Shown piece by piece: positions 1-64,000 of a stretch of DNA of 64,000 bases. The DNA is from Oleiharenicola sp. (lineage in GTDB: Bacteria; Verrucomicrobiota; Verrucomicrobiia; Opitutales; Opitutaceae). Made by a program: the position numbers and the translations under genes. The notes under the pieces were generated by a model. It was not told where the DNA came from. It saw only the letters and a program-made list of their open reading frames with translations, and ran no database searches. The stretch is from positions 1-64,000 of the forward strand of contig JANYDW010000037.1 of NCBI GenBank assembly GCA_025363455.1. Reading direction: 5' to 3'. How positions within the stretch are numbered: the stretch's first letter is position 1; each line of letters begins with the position of its first letter.

Positions 1-191
1 GCCAGTTGTTCCAGCTTCTTGCCGGCAATCTGCTTTTCGGTGGCGCTGGTCAGCTCCGATGCGATAACAGCCTGCAACTGCGCCCGCTGTTCCCGGTCGG
101 CGAGTTCCAGCAGCTCCAGTTCAATGCTGCGCCGCTCGCTCGCCGTCTGGGCCAGCGCCAGGCGGTCCTGCAAGACTTCCTTCTGCCCATC
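1..191 (-). CDS. Phage tail tape-measure-like fragment, fused in frame to radC
   Basis: This minus-strand segment is open to the window edge and continues in frame from the RadC piece. It reads DGQKEVLQDRLALAQTASER, then a charged helical run of the ELLELADREQRAQLQAVIAS type ending in KQIAGKKLEQL. That pattern of Leu, Glu and Arg heptads resembles the central helices of alphaproteobacterial phage tail-length tape-measure proteins. It bears no resemblance to the RadC catalytic core, which should follow at this point. The family call rests on pattern memory, so it is tentative. The seam falls at about 189-197. The fusion is most simply an assembly join; a genuine gene fusion cannot be excluded from sequence alone. 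Confidence 0.4.
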
Positions 192-767
192 GATGTCGGT
201 CGCCTGGAGTTCCAGCGCCCTGCGCACTACCTCGCGCGGGTAGACCGGGGTGTGGTTCACGGTGCCCTTGGCCTGGGCTTCATCGGCCAGCAGGCGGTTA
301 CGGGTATCGAGGAACAGCACGCGGAACTGCTCCACCCGCTCGCGCGCCATCACGGCGTTGAGATAGGTCATCAGCCGGTCCCAGTTGGACAGCACCGGGC
401 GCTCCATCACCTCGGCGCGGGCCAGCCGGAGCGCTGCCGCCTGCACCGTCTTGAGCGCGGCCGCCCCGGCCTCGCCCACCCCCTCGACGGCGCGCAGGTC
501 GTTCAGGGGTGCCGCGATGGCGTTGGCGAAGCTGCCGAACTTCTCCATCAGCGCCTTGGCGATCGGCTTGGTGTCCCGCCGCGGCAGGGCGAGGAACAGC
601 ACCATCTCAAGCAGCTCGTAGTCGGCGATGGCGTCCGGCCCCGCGGTGAGCAGGCGGGCGCGCATCCGCCCGCGATGCCCCTCCGACCCCACGCTGGAGG
701 CGGACTCAGGCGCTTCGGCCTCGAGCAGGCCGAGTTGGTCGGAAAATCCGGCGCGGCGCTTCACCAT
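192..767 (-). pseudogene. radC: RadC (JAB/MPN domain) DNA repair protein, 3' part replaced
   Basis: The minus strand encodes the N-terminal part of RadC. It contains the helix-hairpin-helix region (DYELLEMVLFLALPRRDTKP, then GVGEAGAAALKTVQ), then FRVLFLDTRNRLLADEAQ, GTVNHTPVYPREVVRRALEL and QATDI. In the family the next residues carry the JAMM metal motif (HNHPSGDP), and here they are absent because the reading frame passes into an unrelated helical segment near 192. The protein as encoded therefore lacks its metal-binding centre. The ATG at 767 (MVKRRAGF) is the most plausible start; the frame remains open upstream. RadC's cellular role is poorly defined. The high GC and the MARERVEQFRVLFLDT signature suggest an alphaproteobacterial source, unlike the rest of the window. 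Confidence 0.75.
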
Positions 768-865
768 ATCGGCGACACTGCCACGCGCTCCGCAGCACAC
801 GAAGTGAATCGCACGTGACGCGGCGGGTTTGACGGTGTTCCATGGCGTCAACACAGGAGGATCCG

Positions 866-1624
866 ATGCGCTTCGACGGCAAGACGGCGGTGGTGACGGG
901 GGCGGGTTCCGGCCTCGGGCGGGCGGTGGCTTTGGGCCTCGCGGCCGAAGGGGCGCGGCGCGTGGTGCTGCTTGACCGCGACGCGACGGGCCTCGCCGCG
1001 ACGGTGGCGCAGATCGCCGGCGGACCCCAGGTGATCTCCCTGGTGTGCGACGTCGCCGACCCCGCCGGGGTGGAGCGCGCCTGGAGCCATATCGACGGCA
1101 CGGTGGACATCCTCGTCACCGCCGCCGGCATAATCGGCCCCGCGGTGCCGGTCGATCAATGCCCGCCCGACGAGTTCGACCGCGTCTTCGCCGTCAACGT
1201 GCGCGGCACGTATCTGGCCGTGCGCGCCGCGATGCCGAAGCTGCGCAAGCCGGGTGCGGCGATCGTCGCCTTCGCCTCCACCGCCGGCATCGCCGGCTCC
1301 GCCGTGCTCGGCGCCTATAGCGCCAGCAAAGGCGCGGTGGTGATGATGACCAAAAGCCTCGCCCTCTCCCACGCCGCCGAGGGCATCCGTGTCAACTGCG
1401 TCTGCCCCGGCTCGATCGAGACCCCGATGCTGGAGGCCACTTTCGCCGCCGCAGGAGACGCAGCCGCCCAGGAAGCCCGCGCCGCGCTCTATCGCGCCCG
1501 CCACCCGCTCGGCCGCTTCGGCCGGGCCGACGAGGTGGCCGAAGCCGTGCTGTTCCTCGCCAGCGATGCCGCGAGCTACATGACCGGCGTGGCCTTGCCG
1601 GTGGATGGTGGGCGGCTGGCATGA
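866..1624 (+). CDS. Short-chain dehydrogenase/reductase (SDR) family oxidoreductase
   Basis: A classical SDR of 252 residues. The ATG at 866 is preceded at 856-860 by a strong AGGAGG-like site, which decides the start. The N-terminal TGAGSGLG motif binds the NAD(P) cofactor. NVRG at mid-protein, the serine in AFASTAG and the YSASK motif supply the catalytic Asn, Ser, Tyr and Lys. The C-terminal PVDGGRLA ending is typical. The substrate cannot be told from the sequence. The stop codon overlaps the ATG of the argininosuccinate lyase-like gene (ATGA), so the two were co-transcribed in their source genome. SDR plus lyase pairs of this kind occur in alphaproteobacterial catabolic operons (family knowledge, not proven here). 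Confidence 0.9.
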   Translation: MRFDGKTAVVTGAGSGLGRAVALGLAAEGARRVVLLDRDATGLAATVAQIAGGPQVISLVCDVADPAGVERAWSHIDGTVDILVTAAGIIGPAVPVDQCPPDEFDRVFAVNVRGTYLAVRAAMPKLRKPGAAIVAFASTAGIAGSAVLGAYSASKGAVVMMTKSLALSHAAEGIRVNCVCPGSIETPMLEATFAAAGDAAAQEARAALYRARHPLGRFGRADEVAEAVLFLASDAASYMTGVALPVDGGRLA

Positions 1625-1984
1625 GCGGCGCCCCTGAAGTCTCCGTCCGCGAGCGATTGAAGCTGCCGCCGGCCGAGCGGCTGATCGATGCCTATTTCGC
1701 GCCCAATCTCGCGCGCAGCCTGGCGCATGGCTTCGAAATCGAGATCTGGTCGCATCTCGCCCACGCCCTGATGCTGGTGCACCAGGGCATCATCGGCCCC
1801 GAGGATGCCGCCCGCCTGCGGGCCGCCCTGCTGGCGCTGGATGAAGCGGGGCCGCGGGCGCTCGGCATCGATGGCCGCCAGGAGGACCTCTACTCCTACA
1901 TCGAGCGCCACCTCACCCGCACTTTGGGCCCCGAGACCGGCGGGCGGCTGCACACCGGGCGCAGCAGGAACGACCTCCACACAC
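1621..1984 (+). pseudogene. Argininosuccinate lyase-like gene, 5' fragment only
   Basis: About 121 codons of an argininosuccinate lyase-family protein, which normally releases fumarate and is about 460 residues long. The fragment reads from MSGAPEVSVRERL through DLYSYIERHLTRTLG to GGRLHTGRSRNDLHT. The last stretch is the conserved first substrate-binding motif (GRxHTGRSRND). Family members continue with T(A/T)xRM. Here the homology stops exactly where a 20-bp perfect palindrome begins at 1984, and the remaining frame to 2199 is antisense of dus. The gene is therefore truncated to a quarter. It overlaps the upstream SDR stop by four bases. It may be a lyase paralogue used in catabolism rather than the arginine-pathway ArgH. 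Confidence 0.85.
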
Positions 1985-2019
1985 GCCCGACCGCGGTCGG
2001 GCGGGAGCCCGACCCTCCA
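1984..2019. repeat. Half of a palindromic repeat at the argH/dus junction
   Basis: A perfect 20-bp palindrome (CGCCCGACCGCGGTCGGGCG) lies at 1984-2003 and is followed by GGAGCCCGACCCTCC. The right-hand arm suggests a larger element of about 50 bp whose left arm is missing. In its place stands the argininosuccinate lyase sequence. On the dus side the repeat is read as coding sequence. Confidence 0.75.
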
Positions 2020-2765
2020 GCGAAGAGTTCCCGCGTCTGCCGGAAGATCCACGGGTTGCGGATGGCATGGCGACCGATCATGACGCCGGCGGCGCCGGTC
2101 TCGGTTAGGACGGTGGCGGCCTTGTCGGCCGAGGTGATATTGCCATTGGCGAGCACGGGACAGCGGACCGTGCGGGCCGCGTGGGCGATGAAGTCGTAGT
2201 GCACTTCGCTGCGGTAGCCCTCCTTGACGGTGCGGCCGTGGACGCTGAGCAGATCCACACCGTGCTTGTTGATCAGTTCGAGGACCCGCTGGTAATTCTC
2301 CGTCGAGTCAAAGCCGATGCGCATTTTGACCGTGAAGAGGCCGGGCACGGCGTCGCGGAGCGAGCCGATGAGTTCGTCAATCTTGGCCGGGTCGCGCAGG
2401 AGGCCGCCGCCGACGTTCTTCTTGTAGATCTTGGGGGCCGGGCAACCCATGTTCAGGTCGATGCCGGCGATGGGATATTTCAGCAGCTCCTTTACCGTGC
2501 GGACCATATGGGCGATTTCCTCGCCGATAAGCTGGGCGAAAACGGGGCGGCCGGTCTGGTTTTCGACGATCGAGCGGAGAATGTGCTTCTCGGGCCGGGA
2601 CTGGGCGTGGACGCGGAAGAACTCGGTGAAGAAATAATCCGGCGCGCCGTAGTGCGCCATCACGCGCATGAACGGCAGGTCCGTGACGTCTTGCATCGGG
2701 GCCAGCGCCGTGAGCGGCTGGCCGGGAGTGATACCGGGAGGAAGAGTTGTGGCGTTAAATGCCAT
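1986..2765 (-). pseudogene. dus: tRNA-dihydrouridine synthase, 3' end missing at a sequence join
   Basis: This encodes an FMN-dependent enzyme that reduces uridine to dihydrouridine in tRNA. The N-terminal APMQDVTDLPFM, the central GIDLNMGCPAPKI with the catalytic cysteine, VKMRIGF, LLSVHGRTVKEGY, PVLANGNI and GVMIGRHAIRNPWIF are all diagnostic. After RQTRELFAG the protein turns into GGSGSRPTAVG, which is the translation of a palindromic repeat at 1984-2019, and then into antisense argininosuccinate lyase. About 70-100 C-terminal residues (the tRNA-binding helical domain) are missing. The ATG at 2765 (MAFNATTLPPG) is preferred. An upstream ATG at 2807 lies inside a separate palindromic repeat, so that longer N-terminus is unlikely to be real. 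Confidence 0.85.
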
Positions 2766-2766
2766 T

Positions 2767-2820
2767 TGTAGGAGCCTGTTTACAGGCGAGGGTTGGGTCG
2801 CTTGCAAGCAAGCTCCTACA
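2767..2820. repeat. TGTAGGAGC palindromic repeat upstream of dus
   Basis: A 54-bp imperfect palindrome begins TGTAGGAGCCTGTTTACAGG and ends CTTGCAAGCAAGCTCCTACA. It contains two inner hairpins and matching outer arms. It sits directly between the bifunctional nuclease gene and the dus start codon and creates a spurious N-terminal extension for dus. A half copy of the same motif occurs at 21570. Confidence 0.8.
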
Positions 2821-2831
2821 CCGGAAGAGAC

Positions 2832-3302
2832 CTACGCTTCCCCCTCGTCCTTGGGCTCGTCCTTCTGCTGCTTCAGGACGCGCTCAAGGATCTCGGTCAT
2901 GTCCTCCACGACGTCGAAGACCTTGCGGGCGACGAAAATCGGGCGCTTCTGCTGCAGGGCGAGGACGATCGAGTCGCTCGGGCGCGCGTCGAGCTCGAGG
3001 AACTTGCGGCCGAGTTCGTTCTGCATGTGCAGGATAATGCGCGCGAAATAGGTGCCCTCGTTGACGTCGTTGATGATGATGCGCTCGAGGCTGATCTCGA
3101 AGCCCATCAGCAAGTGGCCGATCAGGTCATGGGTGAGCGGGCGCTCCTTCTTGACGCCGTTGATCGTCATTGAGATCGCGCTGCCGACGCTGGGGTCCAC
3201 GTAGATGACAAAGGTCTTGTCATCGTTGCCGAGGAACACGGCGCAGCCATTGGCCGTGGGCATCAGGCCCTTGATGGTGACTTCGACGATATCAGCGGAC
3301 AT
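2832..3302 (-). CDS. Bifunctional nuclease family protein (DUF151)
   Basis: A 156-residue protein of the bifunctional nuclease (DNase/RNase) domain family. Characteristic segments are GCAVFLGNDDKTFVIYVDPSVG near the N-terminus, LTHDLIGHLLMGFEISLERI in the middle, then YFARIIL and ELDARPSDSIVLALQQKRPI, where the DARPSD motif is the family hallmark. The C-terminal 25 residues are acidic and lysine-rich (QQKDEPKDEGEA). The ATG at 3302 (MSADIVEV) is chosen because residues upstream of it match no family member and run towards a palindromic repeat. The name derives from a plant homologue; the physiological role in bacteria is uncertain. It lies just upstream of dus on the same strand. Confidence 0.85.
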   Translation of the reverse strand: MSADIVEVTIKGLMPTANGCAVFLGNDDKTFVIYVDPSVGSAISMTINGVKKERPLTHDLIGHLLMGFEISLERIIINDVNEGTYFARIILHMQNELGRKFLELDARPSDSIVLALQQKRPIFVARKVFDVVEDMTEILERVLKQQKDEPKDEGEA

Positions 3303-3344
3303 GGGGGCTAAGTTGCGTGGATTGTGTCGAAGTTCAAGCGACCA

Positions 3345-3442
3345 ACACACCCCGGCGCAGCGCGCCACCCCTCTTCATAGAGGGGAGTCAAGACAGTGTC
3401 GGCTGAGGTCCCCTCTTGAGAGGGGTGCCCCAAGGGCGGGGT
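3345..3442. repeat. CACCCC/AGAGGGG palindromic repeat
   Basis: Two nested inverted repeats separate lpxI from the nuclease gene. The inner arms are ACCCCTCTTCATAGAGGGGA near 3367-3387 and TCCCCTCTTGAGAGGGGTGC near 3408-3428. The outer arms are CACCCCGGCGC near 3345 and GGGCGGGGTTTG near 3434. It has no coding potential. Confidence 0.65.
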
Positions 3443-3477
3443 TTGTAAAGCGGGCATTCGACGGAGCATTCCTGTTT

Positions 3478-4317
3478 TCAGAACCCGTGCAGCGCGATGC
3501 CGAGAGCCTTGGCCTGCTTCAGGACGGCGGGCTTCTCGAGGATGATGACTTTGCCGGCCTCGAGGGCGGCGGCGGCGATGCCAGCCTCGTGCATGGTCTG
3601 GAGGGTGCGCAGGCCGAAAACCGGCACGTCGAATCGGAAGTCCTGCCGGGCCTTGACGGTCTTCACGAAGAGGGTCTCGTCGGTCTTGAACGTGCCCGCG
3701 CGGCGGAGCATGTCGTCGGTGCCCTCGAAGGCCTCGACCGCGAGGACGGTGCCCTTGCGCACGACGCAGCCCTGGCCGATGTCGAGGCGGGCCATCTCGC
3801 GGGCGATGTGGATGCCGTGGTCGAGATATTCCTGGTCCGTCGGCAGCTTCGGGCCGGCCATGTTTCCAAGGGCGGCGAGCTGGTCGTCGATGAAGGCCCG
3901 GGCATCAAGAAGGGTGACGCCCAGCTCCTCGATCTCGGTGGCGATGGCACCGAAGATGGTCTCGGCGTTGCGGCGTTTGAGTGAAAAGAGGATCGAGGCG
4001 GCTTTGAGGTCGGGGGTGAGGCCGTGGAAGAGTTTCTTGGGTTTCACCTGGCCGGCCATCAAGGCGTAGCCCGCGTCGAATTCCTTGAGCGCGTCGAGCA
4101 TCTTGCCGATCTGGCCAACATTGATCGAAACGCGTTCGTTTGTCGGAAAGCTGGCGATTAACCCGGCCTCGGTCTCATCGTCCATGGCAATCAGCCGGAC
4201 CGGCACCCCAGCAGCGCGGATGGCGGCCGCGGTGATGACCGGATAACTGCCGCGGCCGGCGATCAGGGCGACGGGTCGCTTCGGGTCAAAGTTGGGTGGA
4301 AGGAAGGCGGACGGCAC
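3478..4317 (-). CDS. lpxI: UDP-2,3-diacylglucosamine pyrophosphatase LpxI
   Basis: LpxI cleaves UDP-2,3-diacylglucosamine to lipid X and UMP in lipid A synthesis and replaces LpxH in organisms that lack it. The protein opens with RPVALIAGRGSYPVITAAAIR, continues with ALMAGQVKPKKLF, LLDARAFIDDQL, and DIGQGCVVRKGTVLAVEAFEGTDDM, and ends with AGKVIILEKPAVLKQAKALG. These are the two halves of the LpxI fold with its conserved GQ(V/C)VV and EGTD motifs. The GTG at 4317 gives 279 residues, the usual family length. An ATG at 4410 would add residues encoded by the GCTGAAAAG repeat array and is less likely. It implies a Gram-negative outer membrane with lipid A. Confidence 0.88.
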   Translation of the reverse strand: MPSAFLPPNFDPKRPVALIAGRGSYPVITAAAIRAAGVPVRLIAMDDETEAGLIASFPTNERVSINVGQIGKMLDALKEFDAGYALMAGQVKPKKLFHGLTPDLKAASILFSLKRRNAETIFGAIATEIEELGVTLLDARAFIDDQLAALGNMAGPKLPTDQEYLDHGIHIAREMARLDIGQGCVVRKGTVLAVEAFEGTDDMLRRAGTFKTDETLFVKTVKARQDFRFDVPVFGLRTLQTMHEAGIAAAALEAGKVIILEKPAVLKQAKALGIALHGF

Positions 4318-4321
4318 GGGG

Positions 4322-4476
4322 AGAGAAAAGGCTGAAAAGCTGAAAAGCGGAACGGCTGAAATGGGCCGCGACCGCAGGACACAAAAGCCAGCGAAGGAAT
4401 CCCGGCGCAAGGATGTTATCCGTTGGTCGGACTTCCGGTTCAGTCATTCAGCTTTTCAGACATTCAGCCCTTCAGC
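4322..4476. repeat. GCTGAAAAG short-repeat array in inverted arrangement
   Basis: Tandem GCTGAAAAGCTGAAAAGCGG units at 4330-4360 face complementary units (CATTCAGCTTTTCAGACATTC and relatives) at 4444-4475. The arrangement would fold as one long stem. It fills the space between lpxI and the wzc-like gene. Its left arm gives lpxI an apparent 31-codon N-terminal extension. Confidence 0.6.
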
Positions 4477-6652
4477 TCTGCGAACCGTAGTATTTCTTGT
4501 AGCTGCGATAGTACCGGTAATTGCTGTAATACTCTATCCGGCGCGGCGACAGGCCATTGAGTACGATGCCGAGCAGCTCGTTTTTCCCTTCCCGAAGCTG
4601 CTTGATGTAAAGCCGGATGTGTTTCCGATACGCGCGATTGAAGCGACAGACGTAGATGACCTCATCGGTGCGCTCGGAGATCAGCAGGGAATCGGTGACC
4701 GCACCCATCGGCGGTGAGTCGACGACAATCAGGTCGAAGTGTTGCTTCATGGCCTCGATGAACTGACCGAAGACGGGGTTCTCGAGGAGTTCAGTCGGGC
4801 TCTTGGACCGGCCGCCGGAGCGGAGGAGGTAAAGGTTGTCCTCGGCCTTGACCAGACCGAGGGCGGCGTCTGTGAAGGGGTCGGCGGGGATCTTGGCGCC
4901 GGCTTCGAACCAGGCAATGAGACCCGCCTCGTTGGTGAGCTTGAAATGGCGGTGCAGCATCGGGCGGCGCATGTCGCAATCCATGATGAGGACGCGCTTG
5001 CCGTGGCGGGCGAAGGAGGCGGCGAGATTGCAGCTGATCATCGTCTTGCCCTCGCCGGGAATCGTGCTCGTGACGAGGATCGCCTTGGGAAAGTCGAGCT
5101 TGGACTGGATCTTGACGGCACTGTAGATGCTGAGGAAGGCCTCGGAGCCCGGAGAGCTCTTGTTGCTGTTGACGAGGGAATGCTTCTCGGTGTCCGGCAC
5201 GTCGCCAAGCTCGGGGATGATGCCGAGGAGGGTGGTGCCGATGAAACCCTCGATGTCCCAAGCGCTCTTCACCCGGTCGTCGATAAAGCTCAGACCGATG
5301 GCGACGGCGGCGAAGACGAGCAGGCCGAGACCTACGCTGGTTTTGATGATGTTGCGGATATTGGGCGTGTAGGGCGAGCCGGCGGGAGAGGCGCGATCGA
5401 GTGGCTTCACGGGGACCTTCTCCAGGTTCTTGGAGGTGGTCGTCTCGTTGAGGCGATCGAGGATCTTGATGTAGGCGGCCTTGGCGACCTGCGCCTGGTT
5501 CTCGAGGCTCTTGAAGTCGACGGAGAGTTCGCCGAGACGCAGCTGACCCTGCTCGGCCTCCTTGTATTCCTTGGTGTAGGAGGCCTCGGTTTCCTTGAGC
5601 TTCTCGTATTGGGTGCGCAGGTCGGAAATGGACTGATCGACATCCTGCTTGATCTGGGCGGTGACTACATCAATCGAGCTCGCGAGGTTTAGCATCTTGG
5701 GGTGACGCTCCAGGTAGCGCTCGCTCAGGACGGACTGCTGGTTGTTGAGCTGGGCCAGCTGGGTCTTCAGGGTAGCGATGTTGCCGTAGGCGGAAATATA
5801 TCCTATCTCGAGAAGGTTGCCGTTCACCTTCTGCATCCGCTCGATCTGGCCGAGGAGGTTCTCAGTCTCAATGCGGTTCAGCCGGGCCGAAGTCAGGGTG
5901 GTATTGATGGCGCGCAGCCGTTCGCTGATGATATTGATGCTGTTGTCGAGGGAAACGAGGTTGTTCTTGCGACGGTAGTCCTGGAGCTTCTGTTCGGCGG
6001 CCTCGGATTCGTGGCGCAATTCCTCGGCGCGAGTGCGGAGGTAATCGACGGCGTACTCGTTCTTTCCTCCGACGTTCTCGAGCAGGTAACGCATGAACTG
6101 ATCGACATAGCGGTTGGCGATCAGGGCGGCACCCTCGGCGTCGCGATGGGTGACGGAAATATTAAGCAGGAAACTGTTGCGAATGGATTGCGGCGTCATG
6201 TTGCCGAGCAGGTAGGCGACTGGCGGCGGGCTGGCCCCCGGGGCGAGATCCTTGAGGTAGGGCCGCTGGAGGATCTTGATCTCGTCCGGCGTCAGCGACT
6301 GGGCGACCATCGTACGCAAGCGGCCGCTCGTGAGAATCTGGATGTAGGTGTTGAGGTCGACCTCGGAGCGGATGGAGGTGTCGACCACCTGTTCGCTGAC
6401 GACCACGCGTTCCGGGCGTTCAAACTGCATCGTCGCCGTGCTCGAAAACATTTCAGTCTCCTGCGCATTGTAGTAGCCCACGGAAAGAGCCACGAGGAGG
6501 GCCACGGGGAGAGCGATCCAGAGGCGTTCCCGAAGGATGATGTAATAGTCCCGCAGCGACCGGCGCTCCACGACCTGATTGTCATTGCCATGCATCGAGG
6601 GGCCGCCGGAACGGTCCGGGGCGGTCGAGGGCAGGAAGTCCGATGCAGCCAT
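4472..6652 (-). CDS. Polysaccharide co-polymerase / bacterial tyrosine autokinase (Wzc-like)
   Basis: A 726-residue inner-membrane protein that controls chain length and export of an exopolysaccharide. The N-terminal Wzz domain begins after the first membrane segment (LWIALPVALLVALSVGYY, about residues 43-60). A long periplasmic coiled-coil region follows (about 180-400), then the second membrane segment (TSVGLGLLVFAAVAIGLSFI, near 440). The cytoplasmic kinase has Walker A (STIPGEGKTM), Walker A' (VLIMDCDMRRP) and Walker B (FDLIVVDSPP). The last 20 residues hold a dense tyrosine cluster with eight Tyr, the autophosphorylation tail of BY-kinases. It is last in a minus-strand operon, 12 bases after the Wza-like exporter. 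No glycosyltransferases are present in this window, so the polymer cannot be named. Confidence 0.93.
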   Translation of the reverse strand: MAASDFLPSTAPDRSGGPSMHGNDNQVVERRSLRDYYIILRERLWIALPVALLVALSVGYYNAQETEMFSSTATMQFERPERVVVSEQVVDTSIRSEVDLNTYIQILTSGRLRTMVAQSLTPDEIKILQRPYLKDLAPGASPPPVAYLLGNMTPQSIRNSFLLNISVTHRDAEGAALIANRYVDQFMRYLLENVGGKNEYAVDYLRTRAEELRHESEAAEQKLQDYRRKNNLVSLDNSINIISERLRAINTTLTSARLNRIETENLLGQIERMQKVNGNLLEIGYISAYGNIATLKTQLAQLNNQQSVLSERYLERHPKMLNLASSIDVVTAQIKQDVDQSISDLRTQYEKLKETEASYTKEYKEAEQGQLRLGELSVDFKSLENQAQVAKAAYIKILDRLNETTTSKNLEKVPVKPLDRASPAGSPYTPNIRNIIKTSVGLGLLVFAAVAIGLSFIDDRVKSAWDIEGFIGTTLLGIIPELGDVPDTEKHSLVNSNKSSPGSEAFLSIYSAVKIQSKLDFPKAILVTSTIPGEGKTMISCNLAASFARHGKRVLIMDCDMRRPMLHRHFKLTNEAGLIAWFEAGAKIPADPFTDAALGLVKAEDNLYLLRSGGRSKSPTELLENPVFGQFIEAMKQHFDLIVVDSPPMGAVTDSLLISERTDEVIYVCRFNRAYRKHIRLYIKQLREGKNELLGIVLNGLSPRRIEYYSNYRYYRSYKKYYGSQS

Positions 6653-6664
6653 GGGTCGGAGAAC

Positions 6665-7276
6665 TCAGATCAGGCGCTCAGGCACGTAGACAATGTCACC
6701 AGGTTGGAGCAGAAGGGCGGAATCATCAGTTTTGGAGTCTTTCTTGCCTCTGATTACACTATCAACGTCCACTGTGAAGACTTTCTTGGTGCCGTCGGGT
6801 AGGAGCCGGGTGACGGTCACCGCCGAACCCTTGCCGATATCGGTGATGCCGCCCGCCTTGGTGACCAGCTCGACCACGGTCAGGGTGGACTCGATGGGGA
6901 GCGTATAGCGGCCGGCGTTGCGGATCTGGCCTTGGATGGATACCTCGCGCGGGGCGTACTCCTCGACACTGACGGAGACCTGCGGGTTGCGCAGAAAGCG
7001 GCCGTCCTTGTAGGCGTTTTCAATGACCGCCTGCGCCTCGATGACCGTCAGGCCGCCGATGTTAATCTCGCCAATAAGCGGCAGGTTCACCCGGCCACGG
7101 GCGTCGATGCGCGTAAGGCTGGCGAGGTCTTCCTCCTGATAGACGGAAATCCTGACCCGGTCGGCCAGGGCGAGCGTGTGGATGTAGTTCTTCTTGGCCC
7201 CGGTGCCCTGGGCGCCAGCGACCCCGGCCAGATTGATGGAGAACAGCAGAAAAAGCAGCAGGCGGGCGTGTTTCAT
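6665..7276 (-). CDS. Polysaccharide export protein (Wza/KpsD-like)
   Basis: A 203-residue secreted protein with a clear signal peptide (MKHARLLLFLLFSINLAGVAGAQ). The mature part starts with the Poly_export domain (HTLALADRVRISVYQEEDLASL, then INLPLIGEINIGGLT-like residues). One SLBB domain follows (REVSIQGQIRNAGRYTLP and VTKAGGITDIGKGSAV). It ends with LLLQPGDIVYVPERLI, the usual family ending. It is shorter than E. coli Wza (about 380 residues), lacks the C-terminal outer-membrane helix, and has no lipobox. It may therefore cooperate with the neighbouring beta-barrel protein to cross the outer membrane. That partnership is an inference from gene order. Confidence 0.9.
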   Translation of the reverse strand: MKHARLLLFLLFSINLAGVAGAQGTGAKKNYIHTLALADRVRISVYQEEDLASLTRIDARGRVNLPLIGEINIGGLTVIEAQAVIENAYKDGRFLRNPQVSVSVEEYAPREVSIQGQIRNAGRYTLPIESTLTVVELVTKAGGITDIGKGSAVTVTRLLPDGTKKVFTVDVDSVIRGKKDSKTDDSALLLQPGDIVYVPERLI

Positions 7277-7285
7277 GGGGTGAAA

Positions 7286-8428
7286 TCAGTAACGGCTGGA
7301 AATATCCAGGGAGAAACCCTGGCTGTCATAGTCAGCCCGGCTGACTGACGACCAATTCTTGATATAATTGTAGGCGGCACCCATCTGCAGGTGTTCGTTC
7401 ATCCGATAACGCATGCCCAGATCCCAGCTGAAGAACGTGTCGCGCCGGCCGGTGTCCGCCAGATCCTGAAAATGATTCACCCCGGTGGAAAGCGTCCCGT
7501 TGAAGTCGACCTTGCGCGAATAAGCGTACGTCGCATGGAGCGCCGCGCTGGACGAGTCGACCGTGGCGCCCGTGGCGATTGTACTGAAGTCGCGGTTGAG
7601 GCTCAGCGCGAGGCGGACCTTGCGGGTCAGCGGCCAGTTGAGTGAGCCCGAAGCGTTGAACTGGTTGAACCGGCCACTGCCCGTGCCGCTGAGCTCGCGA
7701 ATCTGGTAGCCGAAGCGAAGGGTGCCGGACATCTTCGAGAACAACCCGCCCGTGGCGCCGATGTTGAACCAGTTGTCCACGGACCGGCCGTCGATCGAAG
7801 TGGTGGCCACCCGGAGGCGGTAGCCGGCGAGCAGGTCGAGCTTCGAGGTGTAGACGTAATACAGGTCCACGCCCTCACTGAAGTCCGAGTAGTTAACGAG
7901 GGCCTGGCTCTGGCTGTAGGTGCGGCGAATGTACCCGGTGTCCGAAGTGGTGTAGAACTTCTCGTTGATCGGGTACTTGATGTTCAGCCCCACGGGGTAA
8001 TTCCAGGAGCTGGTGCGGAGGTTCACCGCACTATCGGAGCGGGTCTCGCGGAAGACGTGGACGTTCAGCGAGCCAGTCGTCCGCCCCGTGCTCTTCGTGA
8101 ATTCGAGCGAGAAATTGGGGTTGAGGGTATTTTCATCCCGGAATTTCCCGTAGCGGACAAAATCGATCTTGGCCGTGGAGTCCACGGAGATGATGCCCGC
8201 GCGGCGTTGATACTCGGCGCCCACTTGCGCCGTCATGGTGTAGTCGCTACGGGCTTCGGCTTCGGCAAAGACGTTGCTGCTGTAGGCGTAGGTGACGCCG
8301 CCAAAGGCAAAGACCTGGTTGCGCGTGCCGTCGAGATTCAGCAGCGCGCCCGCAGGCGGCACCCCGATCGCCAGCAGGCAGGCCAACAGGAGGCTCCGGA
8401 GGAGGGCGGTGCGGAGGACAGGCGGCAT
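7286..8428 (-). CDS. Outer-membrane beta-barrel protein of the exopolysaccharide cluster
   Basis: A 380-residue protein with an N-terminal signal sequence (LLRSLLLACLLAIGVPPAGALL). Many alternating hydrophobic and polar strands follow (for example YAYSSNVFAEAEARSDYTMT, DLLAGYRLRVATTS and GTLRFGYQIREL). The protein ends in DISSRY, a terminal aromatic residue as expected for BAM-assembled barrels. It resembles the outer-membrane beta-barrel proteins found next to Wza/Wzc-like genes. It may be the outer-membrane pore for the polymer or an anchor for the exporter. It lies 9 bases from the exporter gene and 9 bases from the FecR gene, so the four genes form one transcription unit. Confidence 0.8.
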   Translation of the reverse strand: MPPVLRTALLRSLLLACLLAIGVPPAGALLNLDGTRNQVFAFGGVTYAYSSNVFAEAEARSDYTMTAQVGAEYQRRAGIISVDSTAKIDFVRYGKFRDENTLNPNFSLEFTKSTGRTTGSLNVHVFRETRSDSAVNLRTSSWNYPVGLNIKYPINEKFYTTSDTGYIRRTYSQSQALVNYSDFSEGVDLYYVYTSKLDLLAGYRLRVATTSIDGRSVDNWFNIGATGGLFSKMSGTLRFGYQIRELSGTGSGRFNQFNASGSLNWPLTRKVRLALSLNRDFSTIATGATVDSSSAALHATYAYSRKVDFNGTLSTGVNHFQDLADTGRRDTFFSWDLGMRYRMNEHLQMGAAYNYIKNWSSVSRADYDSQGFSLDISSRY

Positions 8429-8436
8429 GTTGAATC

Positions 8437-9351
8437 CTACGTGCCCGGCAGCCGGTCGGGGCTGATCACAATGTTAGTCGGAGGATTTTGCGGTACGGTG
8501 GGCTTGGCCACGATTTCCTGGGGGGCGCCCGCACCAGCGGCTTCGCCCTCGACCGGACTGCCGGCGGATCCGGCCTGCTCCAGGCCGGCGTCGGCCAGTT
8601 TTTCAATGGCTTCAAAGGTGACGGATTTCCGGGCATTGCAGGCCATGGCCGTGCGGTCATCAGCAACGACCAATGCACTGCGCGGGATGGGTTCGATGGT
8701 GATGACGGGATCCAAACCCGGCGCGGCTGCCCGGCGGACGGTGGCGCGTTCCCCCGCGCGCAGAATCTGCCCGCTGACATCCTTGGGCCCGTGGCGGACG
8801 GTGAGATCCCCCTCAAGCAGATCGATGATCGTCTCGGTGGCACTGGCTTCGATCACGAGCCGCCCGCCGCGGATGTTGATCGTGGCCAGCGGGGTGCTGT
8901 AAAGCATGGCGCTACCGGAGATCAGTTGGCTGGTACACAGGCCAACGGCGCCACGCGAGATGAAGACTTCGCTTTGGGAAACGGAAGGCTCGTAGGGCGA
9001 ATCCAGCTGGTTGTTGCGATTCGCGCGGAAGGGTTCTTGGGAAAAATGGTTGATCTCGATCCGGGTGTTTTCACCCACAAACATACCGGTCCCGTTGGAA
9101 TAGACGAGCGTGTCGTGGGAGTCGGCCTTGGTCTCGATGACGGTGCCCGGCGCATCAAACGCGGTGGCTTGGCGGATGGTGTAGATCTTGTCGCCGTTTT
9201 GGATTTCTGTCTGTCCCTTGGTTTCCGCCACATACAACTTGCTGACTGGACCCTTTTTCTTGCCAAGCTGCCGTTGGGCCAACGCGGTGGGTGAAGCGAC
9301 GGCAAGCACGAGCATGCCCACGAGAAGCAAACGAAGGGGTATGGTTTTCAT
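8437..9351 (-). CDS. FecR-domain secreted protein
   Basis: A 304-residue protein with a signal peptide (MKTIPLRLLLVGMLVLAVAS, cut near ALA-Q). The FecR fold covers about residues 45-200: GDKIYTIRQATAFDAPGTVIETKADSHDTLVYSNGTGM, then a beta-rich region, TPLATINIRGGRLVIEA and TIIDLLEGDLTVRHG. The C-terminal third is Ala/Gly/Pro-rich and probably disordered. It lacks the N-terminal cytoplasmic helix of FecR sigma regulators. This suits the class of periplasmic or secreted FecR proteins found near exopolysaccharide genes. It is the first gene of the cluster, so the promoter should lie in 9352-9480. Confidence 0.8.
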   Translation of the reverse strand: MKTIPLRLLLVGMLVLAVASPTALAQRQLGKKKGPVSKLYVAETKGQTEIQNGDKIYTIRQATAFDAPGTVIETKADSHDTLVYSNGTGMFVGENTRIEINHFSQEPFRANRNNQLDSPYEPSVSQSEVFISRGAVGLCTSQLISGSAMLYSTPLATINIRGGRLVIEASATETIIDLLEGDLTVRHGPKDVSGQILRAGERATVRRAAAPGLDPVITIEPIPRSALVVADDRTAMACNARKSVTFEAIEKLADAGLEQAGSAGSPVEGEAAGAGAPQEIVAKPTVPQNPPTNIVISPDRLPGT

Positions 9352-9480
9352 GGCCAGGTAATTATTAAACGGGTGAATTGGGCTGGCAAGGGAGCACTTT
9401 ATTTATACCTAGATTGAACTAGGGTGTTACACCTACCACAAGCCGAATTCTCGTTGGTTTACCGGTTTTTGCGTAAGTCA
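9352..9480. other. AT-rich intergenic region upstream of the exopolysaccharide operon
   Basis: This 129-base gap is clearly richer in A and T than its surroundings (for example TTTATTTATACC near 9399). It should hold the promoter for the FecR-first operon and the end of the leuS transcript. No hairpin with a T-run was found. Confidence 0.4.
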
Positions 9481-12084
9481 TTAGACCAGAAAGTTTATCA
9501 ATCTGCCTTTAACATAAATAGTCCGCTTGATGGGTTTTCCTGCCAGGTATGAACCGACCTTGGGATGCTGTTCGGCCATGCACTTCAGTACGTCTTCGGT
9601 GACTCCCGGTTCCACTTCCACGTCGCCCCGGTGCTTGCCGTTCACCTGGATGACTATGGTGATCGTGTTCGATAACAGTTTTGCGGCATCGTAAGTGGGC
9701 CAGGCAGACACGGCGACGGAACCGGTCTGTCCGAGTCGGGCCCACAGTTCCTCGGCCAGGTGAGGGGCGTAAGGAGCGAGGATGCGGAGGAAGTCGAGCA
9801 TCACGGCGCGCGGCACGGCCGGCTCCTTCTGGAGCGCGTTGCCGAGGATCATCATCTGGGAGATCGCCGTGTTGAACTTCAGCGCCTCGGTGTCCTCGCC
9901 AACTTTCTTGATCGTCTCGTGCAAAACTTTTTCTGCTTCGGGCGAAAGAGCGCCGCCATCGGAGATGCGCGGGTTGACCGCACCCTCGGCGTCGAGACAC
10001 TCGCGCCAGATCTTTTTCAGGAAGCGGTGCACGCCCTCGATGTTCTTTGTGTTCCAAGGCTTCATCGCCTCAAGCGGCCCGAGGAACATGAGGTAGAGGC
10101 GAAGGGAGTCCGTGCCGTAGGCGGCGATGATGTCGTCGGGGTTGACGACGTTGCCGCGACTCTTGGACATCTTGACGCCGTCCTCGCCGAGGATGATGCC
10201 TTGGTGGAAAAGTTTCTGGAACGGCTCGGGCTCCGCCACGACGCCGAGGTCGAACAGCACCTTGTGCCAGAAGCGTGCGTACAACAGGTGCAGCACGCTG
10301 TGTTCGGCACCACCGACATAGAGGTCGGGGCCCACCCAGTATTTCAGCGCGGCCGGACCCGCGATCGCGTCGGCATTTTGCGGGTCCATGAACCGAAGAT
10401 AATACCAGCAGGAGCCGGCCCATTGGGGCATGGTATTGGTCTCGCGTCGCGCGCGGATCCAGTTTTCGCCGGCCGGCTTCGGGGCGGACGCCGGCACGGC
10501 GGCGCCGGACACGACGTCGAGCCAGATTTCCAGCCAGGAGGTTTCGTTCGCCAGCGGGCTTTCGCCGTTGCCGCTCGGCAGGTACGATTGCACGTCGGGC
10601 AAAGTAAGCGGCAGGGCCGCGTCGGGCAGCGGCAGGGCAAAAAGCGTGACGCCATTCTCCGCGAAGGTGACGGGCTGCGCCGGCAGGTCGCGGCGCTTGG
10701 CCACCGCCAGCCGGTAGTTGGCCTCGCTCACCCACACGATCGGGAACGGCTCGCCCCAGTAACGCTGGCGCGAGAACAGCCAGTCGCGGATCTTGTAGTT
10801 GATCGTGCCCTTGCCAATGCCCTTGGCTGCGAGTGCAGCGGTGATTTTCTTTTTCGCCTCCGGCCAGGTGAGACCGTCGTAGCCGGGAGAGTTGATCAGC
10901 GTGCCATCACCCATGTAGGGCAGGGTATCGCTGCCGTCGGCCGCGGCGATCACGCGCGGGATCGGCAAATCGAATTGCTTCGCGAATTCGTAGTCCCGCT
11001 CGTCGTGCCCCGGCACGGCCATGATGGCGCCCGTGCCATAACCCATGAGCACATAGTCGGCGATCCAGATGGGGACGCGCGCGCCATTGACCGGATTGAT
11101 CGCGTAGCTGCCGGAGAAAACACCACTCTTGTCCTTGGCGAGGTCGGTGCGCTCGAGGTCGCTCTTGCGGGCGGCCTTCTTGCGGTAAGCCTCGACCGCT
11201 GCGTTGAACTCAGGCTTGGTCAATGCCGGCACCAGCGGATGCTCGGGCGCAATGACCATGTAAGTGCAGCCGAAGAGCGTGTCGGGCCGGGTGGTGAAAA
11301 TCTTCAGGTCCTGTAGGTCGGGGTTTATCCCCGACTGGTCGGGCGCAAAGCCCGACCCACAGTCGATCTTGAATACAACCTCGGCGCCCTCGCTGCGGCC
11401 GATCCAGGCCTCCTGCATGCGTTTGGTCGAGTCGGGCCAGTCGATGTGCTTGAGGCCATCGAGCAACTGCTCGGCGTAGGCCGTGATGCGGAGCACCCAC
11501 TGGCGTAGGTTGCGACGCTCGACCGGGAAGCCGCCGACCTCGGACTTGCCGTCGACAATTTCCTCGTTGGCCAGCACGGTGCGCAGTTCCGGACACCACC
11601 ACACCGGGCGTTCGTCCACGTAGGCGAGGCCTCTCTTGAAAAGCTGGAGGAAAATCCACTGCGTCCACCGAAAATATTTCGGATCTGTCGTGTCGACCTC
11701 GCGGTCCCAGTCGTAGGAGAAGCCCAGCGACTTGATCTGCCGGCGGAAATTCGTAATGTTATTCTGCGTGTTGGCGGCGGGATGCGTGCCGGTTTTGACC
11801 GCGTGCTGCTCAGCAGGCAGGCCAAAGGCGTCCCAGCCGATCGGGTGCAGGACATTGAAACCGCGGGCGCGCTTGTAGCGCGCGAGTATGTCCGTCGCCG
11901 TATAGCCCTCGGGGTGGCCAATATGCAGGCCCGCGCCGGACGGGTACGGGAACATGTCCAGCACGTAGTACTTGGGTTTGCTCGAGCCGTTTTCGGCCCG
12001 AAACGCCCTGGTTTTCTCCCAGATGCCCTGCCAATGGGGCTCGATCTTGAGGAACTCGTATTCTTTGCAGTTGGTCGCTGACAT
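9481..12084 (-). CDS. leuS: Leucyl-tRNA synthetase
   Basis: LeuRS charges tRNA-Leu and edits mischarged amino acids. The 867-residue protein is of normal length for bacterial LeuRS. The HIGH signature is in PSGAGLHIGHPEGYTATD and KMSKS is in GVKMSKSRGNVVNPDD. The editing domain carries FTTRPDTLFGCTYMVIAPEHP and the later GTGAIMAVPGHDERD motif. The C-terminal domain ends in GRLINFLV. Immediately before the T-rich editing motif the protein has an unusual segment, CGSGFAPDQSGINPDLQDL. It is encoded by a 50-bp palindromic repeat at 11312-11361 that also occurs between rpsP and trmD. The insertion keeps the frame, so the enzyme is presumably functional. Confidence 0.97.
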   Translation of the reverse strand: MSATNCKEYEFLKIEPHWQGIWEKTRAFRAENGSSKPKYYVLDMFPYPSGAGLHIGHPEGYTATDILARYKRARGFNVLHPIGWDAFGLPAEQHAVKTGTHPAANTQNNITNFRRQIKSLGFSYDWDREVDTTDPKYFRWTQWIFLQLFKRGLAYVDERPVWWCPELRTVLANEEIVDGKSEVGGFPVERRNLRQWVLRITAYAEQLLDGLKHIDWPDSTKRMQEAWIGRSEGAEVVFKIDCGSGFAPDQSGINPDLQDLKIFTTRPDTLFGCTYMVIAPEHPLVPALTKPEFNAAVEAYRKKAARKSDLERTDLAKDKSGVFSGSYAINPVNGARVPIWIADYVLMGYGTGAIMAVPGHDERDYEFAKQFDLPIPRVIAAADGSDTLPYMGDGTLINSPGYDGLTWPEAKKKITAALAAKGIGKGTINYKIRDWLFSRQRYWGEPFPIVWVSEANYRLAVAKRRDLPAQPVTFAENGVTLFALPLPDAALPLTLPDVQSYLPSGNGESPLANETSWLEIWLDVVSGAAVPASAPKPAGENWIRARRETNTMPQWAGSCWYYLRFMDPQNADAIAGPAALKYWVGPDLYVGGAEHSVLHLLYARFWHKVLFDLGVVAEPEPFQKLFHQGIILGEDGVKMSKSRGNVVNPDDIIAAYGTDSLRLYLMFLGPLEAMKPWNTKNIEGVHRFLKKIWRECLDAEGAVNPRISDGGALSPEAEKVLHETIKKVGEDTEALKFNTAISQMMILGNALQKEPAVPRAVMLDFLRILAPYAPHLAEELWARLGQTGSVAVSAWPTYDAAKLLSNTITIVIQVNGKHRGDVEVEPGVTEDVLKCMAEQHPKVGSYLAGKPIKRTIYVKGRLINFLV
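11312..11361. repeat. Palindromic repeat inserted in frame within leuS
   Basis: The repeat begins TGTAGGTCGGGGTTTATCCC and ends GCGCAAAGCCCGACCCACA. It matches the reverse complement of the rpsP-trmD intergenic copy (47806-47857) at all but about four substitutions and one missing C. That single-base difference may have been what restored the frame. It encodes about 17 residues in a loop just before the LeuRS editing motif TTRPDT. Confidence 0.9.
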
Positions 12085-12196
12085 TCTTTAAATCGGTCAC
12101 TGTGAGACATTCACCCAAGCGGTCAACCCTCCGAAGTCTCCTTTCCGTGTCTCTGTGATGGATATTTGCCGTCCAGTCGCCTAACCACTCCAGCGC

Positions 12197-12793
12197 ATGT
12201 TCACCGGAATCATCGAGGAAGTTGGTCAGGTCGTCGTCTTCGCCCCCGCGAAGGAGGCCTGGTCGCTGCAGCTGGCGGCCAAACTCGTGCCCTCAGACGT
12301 GGCCGTGGGCGATAGCGTCGCGGTCAACGGTTGTTGTCTGACCGTCACCCGTTTCGACGCCGGTCACCTCTGGTTCGATCTGCTGGAGGAATCCCGCCGG
12401 CTGACCAATTTCAACGAACTCAAGTCCGGGTCGGCCGTGAATCTGGAGCGCAGCCTGAAGCCGGAGAGCCGGCTGGGCGGACACTTCGTCTCGGGGCACA
12501 TCGATGCCCTGGGCCGCGTCGAGGTCTGCGAGGCGCGCGGCAAGGATTATTATCTGCGCGTGGCGGCTCCCGCCGGTTTTGGCCGCTACCTGGTCGGCAA
12601 GGGCTCGATCGCGATCGACGGCATTTCCCTCACGGTGGCGGAAGCGAATGGCGACTCGTTCGCGGTCTGGCTGATCCCGCATACCATGGCCGTGACAAAC
12701 CTGCCGGAAAAAAGGCCGGGCTCTGGCGTGAACCTGGAGTTCGATCTCCTCGCCAAGTATGTCGAGAAACTGTTGGCTGGCCGCCCTGCCTGA
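12197..12793 (+). CDS. ribE: Riboflavin synthase, alpha subunit
   Basis: This enzyme joins two 6,7-dimethyl-8-ribityllumazine molecules to form riboflavin. The 198-residue protein has two lumazine-binding repeats. The first begins MFTGIIEEVGQV and includes DSVAVNGCCLTVT and FDLLEESRRLTNF. The second includes GHFVSGHIDALGRV, YLVGKGSIAIDGISLTV and IPHTMAVTNL. All are standard family signatures. The ending (FDLLAKYVEKLL) is complete. The downstream glycosylase gene begins three bases after the stop and both are probably in one transcript. No FMN riboswitch is visible in the short upstream gap. Confidence 0.96.
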   Translation: MFTGIIEEVGQVVVFAPAKEAWSLQLAAKLVPSDVAVGDSVAVNGCCLTVTRFDAGHLWFDLLEESRRLTNFNELKSGSAVNLERSLKPESRLGGHFVSGHIDALGRVEVCEARGKDYYLRVAAPAGFGRYLVGKGSIAIDGISLTVAEANGDSFAVWLIPHTMAVTNLPEKRPGSGVNLEFDLLAKYVEKLLAGRPA

Positions 12794-12796
12794 CCC

Positions 12797-13741
12797 GTGA
12801 ACGTCCGCGATAAACTTCTCGCGCTCAACGAAGAGCTCCGCCGTCTCAAAGCCGAGGGCCGGCGCAGCGTGTCCGTGACGGACGAGAGCATCGCGGGGTT
12901 GCGGACAGCCATCGCGGGTGGCGCGGTCGTGAGGGTCGTTGATTCTCACGCAGCGGATACTGTTCCGGCATTTCCGCTGCATGCGCTCAGGGAAGAAGAA
13001 TCGGCGCCGGTCCGCGTGGCCGTCGTGGCACCCAAGCCGGCCGCTGCGACGCTGCCCGCGCCAGTCCCGATCAAGCTGCCCGAGGGCGACAAGCCAACGC
13101 GCTGGAACGCCCTGCGCGAGATCGTGGTCAACGACGCCACCTGCAAATCGCACGTCCATCCCGGCAAGCAGGTCGTCTTCGGCGTGGGCCACCTCGATGC
13201 CGCCGTTATGTTTGTCGGCGAGGCCCCGGGCGGAGACGAGGAAGATCAGGGCGAACCCTTTGTCGGCCGCGCCGGCCAGCTGCTTAACCGGATGATCAAG
13301 GCCATGGGCCTCGACCGCAGCCAGGTCTACATCGGAAACATCCTGAACTGGCGGCCGGAGATGGGCGCGCGCAATGCTGACGGCTCACAGACCGGCAACC
13401 GGCCGCCCACCGCCGAGGAGATGGCGTATTGCCTGCCGTACATCCGGGCGCAGATCGCGATCATCCAGCCCAAGGTGCTCGTCGCGCTTGGCAAGACCGC
13501 GGTGGACGGACTCCTGGGTGCCGATCGTTTCAAGTCCATGGCTGCGGCGCGTGGCTCGTGGCACGCCTATGCCGACACGCCCCTGCGGGCGACCTACCAC
13601 CCTTCGTATCTGCTCCGACAGGAGGGCCTCGTGTCCACGGCGGCGAAGAAGATCAAGCGGGACGCCTGGGAGGACATACTCGCCGTCATGGAGCGAGCCG
13701 CGATTCCGATCTCGGAAAAGCAGCGCAACTATTTCCTCTGA
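12797..13741 (+). CDS. Family 4-like uracil-DNA glycosylase lacking two Fe-S cysteines
   Basis: A GTG-started protein of 314 residues. The C-terminal 210 residues hold the glycosylase fold: FVGEAPGGDEEDQGEPFVG (motif 1), GQLLNRMIKAMGL, IGNILNWRP, VALGKTAVDGLLG and TYHPSYLLRQ (motif 2). Family 4 enzymes normally hold a 4Fe-4S cluster through CxxC, a Cys in the VVKCRPP-like strand and one further Cys. Here only two cysteines exist in the whole protein (TCKSHVHPG and AYCLPY). The second Cys of the pair is His and the strand Cys is replaced by Asn-Trp (NILNWRP). The N-terminal about 100 residues include an Ala/Pro-rich linker and a short helix. It follows ribE by three bases and overlaps opgG by one base (ATGA). 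Confidence 0.85.
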   Translation: MNVRDKLLALNEELRRLKAEGRRSVSVTDESIAGLRTAIAGGAVVRVVDSHAADTVPAFPLHALREEESAPVRVAVVAPKPAAATLPAPVPIKLPEGDKPTRWNALREIVVNDATCKSHVHPGKQVVFGVGHLDAAVMFVGEAPGGDEEDQGEPFVGRAGQLLNRMIKAMGLDRSQVYIGNILNWRPEMGARNADGSQTGNRPPTAEEMAYCLPYIRAQIAIIQPKVLVALGKTAVDGLLGADRFKSMAAARGSWHAYADTPLRATYHPSYLLRQEGLVSTAAKKIKRDAWEDILAVMERAAIPISEKQRNYFL

Positions 13742-15234
13742 TGAAACCTTTTCTTCTCCCGGTCCTCACCTGCCTGTTGCTCAACTTCCCACTGGGGGCG
13801 GCGGCGGCCGACTTTGACTTTGCCGCCCTGCAGGAGCGGGCCCGGACGATGGCGGCGGTGGACTATCGCGCTCCGGCGGTGCGCATGCCGGCCTGGATAC
13901 AGGCGCTGGATTACGATGCGCATCGCGCGATCTACTACGACCTGGCCCACGCCTGGTGGGCCAAGGAAAAACTTCCATTCCAGTTGCAGTTCTTTCATCC
14001 CGGCTGGTTGTTCAGGACGTCGATCCAGGTGCATGAACTCACGGCAGGTCGCGTGCACCCCATCAATTTTTCTCCGGAGCTTTTCAACTATGGCAGCAAT
14101 ACGCCCGGGGAAGTCCCTCCGGATCTGGGCTTCGCGGGCCTGCGGATCCATGGCCAACTCAATCAGCCCGGCGATGAGATCGCGGTGTTTTTGGGCGGCA
14201 GCTACTTCCGTTCCGTGGGCCGGGGCCAGCAATACGGACTTTCTGCCCGCGGTTTCACATTGAACAGCGGGGAACCGGGTGACGAGGAATTTCCCCGCTT
14301 CGAGGAATTTTGGGTGGAGCGCCCGGCCGTCGACGCCCAAACCATCACGGTATTCGCCCTGCTCAACAGCCCCAGCGTGACTGGCGCCTATCGTTTTGTC
14401 ATTCAGCCGGGCGACGTCACCGTCATGCACGTGAAGGCGGCACTGTATTTTCGCCGGATTCCGGCGGTCGTCGGCCTGGCGCCGCTGACCAGCATGTTCC
14501 TCCATGGGGAAAACACCGGCTGGTCCCGAGACGATTTTCGTCCCGAAGTGCATGATTCCGATGGTTTGCTTATGCACACGGGCACCGGGGAGTGGCTGTG
14601 GCGGCCGCTGACGAACCCGCCGAACGTGCAGGTAACCACCTTTCAAGAGCGCACGCCGCGTGGATTTGGCCTGATGCAGCGCGACCGGGATTTTACTCAT
14701 TACGATGATGTCGACGCCAACTATCATCACCGGCCGAATGCATGGGTCGAGCCGGTCGGTGATTGGGGACCAGGGGTGGTCCGTCTCCTGCAGTTCCATA
14801 CGATTGACGAGACGAACGACAATACGGTGGCGTGCTGGGTGCCGGCCGTGCCGCCGACGATCGGGAAACCGCTCGCCTTCGAATACCGCCTTCACTGGGC
14901 CGGAGCGCTTAAGGGCACGCCTCCGGCCGGGTGGGTCGCCGCCACCCGGCAGGGCGCAGTCCTGCACAAACCGGATCGCCGGCTGTTCGTCGTGGATTTC
15001 GCCGGCGTGACTCCGCCCAAGAAAAATGCAGGCGTCGAAATTAAACTGTGGGTCGGGCCGGGAGCCAAAGTCGTCCCGAGTCCCGGCGTGCGCTGGATTG
15101 AGCAGGCGAAAGTTTGGCGGGCCGCCTTTGAGTTGATTCCGGATGCCACGCGCGGGCCCGTCGAGATGCGTTGTTACCTGAGCCAGGACGACAACATTCT
15201 CACCGAGACATGGAGCCAACTCTGGAATCCTTGA
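13741..15234 (+). CDS. opgG: Glucan biosynthesis protein G (MdoG/OpgG)
   Basis: A periplasmic protein for osmoregulated periplasmic glucan assembly, 497 residues long. The start at 13741 gives a clean signal peptide (MKPFLLPVLTCLLLNFPLGAAAADFDF). The mature protein shows the MdoG beta-sandwich segments: LQFFHPGWLFRTSIQVHEL, NYGSNTPGEVPPDLGFAGLR, EIAVFLGGSYFRSVGRGQQYGLSARG, then PLTSMFLHGENTGW, EWLWRPLTNPP and GFGLMQRDRDFTHYDDVDANYHHRPNAWVEP near the C-terminal domain. It overlaps the glycosylase stop by one base. The polymerising glucosyltransferase OpgH lies two genes downstream. The opgG-opgH pairing is classical in Proteobacteria. Confidence 0.94.
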   Translation: MKPFLLPVLTCLLLNFPLGAAAADFDFAALQERARTMAAVDYRAPAVRMPAWIQALDYDAHRAIYYDLAHAWWAKEKLPFQLQFFHPGWLFRTSIQVHELTAGRVHPINFSPELFNYGSNTPGEVPPDLGFAGLRIHGQLNQPGDEIAVFLGGSYFRSVGRGQQYGLSARGFTLNSGEPGDEEFPRFEEFWVERPAVDAQTITVFALLNSPSVTGAYRFVIQPGDVTVMHVKAALYFRRIPAVVGLAPLTSMFLHGENTGWSRDDFRPEVHDSDGLLMHTGTGEWLWRPLTNPPNVQVTTFQERTPRGFGLMQRDRDFTHYDDVDANYHHRPNAWVEPVGDWGPGVVRLLQFHTIDETNDNTVACWVPAVPPTIGKPLAFEYRLHWAGALKGTPPAGWVAATRQGAVLHKPDRRLFVVDFAGVTPPKKNAGVEIKLWVGPGAKVVPSPGVRWIEQAKVWRAAFELIPDATRGPVEMRCYLSQDDNILTETWSQLWNP

Positions 15235-15797
15235 ACACGTTCCGGCCGCGCACGGGCACGGCGGACCAATGGAACGAGGCCTTCATCCGCGTGGAGGATT
15301 ACCTGCGCGCGCACCGGGTGCACAACCGGCTCCAGCAGATCACCATTCTCCAGCGGGTGCTCGCCCGCGCGGCGTTGCGTCACGAACGCGACACCACGCT
15401 CAACCCCACGACGCTGGCGGCCGAGGAGGTCGACCACATGATGGACGAGTGGTTTGGCGAGCTGCTCGGGGACAAGGCCCTGCCGCACGAACGCATCGCG
15501 GTCGAGGGTCGCGTGGCGCTGCACCTCAGTGACGGGGTGGAGCGCTGGCCCTATTCCTTCCTCGACGACCAGCATGTGCCGCCGGAGTTCGCGGAGGAAA
15601 TGCAGCGCCGTTCCATCCAGGCCGGTCCCGACATGACCGTCACCAGCATGGTGCCGCGCCCGATCGAGCTTGGGGCCCTGACCGAGGTGGCGGGCCAAAC
15701 CTTCGAACATATCGAGAAGTGGCCGATCCTGCGCGTGTCGCTGCTGTGGGCAGTCTTCCTGTCCGTGCTGGCGCTGGTTTTCTACGCGACAAGATGA
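15210..15797 (+). CDS. Unknown C-terminally membrane-anchored protein between opgG and opgH
   Basis: A 195-residue protein of no recognised family. The ATG at 15210 (MEPTLESLNTF) lies inside the opgG 3' end, so the genes overlap by 25 bases. The body is charged and probably helical (AFIRVEDYLRAHRVHNRLQQ, RVLARAALRHERDTTLNPTT). A more structured section follows (DEWFGELLGDKALPHERIAV, RWPYSFLDDQHVPPEFAEE). One membrane segment sits at the C-terminus (ILRVSLLWAVFLSVLALVFY), leaving most of the protein in the cytoplasm. Its overlap with opgG and position before opgH suggest a role with the inner-membrane glucosyltransferase, for example as an accessory subunit. That is inference only. Confidence 0.7.
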   Translation: MEPTLESLNTFRPRTGTADQWNEAFIRVEDYLRAHRVHNRLQQITILQRVLARAALRHERDTTLNPTTLAAEEVDHMMDEWFGELLGDKALPHERIAVEGRVALHLSDGVERWPYSFLDDQHVPPEFAEEMQRRSIQAGPDMTVTSMVPRPIELGALTEVAGQTFEHIEKWPILRVSLLWAVFLSVLALVFYATR

Positions 15798-15823
15798 AGA
15801 CCGGCGAAAACAAGCGGCGCGAA

Positions 15824-15898
15824 ATGTGGAAGGGGCTTTACGCCCCGACGGGATGTGTCGCGCGTCGAGCATATCGGGGCATAAAGCCCCTCCCACAT
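15824..15898. repeat. ATGTGGAAGGGGCTTTA palindromic repeat upstream of opgH
   Basis: A 75-bp palindrome begins ATGTGGAAGGGGCTTTACGC and ends GGCATAAAGCCCCTCCCACA. It separates the unknown gene from opgH and creates a false upstream ATG for opgH at 15826. Confidence 0.85.
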
Positions 15899-15924
15899 TC
15901 GATCCGCCTTCAGAATCCGCCGCC

Positions 15925-18108
15925 ATGAGCCCCGGATCCAACAGGTGGTGGTCGACCCCTGACCGCCTGACGACCTCGCCCTTCACCGTGGAGCACGTGG
16001 ACAAGTCGCGGGTGAGCCGCCGCCGGGCGACGTTCTTCAGCCTGATCTTCCTCCTCACCACGCTGGCGACGTGGTTCATGGCCGATCTGCTGTGGCGCGG
16101 GTCGGTGTACCTTATTGACCTGCCCGTGCTGGTGCTGTTCTCGATCCTGTTTTCCAACATCGCCACCGGCTTCTGCACCGCGCTACTCGGACTTTACGTC
16201 ATCAATCGCGGTGACACCGCGCGGATCAGCCGGACGATCGAGAATGTGCCGCTGGATCAGCTCCAGCTCGGCAGCACTGCGATCGTGATGCCGGTGTTCA
16301 ATGAGGATCCCAGCCGCGTCTTCGAGGGGCTGCGCGTGATCTACCGCTCGCTGGAAAAGACCGGCCGGCTCGACGAGTTCGACTTTTTCATTCTCAGCGA
16401 CTCCAACGATCCCAACCGCTGGATCCAGGAAGAGGTGGCGTGGGCCGAGCTCTGCAAGCAGCTCAACGGCTTCGGCCGCATCTTCTATCGCAAGCGCCGC
16501 ATCTCGATCAACAAGAAGAGCGGCAACATCGCGGACTTCCTGCGCCGCTGGGGCCGGAGCTACCGCTACATGGTGGTGCTGGACGCGGACAGCATCATGA
16601 CCGGCGAATCCATCGTGAAGCTCGTGGCCATGATGGAACGCAACCCCACGGTCGGCATCCTGCAGACCGCTCCCCGCATCATCAACGGCGTGACCTTATA
16701 TTCGCGGGTCCAGCAATTCGCCAGCCGGCTCTACGGCTCGCTCTTTCTCGCCGGGCTGAACTACTGGCACCAAGGTGAGAGCAATTACTGGGGGCACAAC
16801 GCGGTGATCCGCGTCGTCCCGTTCATGGAGCACGCCGCGCTGCCCGATCTGCCCGGCAAGGAACCGTTCGGCGGACGCATCCTCAGCCACGATTTCGTCG
16901 AGGCTGCGCTCATGCGCCGCGCCGGCTGGAAGGTCTGGCTGGCCTATGACCTCGAAGGCAGCTTCGAGGAGGGACCGCCCACGCTGATCGACGCCGCCAA
17001 ACGCGACCGTCGCTGGTGCCAGGGCAACCTGCAGCACAGCTGGCTCCTCTCGGCCAAAGCCCTGCACCCGCTCAATCGCTTTCACCTGTTCCAGGGCATC
17101 ATGGGCTACCTCGCGTCGCCGATCTGGCTCCTGTTCATGCTGCTCAGCACGCTGCACCGGTTCAATGTGGTGGAGCACGGCGACGGGTCCGAGAAATATA
17201 CCATGATCTTCAACTACGCCGTGCCGGTGCCCGAGGCGCTCGCGCTGTTCGGCCTGACCATGACGCTGATCTTCCTGCCCAAGGTGCTGAGCGTCGGGCT
17301 GGTCTTGAAGCACGGGCGCAGCGCGGCTTATGGGGGATCGGCGCGGCTGATTGCCAGCGCGGCGCTGGAGGTGATCACCTCGGCCCTGCTCGCGCCGATC
17401 AACATGATGTTCCACGCCAAGTTCGTGGTCTACATCCTCCTCGGCCAGGGCGTCGGTTGGGTTACCCAACAGCGCGCGGCGAGCGACGAGGCGGACTGGC
17501 GCGAGGCGATCATCACGCACTCGGGCCAGACGCTTTTCGGCCTCGTGTGGGGTGCGTCGACCTACGTGCTGGCCCCATCGTTTTTCTGGTGGCTGCTGCC
17601 CGTGCTGCTCGGTCTGGTCTTCGCGGCGCCGCTCTCGATCATGCTCAGCCGGGCCGGCCTCGGTCGCCGGGCGCGTGAGCTGGGGCTGTTCCTCACGCCC
17701 GACGAGACGCAGCCGGCGCCGGAGCTGGCGCAATTGGAGCACAACCTGGAGGAGTGCTATCGCCAGATGCAGCCGATTCGCGAGCTGCGGAAGGATTACG
17801 GGTTGATGCAGGCCATCCTCGATCCGTATGTGAACGCCGTGCACGTGTCGCTCCTGCGCCAGCGACGCCCCGGTAGCTATTCCGTGCGGCGTTACTTCGT
17901 GGAATTGCGCCGCCGGCTCCTTGCCGACGGCCCGGAGAAGTTGGCGACGCGCGAGAAACTGGCGCTGCTGCTCGACGCCGAATCGATGAACTGGCTGCAC
18001 GAGCACCTTTGGAAGCAGCCACCTGCCCGGCTTTCCCCGTGGTGGCGCCTGGCCATGCGCCAGTACAACGTGCTCACGGCGACTCCAGTGACTGCTCTCT
18101 ACCGCTGA
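15925..18108 (+). CDS. opgH: Glucans biosynthesis glucosyltransferase H (MdoH/OpgH)
   Basis: An inner-membrane family 2 glycosyltransferase that polymerises UDP-glucose into the glucan backbone. It is 727 residues from the ATG at 15925. Two N-terminal membrane segments (FFSLIFLLTTLATWFMADLL and LPVLVLFSILFSNIATGFCT) precede the catalytic domain. The GT-A signature residues are clear: IVMPVFNEDP, ILSDSNDPNRW, VVLDADSIMTG, SHDFVEAALMRRAGW and RRWCQGNLQH (the QxxRW-type acceptor motif in reversed form). Several more membrane helices follow (about residues 395-580). The C-terminal 130 residues are soluble and basic. The start codon is placed after the palindromic repeat because the upstream extension has no family similarity. 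Confidence 0.95.
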   Translation: MSPGSNRWWSTPDRLTTSPFTVEHVDKSRVSRRRATFFSLIFLLTTLATWFMADLLWRGSVYLIDLPVLVLFSILFSNIATGFCTALLGLYVINRGDTARISRTIENVPLDQLQLGSTAIVMPVFNEDPSRVFEGLRVIYRSLEKTGRLDEFDFFILSDSNDPNRWIQEEVAWAELCKQLNGFGRIFYRKRRISINKKSGNIADFLRRWGRSYRYMVVLDADSIMTGESIVKLVAMMERNPTVGILQTAPRIINGVTLYSRVQQFASRLYGSLFLAGLNYWHQGESNYWGHNAVIRVVPFMEHAALPDLPGKEPFGGRILSHDFVEAALMRRAGWKVWLAYDLEGSFEEGPPTLIDAAKRDRRWCQGNLQHSWLLSAKALHPLNRFHLFQGIMGYLASPIWLLFMLLSTLHRFNVVEHGDGSEKYTMIFNYAVPVPEALALFGLTMTLIFLPKVLSVGLVLKHGRSAAYGGSARLIASAALEVITSALLAPINMMFHAKFVVYILLGQGVGWVTQQRAASDEADWREAIITHSGQTLFGLVWGASTYVLAPSFFWWLLPVLLGLVFAAPLSIMLSRAGLGRRARELGLFLTPDETQPAPELAQLEHNLEECYRQMQPIRELRKDYGLMQAILDPYVNAVHVSLLRQRRPGSYSVRRYFVELRRRLLADGPEKLATREKLALLLDAESMNWLHEHLWKQPPARLSPWWRLAMRQYNVLTATPVTALYR

Positions 18109-18151
18109 TTACGCCGGGCGTCGCACCGATGAGATCATTCTCCCAGAGGTG

Positions 18152-18244
18152 GGCCACGAAAAACACGAAAAGGTATTGCTACTCCTAACAACCTGTTCCG
18201 AGCGCCGATAGGCGCAGGCTCGATTTTTTGTGTTTCTTGTGGCC
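18152..18244. repeat. GGCCACGAAAAACACGAAAA inverted repeat
   Basis: The left arm GGCCACGAAAAACACGAAAA (18152-18171) faces TTTTTTGTGTTTCTTGTGGCC (18224-18244, one base more). About 50 bases separate the arms. The stem ends in T-rich sequence and could act as a bidirectional transcript end between convergent opgH and the GYF-like gene. Confidence 0.7.
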
Positions 18245-18275
18245 AATGGTTCGGACTAGGCGGTCTCGCCGCGTC

Positions 18276-18875
18276 TCAATACCGGTCCATCACGCCATAC
18301 ATGGACCAGAGCAGGCCGAAGGTGTAGAGGGCGGAACAGCCGATGCCGAAAACCATGCTCATGGTGCTCTGCATGACGATGCCCGCGCCGAGGATGACCG
18401 CGTTGCCGACAATGATCATGAACCAGAAATCCAGGCTGCGCTTGGAAATCCGGAAGCGGCTCGCCCGTGGAAGGTCGAACCCGGACAGTTTCTCGGCCTC
18501 GCGGATTTCGCCGAGAATGTCGTGCACATCGATCTTGGGCAGGTTGGCGGCCTTGGCGTTCACATTCTCAAACTTGGCGGTGGTGGTGCGGAAGCGCTTC
18601 CGGTTGATTTGCGCCGGGTCGTTCTCCTGGCCCGGTGGGGTCCATACGTCCGGGGTGCTGTTCTCCTGAGTCAGAAGACCCGGGAAAAGAATGGGCTGGA
18701 GCTCGCTGTCCCGAAGGAGAATATATTCCTCGTCACCTTCGCGGGCGACGTGGGTGTCCGGGGTGATTTTCTTCAGATAGACCAGGGATTCGAGTCCCTC
18801 GATCGTGTAGGGCCCGCCCACACTTTCCTCAATGTAGATGTAATAGCGGACGGAATCGTCCCCGGACAGATTCAT
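18276..18875 (-). CDS. GYF_2-like domain protein with two C-terminal membrane segments
   Basis: A 199-residue protein. Residues 8-60 (VRYYIYIEESVGGPYTIEGL, then LKKITPDTHVAREGDEEYILL) resemble the GYF_2 domain, with its YY-x4-GPYT and PDTxVxxEGDEE pattern. The middle is a polar linker. Two membrane segments close the protein (FWFMIIVGNAVILGAGIVMQ and SMVFGIGCSALYTFGLLWSMYG). Such small membrane-tethered GYF_2 proteins are common in Verrucomicrobiota and mostly uncharacterised. It is convergent with opgH and not linked by spacing to other genes. Confidence 0.65.
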   Translation of the reverse strand: MNLSGDDSVRYYIYIEESVGGPYTIEGLESLVYLKKITPDTHVAREGDEEYILLRDSELQPILFPGLLTQENSTPDVWTPPGQENDPAQINRKRFRTTTAKFENVNAKAANLPKIDVHDILGEIREAEKLSGFDLPRASRFRISKRSLDFWFMIIVGNAVILGAGIVMQSTMSMVFGIGCSALYTFGLLWSMYGVMDRY

Positions 18876-19039
18876 GAGTCATCTGGTGTTAGAATTGAGC
18901 CCGTCAGGGGAGGAGGCGCGAAATTGACGGGCGGGTCAAGCGCGCCGAAGAGAAGCGACAGTTCCGGTCGCGGCGGGGAAGACTGCGCGGCGGTTGAATG
19001 AAATATTTCAAACCAGACCCTTAGCTGGGCCCACCACGC

Positions 19040-19414
19040 TCAAGGCGCGGCGCTGGCGTGGGCGAGCCAGACCGCGGCGATTGGAATCACCGTGCCCAGG
19101 ACCAGACAGCCGACGACGGCCAGCCGGCTGCGGCCGAGCTTGAAGGCCATGACCACGCCGAGGGCCATCGTGGCGATGAGCGCCACCCCCATCGCGGCGG
19201 TGAAAAGCTTCATGGCGGTGGCGGGTTCGCCTCTCGCCATGCGCTGGTCCTTGTGCACTGTGGCCAGAGTTTTGATCCAGGCCGGTGGTGGCGGCTGATT
19301 CTTCGGCGCCTCGTGCAGGCGGTAGGTTTGGAGGATGCCAGTGAACGAGAAAAACGCGACCAAGGGTGCGAAGAAGCAACCGAGATACAGGTGCAGCTGG
19401 CGGAGTGATTTCAT
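19040..19414 (-). CDS. Small PepSY-associated transmembrane (PepSY_TM-like) protein
   Basis: A 124-residue membrane protein starting MKSLRQLHLYLGCFFAPLVAF. The start matches PepSY_TM proteins, where LHxxLG is followed by a first helix and TGI. It has three membrane segments (YLGCFFAPLVAFFSFTGILQ, LFTAAMGVALIATMALGVVM and AVVGCLVLGTVIPIAAVWLA) and a short periplasmic loop (HEAPKNQPPPPAWIKTLATV). Proteins of this type often accompany iron uptake or cytochrome systems, but no such gene is adjacent here. The ATG at 19414 is preferred over 19471 because it begins exactly at the first family motif. Confidence 0.65.
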   Translation of the reverse strand: MKSLRQLHLYLGCFFAPLVAFFSFTGILQTYRLHEAPKNQPPPPAWIKTLATVHKDQRMARGEPATAMKLFTAAMGVALIATMALGVVMAFKLGRSRLAVVGCLVLGTVIPIAAVWLAHASAAP

Positions 19415-19579
19415 TGCAGGAGAGTTCAGGCGACCATGACCTTTCCACTGAATATCACGCAAGCTCACCAATTCGCCCCTAAAAAAGCAGGTATATACCC
19501 CAGTGGTAGTGGGGGCGATATTGCTATACTCGCGCGTGAATCAGCATCGTAGCCTATCGTTGCGAAGCTACGAAAACCA

Positions 19580-21565
19580 ATGAGCGTTGACCCTGTCTCC
19601 CGCAACCATCCCTCTCCACCCCCGGCCGACCTACTGTTGGCGGCGATCATCGATTCCTCTGATGATGCCATCCTGAGCAAGGATCTGAATGGTACCATCA
19701 CCACCTGGAACAAGGGGGCCGAGCGACTTTTCGGCTATGTCGCGGAAGAAATGATTGGACAGCCCATTTTGATGCTGCTGCCAACGGAGCGGGCTCAGGA
19801 GGAGGTGGAAATTCTCCAAAAAGTACGCCGCGGCGAACGTGTCGATCATTTTGAAACCGTGCGCGTGAGGAAGAACGGCACCTCGGTGGAGGTGGCGGTT
19901 ACCGTCTCGCCCATCAAGGACGCCCGCGGGAACATCATCGGTGCGTCGAAAATTGCCCGGGATATCACGAAACAGAAACGGGGCGATCGCGCCGACCTGT
20001 TGCTCGCGTCGATTGTCAGCTCCTCGGACGATGCGATCATCAGCAAGAGCCTGGAGGGCATCATCACCAGTTGGAACGATGGGGCGCAGCGTATTTTCGG
20101 CTATACGACCGACGAAATGATCGGCCAGCCCGTTCTCCGGCTCATCCCGCCGGAGCGATGGGCGGAGGAACCGGACATCCTGCAACGCTTGCGCCGCGGC
20201 ATACGCGTCGATCACTTCGAGACGATTCGCGTACGCAAGAACGGTGAATACTTTCCGGTATCGCTCACCATTTCGCCGGTGCGGGATTCCTCAGGGGAAA
20301 TCATCGGCGCTTCCAAGATCGCCCGGGACATCACCGAAATGAAGCGCGCCTCCGCCGAGCGGGAACAGCTGCTGGAAAGCGAACGGACGGCCCGATCCCA
20401 GGCGGAGCACGCCAACCGGATGAAGGACGAATTCCTCTCCACGATGTCCCACGAACTGCGCACGCCCTTAAATGCGATTCTCGGCTGGACGGAAGTCCTG
20501 GAGCACGGGGGACAAGGACCGGACGATGTCATTCACGGGGTGCAGATCATCAAACGCAACGCCCTCATGCAGGCGCAACTGATCGAGGACCTGCTGGATT
20601 TGGGCCGGATCTCATCGGGCAAGATGACGCTCAACGTGGAGCCCGTCGATATCGGGCTCGTCATCCGGGAGGCCCTGGCGTCGGTCGAGCACGCGGCCCA
20701 GGCCAAGGAGATCACCATCAAGCCGGTCATCGGGACCATCCGGGGCCTGCTGGGCGATGGGAAGCGGCTCCAGCAGGTCGTTTGGAATCTGTTGACCAAC
20801 GCGATCAAGTTTACACCCAATCGGGGAAAAATCGCGGTTAACGCCATGCGCGTCAATTCGCACATCGAAATTTCCGTGGCAGATTCGGGCCAGGGCATCG
20901 CCGCCGATTTCCTGCCGCATCTCTTCGAGCGTTTTCGCCAGGCGGATTCCTCGACCACCCGGCAGCATGGCGGATTGGGTATCGGCCTCTCCCTTGTCAA
21001 ACAACTGGTGGAGCTGCATGGTGGCACCGTGCGGGCGGAGAGCGCTGGCGTGGACCACGGGGCCACCTTCACGCTGGTGTTGCCGGTGGCCGCCTTGCAT
21101 ACCGAAAGTCCGCAACGGCCGGTGCCCCGGGGAAACCCGGGTCCCCTTGCCCCCGAAATCCTACCCGACCTGCAGGGCATCAAGGTCCTCGCGGTGGACG
21201 ACGACAAGGATTCGCTGGAATTGGTGAAACGCATCCTGAGCGGACGCAATGCCGAGGTGGAAACGGCTTCGTCGGTGGATGAAGCCATGGCCAGGTTTGA
21301 TCGTTTCGCGCCTGACGTCGTGCTCAGTGACATCGGCATGCCGGGGAATGATGGCTACGAACTCGTTCGCCGGATCCGGCAGCATGCCACCGGCGCCACG
21401 ACTCCCGCGGCCGCGCTGACCGCCTTGGCGCGGTCTGACGATCGCACCCGGGCGCTGACGGCGGGCTTTCAGAGCCACGTGGCTAAACCGGTGGCGGCGG
21501 CGGAAATCGTCGCCATGGTCCGCAGCCTGGCCAGCATGCATCGCCCGCAGCGCAGCCCGGTGTGA
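19580..21565 (+). CDS. Hybrid sensor histidine kinase with two PAS domains and a receiver
   Basis: A soluble 661-residue kinase. Two PAS domains of near-identical sequence occupy about residues 15-135 and 140-260. Each has the pattern IxxSxDAIxSKxLxGxITxWNxGAxRxFGY and ends in GASKIARDIT, so they look like a tandem duplication. The HisKA domain carries FLSTMSHELRTPLNAILGW (the phosphorylated His). The ATPase has NLLTNAIKFTPN, DSGQGIA, FERFRQAD and GGLGIGLSLVK. A receiver domain from about residue 535 has DDDKDS, the phospho-acceptor Asp in VVLSDIGMPGNDG, and the conserved Lys in HVAKPV. No membrane segment exists, so it senses a cytoplasmic signal. It ends in the receiver; no output regulator is adjacent. 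Confidence 0.93.
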   Translation: MSVDPVSRNHPSPPPADLLLAAIIDSSDDAILSKDLNGTITTWNKGAERLFGYVAEEMIGQPILMLLPTERAQEEVEILQKVRRGERVDHFETVRVRKNGTSVEVAVTVSPIKDARGNIIGASKIARDITKQKRGDRADLLLASIVSSSDDAIISKSLEGIITSWNDGAQRIFGYTTDEMIGQPVLRLIPPERWAEEPDILQRLRRGIRVDHFETIRVRKNGEYFPVSLTISPVRDSSGEIIGASKIARDITEMKRASAEREQLLESERTARSQAEHANRMKDEFLSTMSHELRTPLNAILGWTEVLEHGGQGPDDVIHGVQIIKRNALMQAQLIEDLLDLGRISSGKMTLNVEPVDIGLVIREALASVEHAAQAKEITIKPVIGTIRGLLGDGKRLQQVVWNLLTNAIKFTPNRGKIAVNAMRVNSHIEISVADSGQGIAADFLPHLFERFRQADSSTTRQHGGLGIGLSLVKQLVELHGGTVRAESAGVDHGATFTLVLPVAALHTESPQRPVPRGNPGPLAPEILPDLQGIKVLAVDDDKDSLELVKRILSGRNAEVETASSVDEAMARFDRFAPDVVLSDIGMPGNDGYELVRRIRQHATGATTPAAALTALARSDDRTRALTAGFQSHVAKPVAAAEIVAMVRSLASMHRPQRSPV

Positions 21566-21640
21566 CGCGCTGTAGGAGCGGCTTGATGCCGCGATGGGTG
21601 CTACCTGTTTGTCGGAGAAAAGCTGCGCCTGGCGTTCAAC

Positions 21641-21937
21641 CTACCAGAGTAAATTGGGGTCATTCCGAACATCCCAAATGCGCACAATGCTCACGGTTTG
21701 CGCTGACTCATTTAGCGCGTAGAAAATTAGATACCATTTGGGGTGAAAGATCCTGCGATAGCCCGGCCGTTCGGGTACTGCCATGCCGCGGCGAGGCAGG
21801 GTGGCCAGCGACATGGCGGCATCGAAAAGTGAATTGCCGAGTCGCTCGGCATAGGCGGCGTTGAACTGTGCCTGGAAACGAACGATGTCGCCCAAGTCTT
21901 GGATGGCCCGTGTCGCAAAGACTACACGGTGGACTAT
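21641..21937 (-). CDS. ParE/RelE-superfamily toxin without a standard start codon
   Basis: About 98 residues of a ParE-like toxin: VHRVVFATRAIQDLGDIVRF, an Ala-rich helix (FNAAYAERLGNSLFDAAMSL), then LPRRGMAVPERPGYRRIFHP, WYLIFYALNESAQTVSIVRI and WDVRNDPNLLW. The spacing fits the family: two helices, then beta strands with the Arg and Trp residues. The antitoxin stop TAG (21934-21936) overlaps the codon that should start the toxin. That codon reads ATA, giving ATAG where ATGA is usual. No ATG, GTG or TTG exists in frame at this point; the only upstream ATG (22063) is inside the antitoxin in another frame. It may use ATA with translational coupling, or be silenced. Confidence 0.7.
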   Translation of the reverse strand: MVHRVVFATRAIQDLGDIVRFQAQFNAAYAERLGNSLFDAAMSLATLPRRGMAVPERPGYRRIFHPKWYLIFYALNESAQTVSIVRIWDVRNDPNLLW

Positions 21938-22134
21938 TCCTTGATTTTCTTGTACACTTCCTTGGCCGGGACCGTTGGTTCGGCCTTTAGAGAATGAATT
22001 CCTTCGTCCAACGCGGCGAGCATGGGCGGGGTGCTCGCAGGCATGAGCCGGGCGGCGATCCAATCGCCCACTTCCCGCAATTGCTCGGGCGGCAGACGAT
22101 CTAGTGCGGTTTCAATCTCCTGGACTGTGCTCAT
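21934..22134 (-). CDS. Antitoxin of a ParE-like toxin pair
   Basis: A 66-residue protein from the ATG at 22134: MSTVQEIETALDRLPPEQLR, EVGDWIAARLMPASTPPMLA, then a C-terminal tail (EGIHSLKAEPTVPAKEVYKKIKE). The helical front half followed by a flexible, lysine-rich toxin-binding tail is usual for antitoxins encoded before ParE-type toxins. It directly precedes and overlaps the toxin. Longer upstream extensions run into the inverted repeat of the RAYT element and are not real. Two GACGAAGACGACGG-like direct repeats at 22201-22221 lie just upstream of the gene. Confidence 0.7.
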   Translation of the reverse strand: MSTVQEIETALDRLPPEQLREVGDWIAARLMPASTPPMLAALDEGIHSLKAEPTVPAKEVYKKIKE

Positions 22135-22220
22135 GGCCGAAACGGTGCAGATTTTTGGGCTTGAGGCAACTGCGCGGTGGGCTTTCCCGGCGCGGCTGCT
22201 GACGAAGACGACGGAAGACG

Positions 22221-23303
22221 ACGGGGTCAGGTTATGTGGTCTGTGGCAGGTTATCGTTCCCTTCGGCTCCTCCCTCGATTCGACGCAATCGGGCATTCAA
22301 TTTGCGACTCACTTCGTCCCTCGCGCCCAGGTGCAAGTGGGTTCCCAGCCAGCGATTCGTCACTGTGGTTCTGGCCTTCAGCGCGGCGGCCAGCTGAAGT
22401 TTCCAATCCGCGGACTTGCCTCCCGACTGTAAGTCGTCGCAAGAGCGCCGCCGTCGGTGCAATTCCTGCCCCAGGGCCGCGAGCCAGTCCGCTTCCCGGG
22501 CAGCCTGGAGATCGGTGGCCAGCTGGGGTCCCCGGGCCGCGAGTTCCCGATGCTCAGCCATTACCGCCGTCGCAAAGTCTCGCGTGCCGATGACCCAGCC
22601 CTTGGACATGGCTTCGAATCGTTGCCGCCGCTGCGTTGGTTCATCCTCGGCCAGCCAGCCCAGATAGGTCAGATACTGGCGTACCCCCGCCGGTGTCCGC
22701 GAGAGATCGCCTGCGTGACGGAGTGCCGGTTCGGGCTCAAACCATTCCGGCGGCCGGGTGGCGCGGTCCAGCCAACTCAGGCTCGTCCACCGATAGCGGC
22801 TCAAGGCATTTACAGTGCAGATATTCGCGCGGACGGGGTTGAGATGGATATAGTGGCAGAGCGGGCCCAAACCTTCGCCCGGCTGCGCGAGCAGGCTCTT
22901 GTAGCGGCCTTGGAAGATATGACCCCGCTCCTGGCGCAGTCGGTTGAAGCGCAACGCAAAGGTGCCTTGAAACCATCGCATGCCATCAGCCAGGTTTGCC
23001 CCCGGGGTGGAAAGGGCCAGATGGTAATGATTCGACATGACACACCAGGCGTGCACCCGCCACCCGGTGTGCACGCACGCCTCATCCAGGCACCGCAGAA
23101 AGGCCTCTTTGGTTTTGTCAGATTGAAAGATCGCCGACCGATAGTTTCCCCTATTCAGGACATGATAGACCCCGGCTTCTGATTCCATGCGCAAGCGACG
23201 GGCCATACCGCCAGCCTGCCTTCCGCCAGGCTCCTGCCCAACCTATCCACGTAATTTATCCGTAAGTGCCTCAATGATCACAGACCACATAACCTGACCC
23301 CGT
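22221..23303 (-). mobile_element. RAYT unit bounded by perfect 25-bp inverted repeats
   Basis: The unit is 1083 bp. The left end is 22221-22245 (ACGGGGTCAGGTTATGTGGT, then CTGTG). The right end is 23279-23303 and is its exact reverse complement (CACAGACCACATAACCTGAC, then CCCGT). The single gene inside is a Y1/HUH transposase whose TAA stop is formed by the left repeat. No target-site duplication is evident at the flanks (AGACG on the left, TGACT on the right), which agrees with the HUH mechanism. The element is inserted 87 bases upstream of the antitoxin start. Confidence 0.85.
22232..23206 (-). CDS. REP-associated tyrosine transposase (Y1/HUH, RAYT)
   Basis: A 324-residue single-strand DNA transposase. 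The start is MARRLRMESEAGVYHVLNRG. The HUH metal motif lies in AWCVMSNHYHLALSTP (His-Tyr-His), and the catalytic Tyr is expected in HIFQGRYKSLLAQ. LCHYIHLNPVRA and RYRWTSL are further RAYT signatures. The C-terminal 150 residues form an additional arginine-rich helical region (ELAARGPQLATDLQAAREAD and KLQLAAALKARTTVTNRWLG) that looks like a DNA-binding helix-turn-helix. It lies within a unit with perfect inverted repeats. Its relation to the many palindromic repeats in this window is unproven because those repeats do not share the terminal sequence. Confidence 0.92.
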   Translation of the reverse strand: MARRLRMESEAGVYHVLNRGNYRSAIFQSDKTKEAFLRCLDEACVHTGWRVHAWCVMSNHYHLALSTPGANLADGMRWFQGTFALRFNRLRQERGHIFQGRYKSLLAQPGEGLGPLCHYIHLNPVRANICTVNALSRYRWTSLSWLDRATRPPEWFEPEPALRHAGDLSRTPAGVRQYLTYLGWLAEDEPTQRRQRFEAMSKGWVIGTRDFATAVMAEHRELAARGPQLATDLQAAREADWLAALGQELHRRRRSCDDLQSGGKSADWKLQLAAALKARTTVTNRWLGTHLHLGARDEVSRKLNARLRRIEGGAEGNDNLPQTT

Positions 23304-23482
23304 TGACTCCTCCAACTCGGTTTTACATGGGCAGGGTCTGTTTGAGCCGCCACTCGGTGGCCACGCTTTCACTGCGTTCAAGCGCGGCTACGGGAGATGG
23401 CGGCGGTCCTGCCGGTAGTTAATCCCGGCCCGCAGGGAGGCGGGCCCTCCATTTGCGGGGTGAGGGCACCCCACCCACAGGG
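23304..23482. other. Intergenic stretch with a half palindromic repeat
   Basis: This 179-base gap lies between the RAYT unit and pyrC. It holds CGGCCCGCAGGGAGGCGGGC and CTCCAT at 23426-23452. These match the second half of the TGGAGGGCTCGCG element seen upstream of pyrR and after the transketolase gene. No gene was seen. Confidence 0.55.
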
Positions 23483-24772
23483 TCACACCACCATCTTGCC
23501 GTTTTGGTAAACGATCTTGCCGGAGACGATGGTGGTCTTCACGCGGCCGGTGAGGTTCTGTTTGTCCCAGGGGGAATTGATCGACTTCGAGAATGCGCCG
23601 TAGGTGTCGTATTTCCACGTTTCCTCGGGGTCGAAGAGGCACACGTCGGCGACCGCGCCGGGGGCGAGCGTGCCGGCGGGGAGTTTCAGGATGTTAGCGG
23701 CCTTGCGCGTCAGCAGGTCGATGACCTGGCTGAGCTTGAATTTGTTCTGCTTCACCAAGACATCCAGGCACACGGGCAGCGCGGTCTCGAGGCCGATGAT
23801 ACCGTTGGGGGCGTAGTCGAATTCCTTGTCCTTCTCCTCGGGGGCGTGCGGGGCGTGGTCGGTGCCGATGCAGTCGAGCGTGCCGTCGCGCAGTCCGGCG
23901 ATGATCGCCTTCCGGTCCGCCTCGGTGCGGAGGGGGGGATTCATCTTCAGGTTCGTGTCGTAGGTCGCGAGGGCATCCTCGGTCAACGCGATGTGGTGCG
24001 GCGTGGCCTCGGCCGTGACGTTGATCTTGTCCCGCTTCGCCCGGCGCATGAGCTCAACCGAGTGGGCCGAGCTGATGTGCTGCATGTGGATGTGCGCGCC
24101 AGTGTATTTCGAAAGGATGATGTTGCGGGCGACGACGATGTCCTCGGCGGCATTGGGCCAGCCCTGCAGGCCGAGGCGGGTGGAGACCACGCCTTCATTC
24201 ATGACGGCCTTGTGGGTCATGGACTCGTCCTGGCAGTGGTCGAGGATGGTCAGGTCGAACATCTTCGCATACTCGACTGCGCGGTGCATGAGCTCGTTGG
24301 ACTGGACGCACAGCCCGTCGTCGGTGAGGGCGACAACCCCGGCTTTCTGGAGCGAGCCGTGTGGGGCCAGTGACTGGCCCTTCATGCCGACGGTGATGCA
24401 GCCGGTGGCGTAGACGTGGACCGGGGCGGCGGCGGCCCGGGACTTGATGAGCTCAACTGTACCGGCGTTGTCCACGACGGGGGCGGTGTTGGGCATGCAC
24501 ACCACGGTGGTGAACCCGCCAGCGGCGGCGGCCTGCGAGCCGGTGAGGATGGTTTCCTTGTGCGTCTGGCCGGGCTCGCGAAAATGTACGTGGATGTCGA
24601 CGAGGCCGGGGCAAACGACGAGGCCCTTGGCATCGATGATCGAAGCGGACTTCTTCTGCGCTGGGGTCAGGGACTTGACGAATTTACCGTCCGCGATGAA
24701 GACGTCGCCGACCTTGTCCCGTTTGGAAGCAGGGTCGATGACGCGGCCGTTTTTGATGATCAGGAAAGACAT
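23483..24772 (-). CDS. pyrC: Dihydroorotase
   Basis: This enzyme cyclises carbamoyl-aspartate to dihydroorotate in pyrimidine synthesis. The 429-residue protein is of the bacterial class I type. Metal ligands are in VDIHVHFREPGQTHKET (HxH motif). Further signatures are GGFTTVVCMPNTAPVVD, ILDHCQDESMTHKA, IHMQHISSAHSVELMRRAK and the DHAPHAPEEKD motif with the catalytic Asp. It ends in VSGKIVYQNGKMVV, complete. It lies downstream of pyrB on the same strand, separated by about 210 bases of nested palindromic repeats. It may still be cotranscribed with pyrR and pyrB. Confidence 0.95.
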   Translation of the reverse strand: MSFLIIKNGRVIDPASKRDKVGDVFIADGKFVKSLTPAQKKSASIIDAKGLVVCPGLVDIHVHFREPGQTHKETILTGSQAAAAGGFTTVVCMPNTAPVVDNAGTVELIKSRAAAAPVHVYATGCITVGMKGQSLAPHGSLQKAGVVALTDDGLCVQSNELMHRAVEYAKMFDLTILDHCQDESMTHKAVMNEGVVSTRLGLQGWPNAAEDIVVARNIILSKYTGAHIHMQHISSAHSVELMRRAKRDKINVTAEATPHHIALTEDALATYDTNLKMNPPLRTEADRKAIIAGLRDGTLDCIGTDHAPHAPEEKDKEFDYAPNGIIGLETALPVCLDVLVKQNKFKLSQVIDLLTRKAANILKLPAGTLAPGAVADVCLFDPEETWKYDTYGAFSKSINSPWDKQNLTGRVKTTIVSGKIVYQNGKMVV

Positions 24773-24781
24773 GAGGAAATA

Positions 24782-24951
24782 TTCCGCGGATTACGCGGAT
24801 AGGCGCGGATGGGGAATAGTCTTTCTGTCATCCTGTGTGAAGTGAAGGATCCGGAACGATGAGGGCTTGCGAATACGTTGATGGATTCTTCGTTGCACTC
24901 AGAATGACAAGTTAGGTGGAATTTATCCGTGTTCATCCGTGTAATCCGCGG
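24782..24951. repeat. Nested palindromic repeats between pyrB and pyrC
   Basis: The outer arms are CCGCGGATTACGCGGAT (24784-24800) and ATCCGTGTAATCCGCGG (24935-24951), one mismatch apart. Within them is an 82-bp repeat of a different type, 24827-24908: GTCATCCTGTGTGAAGTGAA on the left and TTCGTTGCACTCAGAATGAC on the right. The same 82-bp type occurs between pxpB and pxpC at 42720-42801. One repeat type has inserted into another. Confidence 0.8.
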
Positions 24952-24983
24952 TAAAATTGTTTGGTGGCCAATTGAATTGAAAA

Positions 24984-25931
24984 TCACGCCACCGGGGTGA
25001 GTACGTGCTCGGGCTGGCCGCCGGCGCAGAGATAGAGGACCGCCATACGGACAGCGATGCCGTTGGTCACCTGCTCGAGGATGACGCTGCGGGGGGAGTC
25101 GGCGATGTCGCTGTCGATCTCAACGCCGCGGTTGATGGGGCCCGGGTGCATGATGATGGCGTCGGGCTTCACCCAGCTGGCGCGGGTGTAGTTGAGACCG
25201 AACATGCTGGTATATTCGCCGATCGAGGGAAAGTGGCTGACACCCTGGCGCTCGTGCTGGATGCGGAGGAGCATGACGACGTCGGCGTCGGCGAGGGCGG
25301 TGCGGAGGTTGTGCGAGACCTTTACGCCCATGGCTTCGAACCAGTGCGGCACGAGGGTGGAGGGGCCGACGATGGTGACGTCGGCGCCGAGCTTGGTGAG
25401 GGCGTGGATGTTGGAGCGGGCGACGCGGCTGAAGAGGATGTCGCCGAGGATGACAACCTTACGGCCTTTCAGGTCGCCGAGCTTCTCGCGCATGGTGAAG
25501 ACGTCGAGCAGCGCCTGGGTCGGATGCTCGTGGGCGCCGTCGCCGGCGTTGACGACCGGGATGTTGAGGACCTTGCTGAGGTAGAGGGGTGAGCCGCTGG
25601 CGGAATGGCGCAGCACGATCATGTCGGCGTTGAGCGCCTGGATATTCTGCGCGGTGTCGCGGAGGGTTTCGCCCTTGGTCGCGCTGGAAGCGGCGGAGTC
25701 GAAGGAGATGACATCAGCGCTGAGGAGCTTGGCGGCCATCTCGAAGGAGATGCGCGTGCGCGTGCTGGGCTCGAGGAAGAGGTTGACGATGGTCTTGCCC
25801 CGCAGGGCGGGGACTTTTTTGACCTTGCGGTCAAGGATGCGGCGGAACGCGCCGGCGGTGGCGAGCACTTGTTCGATCTCGGCGCGCGTGAGTTCCTCAA
25901 TGGTCAGGAGATGTTTACGATGCCAGGGCAC
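24984..25931 (-). CDS. pyrB: Aspartate carbamoyltransferase, catalytic subunit
   Basis: This enzyme makes carbamoyl-aspartate, the committed step of pyrimidine synthesis. Motifs are LFLEPSTRTRISFEMAAKLL (carbamoyl-phosphate site, STRTR), SSATKGETLRDTAQN, VLRHSASGSP, NAGDGAHEHPTQALLD, VVILGDILFSRVARSN, LLRIQHER and MHPGPINRGVEI. The GTG at 25931 (VPWHRKHLLTIEEL) gives 315 residues, the family's normal size. The longer upstream frame translates a repeat and antisense of pyrR. The start lies inside the pyrR 3' end, so the genes overlap by 17 bases. There is no sign of a regulatory pyrI subunit; control may be through PyrR. Confidence 0.93.
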   Translation of the reverse strand: MPWHRKHLLTIEELTRAEIEQVLATAGAFRRILDRKVKKVPALRGKTIVNLFLEPSTRTRISFEMAAKLLSADVISFDSAASSATKGETLRDTAQNIQALNADMIVLRHSASGSPLYLSKVLNIPVVNAGDGAHEHPTQALLDVFTMREKLGDLKGRKVVILGDILFSRVARSNIHALTKLGADVTIVGPSTLVPHWFEAMGVKVSHNLRTALADADVVMLLRIQHERQGVSHFPSIGEYTSMFGLNYTRASWVKPDAIIMHPGPINRGVEIDSDIADSPRSVILEQVTNGIAVRMAVLYLCAGGQPEHVLTPVA

Positions 25932-26514
25932 GGGAAGAGATTTTGGATTTTCGATTCTCGATTTTCGATGGGGAACGGGCGGCGGCAGATTCGGTAATGA
26001 TGGTATCGCGGGCCGGGTTCGCGGCGTCGAGGCGGACTTTGACTTTTTCCGTGTCACCGGCAACGAGGGTGAGGCCGGTGTAGGTCGCAGCGACGGGCAG
26101 GAGGCGTCCGCCGCGGTCCACGAGAACCGCAAGTTCGACGCAGGCCGGGCGGCCATGGTCGAAGAGCTCGTCGAGAGCGGCCTTGACGGTCCGGCCGGAG
26201 TGGAGGACGTCGTCGACGAGGATGACGGTCGCGCCATTGACGTCGAAAGGGATGAGGGTCGGGGTCTGTTCCTTCGGGATCGGGTTGCGGCCGATGTCGT
26301 CGCGGTGGAAAGAGATGTCGATCGTGCCGGCCGCGGGCTTGAGGCCGGCCCTTTTCAGGGCGCCGGTCAGGCGGGCGGCGAGGACGAGGCCGCCGTTGGC
26401 GATGCCGAGGAGCAGGAGGCGGGGGGTGCCGGCGTGGTGGCGAGCGATGCTGGAAGCAATGCGGTCGATCGCTTGTCCGATCGTCTTGGCGTCGTGCTTC
26501 GGGGATGTGGCCAC
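25915..26514 (-). CDS. pyrR: Bifunctional pyrimidine regulatory protein / uracil phosphoribosyltransferase PyrR
   Basis: PyrR binds pyr mRNA in response to UMP and PRPP and also makes UMP from uracil. The PRPP-binding loop is VILVDDVLHSGRTVKAAL. Other segments are LLLLGIANGGLVLAARL, GTIDISFHRDDIGRNP and VELAVLVDRGGRLLPV, all expected. The start is uncertain. GTG at 26514 (VATSPKHDAKTIGQ) gives 199 residues; an ATG at 26604 lies inside a palindromic repeat. The C-terminus carries an extra tail (SKIENRKSKISSRALAS) encoded by a tandem TTTTCGATT repeat that spans the join with pyrB. An RNA attenuator upstream was not identified. Confidence 0.88.
   Translation of the reverse strand: MATSPKHDAKTIGQAIDRIASSIARHHAGTPRLLLLGIANGGLVLAARLTGALKRAGLKPAAGTIDISFHRDDIGRNPIPKEQTPTLIPFDVNGATVILVDDVLHSGRTVKAALDELFDHGRPACVELAVLVDRGGRLLPVAATYTGLTLVAGDTEKVKVRLDAANPARDTIITESAAARSPSKIENRKSKISSRALAS
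25931..25972. repeat. TCGATTTTCGATT tandem repeat inside the 3' end of pyrR
   Basis: Repeated GATTTTCGATT-type units (near 25940-25970) are read in frame as the PyrR C-terminal tail SKIENRKSKISS. They abut the pyrB GTG start. Confidence 0.6.
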
Positions 26515-26570
26515 GAGCCCAAGGTTGTGGGAGGTGCCGCCGTCCTCGTCCAGCGCAAAGGCGGTCAATG

Positions 26571-26622
26571 TGGAGGGCTCGCGTCTTGGCGAGCCACGGC
26601 CCACAGGGACGTGGGCCCTCCA
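26571..26622. repeat. TGGAGGGCTCGCG double-hairpin repeat upstream of pyrR
   Basis: Outer arms TGGAGGG and CCCTCCA enclose two hairpins (GGCTCGCGTCTTGGCGAGCC and GGCCCACAGGGACGTGGGCC), giving a cruciform-like element of 52 bp. A second copy follows the transketolase gene (54375-54424) and a half copy precedes pyrC (23426-23452). Confidence 0.85.
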
Positions 26623-26635
26623 TGGTTACGAGCCA

Positions 26636-28501
26636 CTACGGCACGGGCTGCAGCCAGCGGGCGAGGCAGGTCTGCAGCACATCGGTGCGGACGGGCTTGG
26701 CCAGGAAATCATCCATGCCGGCAGCGAGGCAGGCGGCGCGGTCCTCGGCGCGGGCGTTGGCGGTGAGCGCGACGATGGGCAACTCGCGTTCGCCGAGCAT
26801 AAGCCGGGCGCGGCGGGTCGTCTCCAGTCCGTCGATACCGGGCAGCTGGCAGTCCATCAGGACGAGATCCCAGTCCCCGGCCTGCAGGGCGTTGAGCGCG
26901 GACTGGCCGTCGGCCACGACCTGGTACTGCAGGCCGAGGCGCTGCAGCATCAGCGAGACAACGCGCTGGTTGATAAGGTCGTCCTCCACGACGAGGATGC
27001 GGGCGTTGAAATGGGTGGGCAGAGTATTGCTGATCGAGAAGGGCAGGGCGGTGTGGCGCTCCCGAGCCACCGGCAGGGACAGGGTGAACTCGAACAGCGA
27101 GCCCTCCCCGGGCGTGCTGATGGCCGCGATGCTCCCGCCCATACCTTGCACGAGCTTCTGGGAGATGGCGAGGCCCAGACCCGAACCGCCGTATTTGCGG
27201 CTCATCGAGCTGTCGGCCTGCTGGAAGGGCTCGAAGAGGCGGGACCGGGTCGACTCGTCCATGCCGATGCCGTGGTCGCGCACGCGCACGTCCAGCCGCA
27301 CCTTGCCGGCTTTTTCCGTGCCGAGTATTTCCAGCCCGATGTCACCGTGTTCGGAGAATTTCACGGCGTTACCGACGAGGTTGAGGAGCACCTGGCGGAG
27401 GCGCATGGGGTCACCCATCACACGCAGACCGGCGCCGTCGTTGGACTTGAAGCGCAGCTCGAGCGACTTGGCGGCGGCGCGCGGCCGCATGAGCGCGAGG
27501 ATTTCCTCCGCGACGATGGACGGGCGGAAGGGGATGGACTCGAAATCGAGCCGGCCGCTCTCGATTTTGGAGAAGTCCAGGATGTCATTGAGGATGCGAA
27601 GGAGCAAATCGGCGGACTTTGCGGCGGTTTCCACCTGTTCGCGCTGGGCCGGGGTGAGGGTGGCGGTGTTGAGCAGGTCGAGCATGCCGAGAATGCCGTT
27701 CATCGGGGTGCGGATCTCATGGCTCATGGTCGCAAGGAACTCGCTCTTGGCCAGGTTGGCCGACTCGGCGCGGTCCTTGGCGGCGCGGAGCTCAGCCTCG
27801 ACCGCGCGCCGGTGGGCGACCTCGGCGCTGAGGCCGCGATTGAGCACGTCGGTCTGACGCTGCTTCTCTTTCAGTTCCTCGGCCATGGCGGCGGATTCGT
27901 ATCCGAGACGCAATGAGTCGCCGAGGCTGCGGTGGTAGCTGCGGGCCATGGCCATCAAGAAAGCGACATAGAAGATGGCGAGCACCCCCATGATGGTCTG
28001 GGCGAGAACTCCCGTCTGGAGCGAGCGCACGATCAGCGGGGCCAGACTGATCACTTGGAAACTCCAGCAAGCGGGCAGGATCGGGCCCAGCGAGCGGGTG
28101 GCGCCGGCTGTGATGCCCGCGATCACCAGAATGAGCAGCGAGAGCTCGAGGTCTCCCATGATCGGATAAAACACCCACGACGCGTAACCCCAGCCGAGAC
28201 CGGTCAGGATCGCCCCGGCGGTGAATTGGTGTTCCCAGTGCTTGTGCTGGCCCGGGCCGCGGTCGGCCCGCCCGTACATGAAAATGGTGGTGCTGCGCCA
28301 AGCGACCAGTGCTCCCATGACGGCTAGCCACAGCCACGCCGAGGTGTGGCCATGCACTTTCGCCACGACCCAAGTCAGGCCGGCGGCCGCCAGGAACGTC
28401 GTCGCCATCCCCGCCGGCAAATCATTGTAGCCCTGCCGCACCATCTCGGCTTCGGCGCGCAAGGCGCTTTCGGAGACGGGTGGTCGGTCCGGCGATTCCA
28501 T
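26636..28501 (-). CDS. Membrane-bound hybrid sensor histidine kinase / response regulator
   Basis: A 621-residue kinase from the ATG at 28501 (MESPDRPPVSESAL). The N-terminal 200 residues hold about six membrane segments (for example MATTFLAAAGLTWVVAKVHG, WLWLAVMGALVAW, LSLLILVIAGITAGATRSLG and IMGVLAIFYVAFLMAMARSY). A coiled-coil linker leads to HisKA with FLATMSHEIRTPMNGILGML. The ATPase domain contains NLVGNAVKFSEHG, DHGIGMD, FEPFQQADSSMSRKYGGSGLGLAIS. The C-terminal receiver has EDDLINQRVV, the Asp in LVLMDCQLPGIDG and Lys in FLAKPVRTD. The membrane domain is of the integral sensing type, with no periplasmic loop of size. The upstream start at 28684 has no support. Confidence 0.9.
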   Translation of the reverse strand: MESPDRPPVSESALRAEAEMVRQGYNDLPAGMATTFLAAAGLTWVVAKVHGHTSAWLWLAVMGALVAWRSTTIFMYGRADRGPGQHKHWEHQFTAGAILTGLGWGYASWVFYPIMGDLELSLLILVIAGITAGATRSLGPILPACWSFQVISLAPLIVRSLQTGVLAQTIMGVLAIFYVAFLMAMARSYHRSLGDSLRLGYESAAMAEELKEKQRQTDVLNRGLSAEVAHRRAVEAELRAAKDRAESANLAKSEFLATMSHEIRTPMNGILGMLDLLNTATLTPAQREQVETAAKSADLLLRILNDILDFSKIESGRLDFESIPFRPSIVAEEILALMRPRAAAKSLELRFKSNDGAGLRVMGDPMRLRQVLLNLVGNAVKFSEHGDIGLEILGTEKAGKVRLDVRVRDHGIGMDESTRSRLFEPFQQADSSMSRKYGGSGLGLAISQKLVQGMGGSIAAISTPGEGSLFEFTLSLPVARERHTALPFSISNTLPTHFNARILVVEDDLINQRVVSLMLQRLGLQYQVVADGQSALNALQAGDWDLVLMDCQLPGIDGLETTRRARLMLGERELPIVALTANARAEDRAACLAAGMDDFLAKPVRTDVLQTCLARWLQPVP

Positions 28502-28736
28502 TGTTTGCAGCCTACGAAACTGGCGGAGCGGGGAAAGCTTTATCCAGCCTCGGTTTAGGTGGGAGGCTATGGCGAGTCGGTTGCGGCACACATAGTATTT
28601 CTGCGCCAGCGGGGCCCTGCGCAATAACTTGCCCCTCATCGCCGCCTGATTCGGGGAGAGCTCCGCACAGAGGAGTGGCCGCATGGAATTAAACCTTGCG
28701 CAGGAGGCTTCGACTTGTTCACTCCTGCCCCTCTGT

Positions 28737-28813
28737 GGACCTTTAGCTCAGTTGGTTAGAGCGTTTCGTTGACATCGAAAAGGTCACTGGTTCGAGTCCA
28801 GTAAGGTCCACCA
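28737..28813 (+). tRNA. tRNA-Val (anticodon GAC), CCA encoded
   Basis: The acceptor stem GGACCTT pairs with AAGGTCC. The D arm is GCTC-AGTTGGTTA-GAGC. The anticodon stem TTTCG/CGAAA encloses the loop TTGACAT, giving anticodon GAC (valine codon GUC). The T arm is ACTGG-TTCGAGT-CCAGT. The discriminator A is followed by a genomically encoded CCA. The gene stands alone between the kinase and recN. Confidence 0.95.
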
Positions 28814-28956
28814 TCTTCCTCAGAAATACCGTGCTGCGTGCAGGTTAAATTCTTGAGCAACCACGTGTTCGTTGTACCGGGAAAGCTGTCAGGAGTCTCC
28901 GATCCCGGGCAACACGCCGCTTGAAACCGGGCCGGTTTCCTTGCCATATCGGCACC

Positions 28957-30624
28957 ATGCTCCAGTCGCTCCGCATCCGCAATCTCGCGCTCCTCGACGG
29001 GGTGGAACTGGACTTCGAGAGTGGCTTCACGGCGGTGACGGGTGAGACCGGGGCGGGGAAGAGTATCCTGCTCGGCGCGCTCTCGTTGCTGGCGGGTGCC
29101 CGGGCCGACAAGACCATCATCCGGCAGGGCGCCGACGCCTGCGAAGTTGAAGCCGCGCTGTTTTTCGCCGACACCCGCCGGCTCGACATGGTACTGGCCA
29201 ACCTAAACCTGCCGGCCTGTGACGACGGCGTGCTGATCATCAAGCGCAACCTGCCGCGCGAGAAGGCCCCGAAGCTCTCGGTCAACGGCGGCCTCGCCAC
29301 GCTTTCAGCCCTGCAGGAACTTGGTGCGCAATGGATCGACTTCCATGGGCCCGGCGAGCCGCGTCGGCTGCTCAAGGAAAATGGCCAGCGCGAACTCCTC
29401 GACCTTTTCGCCCGCAACAGCGGCATACTGGAGCAATACCAAGCCCTTTACGGCCAGTGGCGCGACCTTATCGCGGAACGCGACCGGTTGGCCGGTGCCG
29501 ACAAGCTTTCGGCCGACCAGATCGAGTTTCTCCAGCTCCAGCTCGCGAAGATCGAGGCCCTCGACTTGACCGAGGAGGCGATTGCCACGCTCGAGCGCGA
29601 TTTCCAGCGCCAGCAAAGCGCGCAGGAGATCATGCAGCTTGCCGCGCGTCTCAGCCACGGCCTCAGCGGAGAGGAGGGTCTGCTCGGCCGGCTGGCGCTC
29701 CTGTTGCGCGAGGCCCGGCAGCTCGAGGCCTTCGATGCCACGAGCAAACCCCTGGCCGACCGGCTGCAATCGAGCGCGGTTGAGCTGGGCGATCTGGACG
29801 GGGAATTTTCCACGCTGGCCACGTCCCTGAATTTCGACCCTGAGCAGGCCGGGGAGTTGCAAGGCAAGATGAATTCCTGGCTCGAGCTGAAGCGGAAGCA
29901 CGGGGCCAAGGTTGAGGCCGTGGTCGCGGCGCGCGACGAGATGCGGCGCAAGCTCGAGCTGCAGGGCGATGTTGAGGGCTCGCTTACCCGGCTGGAGAAA
30001 CAGATCTCCACGGCCGAGAAGGCCGCGCGCAAGGCGGCAGCGGAACTCCGCGCCACGCGCGACAAGGCAGCCCAGCAACTTTCGCGGGTCGCCGGGAAGG
30101 TGATCGTGCAACTTGGGTTCAAGAAGGCGGATTTCCGCGTGGCACTCACGCCGGTGGGCGAACTCGGCCCGCAGGGCGACAGCGGGGTCGAGTTCCTGTT
30201 CTCGCCCAACGTCGGCGAGGCGCCGCTGCCGCTGCACCGCATCGCCTCGAGCGGCGAGCTCGCCCGCGTGATGCTGGCGCTCAAGGCCGTGCTGGCCGAG
30301 ATCGACGACGTGCCGCTGCTGGTGTTCGATGAGGTGGATGCCAACGTCGGTGGCGAGATTGGCCGGATCGTTGGTGAGAAGATGGCGGACATCGCCGAGC
30401 GGCACCAGGTCTTGTGCGTGACCCACCTGCCGCAGGTGGCGGCGCAGGCCGCGAACCACCTGGTCGTGACCAAGGACCAGACTGGCGCCCGTGCGTCGGT
30501 CAGCATCGAGCCGATCCACGACAGCCGGAAGACGCGCGTCGGCGAGCTGGCGCGCATGCTGGGCGACCGCAGCGCGAAGAGTGCGCTGGCGCACGCTGAG
30601 GAGTTGCTTCGGGGCGCAAACTGA
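28957..30624 (+). CDS. recN: DNA repair protein RecN
   Basis: An SMC-like ATPase recruited to double-strand breaks, 555 residues from the ATG at 28957 (MLQSLRIRNLALLDGVELDF). Walker A is GETGAGKSILLGALSLLAG. The signature segment LHRIASSGELARVMLALKAV and Walker B VPLLVFDEVDANVGGEIG are near the C-terminus, followed by QVLCVTHLPQVAAQA. A coiled-coil region with many Glu, Gln and Arg residues separates the two halves (about 160-340). The length is normal for RecN. The upstream 12 codons (MKPGRFPCHIGT) are not family-like. The next gene starts 14 bases after the stop. Confidence 0.95.
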   Translation: MLQSLRIRNLALLDGVELDFESGFTAVTGETGAGKSILLGALSLLAGARADKTIIRQGADACEVEAALFFADTRRLDMVLANLNLPACDDGVLIIKRNLPREKAPKLSVNGGLATLSALQELGAQWIDFHGPGEPRRLLKENGQRELLDLFARNSGILEQYQALYGQWRDLIAERDRLAGADKLSADQIEFLQLQLAKIEALDLTEEAIATLERDFQRQQSAQEIMQLAARLSHGLSGEEGLLGRLALLLREARQLEAFDATSKPLADRLQSSAVELGDLDGEFSTLATSLNFDPEQAGELQGKMNSWLELKRKHGAKVEAVVAARDEMRRKLELQGDVEGSLTRLEKQISTAEKAARKAAAELRATRDKAAQQLSRVAGKVIVQLGFKKADFRVALTPVGELGPQGDSGVEFLFSPNVGEAPLPLHRIASSGELARVMLALKAVLAEIDDVPLLVFDEVDANVGGEIGRIVGEKMADIAERHQVLCVTHLPQVAAQAANHLVVTKDQTGARASVSIEPIHDSRKTRVGELARMLGDRSAKSALAHAEELLRGAN

Positions 30625-30638
30625 TTTTTGCTGGTGTC

Positions 30639-31541
30639 ATGAAACACCCCATTTCACGCCGCACGGCGCTCAAAAACCTCGGCGTCGGCACTGCCCTCGC
30701 CACCACCATGGGTCTGATCAATTCCTCCGCCGCCGAGGAGAAAATCCGCGAGCGGAAGGGTCGCGTGAAACAGTCGGTTTGCCAGTGGTGCTTCAACAAG
30801 ATGCCCCTCGAGGACCTTTGCGCGGCCGCGGCGGGGATGGGCCTGAAGTCGGTGGAGCTGCTCCAACCGAAGGATTTTCCCACGCTCAAGAAGCACGGGC
30901 TCATTTGCGCGATGGTCAGCAACCCCACGGCCAAGGTGGGCGCGGTGTCGGTCGGCCCCATCCCAAAATCCTGGAACCGGCTCGAGTATCATGACGCGCT
31001 GGTGCCTGCCTACGAGGGTCACCTCACGGCAACCGCAGAGGCGGGTTTTCCCAACTTGATCTGTTTCTCCGGCAACCGGGACGGCATGAGCGATGCCCAG
31101 GGCCTGGACAATTGCGCCGTGGGTCTCAAACGCATCATGCCGCTGGCCGAGAAACTCGGCGTCACGGTCTGCATGGAACTGCTTAACAGCCGGGTGAACC
31201 ACAAGGACTACATGTGCGATCGCACGGAGTGGGGCGTCGAGCTGTGCAAGCGCGTCGGCTCGGACCGCTTCAAGCTGCTCTACGACATCTACCACATGCA
31301 GATCATGGAGGGCGACGTCATCGCGACCATCCAGCGCCATCACCAGTACATCGCCCACTACCATACGGCCGGGGTTCCCGGCCGACATGAGCTGGACGAG
31401 AATCAGGAGCTATTTTACCCGGCGATCATGCGGGCGATCATGGACACCGGCTACCAGGGCTACCTGGGGCAGGAGTTCGTCCCCGCCGGCAAAGATGCCA
31501 TCGCGGCCCTGCGCGCCGGGGTCGAGATTTGCGACGTGTGA
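30639..31541 (+). CDS. Tat-exported sugar isomerase-like TIM-barrel protein
   Basis: A 300-residue protein of the xylose isomerase-like TIM-barrel (AP_endonuc_2) family, close to hydroxypyruvate isomerases. The N-terminus has a twin-arginine signal (HPISRRTALKNLGVGTALAT). The barrel contains CQWCFNKMPLEDLCAAAAGM, SVELLQPKDFPTL, NLICFSGNRDGMSDAQGLDN, VCMELLNSRVNHKDYMCD, LLYDIYHMQIMEGDVIATI, HYHTAGVPGRHELDE and GYLGQEFVPAG. Glu (MELLNSR), Asp (YDIYHMQ), His and Glu (GQEF) fit the metal-site pattern. It probably acts on sugars in the periplasm. It is followed by a ThuA-domain protein, another sugar-related family, with a palindromic repeat between them. Confidence 0.88.
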   Translation: MKHPISRRTALKNLGVGTALATTMGLINSSAAEEKIRERKGRVKQSVCQWCFNKMPLEDLCAAAAGMGLKSVELLQPKDFPTLKKHGLICAMVSNPTAKVGAVSVGPIPKSWNRLEYHDALVPAYEGHLTATAEAGFPNLICFSGNRDGMSDAQGLDNCAVGLKRIMPLAEKLGVTVCMELLNSRVNHKDYMCDRTEWGVELCKRVGSDRFKLLYDIYHMQIMEGDVIATIQRHHQYIAHYHTAGVPGRHELDENQELFYPAIMRAIMDTGYQGYLGQEFVPAGKDAIAALRAGVEICDV

Positions 31542-31553
31542 GGGTGGGTTGAA

Positions 31554-31620
31554 TGTAGGGCAGGATCTCCGAATCCCGTCTCGTTGAAGCCACGGCGGGG
31601 TTCGGAGACCCCGCCCTACA
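31554..31620. repeat. TGTAGGGCAGGATCTCC palindromic repeat
   Basis: A 67-bp palindrome: TGTAGGGCAGGATCTCCGAA on the left and GTTCGGAGACCCCGCCCTAC plus A on the right. It occupies the gap between the TIM-barrel gene and the ThuA gene. Confidence 0.8.
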
Positions 31621-31676
31621 GCACGCAGCTGACTCGCGGATTGCATACCGGGACCATCTGGCTTTAGTGGTCGGCG

Positions 31677-32594
31677 ATGAAACCCTGTTACCCCCGTTTG
31701 TTCATCGGCTTCGCCTTTGCGTTGGCCGCACTCAACCTCAGCGCCGCGCCCCTGCGCGTGCTCTTTTTCTCCAAATCGTCCGGCTGGGTGCATGATGTAA
31801 TCAATCAGAACAACGAAAGGCCCAGTTACGCGGAGAACGTTCTCGCCAAGCTCGGGCCGAAGCAAGGCATCGAGTTCACCTTCAGCAAGGACGGGTCGCT
31901 GTTCACCACCGCCTACCTCGCCCAGTTCGATGCGATCATGTTCTACACCAGCGGTGACCTTACGAGCACGGGTCGCGACCGGTATCCGGGCATCACCGGG
32001 GAGGGCCTCGAGGCCTTCTACAACTATATCGCCAACGGTGGCGGCTTCCTCGGCCTGCACAGCACCAGCGACACTTTCCACACCAACGAGCGCGGCGGCG
32101 GGAACAATCCGATCCGGGGGCCACGTTACCGGAACTACGGCGACGCGGCCGACCGGTTCGTGAAGACCCTGGGCGGCGAATTCATCCGTCATGGTCCCCA
32201 GCAGGTCGCCACCGCGACCGTGGTGGACAACAAGTTTCCGGGCTTTGAAAAAATCGGCGGCGAAATCAAGGTGAAGGAGGAGTGGTACACGTTGAAGGAA
32301 TTTACGCCCGATATCCACGTGCTCCTGGTGATGAACACCGCCGGCATGGAAGGGGGCGACTACGCCCGGGCGAACTATCCGCTGGCGTGGGTCCGCGCCC
32401 AGGGCAAGGGCCGCGTCGGCTACAATGCGATGGGCCACCGCGAGGAAATCTGGGACAGCGAATCCTACCAGTCCATGATCCTCGGTCAGCTGCACTGGGT
32501 GGCGAAGAAAGCCGAGGCGGATATCACGCCCAACCTGGGGCAAGCTGCGCCGGGCGCCGGCACCCTGCAGGCCATCCCGGCGGACGTGAAATAA
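31677..32594 (+). CDS. ThuA-domain (trehalose utilisation-like) exported protein
   Basis: A 305-residue protein with a signal peptide (MKPCYPRLFIGFAFALAALNLSAAP). The ThuA glutamine-amidotransferase-like fold shows LRVLFFSKSSGWVHDVINQN, FTFSKDGSLFTTAYLAQFDA, IMFYTSGDLT, IANGGGFLGLHSTSDTFH, KTLGGEFIRHGPQQVATATV, EWYTLKEF and YPLAWVRAQGKGRVGYNAMG. ThuA proteins act in sugar metabolism; the exact reaction is not settled for this subgroup. Placement next to the exported TIM-barrel protein suggests both process the same carbohydrate. A strong terminator follows, separating it from the cytochrome cluster. Confidence 0.87.
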   Translation: MKPCYPRLFIGFAFALAALNLSAAPLRVLFFSKSSGWVHDVINQNNERPSYAENVLAKLGPKQGIEFTFSKDGSLFTTAYLAQFDAIMFYTSGDLTSTGRDRYPGITGEGLEAFYNYIANGGGFLGLHSTSDTFHTNERGGGNNPIRGPRYRNYGDAADRFVKTLGGEFIRHGPQQVATATVVDNKFPGFEKIGGEIKVKEEWYTLKEFTPDIHVLLVMNTAGMEGGDYARANYPLAWVRAQGKGRVGYNAMGHREEIWDSESYQSMILGQLHWVAKKAEADITPNLGQAAPGAGTLQAIPADVK

Positions 32595-32611
32595 GGATTT
32601 GATTCGCGCGC

Positions 32612-32645
32612 GCGGGAGCGACTTGTTCGCTCCCGCTTTTTTTTT
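32612..32645 (+). terminator. Rho-independent terminator after the ThuA gene
   Basis: The stem GCGGGAGCGA/TCGCTCCCGC with a five-base loop is followed by nine T. It ends the transcript that includes the TIM-barrel and ThuA genes and isolates the cytochrome operon. Confidence 0.9.
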
Positions 32646-32870
32646 GCGCCCGGTCACCGGGCCTGGGGCTTTGACTCGACCCCGACGAACCCGATTGCAG
32701 GTCGTTTAATACGGAGCCGGCATGCGCTATTTGCGCAAGTAATGCCCATGCGTCCACAAGGGATGCGGAGTCAGAATCCGCATTTGTTGCGATGATAGGC
32801 CTGTCCGAAAAGTTTTTCCACCATACCCGGCCACTCCGTAACCAAGAAAGAACCGCAACTCCCACTCGCC
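32646..32870. other. Region upstream of the porin-cytochrome operon
   Basis: This stretch of 225 bases holds no gene. It should carry the promoter of the cytochrome operon. No clear repeat, riboswitch or consensus promoter was recognised. Confidence 0.4.
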
Positions 32871-33656
32871 ATGAGCGAAAAAAAGCGCTGGTCCAAGAGC
32901 ACCATAATTTTCGGAGGCACCGCCATCTGGGGCCTCCTGCTGGTGGGCTGCGTCATGGTCGACCGGACCGTGATCATGCCGCCCAACATTGCCGGCGCCA
33001 CCTATGTCGGCACCAAGAAGTGTGATGAATGCCACAAGGACCAGACCGGTCACTTTGAGGGGGCGACCCATAGCCGCCTCGCGCTCAAGGACCCGAAGGT
33101 CGGCGACATCGGGTGCGAGGCCTGCCACGGGCCCGGCTCGGTGCACTCCAAGTCAGGCGGCAGCAAGGGCACGATCGTCAATCCCAACACCTCGCCTGAA
33201 ACCTGCTTCACCTGCCACTTGGACAAGCGCGGTGAGTTCAACCTGCCGCACGCCCACCCGGTCCTCGCCGGGAAAATGGGATGCAATGACTGCCACAACC
33301 CGCATAAGGGTCATGTCGTGGCGCGCTCGGGCGCCGAACTGGAAAGTCCCAACGAGACCTGCACGAAGTGCCATACGGCGCAGAAGGGTCCGTTCCTTTT
33401 CAAGCACAATGCCATGACCGAAGGTTGCACCGCCTGTCACAACCCGCACGGCACGGTGAACCAAAAGATGCTGATCTCACGCGATGCCAATCTCTGCCTC
33501 AAGTGCCACCTTGAGCACCCGGCGGTGGCCGGAGACGGCACGATCATGGCGGGCGGTCAGGATCACCGCACCCGCCTGCAAAGCGGCACCTGCTGGATCG
33601 CCGGCTGCCACGAAGATGTTCACGGCTCCAATGCCAGCAAGGCCATGCGTTACTAA
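32871..33656 (+). CDS. Octaheme c-type cytochrome, probable lipoprotein (MtrA/DmsE-like)
   Basis: A 261-residue cytochrome with seven CxxCH haem sites (CDECH, CEACH, CFTCH, CNDCH, CTKCH, CTACH, CLKCH) and one CX4CH site (CWIAGCH), so eight haems. Segments such as YVGTKKCDECHKDQTGHFEG, GCEACHGPGSVH, KMGCNDCHNPHKG and GPFLFKHNAMTEGCTACHNPHGT are characteristic of MtrA/DmsE-family cytochromes, which usually have ten haems. After a membrane segment (STIIFGGTAIWGLLLVG) a lipobox-like LLVGC gives a possible lipid anchor at Cys27. It is first in an operon with an MtrB-type barrel and probably sits in that barrel to carry electrons across the outer membrane. The substrate or acceptor is unknown. Confidence 0.88.
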   Translation: MSEKKRWSKSTIIFGGTAIWGLLLVGCVMVDRTVIMPPNIAGATYVGTKKCDECHKDQTGHFEGATHSRLALKDPKVGDIGCEACHGPGSVHSKSGGSKGTIVNPNTSPETCFTCHLDKRGEFNLPHAHPVLAGKMGCNDCHNPHKGHVVARSGAELESPNETCTKCHTAQKGPFLFKHNAMTEGCTACHNPHGTVNQKMLISRDANLCLKCHLEHPAVAGDGTIMAGGQDHRTRLQSGTCWIAGCHEDVHGSNASKAMRY

Positions 33657-33677
33657 CCCACCCCATCTATTCCGACC

Positions 33678-35888
33678 ATGCATGCCACTCCCTTCCATCT
33701 CCGCCGCAGCGCGGGCATGCTCGCGGGCCTGACACTCGTCCTGTGCATCGCGGGACCCCGGGCCGCCGCCGCCACCAAGGAGGCCGACGCCTTTCCGGTG
33801 TTCGACAGCTACATCAAGATTTCGGGCCATGCGCCCTCGGTGACCGGCAATGCCGCCGCCTACGCCGAGCGTTTCCGCACTCCCGATAGCGGGGCCTATG
33901 GCATCGAGGCCCTGCACCTGAGCAAGGACCTTGCGGATAAGAAGACCCTGGAGATCGACGGCAAGGCCCTGACGGGCGCCGAGGATTACCTGGGAAAGAT
34001 CAAGCTGACCAAGGAAGAGGTCGGCAGCGTCGAGATCGGCTATAAGCGTTTCCGCACCTTTTATGACGGTATCGGTGGATTTTTCCCGCTGAACAAGGCC
34101 TGGATGCCCATGGGCACGCAAGAACTGCACACGGATCGCGCCAATTTCTGGACCGACATCACCATCGCGTTGCCGGACAAGCCCGTGTTCCACGTCCGTT
34201 ACTCCGATGAAATGCGTAACGGGCGGAAAGACTCGACCATCTGGGGAGACAGTGACCAGACCGGCATTCCGATCTATAATGTCGGCAGCCTGAATCCCGT
34301 CACGGCCGACAAGAAGATCGCACCAGCCTATCTCGACCTGGATGAGCACCAGAAGACCCTGTTGGCCTCGGTCACCCACACGGTTGGCAACACCGAATTG
34401 GAGCTGGAAATCGTCAACACCCGCACGGACAGCAACGATACCCGCTGGATGAACCGCTATCCCGGCGAGCTGAAACCCTATCCGCTCCTCCGCACTACCC
34501 CCCCGGCTTTCCTGGTGGATGGCACGCAGGCGAACAACTTCATCACCGGCTATGACGAACAAATCAGCAACGCCGACATCTGGGCCTACACGGGAAAGTT
34601 TGAGACCAAGATCAGTGATCAGCTGACGGTGTTTGGTGGCATCACCTATCAGGACGCTTCGGCCGACATTTCCGGCAACCGCCAGATGACCCTGACTATC
34701 GCGACCGCCACGGGCATCGTCCAGGCTGTGGGTGGATTTGTCGGTGCCGGTGGTCGTCCGCCCTATTCCTACAAGACCAATGCCGGCTCGACTTCGGAAA
34801 AGACCGTCACGGGCAACCTGGGTGTTACCTACAAGCCCCAGAAGGATTTCCGGATCAGCCTGGCGCTCAAGGGTGAGAAACAGGACATGAGCGGCAGCAA
34901 TCTGGTTACCTACAACAGTAACAGCATCGTGCAGGCCACCGGCGTGGTGACCCCGGTGAATGTCGTTGCCCCGAACACCAGCACGCGCAGCGAAAAGCCG
35001 TGGACGCCGGAGCTGGATGTTCGCTACAGCGGCATCAAAAAACTGGCGCTCTACACGACGGTTGACTATCGCTTCGCCAGTGGTGACGAAGTGGGATCAA
35101 GCACCGGTGTGACCACCGGCGGCGGCGCGGCCGCTCCCGTGACCAGCTTCGACAACGTGAAGAACAATCACGCCCACTACAAGGTGGGCGCCAACTGGGA
35201 TGTGTCGTCCCTCCTCACCCTCCGGGCTGAGACCTTCTACAAGGACCATGTCAACAAGTACACCGGTTACAGCACGAGCCTCGGCGGCCGGTACATCCTC
35301 GGCTACCAGTTCCATGGCTACAAGGTGACCGCGATAGTCAAGCCGATGCCCACGCTCCAATTCACCGGCCGTTATGTCGGCCAGATGGGCAAGATGGATA
35401 CCACGCTCGATGCGGGTGATTCATCCGAGAGCATGGACTCGAAGAACCACATGTTCGGCGGCACGATCGATTGGAACCCCAACAAGAATGCCTATGTGCA
35501 GGCCAATGTGAACGTGGTCTTTGCCACCTTGTCTACGGCCTATCCCCGCGCAGGGCTCGCCGCCAACGATGTCCTCCGCAACGCCGACAACGATTACATC
35601 AGCGGAAACCTCATTGCCGGATTCGCGGTCGACAAGATGACGAACGCCCAACTGGAATACACTTATTACCGGGCGAGCAATTATGACCCGGCGGGGCCCC
35701 CGTCGGCCGTGGCCTATGGCGCGGGCGGGAAGGAATACACCGTCACCGTGGGGGTAAAGCGGAACCTCACCGACCGCATGTTCCTCAACGCCAAGGTCGG
35801 CTACTTCGACAGCAAATCCGACACCACGGGTGGCAACACCAACTTCCGCGGACCGCTGGCCTATCTTTCACTCGACTACTCCCTCTAA
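33678..35888 (+). CDS. MtrB/PioB-family outer-membrane beta-barrel of an electron conduit
   Basis: A 736-residue protein with a signal peptide (RSAGMLAGLTLVLCIAGPRAAAA). It has the MtrB/PioB pattern: FDSYIKISGHAPSVTGNAAA, KIKLTKEEVGSVEIGYKRFR, FYDGIGGFFPLNKAW, VFHVRYSDEMRNGRKDSTIW, then many amphipathic strands and the end YLSLDYSL with a terminal aromatic pair. In Shewanella and Rhodopseudomonas such barrels wrap a multihaem cytochrome and let electrons pass the outer membrane. The CXXC seen near the N-terminus of Shewanella MtrB is absent. It lies 21 bases after the octaheme gene, as in mtrAB and pioAB. Confidence 0.87.
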   Translation: MHATPFHLRRSAGMLAGLTLVLCIAGPRAAAATKEADAFPVFDSYIKISGHAPSVTGNAAAYAERFRTPDSGAYGIEALHLSKDLADKKTLEIDGKALTGAEDYLGKIKLTKEEVGSVEIGYKRFRTFYDGIGGFFPLNKAWMPMGTQELHTDRANFWTDITIALPDKPVFHVRYSDEMRNGRKDSTIWGDSDQTGIPIYNVGSLNPVTADKKIAPAYLDLDEHQKTLLASVTHTVGNTELELEIVNTRTDSNDTRWMNRYPGELKPYPLLRTTPPAFLVDGTQANNFITGYDEQISNADIWAYTGKFETKISDQLTVFGGITYQDASADISGNRQMTLTIATATGIVQAVGGFVGAGGRPPYSYKTNAGSTSEKTVTGNLGVTYKPQKDFRISLALKGEKQDMSGSNLVTYNSNSIVQATGVVTPVNVVAPNTSTRSEKPWTPELDVRYSGIKKLALYTTVDYRFASGDEVGSSTGVTTGGGAAAPVTSFDNVKNNHAHYKVGANWDVSSLLTLRAETFYKDHVNKYTGYSTSLGGRYILGYQFHGYKVTAIVKPMPTLQFTGRYVGQMGKMDTTLDAGDSSESMDSKNHMFGGTIDWNPNKNAYVQANVNVVFATLSTAYPRAGLAANDVLRNADNDYISGNLIAGFAVDKMTNAQLEYTYYRASNYDPAGPPSAVAYGAGGKEYTVTVGVKRNLTDRMFLNAKVGYFDSKSDTTGGNTNFRGPLAYLSLDYSL

Positions 35889-35907
35889 TTCACCAACCCA
35901 TAGCATC

Positions 35908-36249
35908 ATGAAATCCACGACCAAGTTAGCCATGGCCGGCCTTGCCCTGGCCTTTGCCACCGGCGCGTCTCGTGCTGCGACCGCCGATGAGAACTGGGAA
36001 AACAGCTGCGCCTCCTGCCACGGGGCGGACGGCAAGGGCCAGACCAAGCAGGGCAAGAAGCTCAAGCTACGCGACTACACCGACCCGAAAGTGCAGGCCG
36101 AGTTCAAGGACGACGAGATGCTCAAGGTCATCCTGGAAGGCGCAAAGGACAAGGTCTCCGGGAAGGAGCGCATGAAGGCCTTCAAGGAAGAGATTCCGGA
36201 GGCCGAGGCCAAGGAACTGGTCGCCTACGTCCGCAAGCTGAAGAGCTGA
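35908..36249 (+). CDS. Small monoheme cytochrome c
   Basis: A 113-residue class I cytochrome with a signal peptide (MKSTTKLAMAGLALAFATGASRAAT). One haem site lies in WENSCASCHGADGKGQTKQG. The probable axial Met is in the segment ERMKAFKEEIPEAEAKELVA, near the C-terminus. The mature protein is lysine-rich (KQGKKLKLRDYTDPKVQ). It is the third gene of the conduit operon and is a good candidate for the soluble periplasmic carrier between the inner-membrane heptaheme cytochrome and the outer-membrane complex. The ATG at 35908 lies 20 bases past the barrel stop; an earlier in-frame ATG at 35830 is inside the barrel gene. Confidence 0.88.
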   Translation: MKSTTKLAMAGLALAFATGASRAATADENWENSCASCHGADGKGQTKQGKKLKLRDYTDPKVQAEFKDDEMLKVILEGAKDKVSGKERMKAFKEEIPEAEAKELVAYVRKLKS

Positions 36250-36256
36250 AGCGCCC

Positions 36257-37756
36257 ATGAGCGCCGAGCCGACCTCCCCGCCACTGCCCGGAGCCGCGGC
36301 GCGATCGCCTTTCAACAACTGGATCACGGCCATCGGCGCCGTGCTCGCGATCGGCTCGTTGTTTTCGTTCGCGCTGCTGACCTGGATGGACCTGACGGGG
36401 TCGCACAAGAATCCCTACCTCGGGATCTTCACTTACATTGTCGCGCCTGGTTTTCTAATCACCGGGATAGCGATCATGTTTTTCGGCGCCTGGGCGCAGC
36501 GCCGTTGGGAGATCAAGCACGCCGCCACCATGCCGGACAAGTGGCGGCTCGACTTCTCCAATCGCGCGCAGCGCCGCCTGCTGGTCCTCTTCGGCAGCGG
36601 CGGCGTGATCTTTCTCCTCTTGAGCGCCTTTGGCAGTTACCAGTCCTATCACTACGCCGAGTCCACCCAGTTCTGCGGCCAAGTCTGCCATTCGGCGATG
36701 AATCCCGAGTTCACCACCTATCAGCGCGGGGCCCACGCGCGAGTGGACTGCGTGGAGTGCCACGTCGGTTCCGGGGCCACGGCCTTTATCCAGGCCAAGC
36801 TCAACGGCACGCGCCAGCTCATCGGCTTCACCCTCGACAATTACCGGCGGCCGATTCCCACGCCGGTCCAGAATCTCCGGCCCGCGCGTGAGACCTGCGA
36901 GAAATGCCACTGGCCCGAGAAGTTCCATGGCAACATCGACCTCACCTTCGACCACTATCTCTCCAAGAAGAACAACGACTCCTACGGCGTCCGCATGCTG
37001 CTCCATGTGAACTCCGGCCGGCCGGGCAGCCCGCTCGGCGGCATCCACTGGCACGTCAACCCCGACAGTGCGGTCGAGTATTATGCGGCCGACGAGAAGC
37101 GCCAGGACATCGTCTGGATGCGCGTGACGAACAAGAAGGACGGCTCCAGCCGCATCTATCGCAACCAGGAGTTCAAGGGCGATCCCCCGGCTGGCACAGT
37201 CCGGACGATGGATTGCATGGATTGCCACAACCGGCCCGCCCACGTGTTTCCCACGGCCAATGACGCCGTCGAGAAGTCGATGGCCCTCGGCACGCTCAGC
37301 ACCAAGCTGCCCGCGATCAAGCGCACGGCCGTGCAGGCCATCATCCAGAAGGACATCACCACCGGCACCGAGGCCCCGGGCAAGATCGCCGAGTTTCTCC
37401 GCGGAAAATATAAGGACGAGGCGGAGCTGCCGGCCGCCATCGCCGAGGTCCAGAAAATCTACGCGACGACTATCTTCCCCGAACGCAAGGCCGACTGGCG
37501 GGTCTACCCGAGCAACATCGGCCACAAGGACTGGGCCGGATGCTTCCGCTGCCACGACAACAAGCACAAGTCGGATAAGGGAGAGACCGTGAAGGCCAGC
37601 GATTGCAACTCCTGCCACACCATTATCGCCCAGGGCAAGGGCCCGGAACTGGCGGCGCTTTCCTCCGCCGGTCTCGAGTTCAAGCATCCCGATGGAACCT
37701 ATGACGAGGAACTCTCCTGCGCTGACTGCCACAACGGCGGCATCCAGGGAAAGTAG
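36257..37756 (+). CDS. Membrane-anchored heptaheme NapC/NirT-like cytochrome c
   Basis: A 499-residue protein with three N-terminal membrane segments (TAIGAVLAIGSLFSFALLTW, YIVAPGFLITGIAIMFFGAW and LVLFGSGGVIFLLLSAFGSY). Seven CxxCH sites follow: CGQVCH, CVECH, CEKCH, CMDCH, CFRCH, CNSCH and CADCH. The front haems (YAESTQFCGQVCHSAMNPEF, GAHARVDCVECHVGSGA) match the NapC/NirT quinol dehydrogenase family. It would oxidise or reduce menaquinone at the inner membrane and pass electrons to periplasmic carriers. Extra haems in a C-terminal domain distinguish it from tetraheme CymA/NapC. It starts 8 bases after the monoheme gene and ends the operon. Confidence 0.88.
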   Translation: MSAEPTSPPLPGAAARSPFNNWITAIGAVLAIGSLFSFALLTWMDLTGSHKNPYLGIFTYIVAPGFLITGIAIMFFGAWAQRRWEIKHAATMPDKWRLDFSNRAQRRLLVLFGSGGVIFLLLSAFGSYQSYHYAESTQFCGQVCHSAMNPEFTTYQRGAHARVDCVECHVGSGATAFIQAKLNGTRQLIGFTLDNYRRPIPTPVQNLRPARETCEKCHWPEKFHGNIDLTFDHYLSKKNNDSYGVRMLLHVNSGRPGSPLGGIHWHVNPDSAVEYYAADEKRQDIVWMRVTNKKDGSSRIYRNQEFKGDPPAGTVRTMDCMDCHNRPAHVFPTANDAVEKSMALGTLSTKLPAIKRTAVQAIIQKDITTGTEAPGKIAEFLRGKYKDEAELPAAIAEVQKIYATTIFPERKADWRVYPSNIGHKDWAGCFRCHDNKHKSDKGETVKASDCNSCHTIIAQGKGPELAALSSAGLEFKHPDGTYDEELSCADCHNGGIQGK

Positions 37757-37987
37757 CATCGCCGGCGGGCCTGCAAGATAGGCCCATCCCTCGGCAAGCG
37801 TTGCGGAGCCGGCGGGGTGTGCATGTGGCAGACTGCGCCCACGGGCGATGCATGTCTCCTTTCTGTTCCAGCGGGGCCGGATGTGTTTCACGATCCTGCT
37901 GCTCGAACCTCGCCTGGCTTACCGGCCACATGTCCGAGGCGGAACTGCGCGAGGAGCATCCGCCACCTCCAATGAAGAAAGATTGAG

Positions 37988-39922
37988 TCAGGCCGTGGTG
38001 GTCGCCGGCCGGAAGCTTCGCCACTTGTCGAGCGGGATCAGGGCGAGTGCGATAAGCAGCAGCTGGCTGGCGACAAACGCGATGAGCCAGTAAAACGCCG
38101 CGTCCATGAAGCCGTAACTGTGGAGGCCCACGCCGAGCATGTTCACGCCGAACCAGCTCCAGCTGGTGACGACGTTGCCGAAGATCGCGAGGGCCATCAA
38201 TCCGCGTTGCTTCACCATGCCACCCCAACGACAATGCAGGATCACGGCGTTCCAAACAACGATCATCAGTGCGCCGTTTTCTTTGGGATCCCAACCCCAG
38301 AACCGGCCCCAGGACTGATCGGCCCAGATGCCGCCGAGCACCGTGCCGACGAGGCTGCACAAGGTGGCGAAGCAGACGATGCCGTAGACCATGCGGGTGA
38401 GTGCGTCGGCGGTGGCGCGGTCCAGCGACTTCGTCAGCGCGCCGCGCAGGACATAGATGAGCGCGAGGAAGCCCGCGAGGAAGGTGGCGGCATAACCCGT
38501 GGTCACGACCACGACGTGGGTGGCGAGCCAGAGATTGGTGTCGAGCACCGCCCGCATCATTTCCATGGTATCGCCGCTGAGGGACAGGTGGTGGGCGATC
38601 AGGAGGGTGACAAAGCCGATCATGCCCGCCGCCACCGAACCGATGGCGTTGCGGTAGATTTTCTCGAGAACGAGGCAGAGTCCGACCGAACCCCAGCCGA
38701 TAAAGAGCGCAGAAGAATAGAGGTTGGTGACCGGCGGCCGGCCTTCCAGCCACATCCGGGTGAGGATGCCCGCGCTGGTCGCGGCGAAGGCCAACAGGAT
38801 GAGATAAAACGCACTGCGGGCGAGTGTTTCGGGCCACTTCAGCCAGGAGAAAATGGCGAGGAAGAAGGCGCCCGCATAAAGGGTCATGCTCTTGTAGAAA
38901 GGCTCCGCCGCATTGAAACGGCTTTCGAGGTCGCTCTTGCGCATGGCCTCGGGATAGCGGGCGGCGAGGTTGTCATGGAGGGCGCCGACGATCCGATTGA
39001 AGGTGGCGGAGTCGCCGGCCCGCCAGGCGTGGCCCAGCCGGGCGTAGTCCATGATGGTCGCGTCAACGTGCCCGGCGCTGAATGCTTCAATGAGGGCTGT
39101 GCCCGTCGGGCGCCAGTGGGTCGGATCGGTGTCACCGGCGGCCGGCGGCACGACCCGTAGGTTGCCGAGTTCCTCGAGGTACGAGGCGCGTTCGGCCATG
39201 GTCATCATGACCTTGAGGGCGACCTGGTCGTGCGCCTCACCTTTTTGCTTGGCCAGGACGGCGTGGATGCCGGCAGGCAGCGCTTGCTCGAAGAGCTCGA
39301 GTTCCTTGAGGAAATCGGGCGAATCCGGAACCTGGAGCGAGGTTTTCAGCTGCAAGTAGAGGACCAGGCGGTCGCGGGCGACGACGACCTGTTTTTGGAA
39401 GCCGGTGCGCACTTGGTTTTCCACGGGTTCGGCGAGCCGCGCCTGCCGGTCGAGTTCCGCCAGTTTTGGCCGGAGCTGGTTGTAGGAGAAGCGCGTGCGA
39501 GTGCCGGGCAGAAAATCAGCCATCGCCAGCGCCCGTTTGGTCGAATTGTCGTAAGTGATGTGGATCTGCTCCTCGGTGAGGCCCATCAATGATACCAGTT
39601 CGGGTGAATCGCTCGCGCTGATGCGGAAAGTTGGATAATCGTCCGCCTTGGTCGGGTTAAAAAACACGTCGGCCAGCCACTGGATCGGCGAGTCCGCCAG
39701 CGGTTCGGAGATGGTTGGGTCGCTCACCCGCTGGCGGCCCTGCATCGTCAGCAGGGAGGTGCGGGCGACGGTGTCGAGGGGCTTGATGCGCCCGCTCATC
39801 AAGACGGGCAGCCGGCCAAAGGTCTGGAGATCGAACGCCGTGTTATTCGGCGGCGGCCGCAGGGAGGAGGCCAGGTAGACCGCGCCCAGCAGGAGGATGA
39901 GGAGAGGCAGGATTTTTTTCAT
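37988..39922 (-). CDS. ccsA: Cytochrome c biogenesis protein CcsA (ResC-like) with a large periplasmic domain
   Basis: A 644-residue membrane protein of the system II cytochrome c maturation pathway. The C-terminal half has about eight helices and the haem-handling WWD motif in the segment WADQSWGRFWGWDPKENGAL, and conserved histidines (LIAHHLSLSG and ATHVVVVTTGY). The N-terminal 300 residues start with one helix (ILPLLILLLGAVYLASSL) and a periplasmic region of unknown fold (LPVLMSGRIKPLDTVARTSL). CcsA works with ResB to attach haem to CxxCH apocytochromes in the periplasm. It overlaps the ResB stop by four bases. It is convergent with the cytochrome operon, whose products need this pathway. 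Confidence 0.92.
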   Translation of the reverse strand: MKKILPLLILLLGAVYLASSLRPPPNNTAFDLQTFGRLPVLMSGRIKPLDTVARTSLLTMQGRQRVSDPTISEPLADSPIQWLADVFFNPTKADDYPTFRISASDSPELVSLMGLTEEQIHITYDNSTKRALAMADFLPGTRTRFSYNQLRPKLAELDRQARLAEPVENQVRTGFQKQVVVARDRLVLYLQLKTSLQVPDSPDFLKELELFEQALPAGIHAVLAKQKGEAHDQVALKVMMTMAERASYLEELGNLRVVPPAAGDTDPTHWRPTGTALIEAFSAGHVDATIMDYARLGHAWRAGDSATFNRIVGALHDNLAARYPEAMRKSDLESRFNAAEPFYKSMTLYAGAFFLAIFSWLKWPETLARSAFYLILLAFAATSAGILTRMWLEGRPPVTNLYSSALFIGWGSVGLCLVLEKIYRNAIGSVAAGMIGFVTLLIAHHLSLSGDTMEMMRAVLDTNLWLATHVVVVTTGYAATFLAGFLALIYVLRGALTKSLDRATADALTRMVYGIVCFATLCSLVGTVLGGIWADQSWGRFWGWDPKENGALMIVVWNAVILHCRWGGMVKQRGLMALAIFGNVVTSWSWFGVNMLGVGLHSYGFMDAAFYWLIAFVASQLLLIALALIPLDKWRSFRPATTTA

Positions 39923-41088
39923 GGCGCGGCGGCAGCGGCGGTCCGCTTCCGGATGAAGCCCCGGAGGGACTGGCCGAATTGGATGACGAGCCCCAGACCC
40001 ATCATGATGCAGGCGATGTACGGCAGCAGCCAGCCAGGGTTGCCCACCACTTGGAGAATGGTGACCTTGTCGTTGTTCTCGAAGCCGGCCTGGTAGAACG
40101 TGAAGCCGCCGTGGCGCAGCGGGTTGTTCATGTAGATCAGCACCTCGCGGTCGTCGCGGCCGTCATCGCTCTTCACGCGGACGCGGCTGGAGAAATTCTT
40201 CGGGATCTCGGTGCCCGGATATTTGTCGTGGCTGAACTTCAGCAGGGTGAGCGCGAAGGGGTGGTAGGTACGCTTGAAGCGGAAGACCAGTTCCCAGGTG
40301 TGGCCCTCGAAGGAGAAGGTTTGCGGCATGCCGACCACCGGGGAAACGACCCAGGTGCCGGCGGAGCCCGCGGGACCGATGATTTCAACGAACACGGCGG
40401 GCAGGTTGCGCTCGTCGGGTTTGTAGGTGAGCGCGAGGGGCAGGACCTGCACGCGGGCGCCGATGCCCTGGGTGGCCACGGGTGCGCCGGGGCGCCCGGC
40501 CGGGTCGCCCATCTGCAGGGTCGCGTTGGCGTAGTAGGCCTTCACTTTGACCACGAACGGCAATTTGGGGTGCTGAATGGTTCCCTCGTCGGCCAGCACC
40601 GCTTCGGGAATCGCGACCACGTCATCGTAGGCCGGGTTGGTCCGGTCGAGGATGGCCAGCTCGTTATCGCGGAAGCTCTCCGAGTAGTGCTTCGTCTCGC
40701 CTTCCTCGAGCCGCATGTTGTTGTCCACCTGCAGGAGGCCGGTGATGAGCTCGCCAAGCAGCAGCAAAATCAGGCCGGAGTGGGCGAGCTGGATGCCCAG
40801 TTTCTTGAAGTTGAAAGCGAACCGGTAAACGTGGGCGCAGATGAGGTTGGTGAGCAGCATCCCGCCGATGAAGTAGCCACCGGGGAAAATGGGGATCGCC
40901 ACGTTCGAGCCCGGCACCTGCCACATGACGAAAAAGCTGCGAAAGTATTTGGCCTGCACCGCCCAGATGCCGAGGTTCACCTGGTCGAGCGTCGCCACGA
41001 AGACGAGCAGCAGCGAGAGGATCAGCAGCACGACGGTGAGTTGGAGCGAGACGAAGAAATCGCGGAACTGGCGGACGACGGCGTTCAT
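39919..41088 (-). CDS. resB: ResB-like cytochrome c biogenesis protein
   Basis: A 389-residue membrane protein of the ResB/Ccs1 family, the partner of CcsA in system II. The ATG at 41088 gives MNAVVRQFRDFFVSLQLTVV. Helices include LTVVLLILSLLLVFVATLDQ, FPGGYFIGGMLLTNLICAHV, LAHSGLILLLLGELITGLL and LLPYIACIMMGLGLVIQFGQ. The periplasmic domain contains EGETKHYSES, DREVLIYMNNPLRHGGFTFY and GFENNDKVTILQVVGNPGWL, a conserved ResB ending. It overlaps both neighbours by four bases, so the three genes lipoprotein, resB and ccsA are translationally coupled. Confidence 0.92.
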   Translation of the reverse strand: MNAVVRQFRDFFVSLQLTVVLLILSLLLVFVATLDQVNLGIWAVQAKYFRSFFVMWQVPGSNVAIPIFPGGYFIGGMLLTNLICAHVYRFAFNFKKLGIQLAHSGLILLLLGELITGLLQVDNNMRLEEGETKHYSESFRDNELAILDRTNPAYDDVVAIPEAVLADEGTIQHPKLPFVVKVKAYYANATLQMGDPAGRPGAPVATQGIGARVQVLPLALTYKPDERNLPAVFVEIIGPAGSAGTWVVSPVVGMPQTFSFEGHTWELVFRFKRTYHPFALTLLKFSHDKYPGTEIPKNFSSRVRVKSDDGRDDREVLIYMNNPLRHGGFTFYQAGFENNDKVTILQVVGNPGWLLPYIACIMMGLGLVIQFGQSLRGFIRKRTAAAAAP

Positions 41089-41744
41089 GGCGCCGGCTCC
41101 TTCACCGTGTGGAGGAATTCGCGGAAAGCATCCTTCTGTCCCGCGACGAGGGCGTCGGGCCCCATGAGTTTGAAGAACCAGCTGTTGCCGCCGAAAGGCA
41201 CGATGGCGCCGATGAGCCGGTTCCCGCCGCCGGCATAGTCCACGAGCATAAAATCCAGCCCGTGGGCTGAAAACTTCTCCACGGCGGCGGTGACTTCGGT
41301 CGGGGATTGCGGGGGCAGGCCGACCTGGCCGCGCCAGCGGTTGAGGTTGGCTTCCAGCCCGCCGGTCGCGCCCGGGAAAGCGGTGATCGACAAGTCCGCC
41401 TCGCCGCTGTCGCTCTTGATGGCGAAGCTGCCTTTGCGCATGGAACCGTTGGGTTTCACGGTCCACGCGGCGGGGGCAGTCCAGGTCAGGCCTGAGCCAC
41501 CCGCGGTGGGGACGGCAGTGCCAGCCATGCCGCCGGGCGCGGGTTGGGTCTGGCTGGAGGAACGACCGTCAATGGGCGGATGGCCCTCGGGCAAGGCGCC
41601 GGCGTTGGTGGACGCCATGGCCGGGGGCATCGCCGCCGGGGCCGGATCCTTGAGCGCACGGTAGGCCGTGATTTGCCGGTCCTTGCAGCCATTCACCAGT
41701 AGCAGGGCTAACAGGGCGAAACAGACAGAGCGGCGAATGAGCAT
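41085..41744 (-). CDS. Lipoprotein upstream of resB
   Basis: A 219-residue protein with a lipoprotein signal (CFALLALLLVNGCKDRQI, lipobox LVNGC). A Pro/Ala-rich linker (about 35-80) precedes a compact domain: LTWTAPAAWTVKPNGSMRKG, IKSDSGEADLSITAFPGATG, LEANLNRWRGQVGLPPQ, DFMLVDYAGGGNRLIGAIVP, FFKLMGPDALVAGQKDAFRE. This resembles domains of unknown function found in verrucomicrobial lipoproteins; no family name can be given with confidence. It overlaps resB by four bases, so it probably assists cytochrome c maturation or folding. Confidence 0.8.
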   Translation of the reverse strand: MLIRRSVCFALLALLLVNGCKDRQITAYRALKDPAPAAMPPAMASTNAGALPEGHPPIDGRSSSQTQPAPGGMAGTAVPTAGGSGLTWTAPAAWTVKPNGSMRKGSFAIKSDSGEADLSITAFPGATGGLEANLNRWRGQVGLPPQSPTEVTAAVEKFSAHGLDFMLVDYAGGGNRLIGAIVPFGGNSWFFKLMGPDALVAGQKDAFREFLHTVKEPAP

Positions 41745-41860
41745 GGCAGAGGAGAAGCTTACCGATCCCCGGGCAACCGCAACCCAAACAAAAATGACGC
41801 CGAAGCTATGAGCGGGGCGGGTACACCCAATTAGGGGATGACATTGGGTAATCTTGCCGA

Positions 41861-41935
41861 GGTAGGGTGGAGCGGCCCGCTCCGCCGTGAAAGTGATGTC
41901 ACGCTCCCCGGCGCACCGGGCCGGTGCGCCCTACC
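41861..41935. repeat. GGTAGGGTGGAGCGGCC palindromic repeat
   Basis: A 75-bp element with outer arms GGTAGGGTGGAGCGGCCCGC and CACCGGGCCGGTGCGCCCTACC. Inner hairpins GAGCGGCCCGCTC and GGCGCACCGGGCCGGTGCGCC are visible. It lies between the divergent lipoprotein and pxpB genes. Confidence 0.75.
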
Positions 41936-41993
41936 AGTGAGTAAGCCGGCAGATTTTGGCTGCGAAACCGTCGGTGACCATTAGCAAAAAGGC

Positions 41994-42698
41994 ATGCAGA
42001 TCACGCCGCTGGGCGACAGTGCATTGATTATCGAACTGGGGGACGCCATCAACGAGTCCACCCATCTGCGTGTGCAGGCGGCGTGGCGGGCGCTAACGGC
42101 CGAGCCGATGCCCGGTGTGAGCGAGGCGGTGCCAGCCTACACGACGGTCACGTTATTCTACGACCCGGCGCAACTGGTGCGGGCGGGTGCACCGGCGGAT
42201 GACCTTGTGTCCTGGCTCAGCGAGCGCGTGCGGGAGCGACTGAAGAATCCGCCGAAATCGGCGAAGACCAAACCGCGCACGGTCGAGGTGCCGGTGGTTT
42301 ACGGTGGCGATTTTGGTCCGGACCTTGCGCGAGTGGCGGCGCAGGCGAAACTTTCCCCCGAGGACGTCGTGAAGCGTCACGCCAAGGTGGAGTATCGCGT
42401 GCATCTGATCGGTTTTGCGCCGGGTTTCCCGTACCTTGGCGGCCTGCCAAAGGAGTTGATCACGCCGCGTCACGCCAAGCCGCGCATGGCGGTGCCGGCG
42501 GGCTCGGTCGGGATTGGCGGCGAGCAGACGGGAATTTATCCGCAGGTGACGCCGGGTGGCTGGAACCTGATCGGGTGCACGCCGCTGCGGTTGTTTCGTC
42601 CGGAGGACGATCCCCCGGTGCTGCTGCAGGCCGGTGACATCGTGAAATTCCGGCCCGTCACGTCGGAGGAGTTCGAAAAATTGAAGGAGTCCAAGTGA
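41994..42698 (+). CDS. pxpB: 5-oxoprolinase subunit PxpB
   Basis: A subunit of the ATP-dependent enzyme that opens 5-oxoproline to glutamate. The 234-residue protein shows ITPLGDSALIIELGDAI, PAYTTVTLFYDP, VEVPVVYGGDFGPDLARVAA, VKRHAKVEYRVHLIGFAPGF, PYLGGLPKELITPRHAKPRM, VPAGSVGIGGEQTGIYPQVT and GGWNLIGCTPLRLF, the standard KipI/PxpB order. It is followed by pxpC and pxpA. A palindromic repeat separates it from pxpC. Confidence 0.95.
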   Translation: MQITPLGDSALIIELGDAINESTHLRVQAAWRALTAEPMPGVSEAVPAYTTVTLFYDPAQLVRAGAPADDLVSWLSERVRERLKNPPKSAKTKPRTVEVPVVYGGDFGPDLARVAAQAKLSPEDVVKRHAKVEYRVHLIGFAPGFPYLGGLPKELITPRHAKPRMAVPAGSVGIGGEQTGIYPQVTPGGWNLIGCTPLRLFRPEDDPPVLLQAGDIVKFRPVTSEEFEKLKESK

Positions 42699-42719
42699 AC
42701 AGAAAAATATACTTTACCC

Positions 42720-42801
42720 GTCATCCTGAGTGTAGCGAAAGATCCAAGCGAAGTCGTGGCTATGTCCCGCAACTTGGATTCTTCGCTGCGCTCAGAATGA
42801 C
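42720..42801. repeat. GTCATCCTGAGTG palindromic repeat between pxpB and pxpC
   Basis: An 82-bp repeat: GTCATCCTGAGTGTAGCGAA on the left and TTCGCTGCGCTCAGAATGAC on the right. It is the same type and length as the inner repeat between pyrB and pyrC (24827-24908). Confidence 0.85.
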
Positions 42802-42819
42802 GGTTTTTGGGGGTGGGTC

Positions 42820-43809
42820 ATGATTCGTGTATTGAAACCCGGCTTGCTGACGACCGTGCAGGACCTGGGCCGGCCGGGCTACCAGCGTTTTGGCGTGGTG
42901 GTCGGCGGGGCACTCGATGCGTTCGCCGCGCGGGTCGCGAACCTGATCGTGGGCAACGACGATAACGCGGCGGTACTCGAGCTGGCGCAGACCGGCCCGG
43001 AGCTGCGGTTCGACCGCGAGGCCCTGATCGCGTGGAACGGCGGCGACTTTGGCGCCACGTTTGGTGGCCAACCACTGCCGCGCGACCGCGCCGTACGCGT
43101 GGCGGCGGGCGAAATCGTGAATTTTGGCGTGGCCCGAAGCGGGTTGCGGGCATGGGTAGCCATTGCGGGCGGCATCGATGTCCCGCTGGTGATGGGCAGT
43201 CGCACGACCTACCGCCGGGCCGGATTGGGTGGACACCAAGGGCGTCCGTTGATCGGCGGGGATGAACTGAAATCGTTTGCCCCCGGCGAGCGGGCCGGCG
43301 CTTTGCTTGCCGCGCTCAACGCGATGGGGAAGCGAGCGACGGCCTGGACTGTTCGGCCCGAGACACTGGGCAAGCCTGCGCCGGTCGGGGTGGTGCGGGC
43401 GGTACGCGGCCCGGAATGGGATTGGTTCGGCGAGGACGCGCAGAGGGATTTTTTCTCCGCCGATTGGCAGACCACCAAGGAGGCGGACCGCATGGGGGTG
43501 CGGCTGCAGGGGCCCGGACTTGCCCTGGTGAAGCCGCGCGAGATGATCTCTGCGGCGGTGAACACGGGCGTGGTACAGGTGCCGCCCTCGGGTCATCCCA
43601 TCGTGCTTTTGCCAAGCCGGCAATCGGTGGGCGGTTATCCCCGGATCGCGGCCGTGGCAGGCGTGGACATCGGACGATTCACGCAACTGCGTCCCGGGGA
43701 GAAGGTGCGGTTCGAGAAAATCCCCCTGCCGGTGGCGCAGGAACTCTGGCTGGCGCGGGAGCGTGACCTCAACCGCGTGCAGCTGGGCTTGGCGCGGGTG
43801 ACGGGGTGA
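42820..43809 (+). CDS. pxpC: 5-oxoprolinase subunit PxpC
   Basis: A 329-residue KipA/PxpC protein. The start IRVLKPGLLTTVQDLGRPGY is the family signature. Further segments are GALDAFAARVANLIVGNDDN, ARSGLRAWVAIAGGIDVPLV, MGSRTTYRRAGLGGHQGRPL, DRMGVRLQGPGL, SAAVNTGVVQVPPSGHPIVL and PSRQSVGGYPRIAAVAGVDI. It joins PxpB in the ATP-using half of the complex. The stop is four bases before the pxpA start. Confidence 0.95.
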   Translation: MIRVLKPGLLTTVQDLGRPGYQRFGVVVGGALDAFAARVANLIVGNDDNAAVLELAQTGPELRFDREALIAWNGGDFGATFGGQPLPRDRAVRVAAGEIVNFGVARSGLRAWVAIAGGIDVPLVMGSRTTYRRAGLGGHQGRPLIGGDELKSFAPGERAGALLAALNAMGKRATAWTVRPETLGKPAPVGVVRAVRGPEWDWFGEDAQRDFFSADWQTTKEADRMGVRLQGPGLALVKPREMISAAVNTGVVQVPPSGHPIVLLPSRQSVGGYPRIAAVAGVDIGRFTQLRPGEKVRFEKIPLPVAQELWLARERDLNRVQLGLARVTG

Positions 43810-43813
43810 GGCC

Positions 43814-44560
43814 ATGCCCCGCGTGGACCTCAACTGCGACCTGGGCGAGGGGGCGGGGCAAGATGCCGAGCTGATGCCGTTGATCACATCGGCCAACATC
43901 GCGTGCGGCGCGCACGCCGGCGACGACACAACAATGCGCGCGACGATGGCGCTGGCATTGCGACACGGTATCGCCATCGGGGCGCACCCCGGTTTTGCCG
44001 ACCGCGCAAATTTCGGCCGGCGTGAATTGGCTCTGCCGATCAGCGAAATTCATGCGATGGTTTTCCGTCAGATCTCGACATTGCAGGCCATCGCGCGAGC
44101 ACTCGGAGCGCGCCTGAGCCACGTGAAGCCCCACGGCGCCCTCTACAATCTCGCAGCGCGCAATGCCGACGCGGCTCGCGCCATCGCTGCTGCCGTACAC
44201 GACGCCGATCCGCAGCTCCAGCTCATTGCGCTCGCGGGTAGCCAGTTGTTGGTGGCGGGGGCGGCTGCCGGCTTGGTCACGATGAGCGAGGTTTTTGCTG
44301 ACAGAACTTATCAGTCCAACGGGTCACTCACGCCGCGTGACCGACCGAATGCACTCATCTCCCAGCCGGCGGTTGCCGTAGCCCAGGTACTGCGGTTGGT
44401 CCGGGAGGGCAAGGTGAGCGCAACGGACGGCACCGAGGTAACCTTAAGGGCCGACACGGTGTGTCTGCATGGCGACGGGCGGGACGCCGTGGCCTTGGCC
44501 CGGCACGTATCCGCTGCATTATTAGCGGCGGGGATCGAACTCAAATCGCCCGCAGACTGA
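43814..44560 (+). CDS. pxpA: 5-oxoprolinase subunit PxpA (LamB/YcsF family)
   Basis: A 248-residue TIM-barrel-like subunit: VDLNCDLGEGAGQDAELMPL, ITSANIACGAHAGDDTTMRA, IAIGAHPGFADRANFGRREL, LSHVKPHGALYNLAA and SEVFADRTYQSNGSLTPRDR are all family motifs. With PxpB and PxpC it forms the prokaryotic 5-oxoprolinase. It overlaps the convergent PEP-CTERM gene by 20 bases at the 3' end. Confidence 0.95.
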   Translation: MPRVDLNCDLGEGAGQDAELMPLITSANIACGAHAGDDTTMRATMALALRHGIAIGAHPGFADRANFGRRELALPISEIHAMVFRQISTLQAIARALGARLSHVKPHGALYNLAARNADAARAIAAAVHDADPQLQLIALAGSQLLVAGAAAGLVTMSEVFADRTYQSNGSLTPRDRPNALISQPAVAVAQVLRLVREGKVSATDGTEVTLRADTVCLHGDGRDAVALARHVSAALLAAGIELKSPAD

Positions 44561-45533
44561 CCCGGCGGCGCAGGACGATCAGGCCGGTCGCGGCGGCCAG
44601 CAGCAGCGCGCCGTAGGTGGACGGCTCAGGCAAAGGCGTGATCTCATGGTTGCCGTAGGGGAGCCACTTGGTGTCGCTGCCGGTGAACGTGGGAGAGTTA
44701 AAGACCACCTGATTCATGGGCGTTGCGCCGGTGGCATTGTACACGGCCCCCGTCCAGTTGGTGGCGAAGAAAAAATCGGCGCCATTGACCCAATTGATGA
44801 TGTTGAGGGTGACGCCGCCGGCGATGGTGAAGTTGGTGACGTTTATGGTGGCATTGGCTCCGCCAAAATCGATCGTGCTGTTGGCCGTGATATTGAGATC
44901 GGTGATATTGTTTGTCGCAGTGCTCAGCTTGAGGGTGCCACCCGCGAGCGCGACGGTGCTGAGATTTTGGTTGAACGCCAGGTCCAGGGTGCCGGCGCTT
45001 ATCGTGGTGGTACCCGTGTAAGATTTATCGCTCGTGTTGAGGGTCAGCGTGCCCGCACCGACTTTCGTAAGACCGTTGGTGCCGGTGAGGTCAGTGCTGA
45101 CGTTGGCCGTGAGGCCCGAGGCTACAGTGAAGTCCGGTGTCGCATCGCTCAAGTTAATGGCAGTTCCGCCGGAAAACGTCACCGTGCCCTCCTCAATGGA
45201 GATGCTCGATGCGCTCTGGGTCCCGGATACTGTTATCGTATAGGTTTGACCGACCGCGCTGGTGCCCGAACTGAAAACCGCATCACTGCCAGATATGTAA
45301 GTAACTCTCCCCCCCGTGCCGGTTGCTGTTGCGTCCCAATTGTTCGAGGTGGCGGTGTCCCAAGTTCCGTTCAGGGTTGCTCCGGAACCGGCTCCGGCCC
45401 CATTGGCGCGATCCCAGTAGAGGGTGGTTTGTGCGGCTACCGGACTGGCCATAGCCAAGCCGAAGAGTGCCAGTACGGGACCCCAATGTCGGACCTGCAA
45501 TCCGCCCACGAAAGCTTTAAGAACCAGACTCAT
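44541..45533 (-). CDS. PEP-CTERM surface protein with autotransporter-associated beta-strand repeats
   Basis: A 330-residue exported protein. The signal region is HWGPVLALFGLAMASPVAAQ. The mature chain has Gly/Thr/Ser-rich beta-helix repeats such as GTWDTATSNNWDATATGTGG, LTKVGAGTLTLNTSDKSYTG and TTISAGTLDLAFNQN, typical of autotransporter-associated beta-strand motifs. The C-terminus is a PEP-CTERM sorting tail: PLPEPSTYGALLLAAATGLI followed by RRRVSL. Such proteins are processed by exosortase, which often goes with exopolysaccharide production. No exosortase gene is in this window. The exopolysaccharide cluster lies about 35 kb away. Confidence 0.88.
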   Translation of the reverse strand: MSLVLKAFVGGLQVRHWGPVLALFGLAMASPVAAQTTLYWDRANGAGAGSGATLNGTWDTATSNNWDATATGTGGRVTYISGSDAVFSSGTSAVGQTYTITVSGTQSASSISIEEGTVTFSGGTAINLSDATPDFTVASGLTANVSTDLTGTNGLTKVGAGTLTLNTSDKSYTGTTTISAGTLDLAFNQNLSTVALAGGTLKLSTATNNITDLNITANSTIDFGGANATINVTNFTIAGGVTLNIINWVNGADFFFATNWTGAVYNATGATPMNQVVFNSPTFTGSDTKWLPYGNHEITPLPEPSTYGALLLAAATGLIVLRRRVSLRAI

Positions 45534-45654
45534 TTTCGAAGTAGAACCAGCCTGACTCCGAAGCTCCGGATGACGAGTCTAATAGAGTGTAAACATCCAA
45601 GCTCCGCAGTGAAACTCGGACCAACAATCCCTTATGGATTAATTGCAAGCCGGC

Positions 45655-46758
45655 TCAGTTGTTAAAACGAAAGAGGGCGACGTCCCCGTCCTTAAAGACG
45701 TATTCCTTGCCCTCCAGGCGATATTTGCCGGCTTCGCGGGCCGCGGCCACGCTGCCGAGGGAGGTGAGGTCGGTGTAGCTGACGACTTCAGCTTTGATGA
45801 ACCCCTTTTCGAAATCGGTGTGGATGACGCCGGCGGCTTGCGGAGCCTTCCAGCCCTTCTTGATCGTCCAGCAGCGGACTTCCTTTTCGCCGGCCGTGAA
45901 GTAGGTCATCAGGCCGAGCAGCGCATAAGTGCCCTTGATGAGCGCGGACACGCCGGAATCGTCGACGCCGAGATCTTTGAGGAAGGCCTTGGCCTCCTCG
46001 GGCGGCAGGTCGATGAGCTCGGCCTCGATGCGCGCGCTGATCGGCACGTAGGCGGCGTCGTGGTGGGTGCGGACGTATTCCGCGACTTTCATGACGAAGG
46101 GATTCTGCTCGGCGGTGGCGAGGTCGCTCTCGGCGACATTGCACGCGAAGAGCACAGGCTTGGCGGTGAGGAGCTGGAAGAGCTTCATCAACGCCACTTC
46201 CTCGGGGGTGGCGGGGAGGGTGTTGGCGGTCTTGCCCGAGTTGAGGTGCGGCGTGAGCTTCTCCAAGAGTGCCATCTCGATGATGGCCTCCTTGTCGCCG
46301 GACTTGGCCTTCTTCTGGGTCTTGTCGATGCGCTTGGCGACGGCGTCCAGGTCGGCGAGTACGAGCTCGGTCGTGATGACCTCGATGTCGCGCACGGGGT
46401 CGACAGAGCCCATGGTATGGATGATGTCGCTGTCCTCGAAGCAGCGCACGACTTGCACGATGGCGTCGACCTCGCGGATAGTGGCGAGGAACTGGTTGCC
46501 GAGGCCTTCGCCCTTGCTGGCGCCGGCGACCAGGCCGGCGATGTCCACGAATTCGATGGCGGCCGGAACGACGACGTTGGTCTTGGCAATGTCCTTCAGC
46601 ACATAGGCACGCTCGTCGGGCACGACCACCACGCCGACGTTGGGATCGATCGTGCAGAACGGGTAATTGGCCGCCTCGGCCTTGCGGGAGCGAGTCAGGG
46701 CGTTGAAAAGGGTGGATTTGCCCACGTTGGGCAGACCGACGATGCCGGCTTTGAGCAT
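45655..46758 (-). CDS. ychF: Redox-regulated ATPase YchF
   Basis: An Obg-family P-loop protein that binds ATP and ribosomes, 367 residues from the ATG at 46758 (MLKAGIVGLPNVGKSTLFNA). G1 is GLPNVGKST. DIAGLVAGASKGEGLGNQFL is the G3 region. NVAE (in VLFACNVAESDL) occupies the G4 position, replacing NKxD, which explains ATP preference. The TGS domain ends in RLEGKEYVFKDGDVALFRFN. Residues upstream of 46758 are not family-like. Confidence 0.96.
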   Translation of the reverse strand: MLKAGIVGLPNVGKSTLFNALTRSRKAEAANYPFCTIDPNVGVVVVPDERAYVLKDIAKTNVVVPAAIEFVDIAGLVAGASKGEGLGNQFLATIREVDAIVQVVRCFEDSDIIHTMGSVDPVRDIEVITTELVLADLDAVAKRIDKTQKKAKSGDKEAIIEMALLEKLTPHLNSGKTANTLPATPEEVALMKLFQLLTAKPVLFACNVAESDLATAEQNPFVMKVAEYVRTHHDAAYVPISARIEAELIDLPPEEAKAFLKDLGVDDSGVSALIKGTYALLGLMTYFTAGEKEVRCWTIKKGWKAPQAAGVIHTDFEKGFIKAEVVSYTDLTSLGSVAAAREAGKYRLEGKEYVFKDGDVALFRFNN

Positions 46759-46804
46759 AAGGTTGGTCAACGTCGCCGTCCCCTCGTCCTCGGTCAATCG
46801 CAAA

Positions 46805-47389
46805 TCAGGCGGGGCCCGGCGCAATGACGCACCCCAGTTCAGTGGGGTGGGAGGTCACTCGGGCGGACGACGGCACCGCACGCGTGCCAAGGAGCAGGGT
46901 GACATCAGTGATGCACTCAAAGAGGAAGAACGCGCCCCACAATGCGACCAGGCCGGAACCGGTGACGAACGCGCCGGCCAGGGGCAGGATGCCCAACACC
47001 ACTGCGGGCCACAGGGCTGCGGCGCGAAAAGCCGCCATGGGTACAGGCTGGTGTAATAACGCGGCGAGTCCCAACCCGCGCCGGGTGACGATGAAGGAAA
47101 CGTCGCGCCACCTCGCGCCACCGTGGATTTTCCAGCCCACGACATGCAACCACTCGTGGACGATCGCACTGAGCACCACGAACCCCACCACGCCAGGCCA
47201 GCCGCCGGGTTGGTGACCCGGCCTCCATAGGGTATCGTGCCAGCGGAGCGTCAAAAGACACAGCACGCTCGCGATTACACCTACTAGGATCAAGCCGGCG
47301 GCGAGCAAATGGCGGGAAGTCGCCACCACCACCTCGACGGTGGGCGGCCGGGCCGGGGTGTCTTCCGCGGGAGCTGCCGTTGGGTGCAT
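46805..47389 (-). CDS. DUF3267-like membrane protein with an HExxH motif
   Basis: A 194-residue membrane protein. Segments are HLLAAGLILVGVIASVLCLL, WPGVVGFVVLSAIVHEWLHV, AAALWPAVVLGILPLAGAFV and SGLVALWGAFFLFECITDVT. The HEWLH sequence matches HExxH, and the pattern VHEWLHVVGWKIHGGARWRD resembles DUF3267, a family of putative membrane zinc metallopeptidases. The C-terminal FECITDV could supply a third ligand. No substrate can be named. It precedes ychF on the minus strand, with 47 bases between. Confidence 0.75.
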   Translation of the reverse strand: MHPTAAPAEDTPARPPTVEVVVATSRHLLAAGLILVGVIASVLCLLTLRWHDTLWRPGHQPGGWPGVVGFVVLSAIVHEWLHVVGWKIHGGARWRDVSFIVTRRGLGLAALLHQPVPMAAFRAAALWPAVVLGILPLAGAFVTGSGLVALWGAFFLFECITDVTLLLGTRAVPSSARVTSHPTELGCVIAPGPA

Positions 47390-47446
47390 GTCCGGATTAT
47401 ACCACGAGGCGGTTTTGACCCATTTGGAACCGTACCAGCTAGGGGC

Positions 47447-47475
47447 TTGACAAGGGCAAAGTTGTTCCGTGCATT
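47447..47475 (+). promoter_or_regulatory. Candidate promoter for rpsP-trmD-rplS
   Basis: TTGACA (47447-47452) is a perfect -35 element. After 17 bases comes TGCATT (47470-47475), a weak -10. The rpsP ATG is about 55 bases further on. Confidence 0.35.
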
Positions 47476-47529
47476 CTCACCCTTTTCCCAGCGAACACCG
47501 CATACCTTTAAGCAACCAGACACATCCAC

Positions 47530-47796
47530 ATGGCCCTCAAAATCCGTCTTTCTCGCGTTGGCACCAAGAACGAGCCGCATTATCGCGTCGTCGTGGCCGA
47601 GGAGCGTTCCCGCCGTGATGGCGACGCCGTCGAGCAGATCGGCTCCTATAACCCCCGCGCCAAGGGCAACACGCTGACCATCAAGCTCGACCGCGTCGAC
47701 TACTGGGTCTCGAAGGGTGCCAAGCCCACCGCGACCATGCACTCGATGATCAAGCGCGCCAAGCGCGCCTTGGCGGCTGCGCCCGCAACGGCCTGA
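47530..47796 (+). CDS. rpsP: 30S ribosomal protein S16
   Basis: An 88-residue ribosomal protein: MALKIRLSRVGTKNEPHYRV, VVAEERSRRDGDAVEQIGSY, NPRAKGNTLTIKLDRVDYWV and GAKPTATMHSMIKRAKRA are typical of S16. It is the first gene of a ribosomal operon with trmD and rplS. The gene rimM, which normally follows rpsP, is not present; a 52-bp palindromic repeat occupies part of the gap instead. Confidence 0.97.
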   Translation: MALKIRLSRVGTKNEPHYRVVVAEERSRRDGDAVEQIGSYNPRAKGNTLTIKLDRVDYWVSKGAKPTATMHSMIKRAKRALAAAPATA

Positions 47797-47805
47797 GTAG
47801 TCTGA

Positions 47806-47857
47806 TGTGGGTCGGGGCTTTACGCCCGATTTGTCGGGGATAAACCCCGACCTACAA
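47806..47857. repeat. Palindromic repeat between rpsP and trmD
   Basis: A 52-bp element beginning TGTGGGTCGGGGCTTTACGC and ending GATAAACCCCGACCTACAA. On the minus strand it is nearly identical to the repeat inserted in leuS at 11312-11361. Confidence 0.9.
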
Positions 47858-47906
47858 ATCTGAGGTTCGGCTCGCGCCGGACCTTTTTTATTGGATAATT
47901 ATCCCC

Positions 47907-48584
47907 ATGCGCATCGATGTCCTGACGCTGTTTCCGGCCATGCTCGACGGCTTTTTGTCCGAGAGCATGCTGGGGCGCGCCCGGGACGCGAAGCTGCTGG
48001 ATATCAATGTCCGCAACATCCGCGACTGGGCGACCGACAAGCACAAAACGACCGATGACCGGCCGTTTGGCGGCGGGGCAGGCATGGTGATGAAGTGCGA
48101 GCCGATTATTGACGCTGTTGAGCAGTTGCAAACCCCCGGCTGCCGCCGGATTTACCTGACGCCCGACGGCACGCCTTTTACGAGTGCCCGGGCGGAGGAG
48201 CTCTCGAAGGAACAACATCTTATCCTGCTTAGCGGTCATTACGAGGGAATCGACCAACGCATCAGGGACACCGTTATCGACGAGGAGATCAGTATTGGCG
48301 ATTACGTGCTGACCAATGGTACTTTGGCAGCGGCCGTTGTTATCGATTCACTGGCCCGTTTCATTCCCGGCGTGCTCGGTGAAGAAAAGTCGTTGACCAG
48401 CGAAAGTTTCACCCGCAACTTGCTCGACTTTCCCAATTACACGCGTCCCGCCGTTTACCGCGGCCAGTCCGTGCCGGAAGTGCTCCTTCAGGGCAACCAC
48501 GGCGAAATCGAGAAGTGGCGGCACGCGCAGCAGTTGGCGAAAACAGCGAAAATTCGACCCGATTTACTCAAAAAACAGCCATGA
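47907..48584 (+). CDS. trmD: tRNA (guanine37-N1)-methyltransferase
   Basis: This enzyme methylates G37 of tRNAs to prevent frameshifting. The 225-residue protein contains MRIDVLTLFPAMLDGFLSES, DKHKTTDDRPFGGGAGMVMK, GCRRIYLTPDGTPF, LSGHYEGIDQRIRDTVIDEE, SIGDYVLTNGTLAAAVVIDS, LDFPNYTRPAVYRGQSVPEV and LLQGNHGEIEKWR. These are the complete knot and C-terminal signatures. Its stop overlaps the rplS start (ATGA), so the two are coupled. Confidence 0.97.
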   Translation: MRIDVLTLFPAMLDGFLSESMLGRARDAKLLDINVRNIRDWATDKHKTTDDRPFGGGAGMVMKCEPIIDAVEQLQTPGCRRIYLTPDGTPFTSARAEELSKEQHLILLSGHYEGIDQRIRDTVIDEEISIGDYVLTNGTLAAAVVIDSLARFIPGVLGEEKSLTSESFTRNLLDFPNYTRPAVYRGQSVPEVLLQGNHGEIEKWRHAQQLAKTAKIRPDLLKKQP

Positions 48585-48949
48585 ATGCCATTATCCAGGA
48601 AATCACCGCCAATCAGGTGAAACATAAAGTTGCGCCGTTCAAAGTCGGCGACGGTGTCCGCGTGCACACCAAGGTCCGCGAAGGCGACAAGGAACGCGTT
48701 CAGATTTTCGCCGGGGTCGTCATCGCCCACAAGGGCAGCGGCATCCACGAGACCTTTACCGTGCGTCGTATCAGCTACGGCGAGGGCGTGGAACGCGTGT
48801 TCCCCGTCAACTCGCCCAACCTCGAAAAGATCGAGGTCGAGAAGACGGCTGAGAACGGTCGCGCTCGTCTCTACTACCTCCGTGACCGCACCGGCAAGGC
48901 CGCCATGGCCGTCAAGGAACTGCGTTACGAGAAGCCGGCCAAGGCCTGA
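48581..48949 (+). CDS. rplS: 50S ribosomal protein L19
   Basis: A 122-residue ribosomal protein: FKVGDGVRVHTKVREGDKER, VQIFAGVVIAHKGSGIHETF, TVRRISYGEGVERVFPVNSP, LEKIEVEKTAENGRARLYYL and RDRTGKAA. The ATG at 48581 overlaps the trmD stop. A Rho-independent terminator follows 24 bases after the stop and closes the operon. Confidence 0.97.
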   Translation: MNAIIQEITANQVKHKVAPFKVGDGVRVHTKVREGDKERVQIFAGVVIAHKGSGIHETFTVRRISYGEGVERVFPVNSPNLEKIEVEKTAENGRARLYYLRDRTGKAAMAVKELRYEKPAKA

Positions 48950-48972
48950 GTCGCCGCCCAGTGAAATTTCAA

Positions 48973-48999
48973 AAGCGAACCATCCGGTTCGCTTTTTTT
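48973..48999 (+). terminator. Rho-independent terminator of the ribosomal operon
   Basis: The stem AAGCGAACC/GGTTCGCTT with a four-base loop (ATCC) is followed by seven T. Confidence 0.92.
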
Positions 49000-49091
49000 G
49001 TGCCCGCGGTCCGTTAGTTGGGGCTATCGCCCCGGCCGAGGGCCTGTCCAGGCTTGCGCTGTCCGGCCGGCGTGATGTTTTCAAAATACCC

Positions 49092-52000
49092 ATGAGCCGC
49101 GCTGCCGACCCGACCCAATGGATCGATCCGAACCAGTTTCCGGTTCCAGGACTCGGCGTGGGCCAGAAGGTTTTCGGCCGCTACACGCTCGAGGCCATCG
49201 CCGGTCGCGGCGGCATGGGGGTGGTCTGGCGGGCCCGCGACGACGAACTCGAGCGCACGGTCGCGTTGAAGTTCCTGCCCGACGCCGTCGCCTCGGACGT
49301 CGAGGCCGTGCGCGACCTGAAGATTGAGACCAAGCGCTGCCTCGACCTGACGCATCCCCACATCGTCCGCGTCTATGATTTTGTCCAGGGTCCGGCTGGC
49401 GCGGCCATCGCGATGGAGTTCGTCCAAGGTGAGAGCCTCGCTGGTCGCAAGGGCGGCAGCCCGAACGGCTGCCTGTCGGTCGACGAAGTGGCGCGGTACA
49501 CCGGGCCCCTTTGCGCCGCGCTCGACTACGCCCATTTTAAGGCGCACCTGCTCCACCGCGACCTCAAGCCGGCGAACTTGATCGTCACGACTGCCGGCGA
49601 CCTCAAGGTGATGGACTTCGGCATCGCCTGCAGCCTGACGGAGACGCGTACCCGATTGACGGTGGACTCGAACCGGTCGACGTCTGGCACGCTGCTGTAC
49701 ATGAGCCCGCAGCAGCTCCTCGGGGCCAAGCCAAGCCTGGCTGACGACATCTACGCACTCGGGGCCACACTCTACGAATTGATCGCCGGCAAGCCGCCAT
49801 TCTTCCGCGGTGACGGCTATGCCCTAATGATGCAGATCCGCGAGCAGCCACCGAAGCCGATGAGCGTGCAGCGCGCCGATCCCCAGATTTCCGGCGACCC
49901 GATCCCCGACATCTGGGAGAAAGTCGTGCTCGCCTGCCTCGCCAAGGAGCCGAAGGACCGGCCGCAGAGCGCCGGCGAAGTTGCGCAGCAACTCGGCGTA
50001 GCTATTGAGACGCCGGCGCGGCTGCTCGGTCCGAGCACTCCCCCCAGCGCCGGTGCCCACGGCGGAGCGCCGATGCTGGCTCAGGCGGCGACGGCGGCGA
50101 ACAGGAGCGCGCTGACAGCTCCTTCGACTATTTCCCGGGCGAATTCCCGGCGGTGGATTGCCGCCGCCGTGGCCGGGCTGATGGTCATCGGCGGTGGCCT
50201 GTACTTCCTCGGCCGCCACGCGAATCTTCAAACGCCGGCCACGACGGCTACACTAGCAAACAACCAGTCGGACCCGCCGCCAGCCAACGGGGCCGCGGCA
50301 GGTCCACCCGATTCGGTCGCCTCTACCGTGAAAACGAAGCCCGCCACTCCGAGGGCTGCGGCCCCCGGAAACACACGCGGCGGCGCCATCGTCCGCACCA
50401 ATCCCGCCGGCGCGGAGGTGGCGGTCGGCGCGCTCGATCACGGCCCGAGCCCGTTGACGATTCGGGAGGCCAACGTCGGCGCCTACCCGGTGAAAATCCA
50501 CCTCAACGGCTACGAAGACTGGGCCGGCGAAGTCATGGTGAAGGAAAACGATTTTGCCGAGGTGAACGTGACGCTCGAGCGCAGCACGGGCACGTTGGTG
50601 GTCACATCCGACCCGCCCGATCTCGCCGTCGAGCTCATTGGCCGGACCACGCTCGGTGCAGCTGCGCCCGGCGCGCGGCAGACTTTCAAGTCGCCGCAAA
50701 AACTGATCCTGCCGACCGGCGCTTATGATCTCACCTTCCGGCGCTCCGGCTGGGCCGACCAAAAGACCGGAGTCGAAGTCGCGCGAAATCAACTTGTCGA
50801 GTCCTCCGGTGTTTTCGCAACGGGCCAGCTCGTCGTGACATCTGACCCGGCCGGCGCCGACGTGGTGCTGGAGGGCAAAACGATCGGCACCACGCCTTTC
50901 TCGCTCACCGACGTCCACCCCGGCTTGAAAAACCTAACGCTGAAGCTGAAGGGCTATCAACCGGCCAGTGTGAACGGTGTCGTGGAAGCGCGCGGCGAGC
51001 TGCGTTTGAACGCCGTGCTCGAGAAGTGGCAGGAGCCCAAGGCGGGGCAATCGACGGTGGTGGCTGAGTTGGATCTCGAGCTGAAGTTCATCCCGGCCGG
51101 AACGTTTGTGCTCGGCTCGCCCGACAGCGAACCACACCGCGATTCGGTTGAGGGACCGCAGACGGAGGTGACTTTTACGCAGGGTTTCTGGATCGGGAAG
51201 ACCGAGGTCACCCAACAGCAATTTGAGTTGCTGATGGGCGTGAATCCGAGCCAGTACAAGCAGGTCGGACCGGATGCGCCGGTGGACAGCCTGTCCTGGT
51301 ACGCCGCCAACGAATTCTGCCGCCGTTTGAACGAGCGCGAGCGCGCCGCCGGCCGCTTGCCCGACGGCTATGCTTATTCGTTGCCAACGGAAGCGCAGTG
51401 GGAATACGCCTGCCGCGCCGGCAGCACGGGCCCAAATTTTGGCGAGCCCGGCCGTTTCGCCTGGATCGAAAAGGAAGGCGGCAAGACGACCCATCCTGTG
51501 GCGGCCCGGGCCCCGAATGCCTGGGGCCTTTACGACATGAACGGAAACGTCTGGGAATGGTGCCTCGACTTCTATATCGACCACCTGCCCGGCGGAAACG
51601 TCACCGACTACGCCGGTCCCTCGACCGGTACCTTGCACGTTTACCGGGGAGGCAGCTGGAATTCATCGGCCGAGGACGCGCGCTCCGCCTCGCGTCAGCG
51701 CGGCGCGCCGGGTGACAACCCGGAAAACGTTGGCTTCCGGCTGGCCCTGAGCACGCCGCAAAGCGGGTTGCTGGGCGTCCGGGAAACCAAGTCGGGGAAG
51801 TTCGGCCTGGGCGTCGTCGGTGCCGGGGCCAAATCCGTCAGTGCCGGCGCCAAATCGGTCTGGGGCAGCATCGTCAACGTGGTGAAGCCCGGCGAGAAGC
51901 GTGCCGAGGCCGTCGTGCAGAATGGGGTGCTGGTCGTCACGGTCGCCAAGGCGCCGCCGGCACCCTTCAAGTTCACCCTGAGCCTCATACCCACCGCCGG

Positions 52001-52235
52001 TGCAAACGGCTCGATCGATTTTCCCGTCGATGAGACGGTCAGCGTCGGCCGCAACGATCGTGGCGCGATCGTTGTCCGCCTGACCGTGCCGGTCGGCAGC
52101 TATACCTTCGCGTTGAGGTCCACCGGCTTTCACGATGCCACCCAAGCCGCGGCGCGCCGGAGCGATCCGGTCACGATCCGTGGGGGTGGCGAGACCTCGC
52201 TGGAATTTGAGTTGGAGCCGGTGAAGGTCGAATGA
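49092..52235 (+). CDS. Ser/Thr protein kinase with PEGA repeats and an FGE-sulfatase-fold domain
   Basis: A 1047-residue membrane kinase from the ATG at 49092. The kinase domain (about 28-300) has the Gly loop IAGRGGMGVVWRA, Lys in VALKFL, HRDLKPANLI, DFGIA, and YMSPQQLLG with the APE region altered. One membrane helix lies at about 352-371 (WIAAAVAGLMVIGGGLYFLG). The extracytoplasmic part has PEGA-type repeats (about 430-640: VRTNPAGAEVAVGALDHGPS, VTSDPPDLAVELIG, VTSDPAGADVVLEGKTIGTT). A formylglycine-generating-enzyme-like fold follows (about 660-880: FIPAGTFVLGSPDSEPHRDS, WEYACRAGS, GNVWEWCLDFY, YRGGSW, NVGFRLA). It lacks the two active-site Cys of aerobic FGE, so it probably binds ligand. 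The last 165 residues are unassigned beta-rich sequence. Confidence 0.92.
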   Translation: MSRAADPTQWIDPNQFPVPGLGVGQKVFGRYTLEAIAGRGGMGVVWRARDDELERTVALKFLPDAVASDVEAVRDLKIETKRCLDLTHPHIVRVYDFVQGPAGAAIAMEFVQGESLAGRKGGSPNGCLSVDEVARYTGPLCAALDYAHFKAHLLHRDLKPANLIVTTAGDLKVMDFGIACSLTETRTRLTVDSNRSTSGTLLYMSPQQLLGAKPSLADDIYALGATLYELIAGKPPFFRGDGYALMMQIREQPPKPMSVQRADPQISGDPIPDIWEKVVLACLAKEPKDRPQSAGEVAQQLGVAIETPARLLGPSTPPSAGAHGGAPMLAQAATAANRSALTAPSTISRANSRRWIAAAVAGLMVIGGGLYFLGRHANLQTPATTATLANNQSDPPPANGAAAGPPDSVASTVKTKPATPRAAAPGNTRGGAIVRTNPAGAEVAVGALDHGPSPLTIREANVGAYPVKIHLNGYEDWAGEVMVKENDFAEVNVTLERSTGTLVVTSDPPDLAVELIGRTTLGAAAPGARQTFKSPQKLILPTGAYDLTFRRSGWADQKTGVEVARNQLVESSGVFATGQLVVTSDPAGADVVLEGKTIGTTPFSLTDVHPGLKNLTLKLKGYQPASVNGVVEARGELRLNAVLEKWQEPKAGQSTVVAELDLELKFIPAGTFVLGSPDSEPHRDSVEGPQTEVTFTQGFWIGKTEVTQQQFELLMGVNPSQYKQVGPDAPVDSLSWYAANEFCRRLNERERAAGRLPDGYAYSLPTEAQWEYACRAGSTGPNFGEPGRFAWIEKEGGKTTHPVAARAPNAWGLYDMNGNVWEWCLDFYIDHLPGGNVTDYAGPSTGTLHVYRGGSWNSSAEDARSASRQRGAPGDNPENVGFRLALSTPQSGLLGVRETKSGKFGLGVVGAGAKSVSAGAKSVWGSIVNVVKPGEKRAEAVVQNGVLVVTVAKAPPAPFKFTLSLIPTAGANGSIDFPVDETVSVGRNDRGAIVVRLTVPVGSYTFALRSTGFHDATQAAARRSDPVTIRGGGETSLEFELEPVKVE

Positions 52236-52378
52236 CGGTGGCTCGCGCTGGATCGAAGAGCGAACTGTGCGGCGGGCGGGAGCGCCGGGCGGGTGGGTAG
52301 GATGATTATGTCAAAAAAAGGGCTTTGCAGCCGTGCCCCGCAGTTCGTTAACTGCTCATCCGCCCAATTTCCAAATTC

Positions 52379-54370
52379 ATGAAACTGCACACTGAGATTC
52401 TCACTCAAGCCTCCGCTCAAGCCCGCGGCCTCGCCATCGATGCCGTGCACAAATGCTCCTCCGGTCATCTCGGCCTGCCGCTCGGTGCCACCGAGATCGG
52501 CGCCGTCCTCTACGGCCACGCGCTCGTGCACAATCCCGACGAGCCCCGCTGGCTCAATCGCGATCGCTTCGTCCTCTCGGCCGGCCATGGCTCGATGTTC
52601 CTCTACACCTGGCTGCACCTGAGCGGCTACGACCTCGCGCTCGAGGAGCTGAAGAATTTCCGCGTGCTCCACAGCAAAACCCCCGGCCACCCCGAATTCC
52701 ACGAGACGCCCGGCGTCGAGGCCACCACCGGCCCGCTCGGCCAGGGCGTTGGCAACTCTGTCGGCCTGGCGATGTCCGGCAAGATGGCCGAGGCGCGCTT
52801 CAACACCCCGGCGCACGCGATCTTCGACCACCACGTGGTCTGCCTCGCCGGCGACGGCTGTATGCAGGAAGGCGTGGCGATGGAGGCCGTGGAATTCGCC
52901 GGCCACCAGGGCCTCGACAACCTGATCCTCATCTACGACTCCAACGACGTCACCCTGGACGCCATGGCGGACAAGACGCAGAGCGAGAATACCGCGCTGC
53001 GTTTCAAGGCCATGAACTGGGATGTCCAGACTTTGGCTGACGGTCACGACTTCGCCGCCATCCTCAAGGCGGTCAACAAGGCCAAGAAGGCCAAGACCGG
53101 CAAACCGCAGCTCATCATCGCCAAGACGATCATCGGCAAGGGCATTCCTGAGGTACAGGGCACCTCGAAGGGCCACGGCGAGGGTGGAGCGAAGTTTTCC
53201 GACACCGCCCGCAAGGGCCTCGGCCTGCCCGAGGAACATTTCTATGTCAGCCCTGCGGTCCGCGAGTATTTCGCCGCCCACAAGAAGCGCCTCAAGCGCG
53301 CCTACGGCAAGTGGCGCAAGACCTATGAGGCCTGGCGCACCGTCAACCCTGAAAAGGCGGCATTGCTCGATTCGCGCAATGACCGTATCAGTGCCGCCCA
53401 CCTCATCGAGAAGGTGATCCCGCACTTCCCGGCCGACGCCAAGCTGGCCACCCGCGCCGCCGGCAAGGATGTGCTCCAGCCCGTCGCCGCTGCCGTGCCG
53501 TTGTTGATCTCCGGTTCCGCCGACCTTCATGGCTCGACGTTGAACTACATCGCCGCCGACAAGGATTTCGACAAAACCAACCGTGCCGGCCGCAACCTGC
53601 GCTACGGCATCCGCGAGCACGCGATGGCTGCGATCAACAACGGCGTCGCCTACGACGGAATCTTCCGCCCCTCGTGCGCGACTTTTCTCGTGTTCGCCGA
53701 CTACTCGCGCGGATCGATGCGCCTGGCCGCACTTTCCAAGCTCCCGGTCATTTATATCTACACGCACGATTCCATCGGGGTGGGAGAGGACGGCCCTACG
53801 CACCAGCCGGTCGAGACGGTCACCGGCCTGCGCATCATCCCGAACCTCGATGTCATTCGTCCCGCGGATCCCGAGGAAACCGCCGGCGCTTTCGCCGCCG
53901 CTCTCGAGCGTACTGACGGCCCCACGCTCCTCGCCCTTTCCCGCCAGGCCGTGCCGATGTTGAACGATATTCCGGCCAGCATGCGCCGGGCCGGTGTGCT
54001 GAAGGGTGCCTATGTCGCCGTGCAGGAAACTGCCCCGCTCACCCACATCCTGCTCTCGTCCGGCTCCGAGCTCCAATGGGCCGTTGCCGCCGCCAAGCAG
54101 CTGGGTGTGGGCACGCGCGTCGTGTCTGTGCCGTCATTCCTCCGCTTCGATGCCCAGTCCAAGGAATATCGTGAATCCATCCTGCCGTCGTCCTGCCGCA
54201 AGCGCGTCGCGATCGAGGCCGGGGTCACCGGGCTCTGGAGCAAGTATGTCGGCCTCGACGGTAAGGTCGTCGGCATCGACCGTTTCGGCCTCAGCGCGCC
54301 GGGCAACATCGCCATGAAGGAACTCGGCATCACGACCGAGGCCGTAGTGGCCGCTGCGAAGTCGCTGTAA
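52379..54370 (+). CDS. tkt: Transketolase
   Basis: A thiamine-diphosphate enzyme of the non-oxidative pentose phosphate pathway, 663 residues, full length. N-terminal [20 protein letters not shown] and [20 protein letters not shown], the ThDP site [20 protein letters not shown] with YDSN, then [21 protein letters not shown] and [16 protein letters not shown]. The pyrimidine-binding half has [33 protein letters not shown], and [20 protein letters not shown]. It is not linked by spacing to neighbours. A double-hairpin repeat follows it. Confidence 0.96.
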
Positions 54371-54374
54371 AGCT

Positions 54375-54424
54375 TGGAGGGCTCGCGTCCCTGCGAGCCG
54401 GCCCGCAGAGACGCGGGCCGTCCA
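54375..54424. repeat. TGGAGGGCTCGCG double-hairpin repeat after transketolase
   Basis: Outer arms TGGAGGG and GTCCA enclose GGCTCGCGTCCCTGCGAGCC and GGCCCGCAGAGACGCGGGCC. It is the second full copy of the element found upstream of pyrR. Confidence 0.85.
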
Positions 54425-54509
54425 CCCAGCCGGTCATTAGGCCGGCTGTTTCGTTGGATGCGGAGGGCCGCTGTATCGTAATTGCTGCAAAACTCTCCTT
54501 GCGGAATTG

Positions 54510-54539
54510 ATTAGGAGGCTAATTGTCAGCCCCCTGACA
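54510..54539 (+). promoter_or_regulatory. Candidate operator for the MarR-type regulator
   Basis: Two perfect inverted repeats stand one after the other: ATTAG-N4-CTAAT (54510-54523) and TGTCAG-N4-CTGACA (54524-54539). They end 20 bases before the regulator start codon. That position suits autorepression of the regulator and efflux operon. The binding protein is inferred from position. Confidence 0.5.
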
Positions 54540-54559
54540 TTCTGGTTTCACCTATAATC

Positions 54560-55147
54560 ATGCCTTACCTGCTCCTCAAGGACCTCCCCCGTTACGACTG
54601 CCTGCTCGAGGCGGCGAAGGATTTTCCTGACCTCGATCCGTCCGCGGCTGAGGCATTTCTTCACCTGCTCCGCACCAGTGACGAGGCGTTCGGCGTGACC
54701 GACCGCAACATGACCGAGCACAGCATTTCCCACGGTCGTTTTGGCGTACTGATGCTCCTCTGGCGGAGCACCCAGCCCCGCCGCACGCCGTCCGCTGACA
54801 CGGAGGAATGCGTCTCCGGCCCGCGCACGCCGGCCGAACTGGCCGAGGCGGCCGGCGTCACCCGGGCCACCATGACCGGCCTCATCGACACCCTGGAACG
54901 CGACGGCTACGTCAAACGCGAGCCCGATCCCGACGACCGCCGCATGATGTCCGTGCTCCTGACAGCCAAGGGCGAGCGGTTCCTGAAAAATTTTCTCCCC
55001 GGGCACTTCAAGCTCATCTCCGAGCTGATGTCACCGCTCACCGAATCGGAACGCAAGACCCTGGTCCGCCTGCTTGGCAAGGTCCAGGAGCAGACGGCCG
55101 TGCTCAATCTCAGATGCGATTCCGCGCCCGCTCCGTCCCTCCGCTAA
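54560..55147 (+). CDS. MarR-family transcriptional regulator
   Basis: A 195-residue winged-helix regulator. The DNA-binding part is FGVLMLLWRS, then GPRTPAELAEAAGVTRATMT, GLIDTLERDGYVKREPDPDD, RRMMSVLLTAKGERFLKNFL, with the conserved wing Asp-Asp-Arg-Arg. Helices on both sides form the dimer (SAAEAFLHLLRTSDEAFGV and LMSPLTESERKTLVRLLGKV). It stands first in an operon with an RND efflux system, and two inverted repeats upstream may be its own operator. Its ligand is unknown. Confidence 0.9.
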   Translation: MPYLLLKDLPRYDCLLEAAKDFPDLDPSAAEAFLHLLRTSDEAFGVTDRNMTEHSISHGRFGVLMLLWRSTQPRRTPSADTEECVSGPRTPAELAEAAGVTRATMTGLIDTLERDGYVKREPDPDDRRMMSVLLTAKGERFLKNFLPGHFKLISELMSPLTESERKTLVRLLGKVQEQTAVLNLRCDSAPAPSLR

Positions 55148-55184
55148 TCTTCCTTTAACTCAGTCCACTCCAAGCTCCTCCACC

Positions 55185-56327
55185 ATGCCTAAGAAAATCC
55201 TCGTGTTCACCGTCGCCCTCATCGTTTGCCTCGTTGCCATCGCGGGCTCGCTCTTCCTGATCAAGAAAAAGCAATTCGAGACCATGGGCGCAGCGGGTGC
55301 TGCCATGGTAATGCCGCCCACCACGGTGACGGCCGCCCCCGCCAAGCAGGACACTTGGGGCGAGAGCATCGTGGCGCCCGGTTCTCTGGAGGCCGTGCAG
55401 GGGGTTACTGTGGCGGCGGAAACCCCCGGCAAGGTGGTGAAGATCGCTTTCGATGCGGGTGCCACGGTCCAAGCCGGTGACCTCCTCATCCAGCTCGACA
55501 CGACCACCGAGGAAGCCCAGCTCCACGCCGCAGAGGCAACCGCCGCCCTGGCCAAGGCCAACCTGAGCCGGGCCAGTGAACTCCGACAGAGCAGCGCCAA
55601 TTCCCCGGCCGAACTTGATGCAGCTGACGCGCAGGCGAAGCAGGCCCTGTCGCAGGCTGAGAGCTTTCGCGCCATCATTGCCAAGAAGGCAATCCGCGCG
55701 CCCTTTACGGGCCGTCTTGGCCTCCGCTTCGTGAACCTCGGGCAGATCCTGCGTGAGGGCGATGCCATCGCCACGCTGCAGACCCTCGACCCGATCTATG
55801 TGAATTTCTCCCTGCCACAGCAGCGGCTGGCCCAGCTCGCCCAGGGGACGGCAGTGCGCGTCACCAGTGACGCCGCCCCCGACAAGATGTTCGCCGGCTT
55901 GATCAACGCGGTCAGCCCGGAAATCGACATCGCCACCCGCAATATCCGCGTCCAGGCGACGCTGGCCAACGGCGACGAGCGGCTCCGCCCCGGCATGTAT
56001 GGCACCGTTGAGGTCGTACTGCCGACGAAGACTCCCGTGCTCATTATCCCGGTGACCGCCGTGCTCTATGCGCCCTATGGCGACTCGGTCTTCGTAATCG
56101 CCGAGAAGAAAGACGAGAAGAGCGGCAAGGTGCAACAGGTGCTCCGCCAGCAATTCATCCGCGTGGGCGGCTCGCGCGGTGACTTCGTCAATGTCGTCGA
56201 CGGCGTGAAGGCGGGCGAGATGGTCGTCACCTCGGGCGTCTTCAAGCTGCGCCCGGGCACTCATGTGGTGATCGACAACACCCTGGCGCTTGACCCCCAG
56301 ATTGCGCCGAAGCCGAAGAACACCTGA
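55185..56327 (+). CDS. RND efflux membrane fusion protein
   Basis: A 380-residue periplasmic adaptor with an N-terminal membrane anchor (ILVFTVALIVCLVAIAGSLF). The sequence shows ESIVAPGSLEAVQGVTVAAE, TPGKVVKIAFDAGATVQAGD, LLIQLDTTTEEAQLHAAEAT (start of the coiled coil), AIIAKKAIRAPFTGRLGLRF, VNLGQILREGDAIATLQTLD, PIYVNFSLPQQRLAQL and ERLRPGMYGTVEVVLPT. It lies 38 bases after the MarR gene and is followed by the pump and the outer-membrane channel. The ATG at 55185 is preferred because earlier residues overlap the regulator. Confidence 0.94.
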   Translation: MPKKILVFTVALIVCLVAIAGSLFLIKKKQFETMGAAGAAMVMPPTTVTAAPAKQDTWGESIVAPGSLEAVQGVTVAAETPGKVVKIAFDAGATVQAGDLLIQLDTTTEEAQLHAAEATAALAKANLSRASELRQSSANSPAELDAADAQAKQALSQAESFRAIIAKKAIRAPFTGRLGLRFVNLGQILREGDAIATLQTLDPIYVNFSLPQQRLAQLAQGTAVRVTSDAAPDKMFAGLINAVSPEIDIATRNIRVQATLANGDERLRPGMYGTVEVVLPTKTPVLIIPVTAVLYAPYGDSVFVIAEKKDEKSGKVQQVLRQQFIRVGGSRGDFVNVVDGVKAGEMVVTSGVFKLRPGTHVVIDNTLALDPQIAPKPKNT

Positions 56328-56368
56328 GCCTCCGGCGGCGCTCCCTGATCCTCTCCGTCCAGCCTCCC

Positions 56369-59300
56369 ATGAAGAATTCCTCCTTCACCGACCTGTTCAT
56401 CAACAAGCCCGTCCTGGCGATCGTGGTGAACCTCGTGATCGTCATCGCCGGCATCCAAGCGTGGCGCTCGCTTTCCGTACGCCAGTATCCGCGCAGCGAA
56501 AATGCTTCCGTCGTCATCAGCACCGTCTACGTCGGCGCCAACGCCGAGCTGGTGCGCGGCTTCGTCACCACGCCGCTCGAGCGCACCATCGCCTCGGCCG
56601 ACGGCATCGAGTATATCGAGTCGAAGAGCCTGCTCGGCTTCTCCACCATTACGGCGCGCCTTAAGCTCAACTACGACACGACCAAGGCGCTCGCCGACAT
56701 CACCTCCAAGGTGAACCAAGTGCGCAATGAGCTCCCGCCCGAGTCAGAGATCCCCTCGATCAGCGTCGTGTCGGCCGACCAGACCTTTGCCGCGGCCTAC
56801 CTCGGCTTCAGCTCCGACATCCTGTCACAGAGCGAGATCACTGACTACATCGTCCGGGTCGTGCAGCCGCGGCTGGCCGCCCTGGCCGGCGTGCAGCAGA
56901 TCGAGCTGATCGGCACCCGCACCTTCGCCATGCGCGTCTGGCTGAAGCCCGACCGCATGGCCGCGCTCAGCGTCACCCCCGCGCAGGTCCGTCAGGCCCT
57001 GGCCGCCAACAACTATCTCGCCGCCATTGGCAACACAAAGGGCGCGCTGGTGCAGGTGAACATGACGGCCAACACCGACCTGCATTCCGTCGCCGAATTC
57101 AAGCGCCTGCCCATCCGGCAGCAGAACGATACCGTGATCCGCCTCGAAGACGTCGCCGATGTCGTGCTCGGGGCCGAGGATTATGACACCATGGTGCGCC
57201 AGAACGGCCAAACCTCTGTATTCATCGGCGTGCACCCGCTGCCCAACGCCAACACCATCGACGTGGTCAAGCTCGTCCGCATCGAGCTGGACGCGCTCAA
57301 GAAAGACCTGCCGGGCGGCCTTGAGGCCAGCATCGGCTACGACTCCTCGGAATACATCAGCAACGCCATCCACGAGGTTACCCACACCCTGATCGACACC
57401 CTGATGATCGTCGTGGTCGTCATCTTCCTGTTCCTCGGTTCCTGGCGTTCGGTGCTCGTGCCGATCATGGCCATCCCGGTCTCGTTGATCGGTGGCGTGT
57501 TCCTGATGCAGACCTTCGGGTTCACGCTGAACCTGCTCACGCTCCTCGCCATCGTGCTGTCCGTCGGCCTCGTGGTGGATGACGCCATCGTCGTCGTGGA
57601 AAACGTCGAGCGCCACCTCCGTGAGGGCCGCACGCCCTTCGACGCGGCGTTGCTGGGCGCCCGTGAACTGGCCGGGCCGGTCATCGCCATGACTATCACC
57701 TTGGCCGCCGTCTACACGCCGATCGGCCTGCAGGGTGGCCTGACCGGAGCGCTGTTCCGCGAGTTCGCACTCACTCTCGCCGGCGCCGTGACAATCTCGG
57801 GCATCGTGGCCCTTACGCTCTCGCCCATGATGGCGGCCCGCCTGCTCCGCAGCGCCGCGGATGAGGAACGCGGCTTCGCCGGCTGGGTGAACCACAAGTT
57901 TGACCGCCTGCGCGAAATGTATGACCATGGGCTGGCCCGCACGCTGGACAAACGGCCGCTGGTGTACGCCGTGTGGATCGTGATCGCCCTGTGCACCATC
58001 CCCATGTATATGTTCTCCCCGCAGGAGCTCGCTCCGCCCGAGGACCAGAGCGTGATCTTTAGCGGCATTGCCGCCCCGGCGAACGCCACCTCCGACCAGA
58101 AGAGCTTCTACGGTGCCGCGGTGGAGAAGGCTTTCCTCGACACCAAGGAGCGCGACCTCACCTTTCAGATCCTGTTCCCGCCGTCCATTGGCGCGGCCTT
58201 CGGCTTCGACGGCTTTGGCGGCATGGTCACGAAACCGTGGGCGCAGCGCGATCGCTCGGTCTTCCAGATCCTGCCTGAGGTGCAGGGGCGCCTTTCCCAA
58301 GTCCCCGGCCTCGAGGTCTACGCCCTCACACCGCCGGCCTTGCCGGGCGGCAGCAACTTTCCGGTTGAGTTCGTCATAGCCTCCACCGCCGATGCCTCGC
58401 AGCTGCTCGAGTTCGCCCAGCAGCTCTCGATGAAGTGCATGACCGACCCGGCGGCGCAGGGCCTGTTCTACTTCCCGCCGCTCATCGACCTCAAGATTGA
58501 CCAGCCACAGGCTGAGATCGTGATCGATCGCGAGAAGGTCGCCGCGCTCGGGCTCAGCCTGTCGCAGGTCGGCGCTGACCTCGCCTCGGCGCTCGGCGGC
58601 AACTACGTCAACCGCTTCAACATCGACGGCCGCAGCTACAAGGTCATCCCACAGATCGAGCGCAGCGAGCGCCTCAACCCCGAGCAGCTACGCAACATCC
58701 ATATCACCGGTCCTAAGGGCGAGCTGATCCCGGTCAGCACGATCGCGCACTTGGAAAACAAGACCGTGCCGCGCTCGCTCAACCGCTTCCAGCAGCTGAA
58801 CGCCGTAAAGCTTTCCGGCGCCACCGGCCAGCTCGACGCCGCGCTAACCTACTTGGAGAAGGCCTCGAAGGAGGTTCTACCGCCGGGCTATTCGATCGAC
58901 TACACCGGCGAGTCCCGGCAGTTCCGCCACGAGGGCGGCAAGTTCCTGCCCGCTATGATGCTGTCCATCGTGCTGATCTTCCTCGCGCTGGCGGTGCAGT
59001 TCAATTCATTCCGCGACCCGGTCGTGATCCTGTTAGGTTCTGTGCCGCTCGCCATGTTCGGTGCGCTCCTGTTCACCTTCCTCCGTATCCCGGACCCGAA
59101 CACGCCGTTCTGGACCACCGGTTGGACGACGACCCTGAACATCTACGCGCAGGTCGGCCTCGTCACCCTCGTCGGCCTCATCGCTAAGAACGGCATTCTC
59201 GTGGTCGAGTTCGCCAACAAGCTCCAGGAGGAGGGCCGTTCCAAGATCGATGCCGTGCGCGAGGCAGCCAAGACCCGCCTCCGCCCCGTCCTCATGACCA

Positions 59301-59527
59301 CCGTGGCGACCATCGCCGGGCATTTCCCGCTGACTCTGGTCAGCGGTCCCGGTGCCGCGGCCCGCAACTCCATCGGCCTCGTCCTCGTCGGCGGTATGGC
59401 CATCGGGGCGCTGTTCACCCTCTTCGTGCTGCCTTCGGTCTACGTGCTCCTCGCCAAAGATCATGCCAGGTCCCGCGTCCCGGCCCTCGTCCCGGCTGTC
59501 GGGGCTGAGCCGATCCTTGCCAAGTAA
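56369..59527 (+). CDS. RND multidrug efflux transporter, inner-membrane pump
   Basis: A 1052-residue proton-driven pump of the HAE1/MexF-like group. It starts FTDLFINKPVLAIVVNLVIV. Proton-relay Asp-Asp is in LSVGLVVDDAIVVVENVERH on helix 4. Further segments are IAMTITLAAVYTPIGLQGGL, GALFREFALTLAGAVTISGI, VALTLSPMMAARLLR and in the second half FLALAVQFNSFRDPVVILLG, GLVTLVGLIAKNGILVVEFA and TRLRPVLMTTVATIAGHFPL. The substrate cannot be predicted. The gene is 41 bases past the adaptor stop and 16 bases before the channel gene. Confidence 0.96.
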   Translation: MKNSSFTDLFINKPVLAIVVNLVIVIAGIQAWRSLSVRQYPRSENASVVISTVYVGANAELVRGFVTTPLERTIASADGIEYIESKSLLGFSTITARLKLNYDTTKALADITSKVNQVRNELPPESEIPSISVVSADQTFAAAYLGFSSDILSQSEITDYIVRVVQPRLAALAGVQQIELIGTRTFAMRVWLKPDRMAALSVTPAQVRQALAANNYLAAIGNTKGALVQVNMTANTDLHSVAEFKRLPIRQQNDTVIRLEDVADVVLGAEDYDTMVRQNGQTSVFIGVHPLPNANTIDVVKLVRIELDALKKDLPGGLEASIGYDSSEYISNAIHEVTHTLIDTLMIVVVVIFLFLGSWRSVLVPIMAIPVSLIGGVFLMQTFGFTLNLLTLLAIVLSVGLVVDDAIVVVENVERHLREGRTPFDAALLGARELAGPVIAMTITLAAVYTPIGLQGGLTGALFREFALTLAGAVTISGIVALTLSPMMAARLLRSAADEERGFAGWVNHKFDRLREMYDHGLARTLDKRPLVYAVWIVIALCTIPMYMFSPQELAPPEDQSVIFSGIAAPANATSDQKSFYGAAVEKAFLDTKERDLTFQILFPPSIGAAFGFDGFGGMVTKPWAQRDRSVFQILPEVQGRLSQVPGLEVYALTPPALPGGSNFPVEFVIASTADASQLLEFAQQLSMKCMTDPAAQGLFYFPPLIDLKIDQPQAEIVIDREKVAALGLSLSQVGADLASALGGNYVNRFNIDGRSYKVIPQIERSERLNPEQLRNIHITGPKGELIPVSTIAHLENKTVPRSLNRFQQLNAVKLSGATGQLDAALTYLEKASKEVLPPGYSIDYTGESRQFRHEGGKFLPAMMLSIVLIFLALAVQFNSFRDPVVILLGSVPLAMFGALLFTFLRIPDPNTPFWTTGWTTTLNIYAQVGLVTLVGLIAKNGILVVEFANKLQEEGRSKIDAVREAAKTRLRPVLMTTVATIAGHFPLTLVSGPGAAARNSIGLVLVGGMAIGALFTLFVLPSVYVLLAKDHARSRVPALVPAVGAEPILAK

Positions 59528-59543
59528 TCCCGATTTCCTCCTA

Positions 59544-60956
59544 ATGAAGTTTCCCATGCGATTGACCAGTTATTTTCTTGCGGGTGCAATCCTATCCACG
59601 GCTCTGCCCATCCGCGCCCAGCTCAACGACGGCAAGCCCGATCCGGACTTTGTCGTGCCGACCAAGCTCAACCTCGAGTACGCGCTCGCCTATGCGCTGG
59701 ATAACAACTTTGCGATCCGCCAGGCCAAGGAGCGCATCCGCCAGCAGGAGGGGGTTATTCTTGAGGTCCGTTCTTCGCAACTCCCGAATGTCTCGGCTTC
59801 CGGCAACTACCAGCGCAACGCCGACGAGGTCTCCATCAACGGCCGCGACCATGCCTGGTCCGTGGACATCACCGCCCGCCAGTTGCTCTACTCTGGCGGC
59901 GGCGTGGCCGCGAATGTGAAGAACCAGCAGCTGACCCTCGACGCGGCCGTGCTGGCCCTGCAGGCCGTCATTAACGACGCCCTGGTGGATGTGCGGGTCC
60001 GCTTCTTCACCATCCTGCTCACCCGCGAGAAGATCAAGGTACAGGAGAGCAACATCGAGCTGCTGGAGCGCCAGCTGAAGGACATCAGGAATCGCTACGA
60101 AGCGGGCACGGTCTCCAACTTCGAGGTGCTGCGCGCCGAGGTCGCCCTGGCCAACGCCCAACCCGCGCTTATCTCGGCCCGCAACGACTTCCGCCTCGCC
60201 ATCGAGGAACTCCGCCAATCTCTGGGCTACGTCAACGTCAACGACAAGAACGTGACCAGCCAGCCCGAGTTTCTCGGCACGCTTGAATTCAAGCCCGCCA
60301 GCTTTGACCCGCAGGGCACGGCCGGGGCCACGCCTGAGGAGACCCGCGATCTCATTCGTTCCGCCCTCGCCACCGCCCATGAGCAGCGTCCGGATCTGCA
60401 ACGTCTGGCCAAGCTGACGTCCGCGGCCGAGGAGGCGGTGACCGCCCGCCGCGCCGGGTACCTGCCCAGCATTTCAGCCTTCGGGGCCTACGATTTTCGC
60501 ATGGCGCCGGCCTCGAGCACAAAGTCCTCGCTTGATGGCTGGACCGTCGGCCTGCAATCGCAGTGGAATATTTTCGACGGGCGCGCGACGGCCGGGCGCG
60601 TCGCCCAGGCCCGCTCCTACCTGGAGCAGGCCAAGCTGGCCTTGGGCGAAACTCAGTTGACCGTGGACGTCGAGGTCCGGCGGGCGATTTCGTCCTACCA
60701 GCAGGCGATCGAACTGGCCGCCGCGTCGCAGAAGGTCGTCGAGCAGGCCGCGGAGGCTCTTCGCCTGGCCAATGCCCGCTTCTCCGCCGGCACGGCCACC
60801 CAGCTCGATGTGCTCACCTCCCAGGTCGAGCTTACCACCGCCAAGCTAAACCAGCTGCAGGCCTACTACAGCTACAACGTCGCGGTCGCCCGCGCCCGCC
60901 GGGCCATGGGGCAGACCGATGAGCAGCGTCCGACCAAGGAACTAAGTTATCCGTGA
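59544..60956 (+). CDS. TolC-family outer-membrane efflux channel
   Basis: A 470-residue protein with a signal peptide (MRLTSYFLAGAILSTALPIRA). Two OEP repeats of long coiled-coil helices are clear: LEYALAYALDNNFAIRQAKE, RQLLYSGGGVAANVKNQQLT, REKIKVQESNIELLERQLKD and AGTVSNFEVLRAEVALANAQ in the first half. The second half has EQRPDLQRLAKLTSAAEEAV, QSQWNIFDGRATAGRVAQAR and RFSAGTATQLDVLTSQVELT. It completes the MarR-MFP-RND-TolC set. No terminator with a T-run was seen before the AsmA-like gene. Confidence 0.95.
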   Translation: MKFPMRLTSYFLAGAILSTALPIRAQLNDGKPDPDFVVPTKLNLEYALAYALDNNFAIRQAKERIRQQEGVILEVRSSQLPNVSASGNYQRNADEVSINGRDHAWSVDITARQLLYSGGGVAANVKNQQLTLDAAVLALQAVINDALVDVRVRFFTILLTREKIKVQESNIELLERQLKDIRNRYEAGTVSNFEVLRAEVALANAQPALISARNDFRLAIEELRQSLGYVNVNDKNVTSQPEFLGTLEFKPASFDPQGTAGATPEETRDLIRSALATAHEQRPDLQRLAKLTSAAEEAVTARRAGYLPSISAFGAYDFRMAPASSTKSSLDGWTVGLQSQWNIFDGRATAGRVAQARSYLEQAKLALGETQLTVDVEVRRAISSYQQAIELAAASQKVVEQAAEALRLANARFSAGTATQLDVLTSQVELTTAKLNQLQAYYSYNVAVARARRAMGQTDEQRPTKELSYP

Positions 60957-61092
60957 ACAGCCCGGTAGCGGCGGTCCATGACCGCCGGGAGGTGAGTGGT
61001 GAATTTCGAAGGCGATCCCAGACCGCTGGTCCAGCTTTTTTCTTCACGCTGCGGGCAACTTGGGCCAATTAACTGTGTCCTTAACGCACCGC

Positions 61093-64000
61093 ATGAAGCC
61101 CGTTCGTCTGCTGCTCATTATCCTTGGTATTTTGGTGGTGATGGGTGCCGTCGCGGTTGGGCTGGCCATGACGCCCTCGGTGCAGCGTTGGGCTCTGCTC
61201 CGCGCGGCGCGGAATGCAGGCCTCAAGCTGGAAGTGGCCGGCGTTTCGGCCGGTTGGTCCGGAGCCACCGTGCAGGGAGTTCAGGTGGAAAAGCAGCAGA
61301 TTGTGGTGAAGCTGGACCGGCTGGAGGCTGGTTTTTCCCTCTGGCAATTGCTGGTCGGTCGGCAACTCGCCATCAGTCGCCTCAAAATCGACGGGCTCGT
61401 GGTCGACGCGAGCCGGGTCTCGCGCACGAAGGCCGAGGCCGCCGCGGCGGGAGCTCCCGCCGCCGCGCCGGGTTTGCTCGCCCAGTTGGTCCTACCCGTG
61501 GACCTGACTTTGGAGGATGTGCGCATCGAGGGTCGGGCGTTGTTGCCCGGCTCGGCCGGCCAGCCCCCGGTCACGGCTGACCTGAGCGTCAACGGAGGCA
61601 AGTTTTCCCCGGGACATGAAGGGCTGCTCCAGCTCACTGCCACCCTCCGCAACGCCGATCCCGCGGCCAAGGTCGCCACGCTCCGCGCGCAAGCCGGCTT
61701 GCGTGCGACCCTGACGGCGCAACGCACCTTCAATAACGTAGTGCTGACCACCGTGGTGGACGCCGAGGGCCGAGGTCTGGCCGGACAGAGTCAGTTGAAA
61801 ATCTCCGCCGAGCTGTTCCGCACCACTTCGGGGGAGAGCTATGTCATCGGCATGGATACCATCCTCCGTGGCACGACGGAGAACATACTCAAGGTGCAGG
61901 CGCGGCTTGACGCGACGAGTCACCAATACGCTGGCGAATGGACCATCAAGGCGAGCACGCCCCAGTTGGAGCCATTTTCGCTCGTTGGGGCCTTGCCGGA
62001 TTTTGACTTGAAGGGCGGGGGAGGTTTTACCTTCGATCCCGTCACGGTTGCCTTCACTCTGCAGGGCGGCTTGCAGGGCCAGGTGAATCGGTGGGAGGCG
62101 GTGGAGCCGGCTTGGCGGGCCATTGGGCCCGTGACAATCGATACCACCTTCAATGTCGGCCAGCGCGCTGGCGTCCTGAACATCGATCAATTCAAGACCG
62201 TGCTGACTGGGGCGAAACCGGTCCTCGAGGTCCGCGCGGTGTCTGCGATCCATTATGATCTGAAAAAGCGGCAGTTAATCGCTGACGGTCTCGTGGCGGA
62301 CAAGCTCCTGGAGGTCAACGTGCGCGGCCTGCCCCTGGATTGGGTGCGACCCTTTGTGACGATAGCGGATGTTTCCGGCGGGGACATCACGGGGCAAGTC
62401 GACCTTGCCCGGGTGTCCACTTCTGCCACCGCGGCCTCACTTCGGGGCCGGTTGCAGGTGGCTGGACTCACTGTCGTGGAAGCCGGCCGGCCACTGCTCG
62501 CCCAGGCCGATGTCATCGTGCAGGGCGAGGCGGTCGTGGTTGCTGGCCGGGTGGACGCGCCCGTCATTGAAATGAAAGTGGTCACCGCGGCGGGTGACAC
62601 GCTCAATTTGTCCGGGAAGCTTTCCGTGCAGACCGGCGCGAACACGCAGGCCGCAGTCGAAGGTCAGTACACCGCCACCGCGGTCAAGCTGCTCGCTCGC
62701 TGGTTCCCGGGGGCCCCCGTCACAGCCCAAGGCGATTTCAAGTTCAGCCTCCACGGTGACGAGTGGGAAATCTCGCCCGGTCGAAGCCTGCTACGACAAG
62801 GCGCGGACAATCTGCTGTTCAGCGCGACGATCCTCCAGCCGTTCACGGTGGGGATCAGCGGCGGCACCCTCCGGCCCCGGGATGCCGCGCAAGCCGTCGC
62901 CCGCGTGGAACTCGGCCATCTGCCACTCGGCCTGCTGCCGATGACCCAACCCGAGTCGACCCTCGGCGGCGTGGTGCAGCAGGGAGTCTTTGAGCTCAGC
63001 GTGCAGGGCGGGATATCCACCTTCAAGGCCACCGCGCCGCTTTTGCTGGCCGACGTTTCGCTGGCCCAAGGCCGGACCGCAGCGCTAACGGAACTGGCGA
63101 TCGAGGCCCGGCCCGTGCTCGAGTATGCGGGCCCGGACAGCCTGAAAATCCAGACGGGCGACGTGATCGTGCGCAACCGCGCCAAGACGGTCCTCGCCAC
63201 GTTCAAGGCCGAGGGGGCGCGGACTCCCGCGCAGGGTACGCAGGCCACCATTACCTTCAACCTCGAGGTGCCCGGGCTCGCCGGCCAGCCGCTCTTCGCC
63301 GGAGCCCAGGTCGTGTCGGCCGGGCGTGCGAGCGGCGAAATCCGGGCCACGGCGCAGGGGATGCAAAGCCAGCTGGAGGCCCGGCTGACGCTCAACGGTC
63401 TCATCGCCGCCGACGGCGGCCGGACCCTGCCGATCGCCAACCTCGCCTTCCGCGGCCTGGTCCGCAGCAACGGCACGATTTCGCTGGAGGCGCCCCTGTT
63501 GCTCGACAACTCGGGCCGGCGTTCGGACCTGAAGTTCGCGCTCGAGCTGTCGCCACTTGGCCCGGGCTATTCCGTCGACGGCCACCTGACCGGCCAGCAG
63601 GTGGAGCTGGAAGACATGCTGGGCGTGCTCGGGGTTTTTCTCGTCTCCGCCGCGCCCGACAACGGCGACAAGCCCGCCGCGCCCACCGGCGGCGTCGCGC
63701 CCGACACGGTCGCCGCGTGGTCGCGCTTCAGCGGCCAGCTCGCGCTCGACGTCAAGTCCGTCACGCGCGGGCAGGACTGGGCCATGACCGGGCTCACCGG
63801 GGCCGTGGCGATCGAGCCGGCGCGCCTGGCGCTGGAAAAACTGGCGGCCTCGTTCAGCGCGACCAGCCGCCTGGGGGCGAAGATGGAGCTGCGGTTCACC
63901 GGCGGGGCCATGCCGTACCGGCTGACGGGCGAGTACTCGCTCAACGATTTTGACGCCGGCCGGCTCTTCAAGGCGCTCGAGCCGGGCAAGCCCCCGACGG
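61093..64000 (+). CDS. Large AsmA/TamB-like protein, cut by the window end
   Basis: At least 969 codons, open through position 64000. The N-terminus is one membrane segment (LLLIILGILVVMGAVAVGLA) followed by TPSVQRWALLRAARNAGLKL, GVSAGWSGATVQGVQVEKQQ and VDASR, a typical entry to an AsmA/TamB-type repeat protein facing the periplasm. The rest is a long succession of beta-strand repeats with segments such as LPLDWVRPFVTIADVSGGDI, LDVKSVTRGQDWAMTGLTGA and YRLTGEYSLNDFDAGRLFKA. Such proteins bridge inner and outer membranes and help lipid transport or barrel assembly. It follows the efflux operon by 136 bases; a link to it is not shown. Confidence 0.75.
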   Translation, partial: MKPVRLLLIILGILVVMGAVAVGLAMTPSVQRWALLRAARNAGLKLEVAGVSAGWSGATVQGVQVEKQQIVVKLDRLEAGFSLWQLLVGRQLAISRLKIDGLVVDASRVSRTKAEAAAAGAPAAAPGLLAQLVLPVDLTLEDVRIEGRALLPGSAGQPPVTADLSVNGGKFSPGHEGLLQLTATLRNADPAAKVATLRAQAGLRATLTAQRTFNNVVLTTVVDAEGRGLAGQSQLKISAELFRTTSGESYVIGMDTILRGTTENILKVQARLDATSHQYAGEWTIKASTPQLEPFSLVGALPDFDLKGGGGFTFDPVTVAFTLQGGLQGQVNRWEAVEPAWRAIGPVTIDTTFNVGQRAGVLNIDQFKTVLTGAKPVLEVRAVSAIHYDLKKRQLIADGLVADKLLEVNVRGLPLDWVRPFVTIADVSGGDITGQVDLARVSTSATAASLRGRLQVAGLTVVEAGRPLLAQADVIVQGEAVVVAGRVDAPVIEMKVVTAAGDTLNLSGKLSVQTGANTQAAVEGQYTATAVKLLARWFPGAPVTAQGDFKFSLHGDEWEISPGRSLLRQGADNLLFSATILQPFTVGISGGTLRPRDAAQAVARVELGHLPLGLLPMTQPESTLGGVVQQGVFELSVQGGISTFKATAPLLLADVSLAQGRTAALTELAIEARPVLEYAGPDSLKIQTGDVIVRNRAKTVLATFKAEGARTPAQGTQATITFNLEVPGLAGQPLFAGAQVVSAGRASGEIRATAQGMQSQLEARLTLNGLIAADGGRTLPIANLAFRGLVRSNGTISLEAPLLLDNSGRRSDLKFALELSPLGPGYSVDGHLTGQQVELEDMLGVLGVFLVSAAPDNGDKPAAPTGGVAPDTVAAWSRFSGQLALDVKSVTRGQDWAMTGLTGAVAIEPARLALEKLAASFSATSRLGAKMELRFTGGAMPYRLTGEYSLNDFDAGRLFKALEPGKPPT

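Follow-up and report, generated by a model that had tools for sequence, protein, structure and literature searches.

A four-gene operon in the genome of an Oleiharenicola species (Verrucomicrobiota; Opitutaceae) probably encodes a conduit across the outer membrane that disposes of respiratory electrons, with an octahaem relative of MtrA, an outer-membrane beta-barrel of MtrB-like predicted fold, a monohaem cytochrome c and an ImcH-like cytochrome of the inner membrane as its parts. The genes are contiguous on the + strand at 32871-37756 of the window (the whole 64,000-nt stretch of DNA that was analysed), with intergenic gaps of 21, 19 and 7 nt, and coordinates and haem motifs confirm that they are packed in one operon, as originally predicted. 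The same four-gene order was found again in loci L030, L031, L033, L036, L046, L047, L052, L054 and L055. An Mtr/Pio/Mto-type wire linked to the quinone pool remains the best reading, supported by MtrA homology, an MtrB-like predicted fold and likeness to ImcH; two marks of that type, ten haems and a match to the MtrB/PioB model TIGR03509, were not found.

Haems 3 and 4 of MtrA are missing from its octahaem homologue

The first gene (32871..33656, + strand) encodes a c-type cytochrome of 261 amino acids with eight haem motifs, seven CX2CH and a final CX4CH (CWIAGCH, residue 241), so that the motif count bears out the claim of an octahaem protein with one CX4CH, shorter than the decahaem type. 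Its best-supported kinship is with MtrA, as had been proposed: a phmmer search of the PDB retrieved 6r2q chain A (E 4.2e-32), which we take to be MtrA because 6r2q is titled 'Structure of the Mtr complex' and CX2CH motifs abound in the part that matched, the printed molecule name 'Cystathionine beta-synthase' being taken as an error. All identified MtrA, MtoA and PioA proteins are stated to have ten haems (PMC4245776), and the window's protein has eight motifs. Among NCBIfam models the GSU2203 family gave its best score (164 bits, cut-off 325); filing the octahaem and the barrel under GSU2203/GSU2204, the top NCBIfam scores for both, was rejected since these scores lie far under the cut-offs. 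The DmsE model TIGR03508 scored the octahaem at 155 bits, below its 192.2-bit cut-off. This nearness to DmsE lends something to the distinctly improbable alternative that the conduit serves one dedicated extracellular reductase, in the manner of DmsEF, and not general extracellular electron transfer, against which stands that no reductase gene was recognised among the scanned ORFs around the operon; the loci of relatives were examined for haem proteins, barrels and set query proteins only.

Relatives were collected by scanning named genome contigs with the family alignment, the octahaem alone serving as query, and the best 80 of the 281 listed were used. Combined with the 16 proteins of the family alignment, the contig-scan relatives yielded 52 proteins with eight motifs and 47 with ten among the matches listed, after L089 (five motifs, truncated where its contig ends), L111 (22 motifs), L116 (nine motifs) and matches below 100 bits had been left out; the 52 include one identical pair (L028/L040), leaving 51 distinct octahaems. 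In the alignment of these listed matches, haem columns 3 and 4 are present in 0/52 octahaems and 47/47 decahaems, and the remaining eight columns are in register and present in 99/99 proteins. Of the 52 octahaems listed, 50 close with a CX4CH motif; L066 and L071 have CX2CH at this place.

A maximum-likelihood tree of the listed matches, computed from an alignment that included haem columns 3 and 4 and rooted at the midpoint, placed 51 of the 52 octahaems in one branch (support 98/96). The long-branched Luteolibacter row L071 fell just outside, five Acidobacteriota decahaems standing between it and that branch; the separating fork has support 96/71, and a single clade of all 52 octahaems was not rejected (p-AU 0.362). 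By title, the 36 contig-scan octahaems among the matches listed are all from Verrucomicrobiota except the Omnitrophota row L075 and the unplaced MAG L057. The window's octahaem groups with rows from Opitutaceae and Opitutae, which supports calling it verrucomicrobial.

The octahaem is also a predicted lipoprotein. A lipobox (LLVGC) precedes the haem region, its Cys27 (codon 32949..32951, + strand) lies 23 residues before the first haem Cys, and this Cys is kept in 16/16 family members, so that the suggestion of a lipidated cytochrome holds up as a motif-based prediction. A rough test found a lipoprotein-like Cys in 50/52 octahaems and in 23/47 decahaems among the matches listed, and the idea that a lipid anchor is exclusive to the octahaem branch was rejected because of the latter. 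The two octahaems that failed the test are L075, which is without the Cys, and L060, which has the Cys but whose hydrophobic stretch is poor in the frame that was read.

The partner barrel has an MtrB-like predicted fold

The second gene (33678..35888, + strand) encodes a protein of 736 amino acids with no haem motif and no notable sequence match in Pfam, NCBIfam or the PDB. A PDB sequence search with the single barrel returned nothing up to E 10, a match of the barrel profile at E 1.6 was dismissed as noise, and 0/16 members of the barrel family matched TIGR03509 at E<=1, the positive controls L084 and L083 scoring 251.2 and 258 bits (cut-off 240.05). An AlphaFold model built from 16 relatives (pLDDT 77.4, pTM 0.73) shows about 26-28 strands, counted by eye, and Foldseek ranked MtrB (6r2q_B) first of its 211 PDB matches at E<=0.001, with E 2.3e-11, TM 0.56/0.63 and 11% identity. 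The second match, a siderophore receptor, has a nearly equal E value (3.0e-11) and a TM of 0.36/0.38, and ranks 2-50 as listed have TM values of 0.21-0.48. The model begins with short strands, the first two of which are separated by a helix (residues 59-66); both features are described for MtrB (PMC7198977).

With hhalign the barrel aligned to MtrB/PioB proteins (97.1%, score 99, 522 columns), to mixed barrels adjoining other decahaems (98.8%, score 145, 632 columns) and to GSU2204-like barrels (97.9%, score 113, 506 columns), and we treat this as weak evidence because TonB receptor barrels, the negative control, likewise reached 93.9% (score 70, 257 columns). The GSU2204 model itself matched one of the 16 barrels, weakly (E 3e-5). 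Judged by its model, the barrel is likely, although not proven, to be of the MtrB type; of the designation 'MtrB/PioB-type' in the original prediction, the fold gained support, MtrB being the best PDB match, and the sequence assignment, for want of any TIGR03509 match, did not.

Octahaem and barrel occur together. Of 288 sampled Verrucomicrobiota genomes, 16 contain the barrel, the window's own included; octahaem matches at E<1e-100 are confined to the same 16 and present in each of them, and 17 further genomes have weaker, partial matches. The octahaem profile was built from loci chosen by their barrel and at most nine candidates were scored per genome, so octahaems without a barrel may be under-seen in this count. 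When both sources are taken together, 48/51 distinct octahaems among the matches listed are followed, on the same strand and within the set limit, by a family barrel. In L060 the barrel begins 654 nt downstream and is broken across three frames; of the remaining three octahaems, two lie less than 0.9 kb from the end of their contig, and the third, L071, is followed 22 nt on by an unassigned 724-aa ORF. The adjacency is more than chance. Together with the shared presence in 16 of 288 genomes and the rank of MtrB as best fold match, it argues against a reading that we consider very improbable, namely that there is no wire, the octahaem serving a periplasmic role, such as storing electrons, next to an unrelated porin, as the barrel's lack of a sequence match to MtrB might suggest.

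A class I monohaem cytochrome and an ImcH-like cytochrome complete the operon

The third gene (35908..36249, + strand) encodes a class I-type monohaem cytochrome c of 113 amino acids with the motif CASCH and matches to PF13442 and PF00034. The ORF finder's GTG start at 35830 would overlap the barrel gene, and the ATG at 35908 was used. The operon does contain the expected monohaem gene, and we infer for its product a likely role as intermembrane carrier. The protein looks like a His-Met class I cytochrome, since a Met is invariant in 37/37 aligned monohaem homologues (near-copies included). His-Met class I cytochromes are usually of high potential, and such a carrier would suit acceptors of high potential, or an inward flow that ends at an oxidase. 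In Shewanella, the two monohaem cytochromes of ES-1 can accept electrons from CymA and donate them to MtrA, and the potential of MtoD is too high to reduce ImoA (PMC13390432); the former transfer makes an outward carrier step plausible here.

The fourth gene (36257..37756, + strand) encodes a heptahaem cytochrome of 499 amino acids that matches PF03264 and has a first motif of the CX3CH type (CGQVCH) followed by six CX2CH, an arrangement also seen in its seven-haem relatives, as well as three hydrophobic helices and a NapC/NirT-like region. ImcH is described as having three transmembrane helices, CX3CH and then CX2CH motifs, about 495-519 amino acids and a NapC/NirT-like region (PMC6295460), and the window's protein agrees with each of these, the likeness to Geobacter ImcH being one of described architecture only. 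With a homologue in a Desulfuromonas MAG (L124; six motifs in the compared frame) it shares 39% identity across 463 aligned positions. The gene is therefore better called ImcH-like than plain NapC-like: the membrane cytochrome of the original prediction stood, by PF03264 and its seven motifs, and its name was corrected. In the 2018 survey ImcH is known only as a quinol oxidase (PMC6295460), and by analogy the heptahaem protein likely oxidises quinol.

As far as its account of imcH surroundings goes, the same survey has one ImcH from Verrucomicrobia and no mtrAB or mtoAB beside imcH (PMC6295460). An ImcH gene is present in the fetched stretch, often a short contig, of 20/51 octahaem loci among the matches listed, a count in which L047 figures twice and the L024 copy is on the opposite strand. 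The proposition that ImcH beside mtrAB is exclusive to octahaem clusters was rejected on L100, an Acidimicrobiia MAG by title, where an ImcH-type gene (six motifs) directly precedes a decahaem whose barrel scores 230.6 bits with TIGR03509, just under the 240.05 cut-off.

Some relatives additionally encode CbcL-like proteins, which combine 11-13 haems with a b-type cytochrome portion at one end. Those of L023, L024, L030 and L031 have formate-dehydrogenase-gamma matches below the NCBIfam cut-off, and with PF01292 (cut-off 30.1 bits) a second L030 protein scores 49.6 bits and an L040 protein 20.7, under the cut-off. One CbcL-like query, searched without a positive control, found no counterpart in the window's genome.

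No MtrC-type surface cytochrome was recognised

No MtrC-type surface cytochrome was found among the ORFs of the 64,000-nt window, in line with the original prediction, and a genome-wide check brought up no convincing candidate; the genome is rated 94.94% complete, so that absences are not final. The model TIGR03507 gave one stretch of 20.9 bits with two stops (cut-off 209.3). The single match to PF22113, above the cut-off only together with its neighbours, is a protein of 746 amino acids with ten haems on contig C60 (L038; 36.1 bits, cut-off 30), which was rejected as an MtrC: PF22113 appears unspecific, because the window's own octahaem scores 33.3 bits, and by eye the protein has a Cys-rich N-terminal stretch followed by one hydrophobic helix and no lipobox. 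We take it to be a predicted inner-membrane cytochrome. In L055, L061, L063 and L065 a nine-haem gene either immediately precedes the octahaem gene or overlaps it; the L055 protein has an MtrC-like domain above the Pfam cut-off, and a search of the window's genome, run without a positive control, found no homologue of it.

The direction of electron flow

The direction of flow, left open in the original prediction, is not wholly so. Outward flow is the direction towards which we lean, since the membrane partner is ImcH-like, a RuBisCO model that matched 5/14 control genomes found no match in the window's genome, and some relatives have CbcL-like proteins; the last point is weak, as the CbcL family is linked to both directions of electron flow in the 2018 survey (PMC6295460).

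The same conduit could be run inward, a reading we regard as unlikely: electrons from Fe(II) or another extracellular donor would pass through barrel and octahaem and reach the monohaem cytochrome, which would hand them to a terminal oxidase or the quinone pool. The gene content resembles the mto cluster, with mtoA, mtoB, monohaem genes and imoA (PMC13390432), and mtrC is absent here as it is from some Fe(II)-oxidising mtr clusters (PMC4245776). Also in its favour, the carrier looks like a His-Met cytochrome, and four COX1 matches were found in the window's genome, one of them a fragment lying at a contig end. The membrane partner, however, resembles ImcH and not CymA or ImoA, and this, with the missing RuBisCO match and, for what a family tied to both directions can say, the CbcL-like proteins of some relatives, speaks for the outward direction.

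A model of the conduit

In the outward-flowing conduit that we infer, as regards localisation, complex formation, direction and acceptor, the ImcH-type cytochrome would oxidise quinol in the inner membrane, a role drawn from its family, and the monohaem cytochrome c would ferry single electrons over the periplasm. The octahaem would be anchored to the outer membrane's inner leaflet through a lipidated Cys27 and would sit in the MtrB-like barrel. If it takes the orientation of the MtrAB crystal structure, its N-terminus would point to the periplasm and its CX4CH haem, in the column of MtrA haem 10, would lie at the outer exit. The AlphaFold model of the octahaem (pLDDT 43.5) is unusable for judging how the cytochrome fits the barrel. 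From the CX4CH haem, electrons would pass to an outside acceptor, humic quinones or chelated Fe(III) for instance; a direct exit is proposed because no MtrC-type surface cytochrome is encoded beside the octahaem. Loss of haems 3 and 4, which belong to the N-terminal, periplasmic half of MtrA, would shorten the wire from about 80 to about 60 Angstrom (an estimate from 7/9 of the steps). This would still span a membrane of about 40 Angstrom and leave little periplasmic reach, which fits a lipid anchor and a diffusing carrier.

Relation to known systems

A porin-cytochrome pair of this kind is probably not new to the phylum. He et al. (2017) described a putative verrucomicrobial complex, a porin with at least 20 predicted strands whose gene adjoins that of a periplasmic eight-haem cytochrome, with homologues in Opitutus terrae and others, and proposed that it passes electrons to humic substances; they state that homologues of the Shewanella and Geobacter systems are absent and call the porin novel (PMC5615132). 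Putative verrucomicrobial porin-cytochrome clusters, presented as non-homologous to known ones, are also described by He et al. (2019; PMC6344600). The window's pair answers to the 2017 description, a porin of at least 20 strands beside an eight-haem cytochrome, and the clusters of that paper are most likely of the present octahaem type, matched by description. What is added here is that the cytochrome is homologous to MtrA and lacks two of its haems, that it carries a lipobox and that an ImcH gene stands in the operon; the account of the complex in PMC5615132, so far as it is drawn on here, mentions neither ImcH nor a lipid anchor nor a monohaem carrier. Titles and abstract openings of the open-licence papers retrieved yielded no paper linking the verrucomicrobial octahaem type to MtrA.

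With Shewanella MtrAB (6r2q) the window's proteins share the gene pair, 8/10 haem motifs in register and an MtrB-like predicted barrel fold; they differ in having eight haems, a last motif of CX4CH, a predicted lipid anchor, no MtrC and a barrel without detectable sequence similarity. Like Mto of Sideroxydans lithotrophicus ES-1 and Pio of Rhodopseudomonas, they are a putative conduit pair lacking a surface cytochrome (PMC6344600), and like ES-1 mto in particular they are accompanied by a monohaem carrier and a NapC-type cytochrome; unlike in Mto and Pio, an ImcH-like protein replaces ImoA/CymA, the direction is likely opposite and no RuBisCO was found. The heptahaem protein shares with Geobacter sulfurreducens ImcH its three helices, CX3CH plus six CX2CH and length of about 500 amino acids, but adjoins an mtrAB-like pair, a setting not seen in the 2018 survey (PMC6295460). 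Geobacter GSU2203/GSU2204 differ in being a decahaem and a barrel type that carries its own CXXCH. By description, another departure from ten haems is the MtrA-DOMON of Group 6 mtrCAB clusters, which also have accessory cytochromes and a monohaem protein (PMC8805035); that protein, in contrast to the octahaem, has nine haems and a DOMON domain. The same 2022 Mtr survey places an octahaem cytochrome, 'ohc', in other clusters, and its text contains no mention of 'Verrucomicrob-' (PMC8805035).

More tentatively, and somewhat short of probable, Verrucomicrobiota and at least one Omnitrophota MAG may own a separate branch of the Mtr wire, in which MtrA, lipid-anchored in most, dropped haems 3 and 4 once, acquired a CX4CH exit haem and in many receives its electrons from an ImcH-type oxidase by way of a class I monohaem cytochrome; in a Limisphaerales-like sub-branch a monohaem PSCyt1 domain would have been fused to the barrel, merging carrier and porin. 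If such a branch exists, polysaccharide degraders could respire humic matter, and if the conduit works as modelled, this would extend to polysaccharide degraders common in soils and lakes, with humic matter or iron as acceptors and carbon shifted from fermentation and methane to CO2, an idea of He et al. (2017; PMC5615132). It would also follow that an Mtr wire can function with eight haems and that a cluster once presented as unrelated to Mtr joins the Mtr family. Scans that require a ten-haem MtrA or a TIGR03509 barrel would miss the octahaem type.

Outside the conduit, two genes for cytochrome c assembly lie downstream on the - strand. The first (37988..39922; PF01578, E 5.3e-22) encodes a protein that we take to be CcsA-like, and the second (39919..41466; PF05140, E 2.5e-17) a ResB-like protein whose true start is probably inside the ORF. 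The two genes upstream of the operon, one with a ThuA domain and one for a sugar-isomerase-like TIM barrel, look unrelated.

Accessory cytochromes and barrel variants at proposed conduit loci

Proteins with 11 or 13 haems accompany the conduit cluster in the relatives' loci L030, L031 and L033, and also in L023 and L024, and these neighbors are CbcL-like (multihaem proteins with a b-type cytochrome end) where they were scanned, the one in L033 being classed by haem pattern only. Because such proteins join the cluster, ImcH- and CbcL-type quinol oxidases may share one locus with the conduit. The barrel varies as well: in eight relatives, mostly on the Limisphaerales/Pedosphaera side (loci L057, L059, L062, L064, L066, L068, L069 and L070), the barrel protein begins with a monohaem domain, C(L/V/F)(R/K)CHG, which Pfam assigned to PSCyt1 in all three of those scanned. 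This fusion of a cytochrome domain to an MtrB-like barrel resembles the layout of Cyc2.

Decahaem MtrA and other multihaem proteins

An Opitutaceae MAG (L083) encodes a decahaem MtrA together with a barrel that scores above the TIGR03509 cut-off (258 bits), and our maximum-likelihood tree placed this MtrA with proteobacterial sequences, albeit with weak support (83/23); perhaps the gene was transferred, or the contig was mis-binned. In L100, from a MAG titled Acidimicrobiia, an ImcH-type gene lies immediately 5' of the decahaem protein gene, and the barrel is MtrB-type with a score near the cut-off.

Elsewhere in the window's own genome, contig C60 encodes a 10-haem protein (L038:8019-10259) with a 6+4 haem layout, in which an N-terminal cysteine-rich stretch is followed by a single hydrophobic helix. 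A Planctomycetota MAG encodes a protein with 22 haem motifs (L111:9263-11194) that matches the octahaem profile at 233 bits. The sole tRNA that ARAGORN found within the window is tRNA-Val (gac), at 28737-28813.
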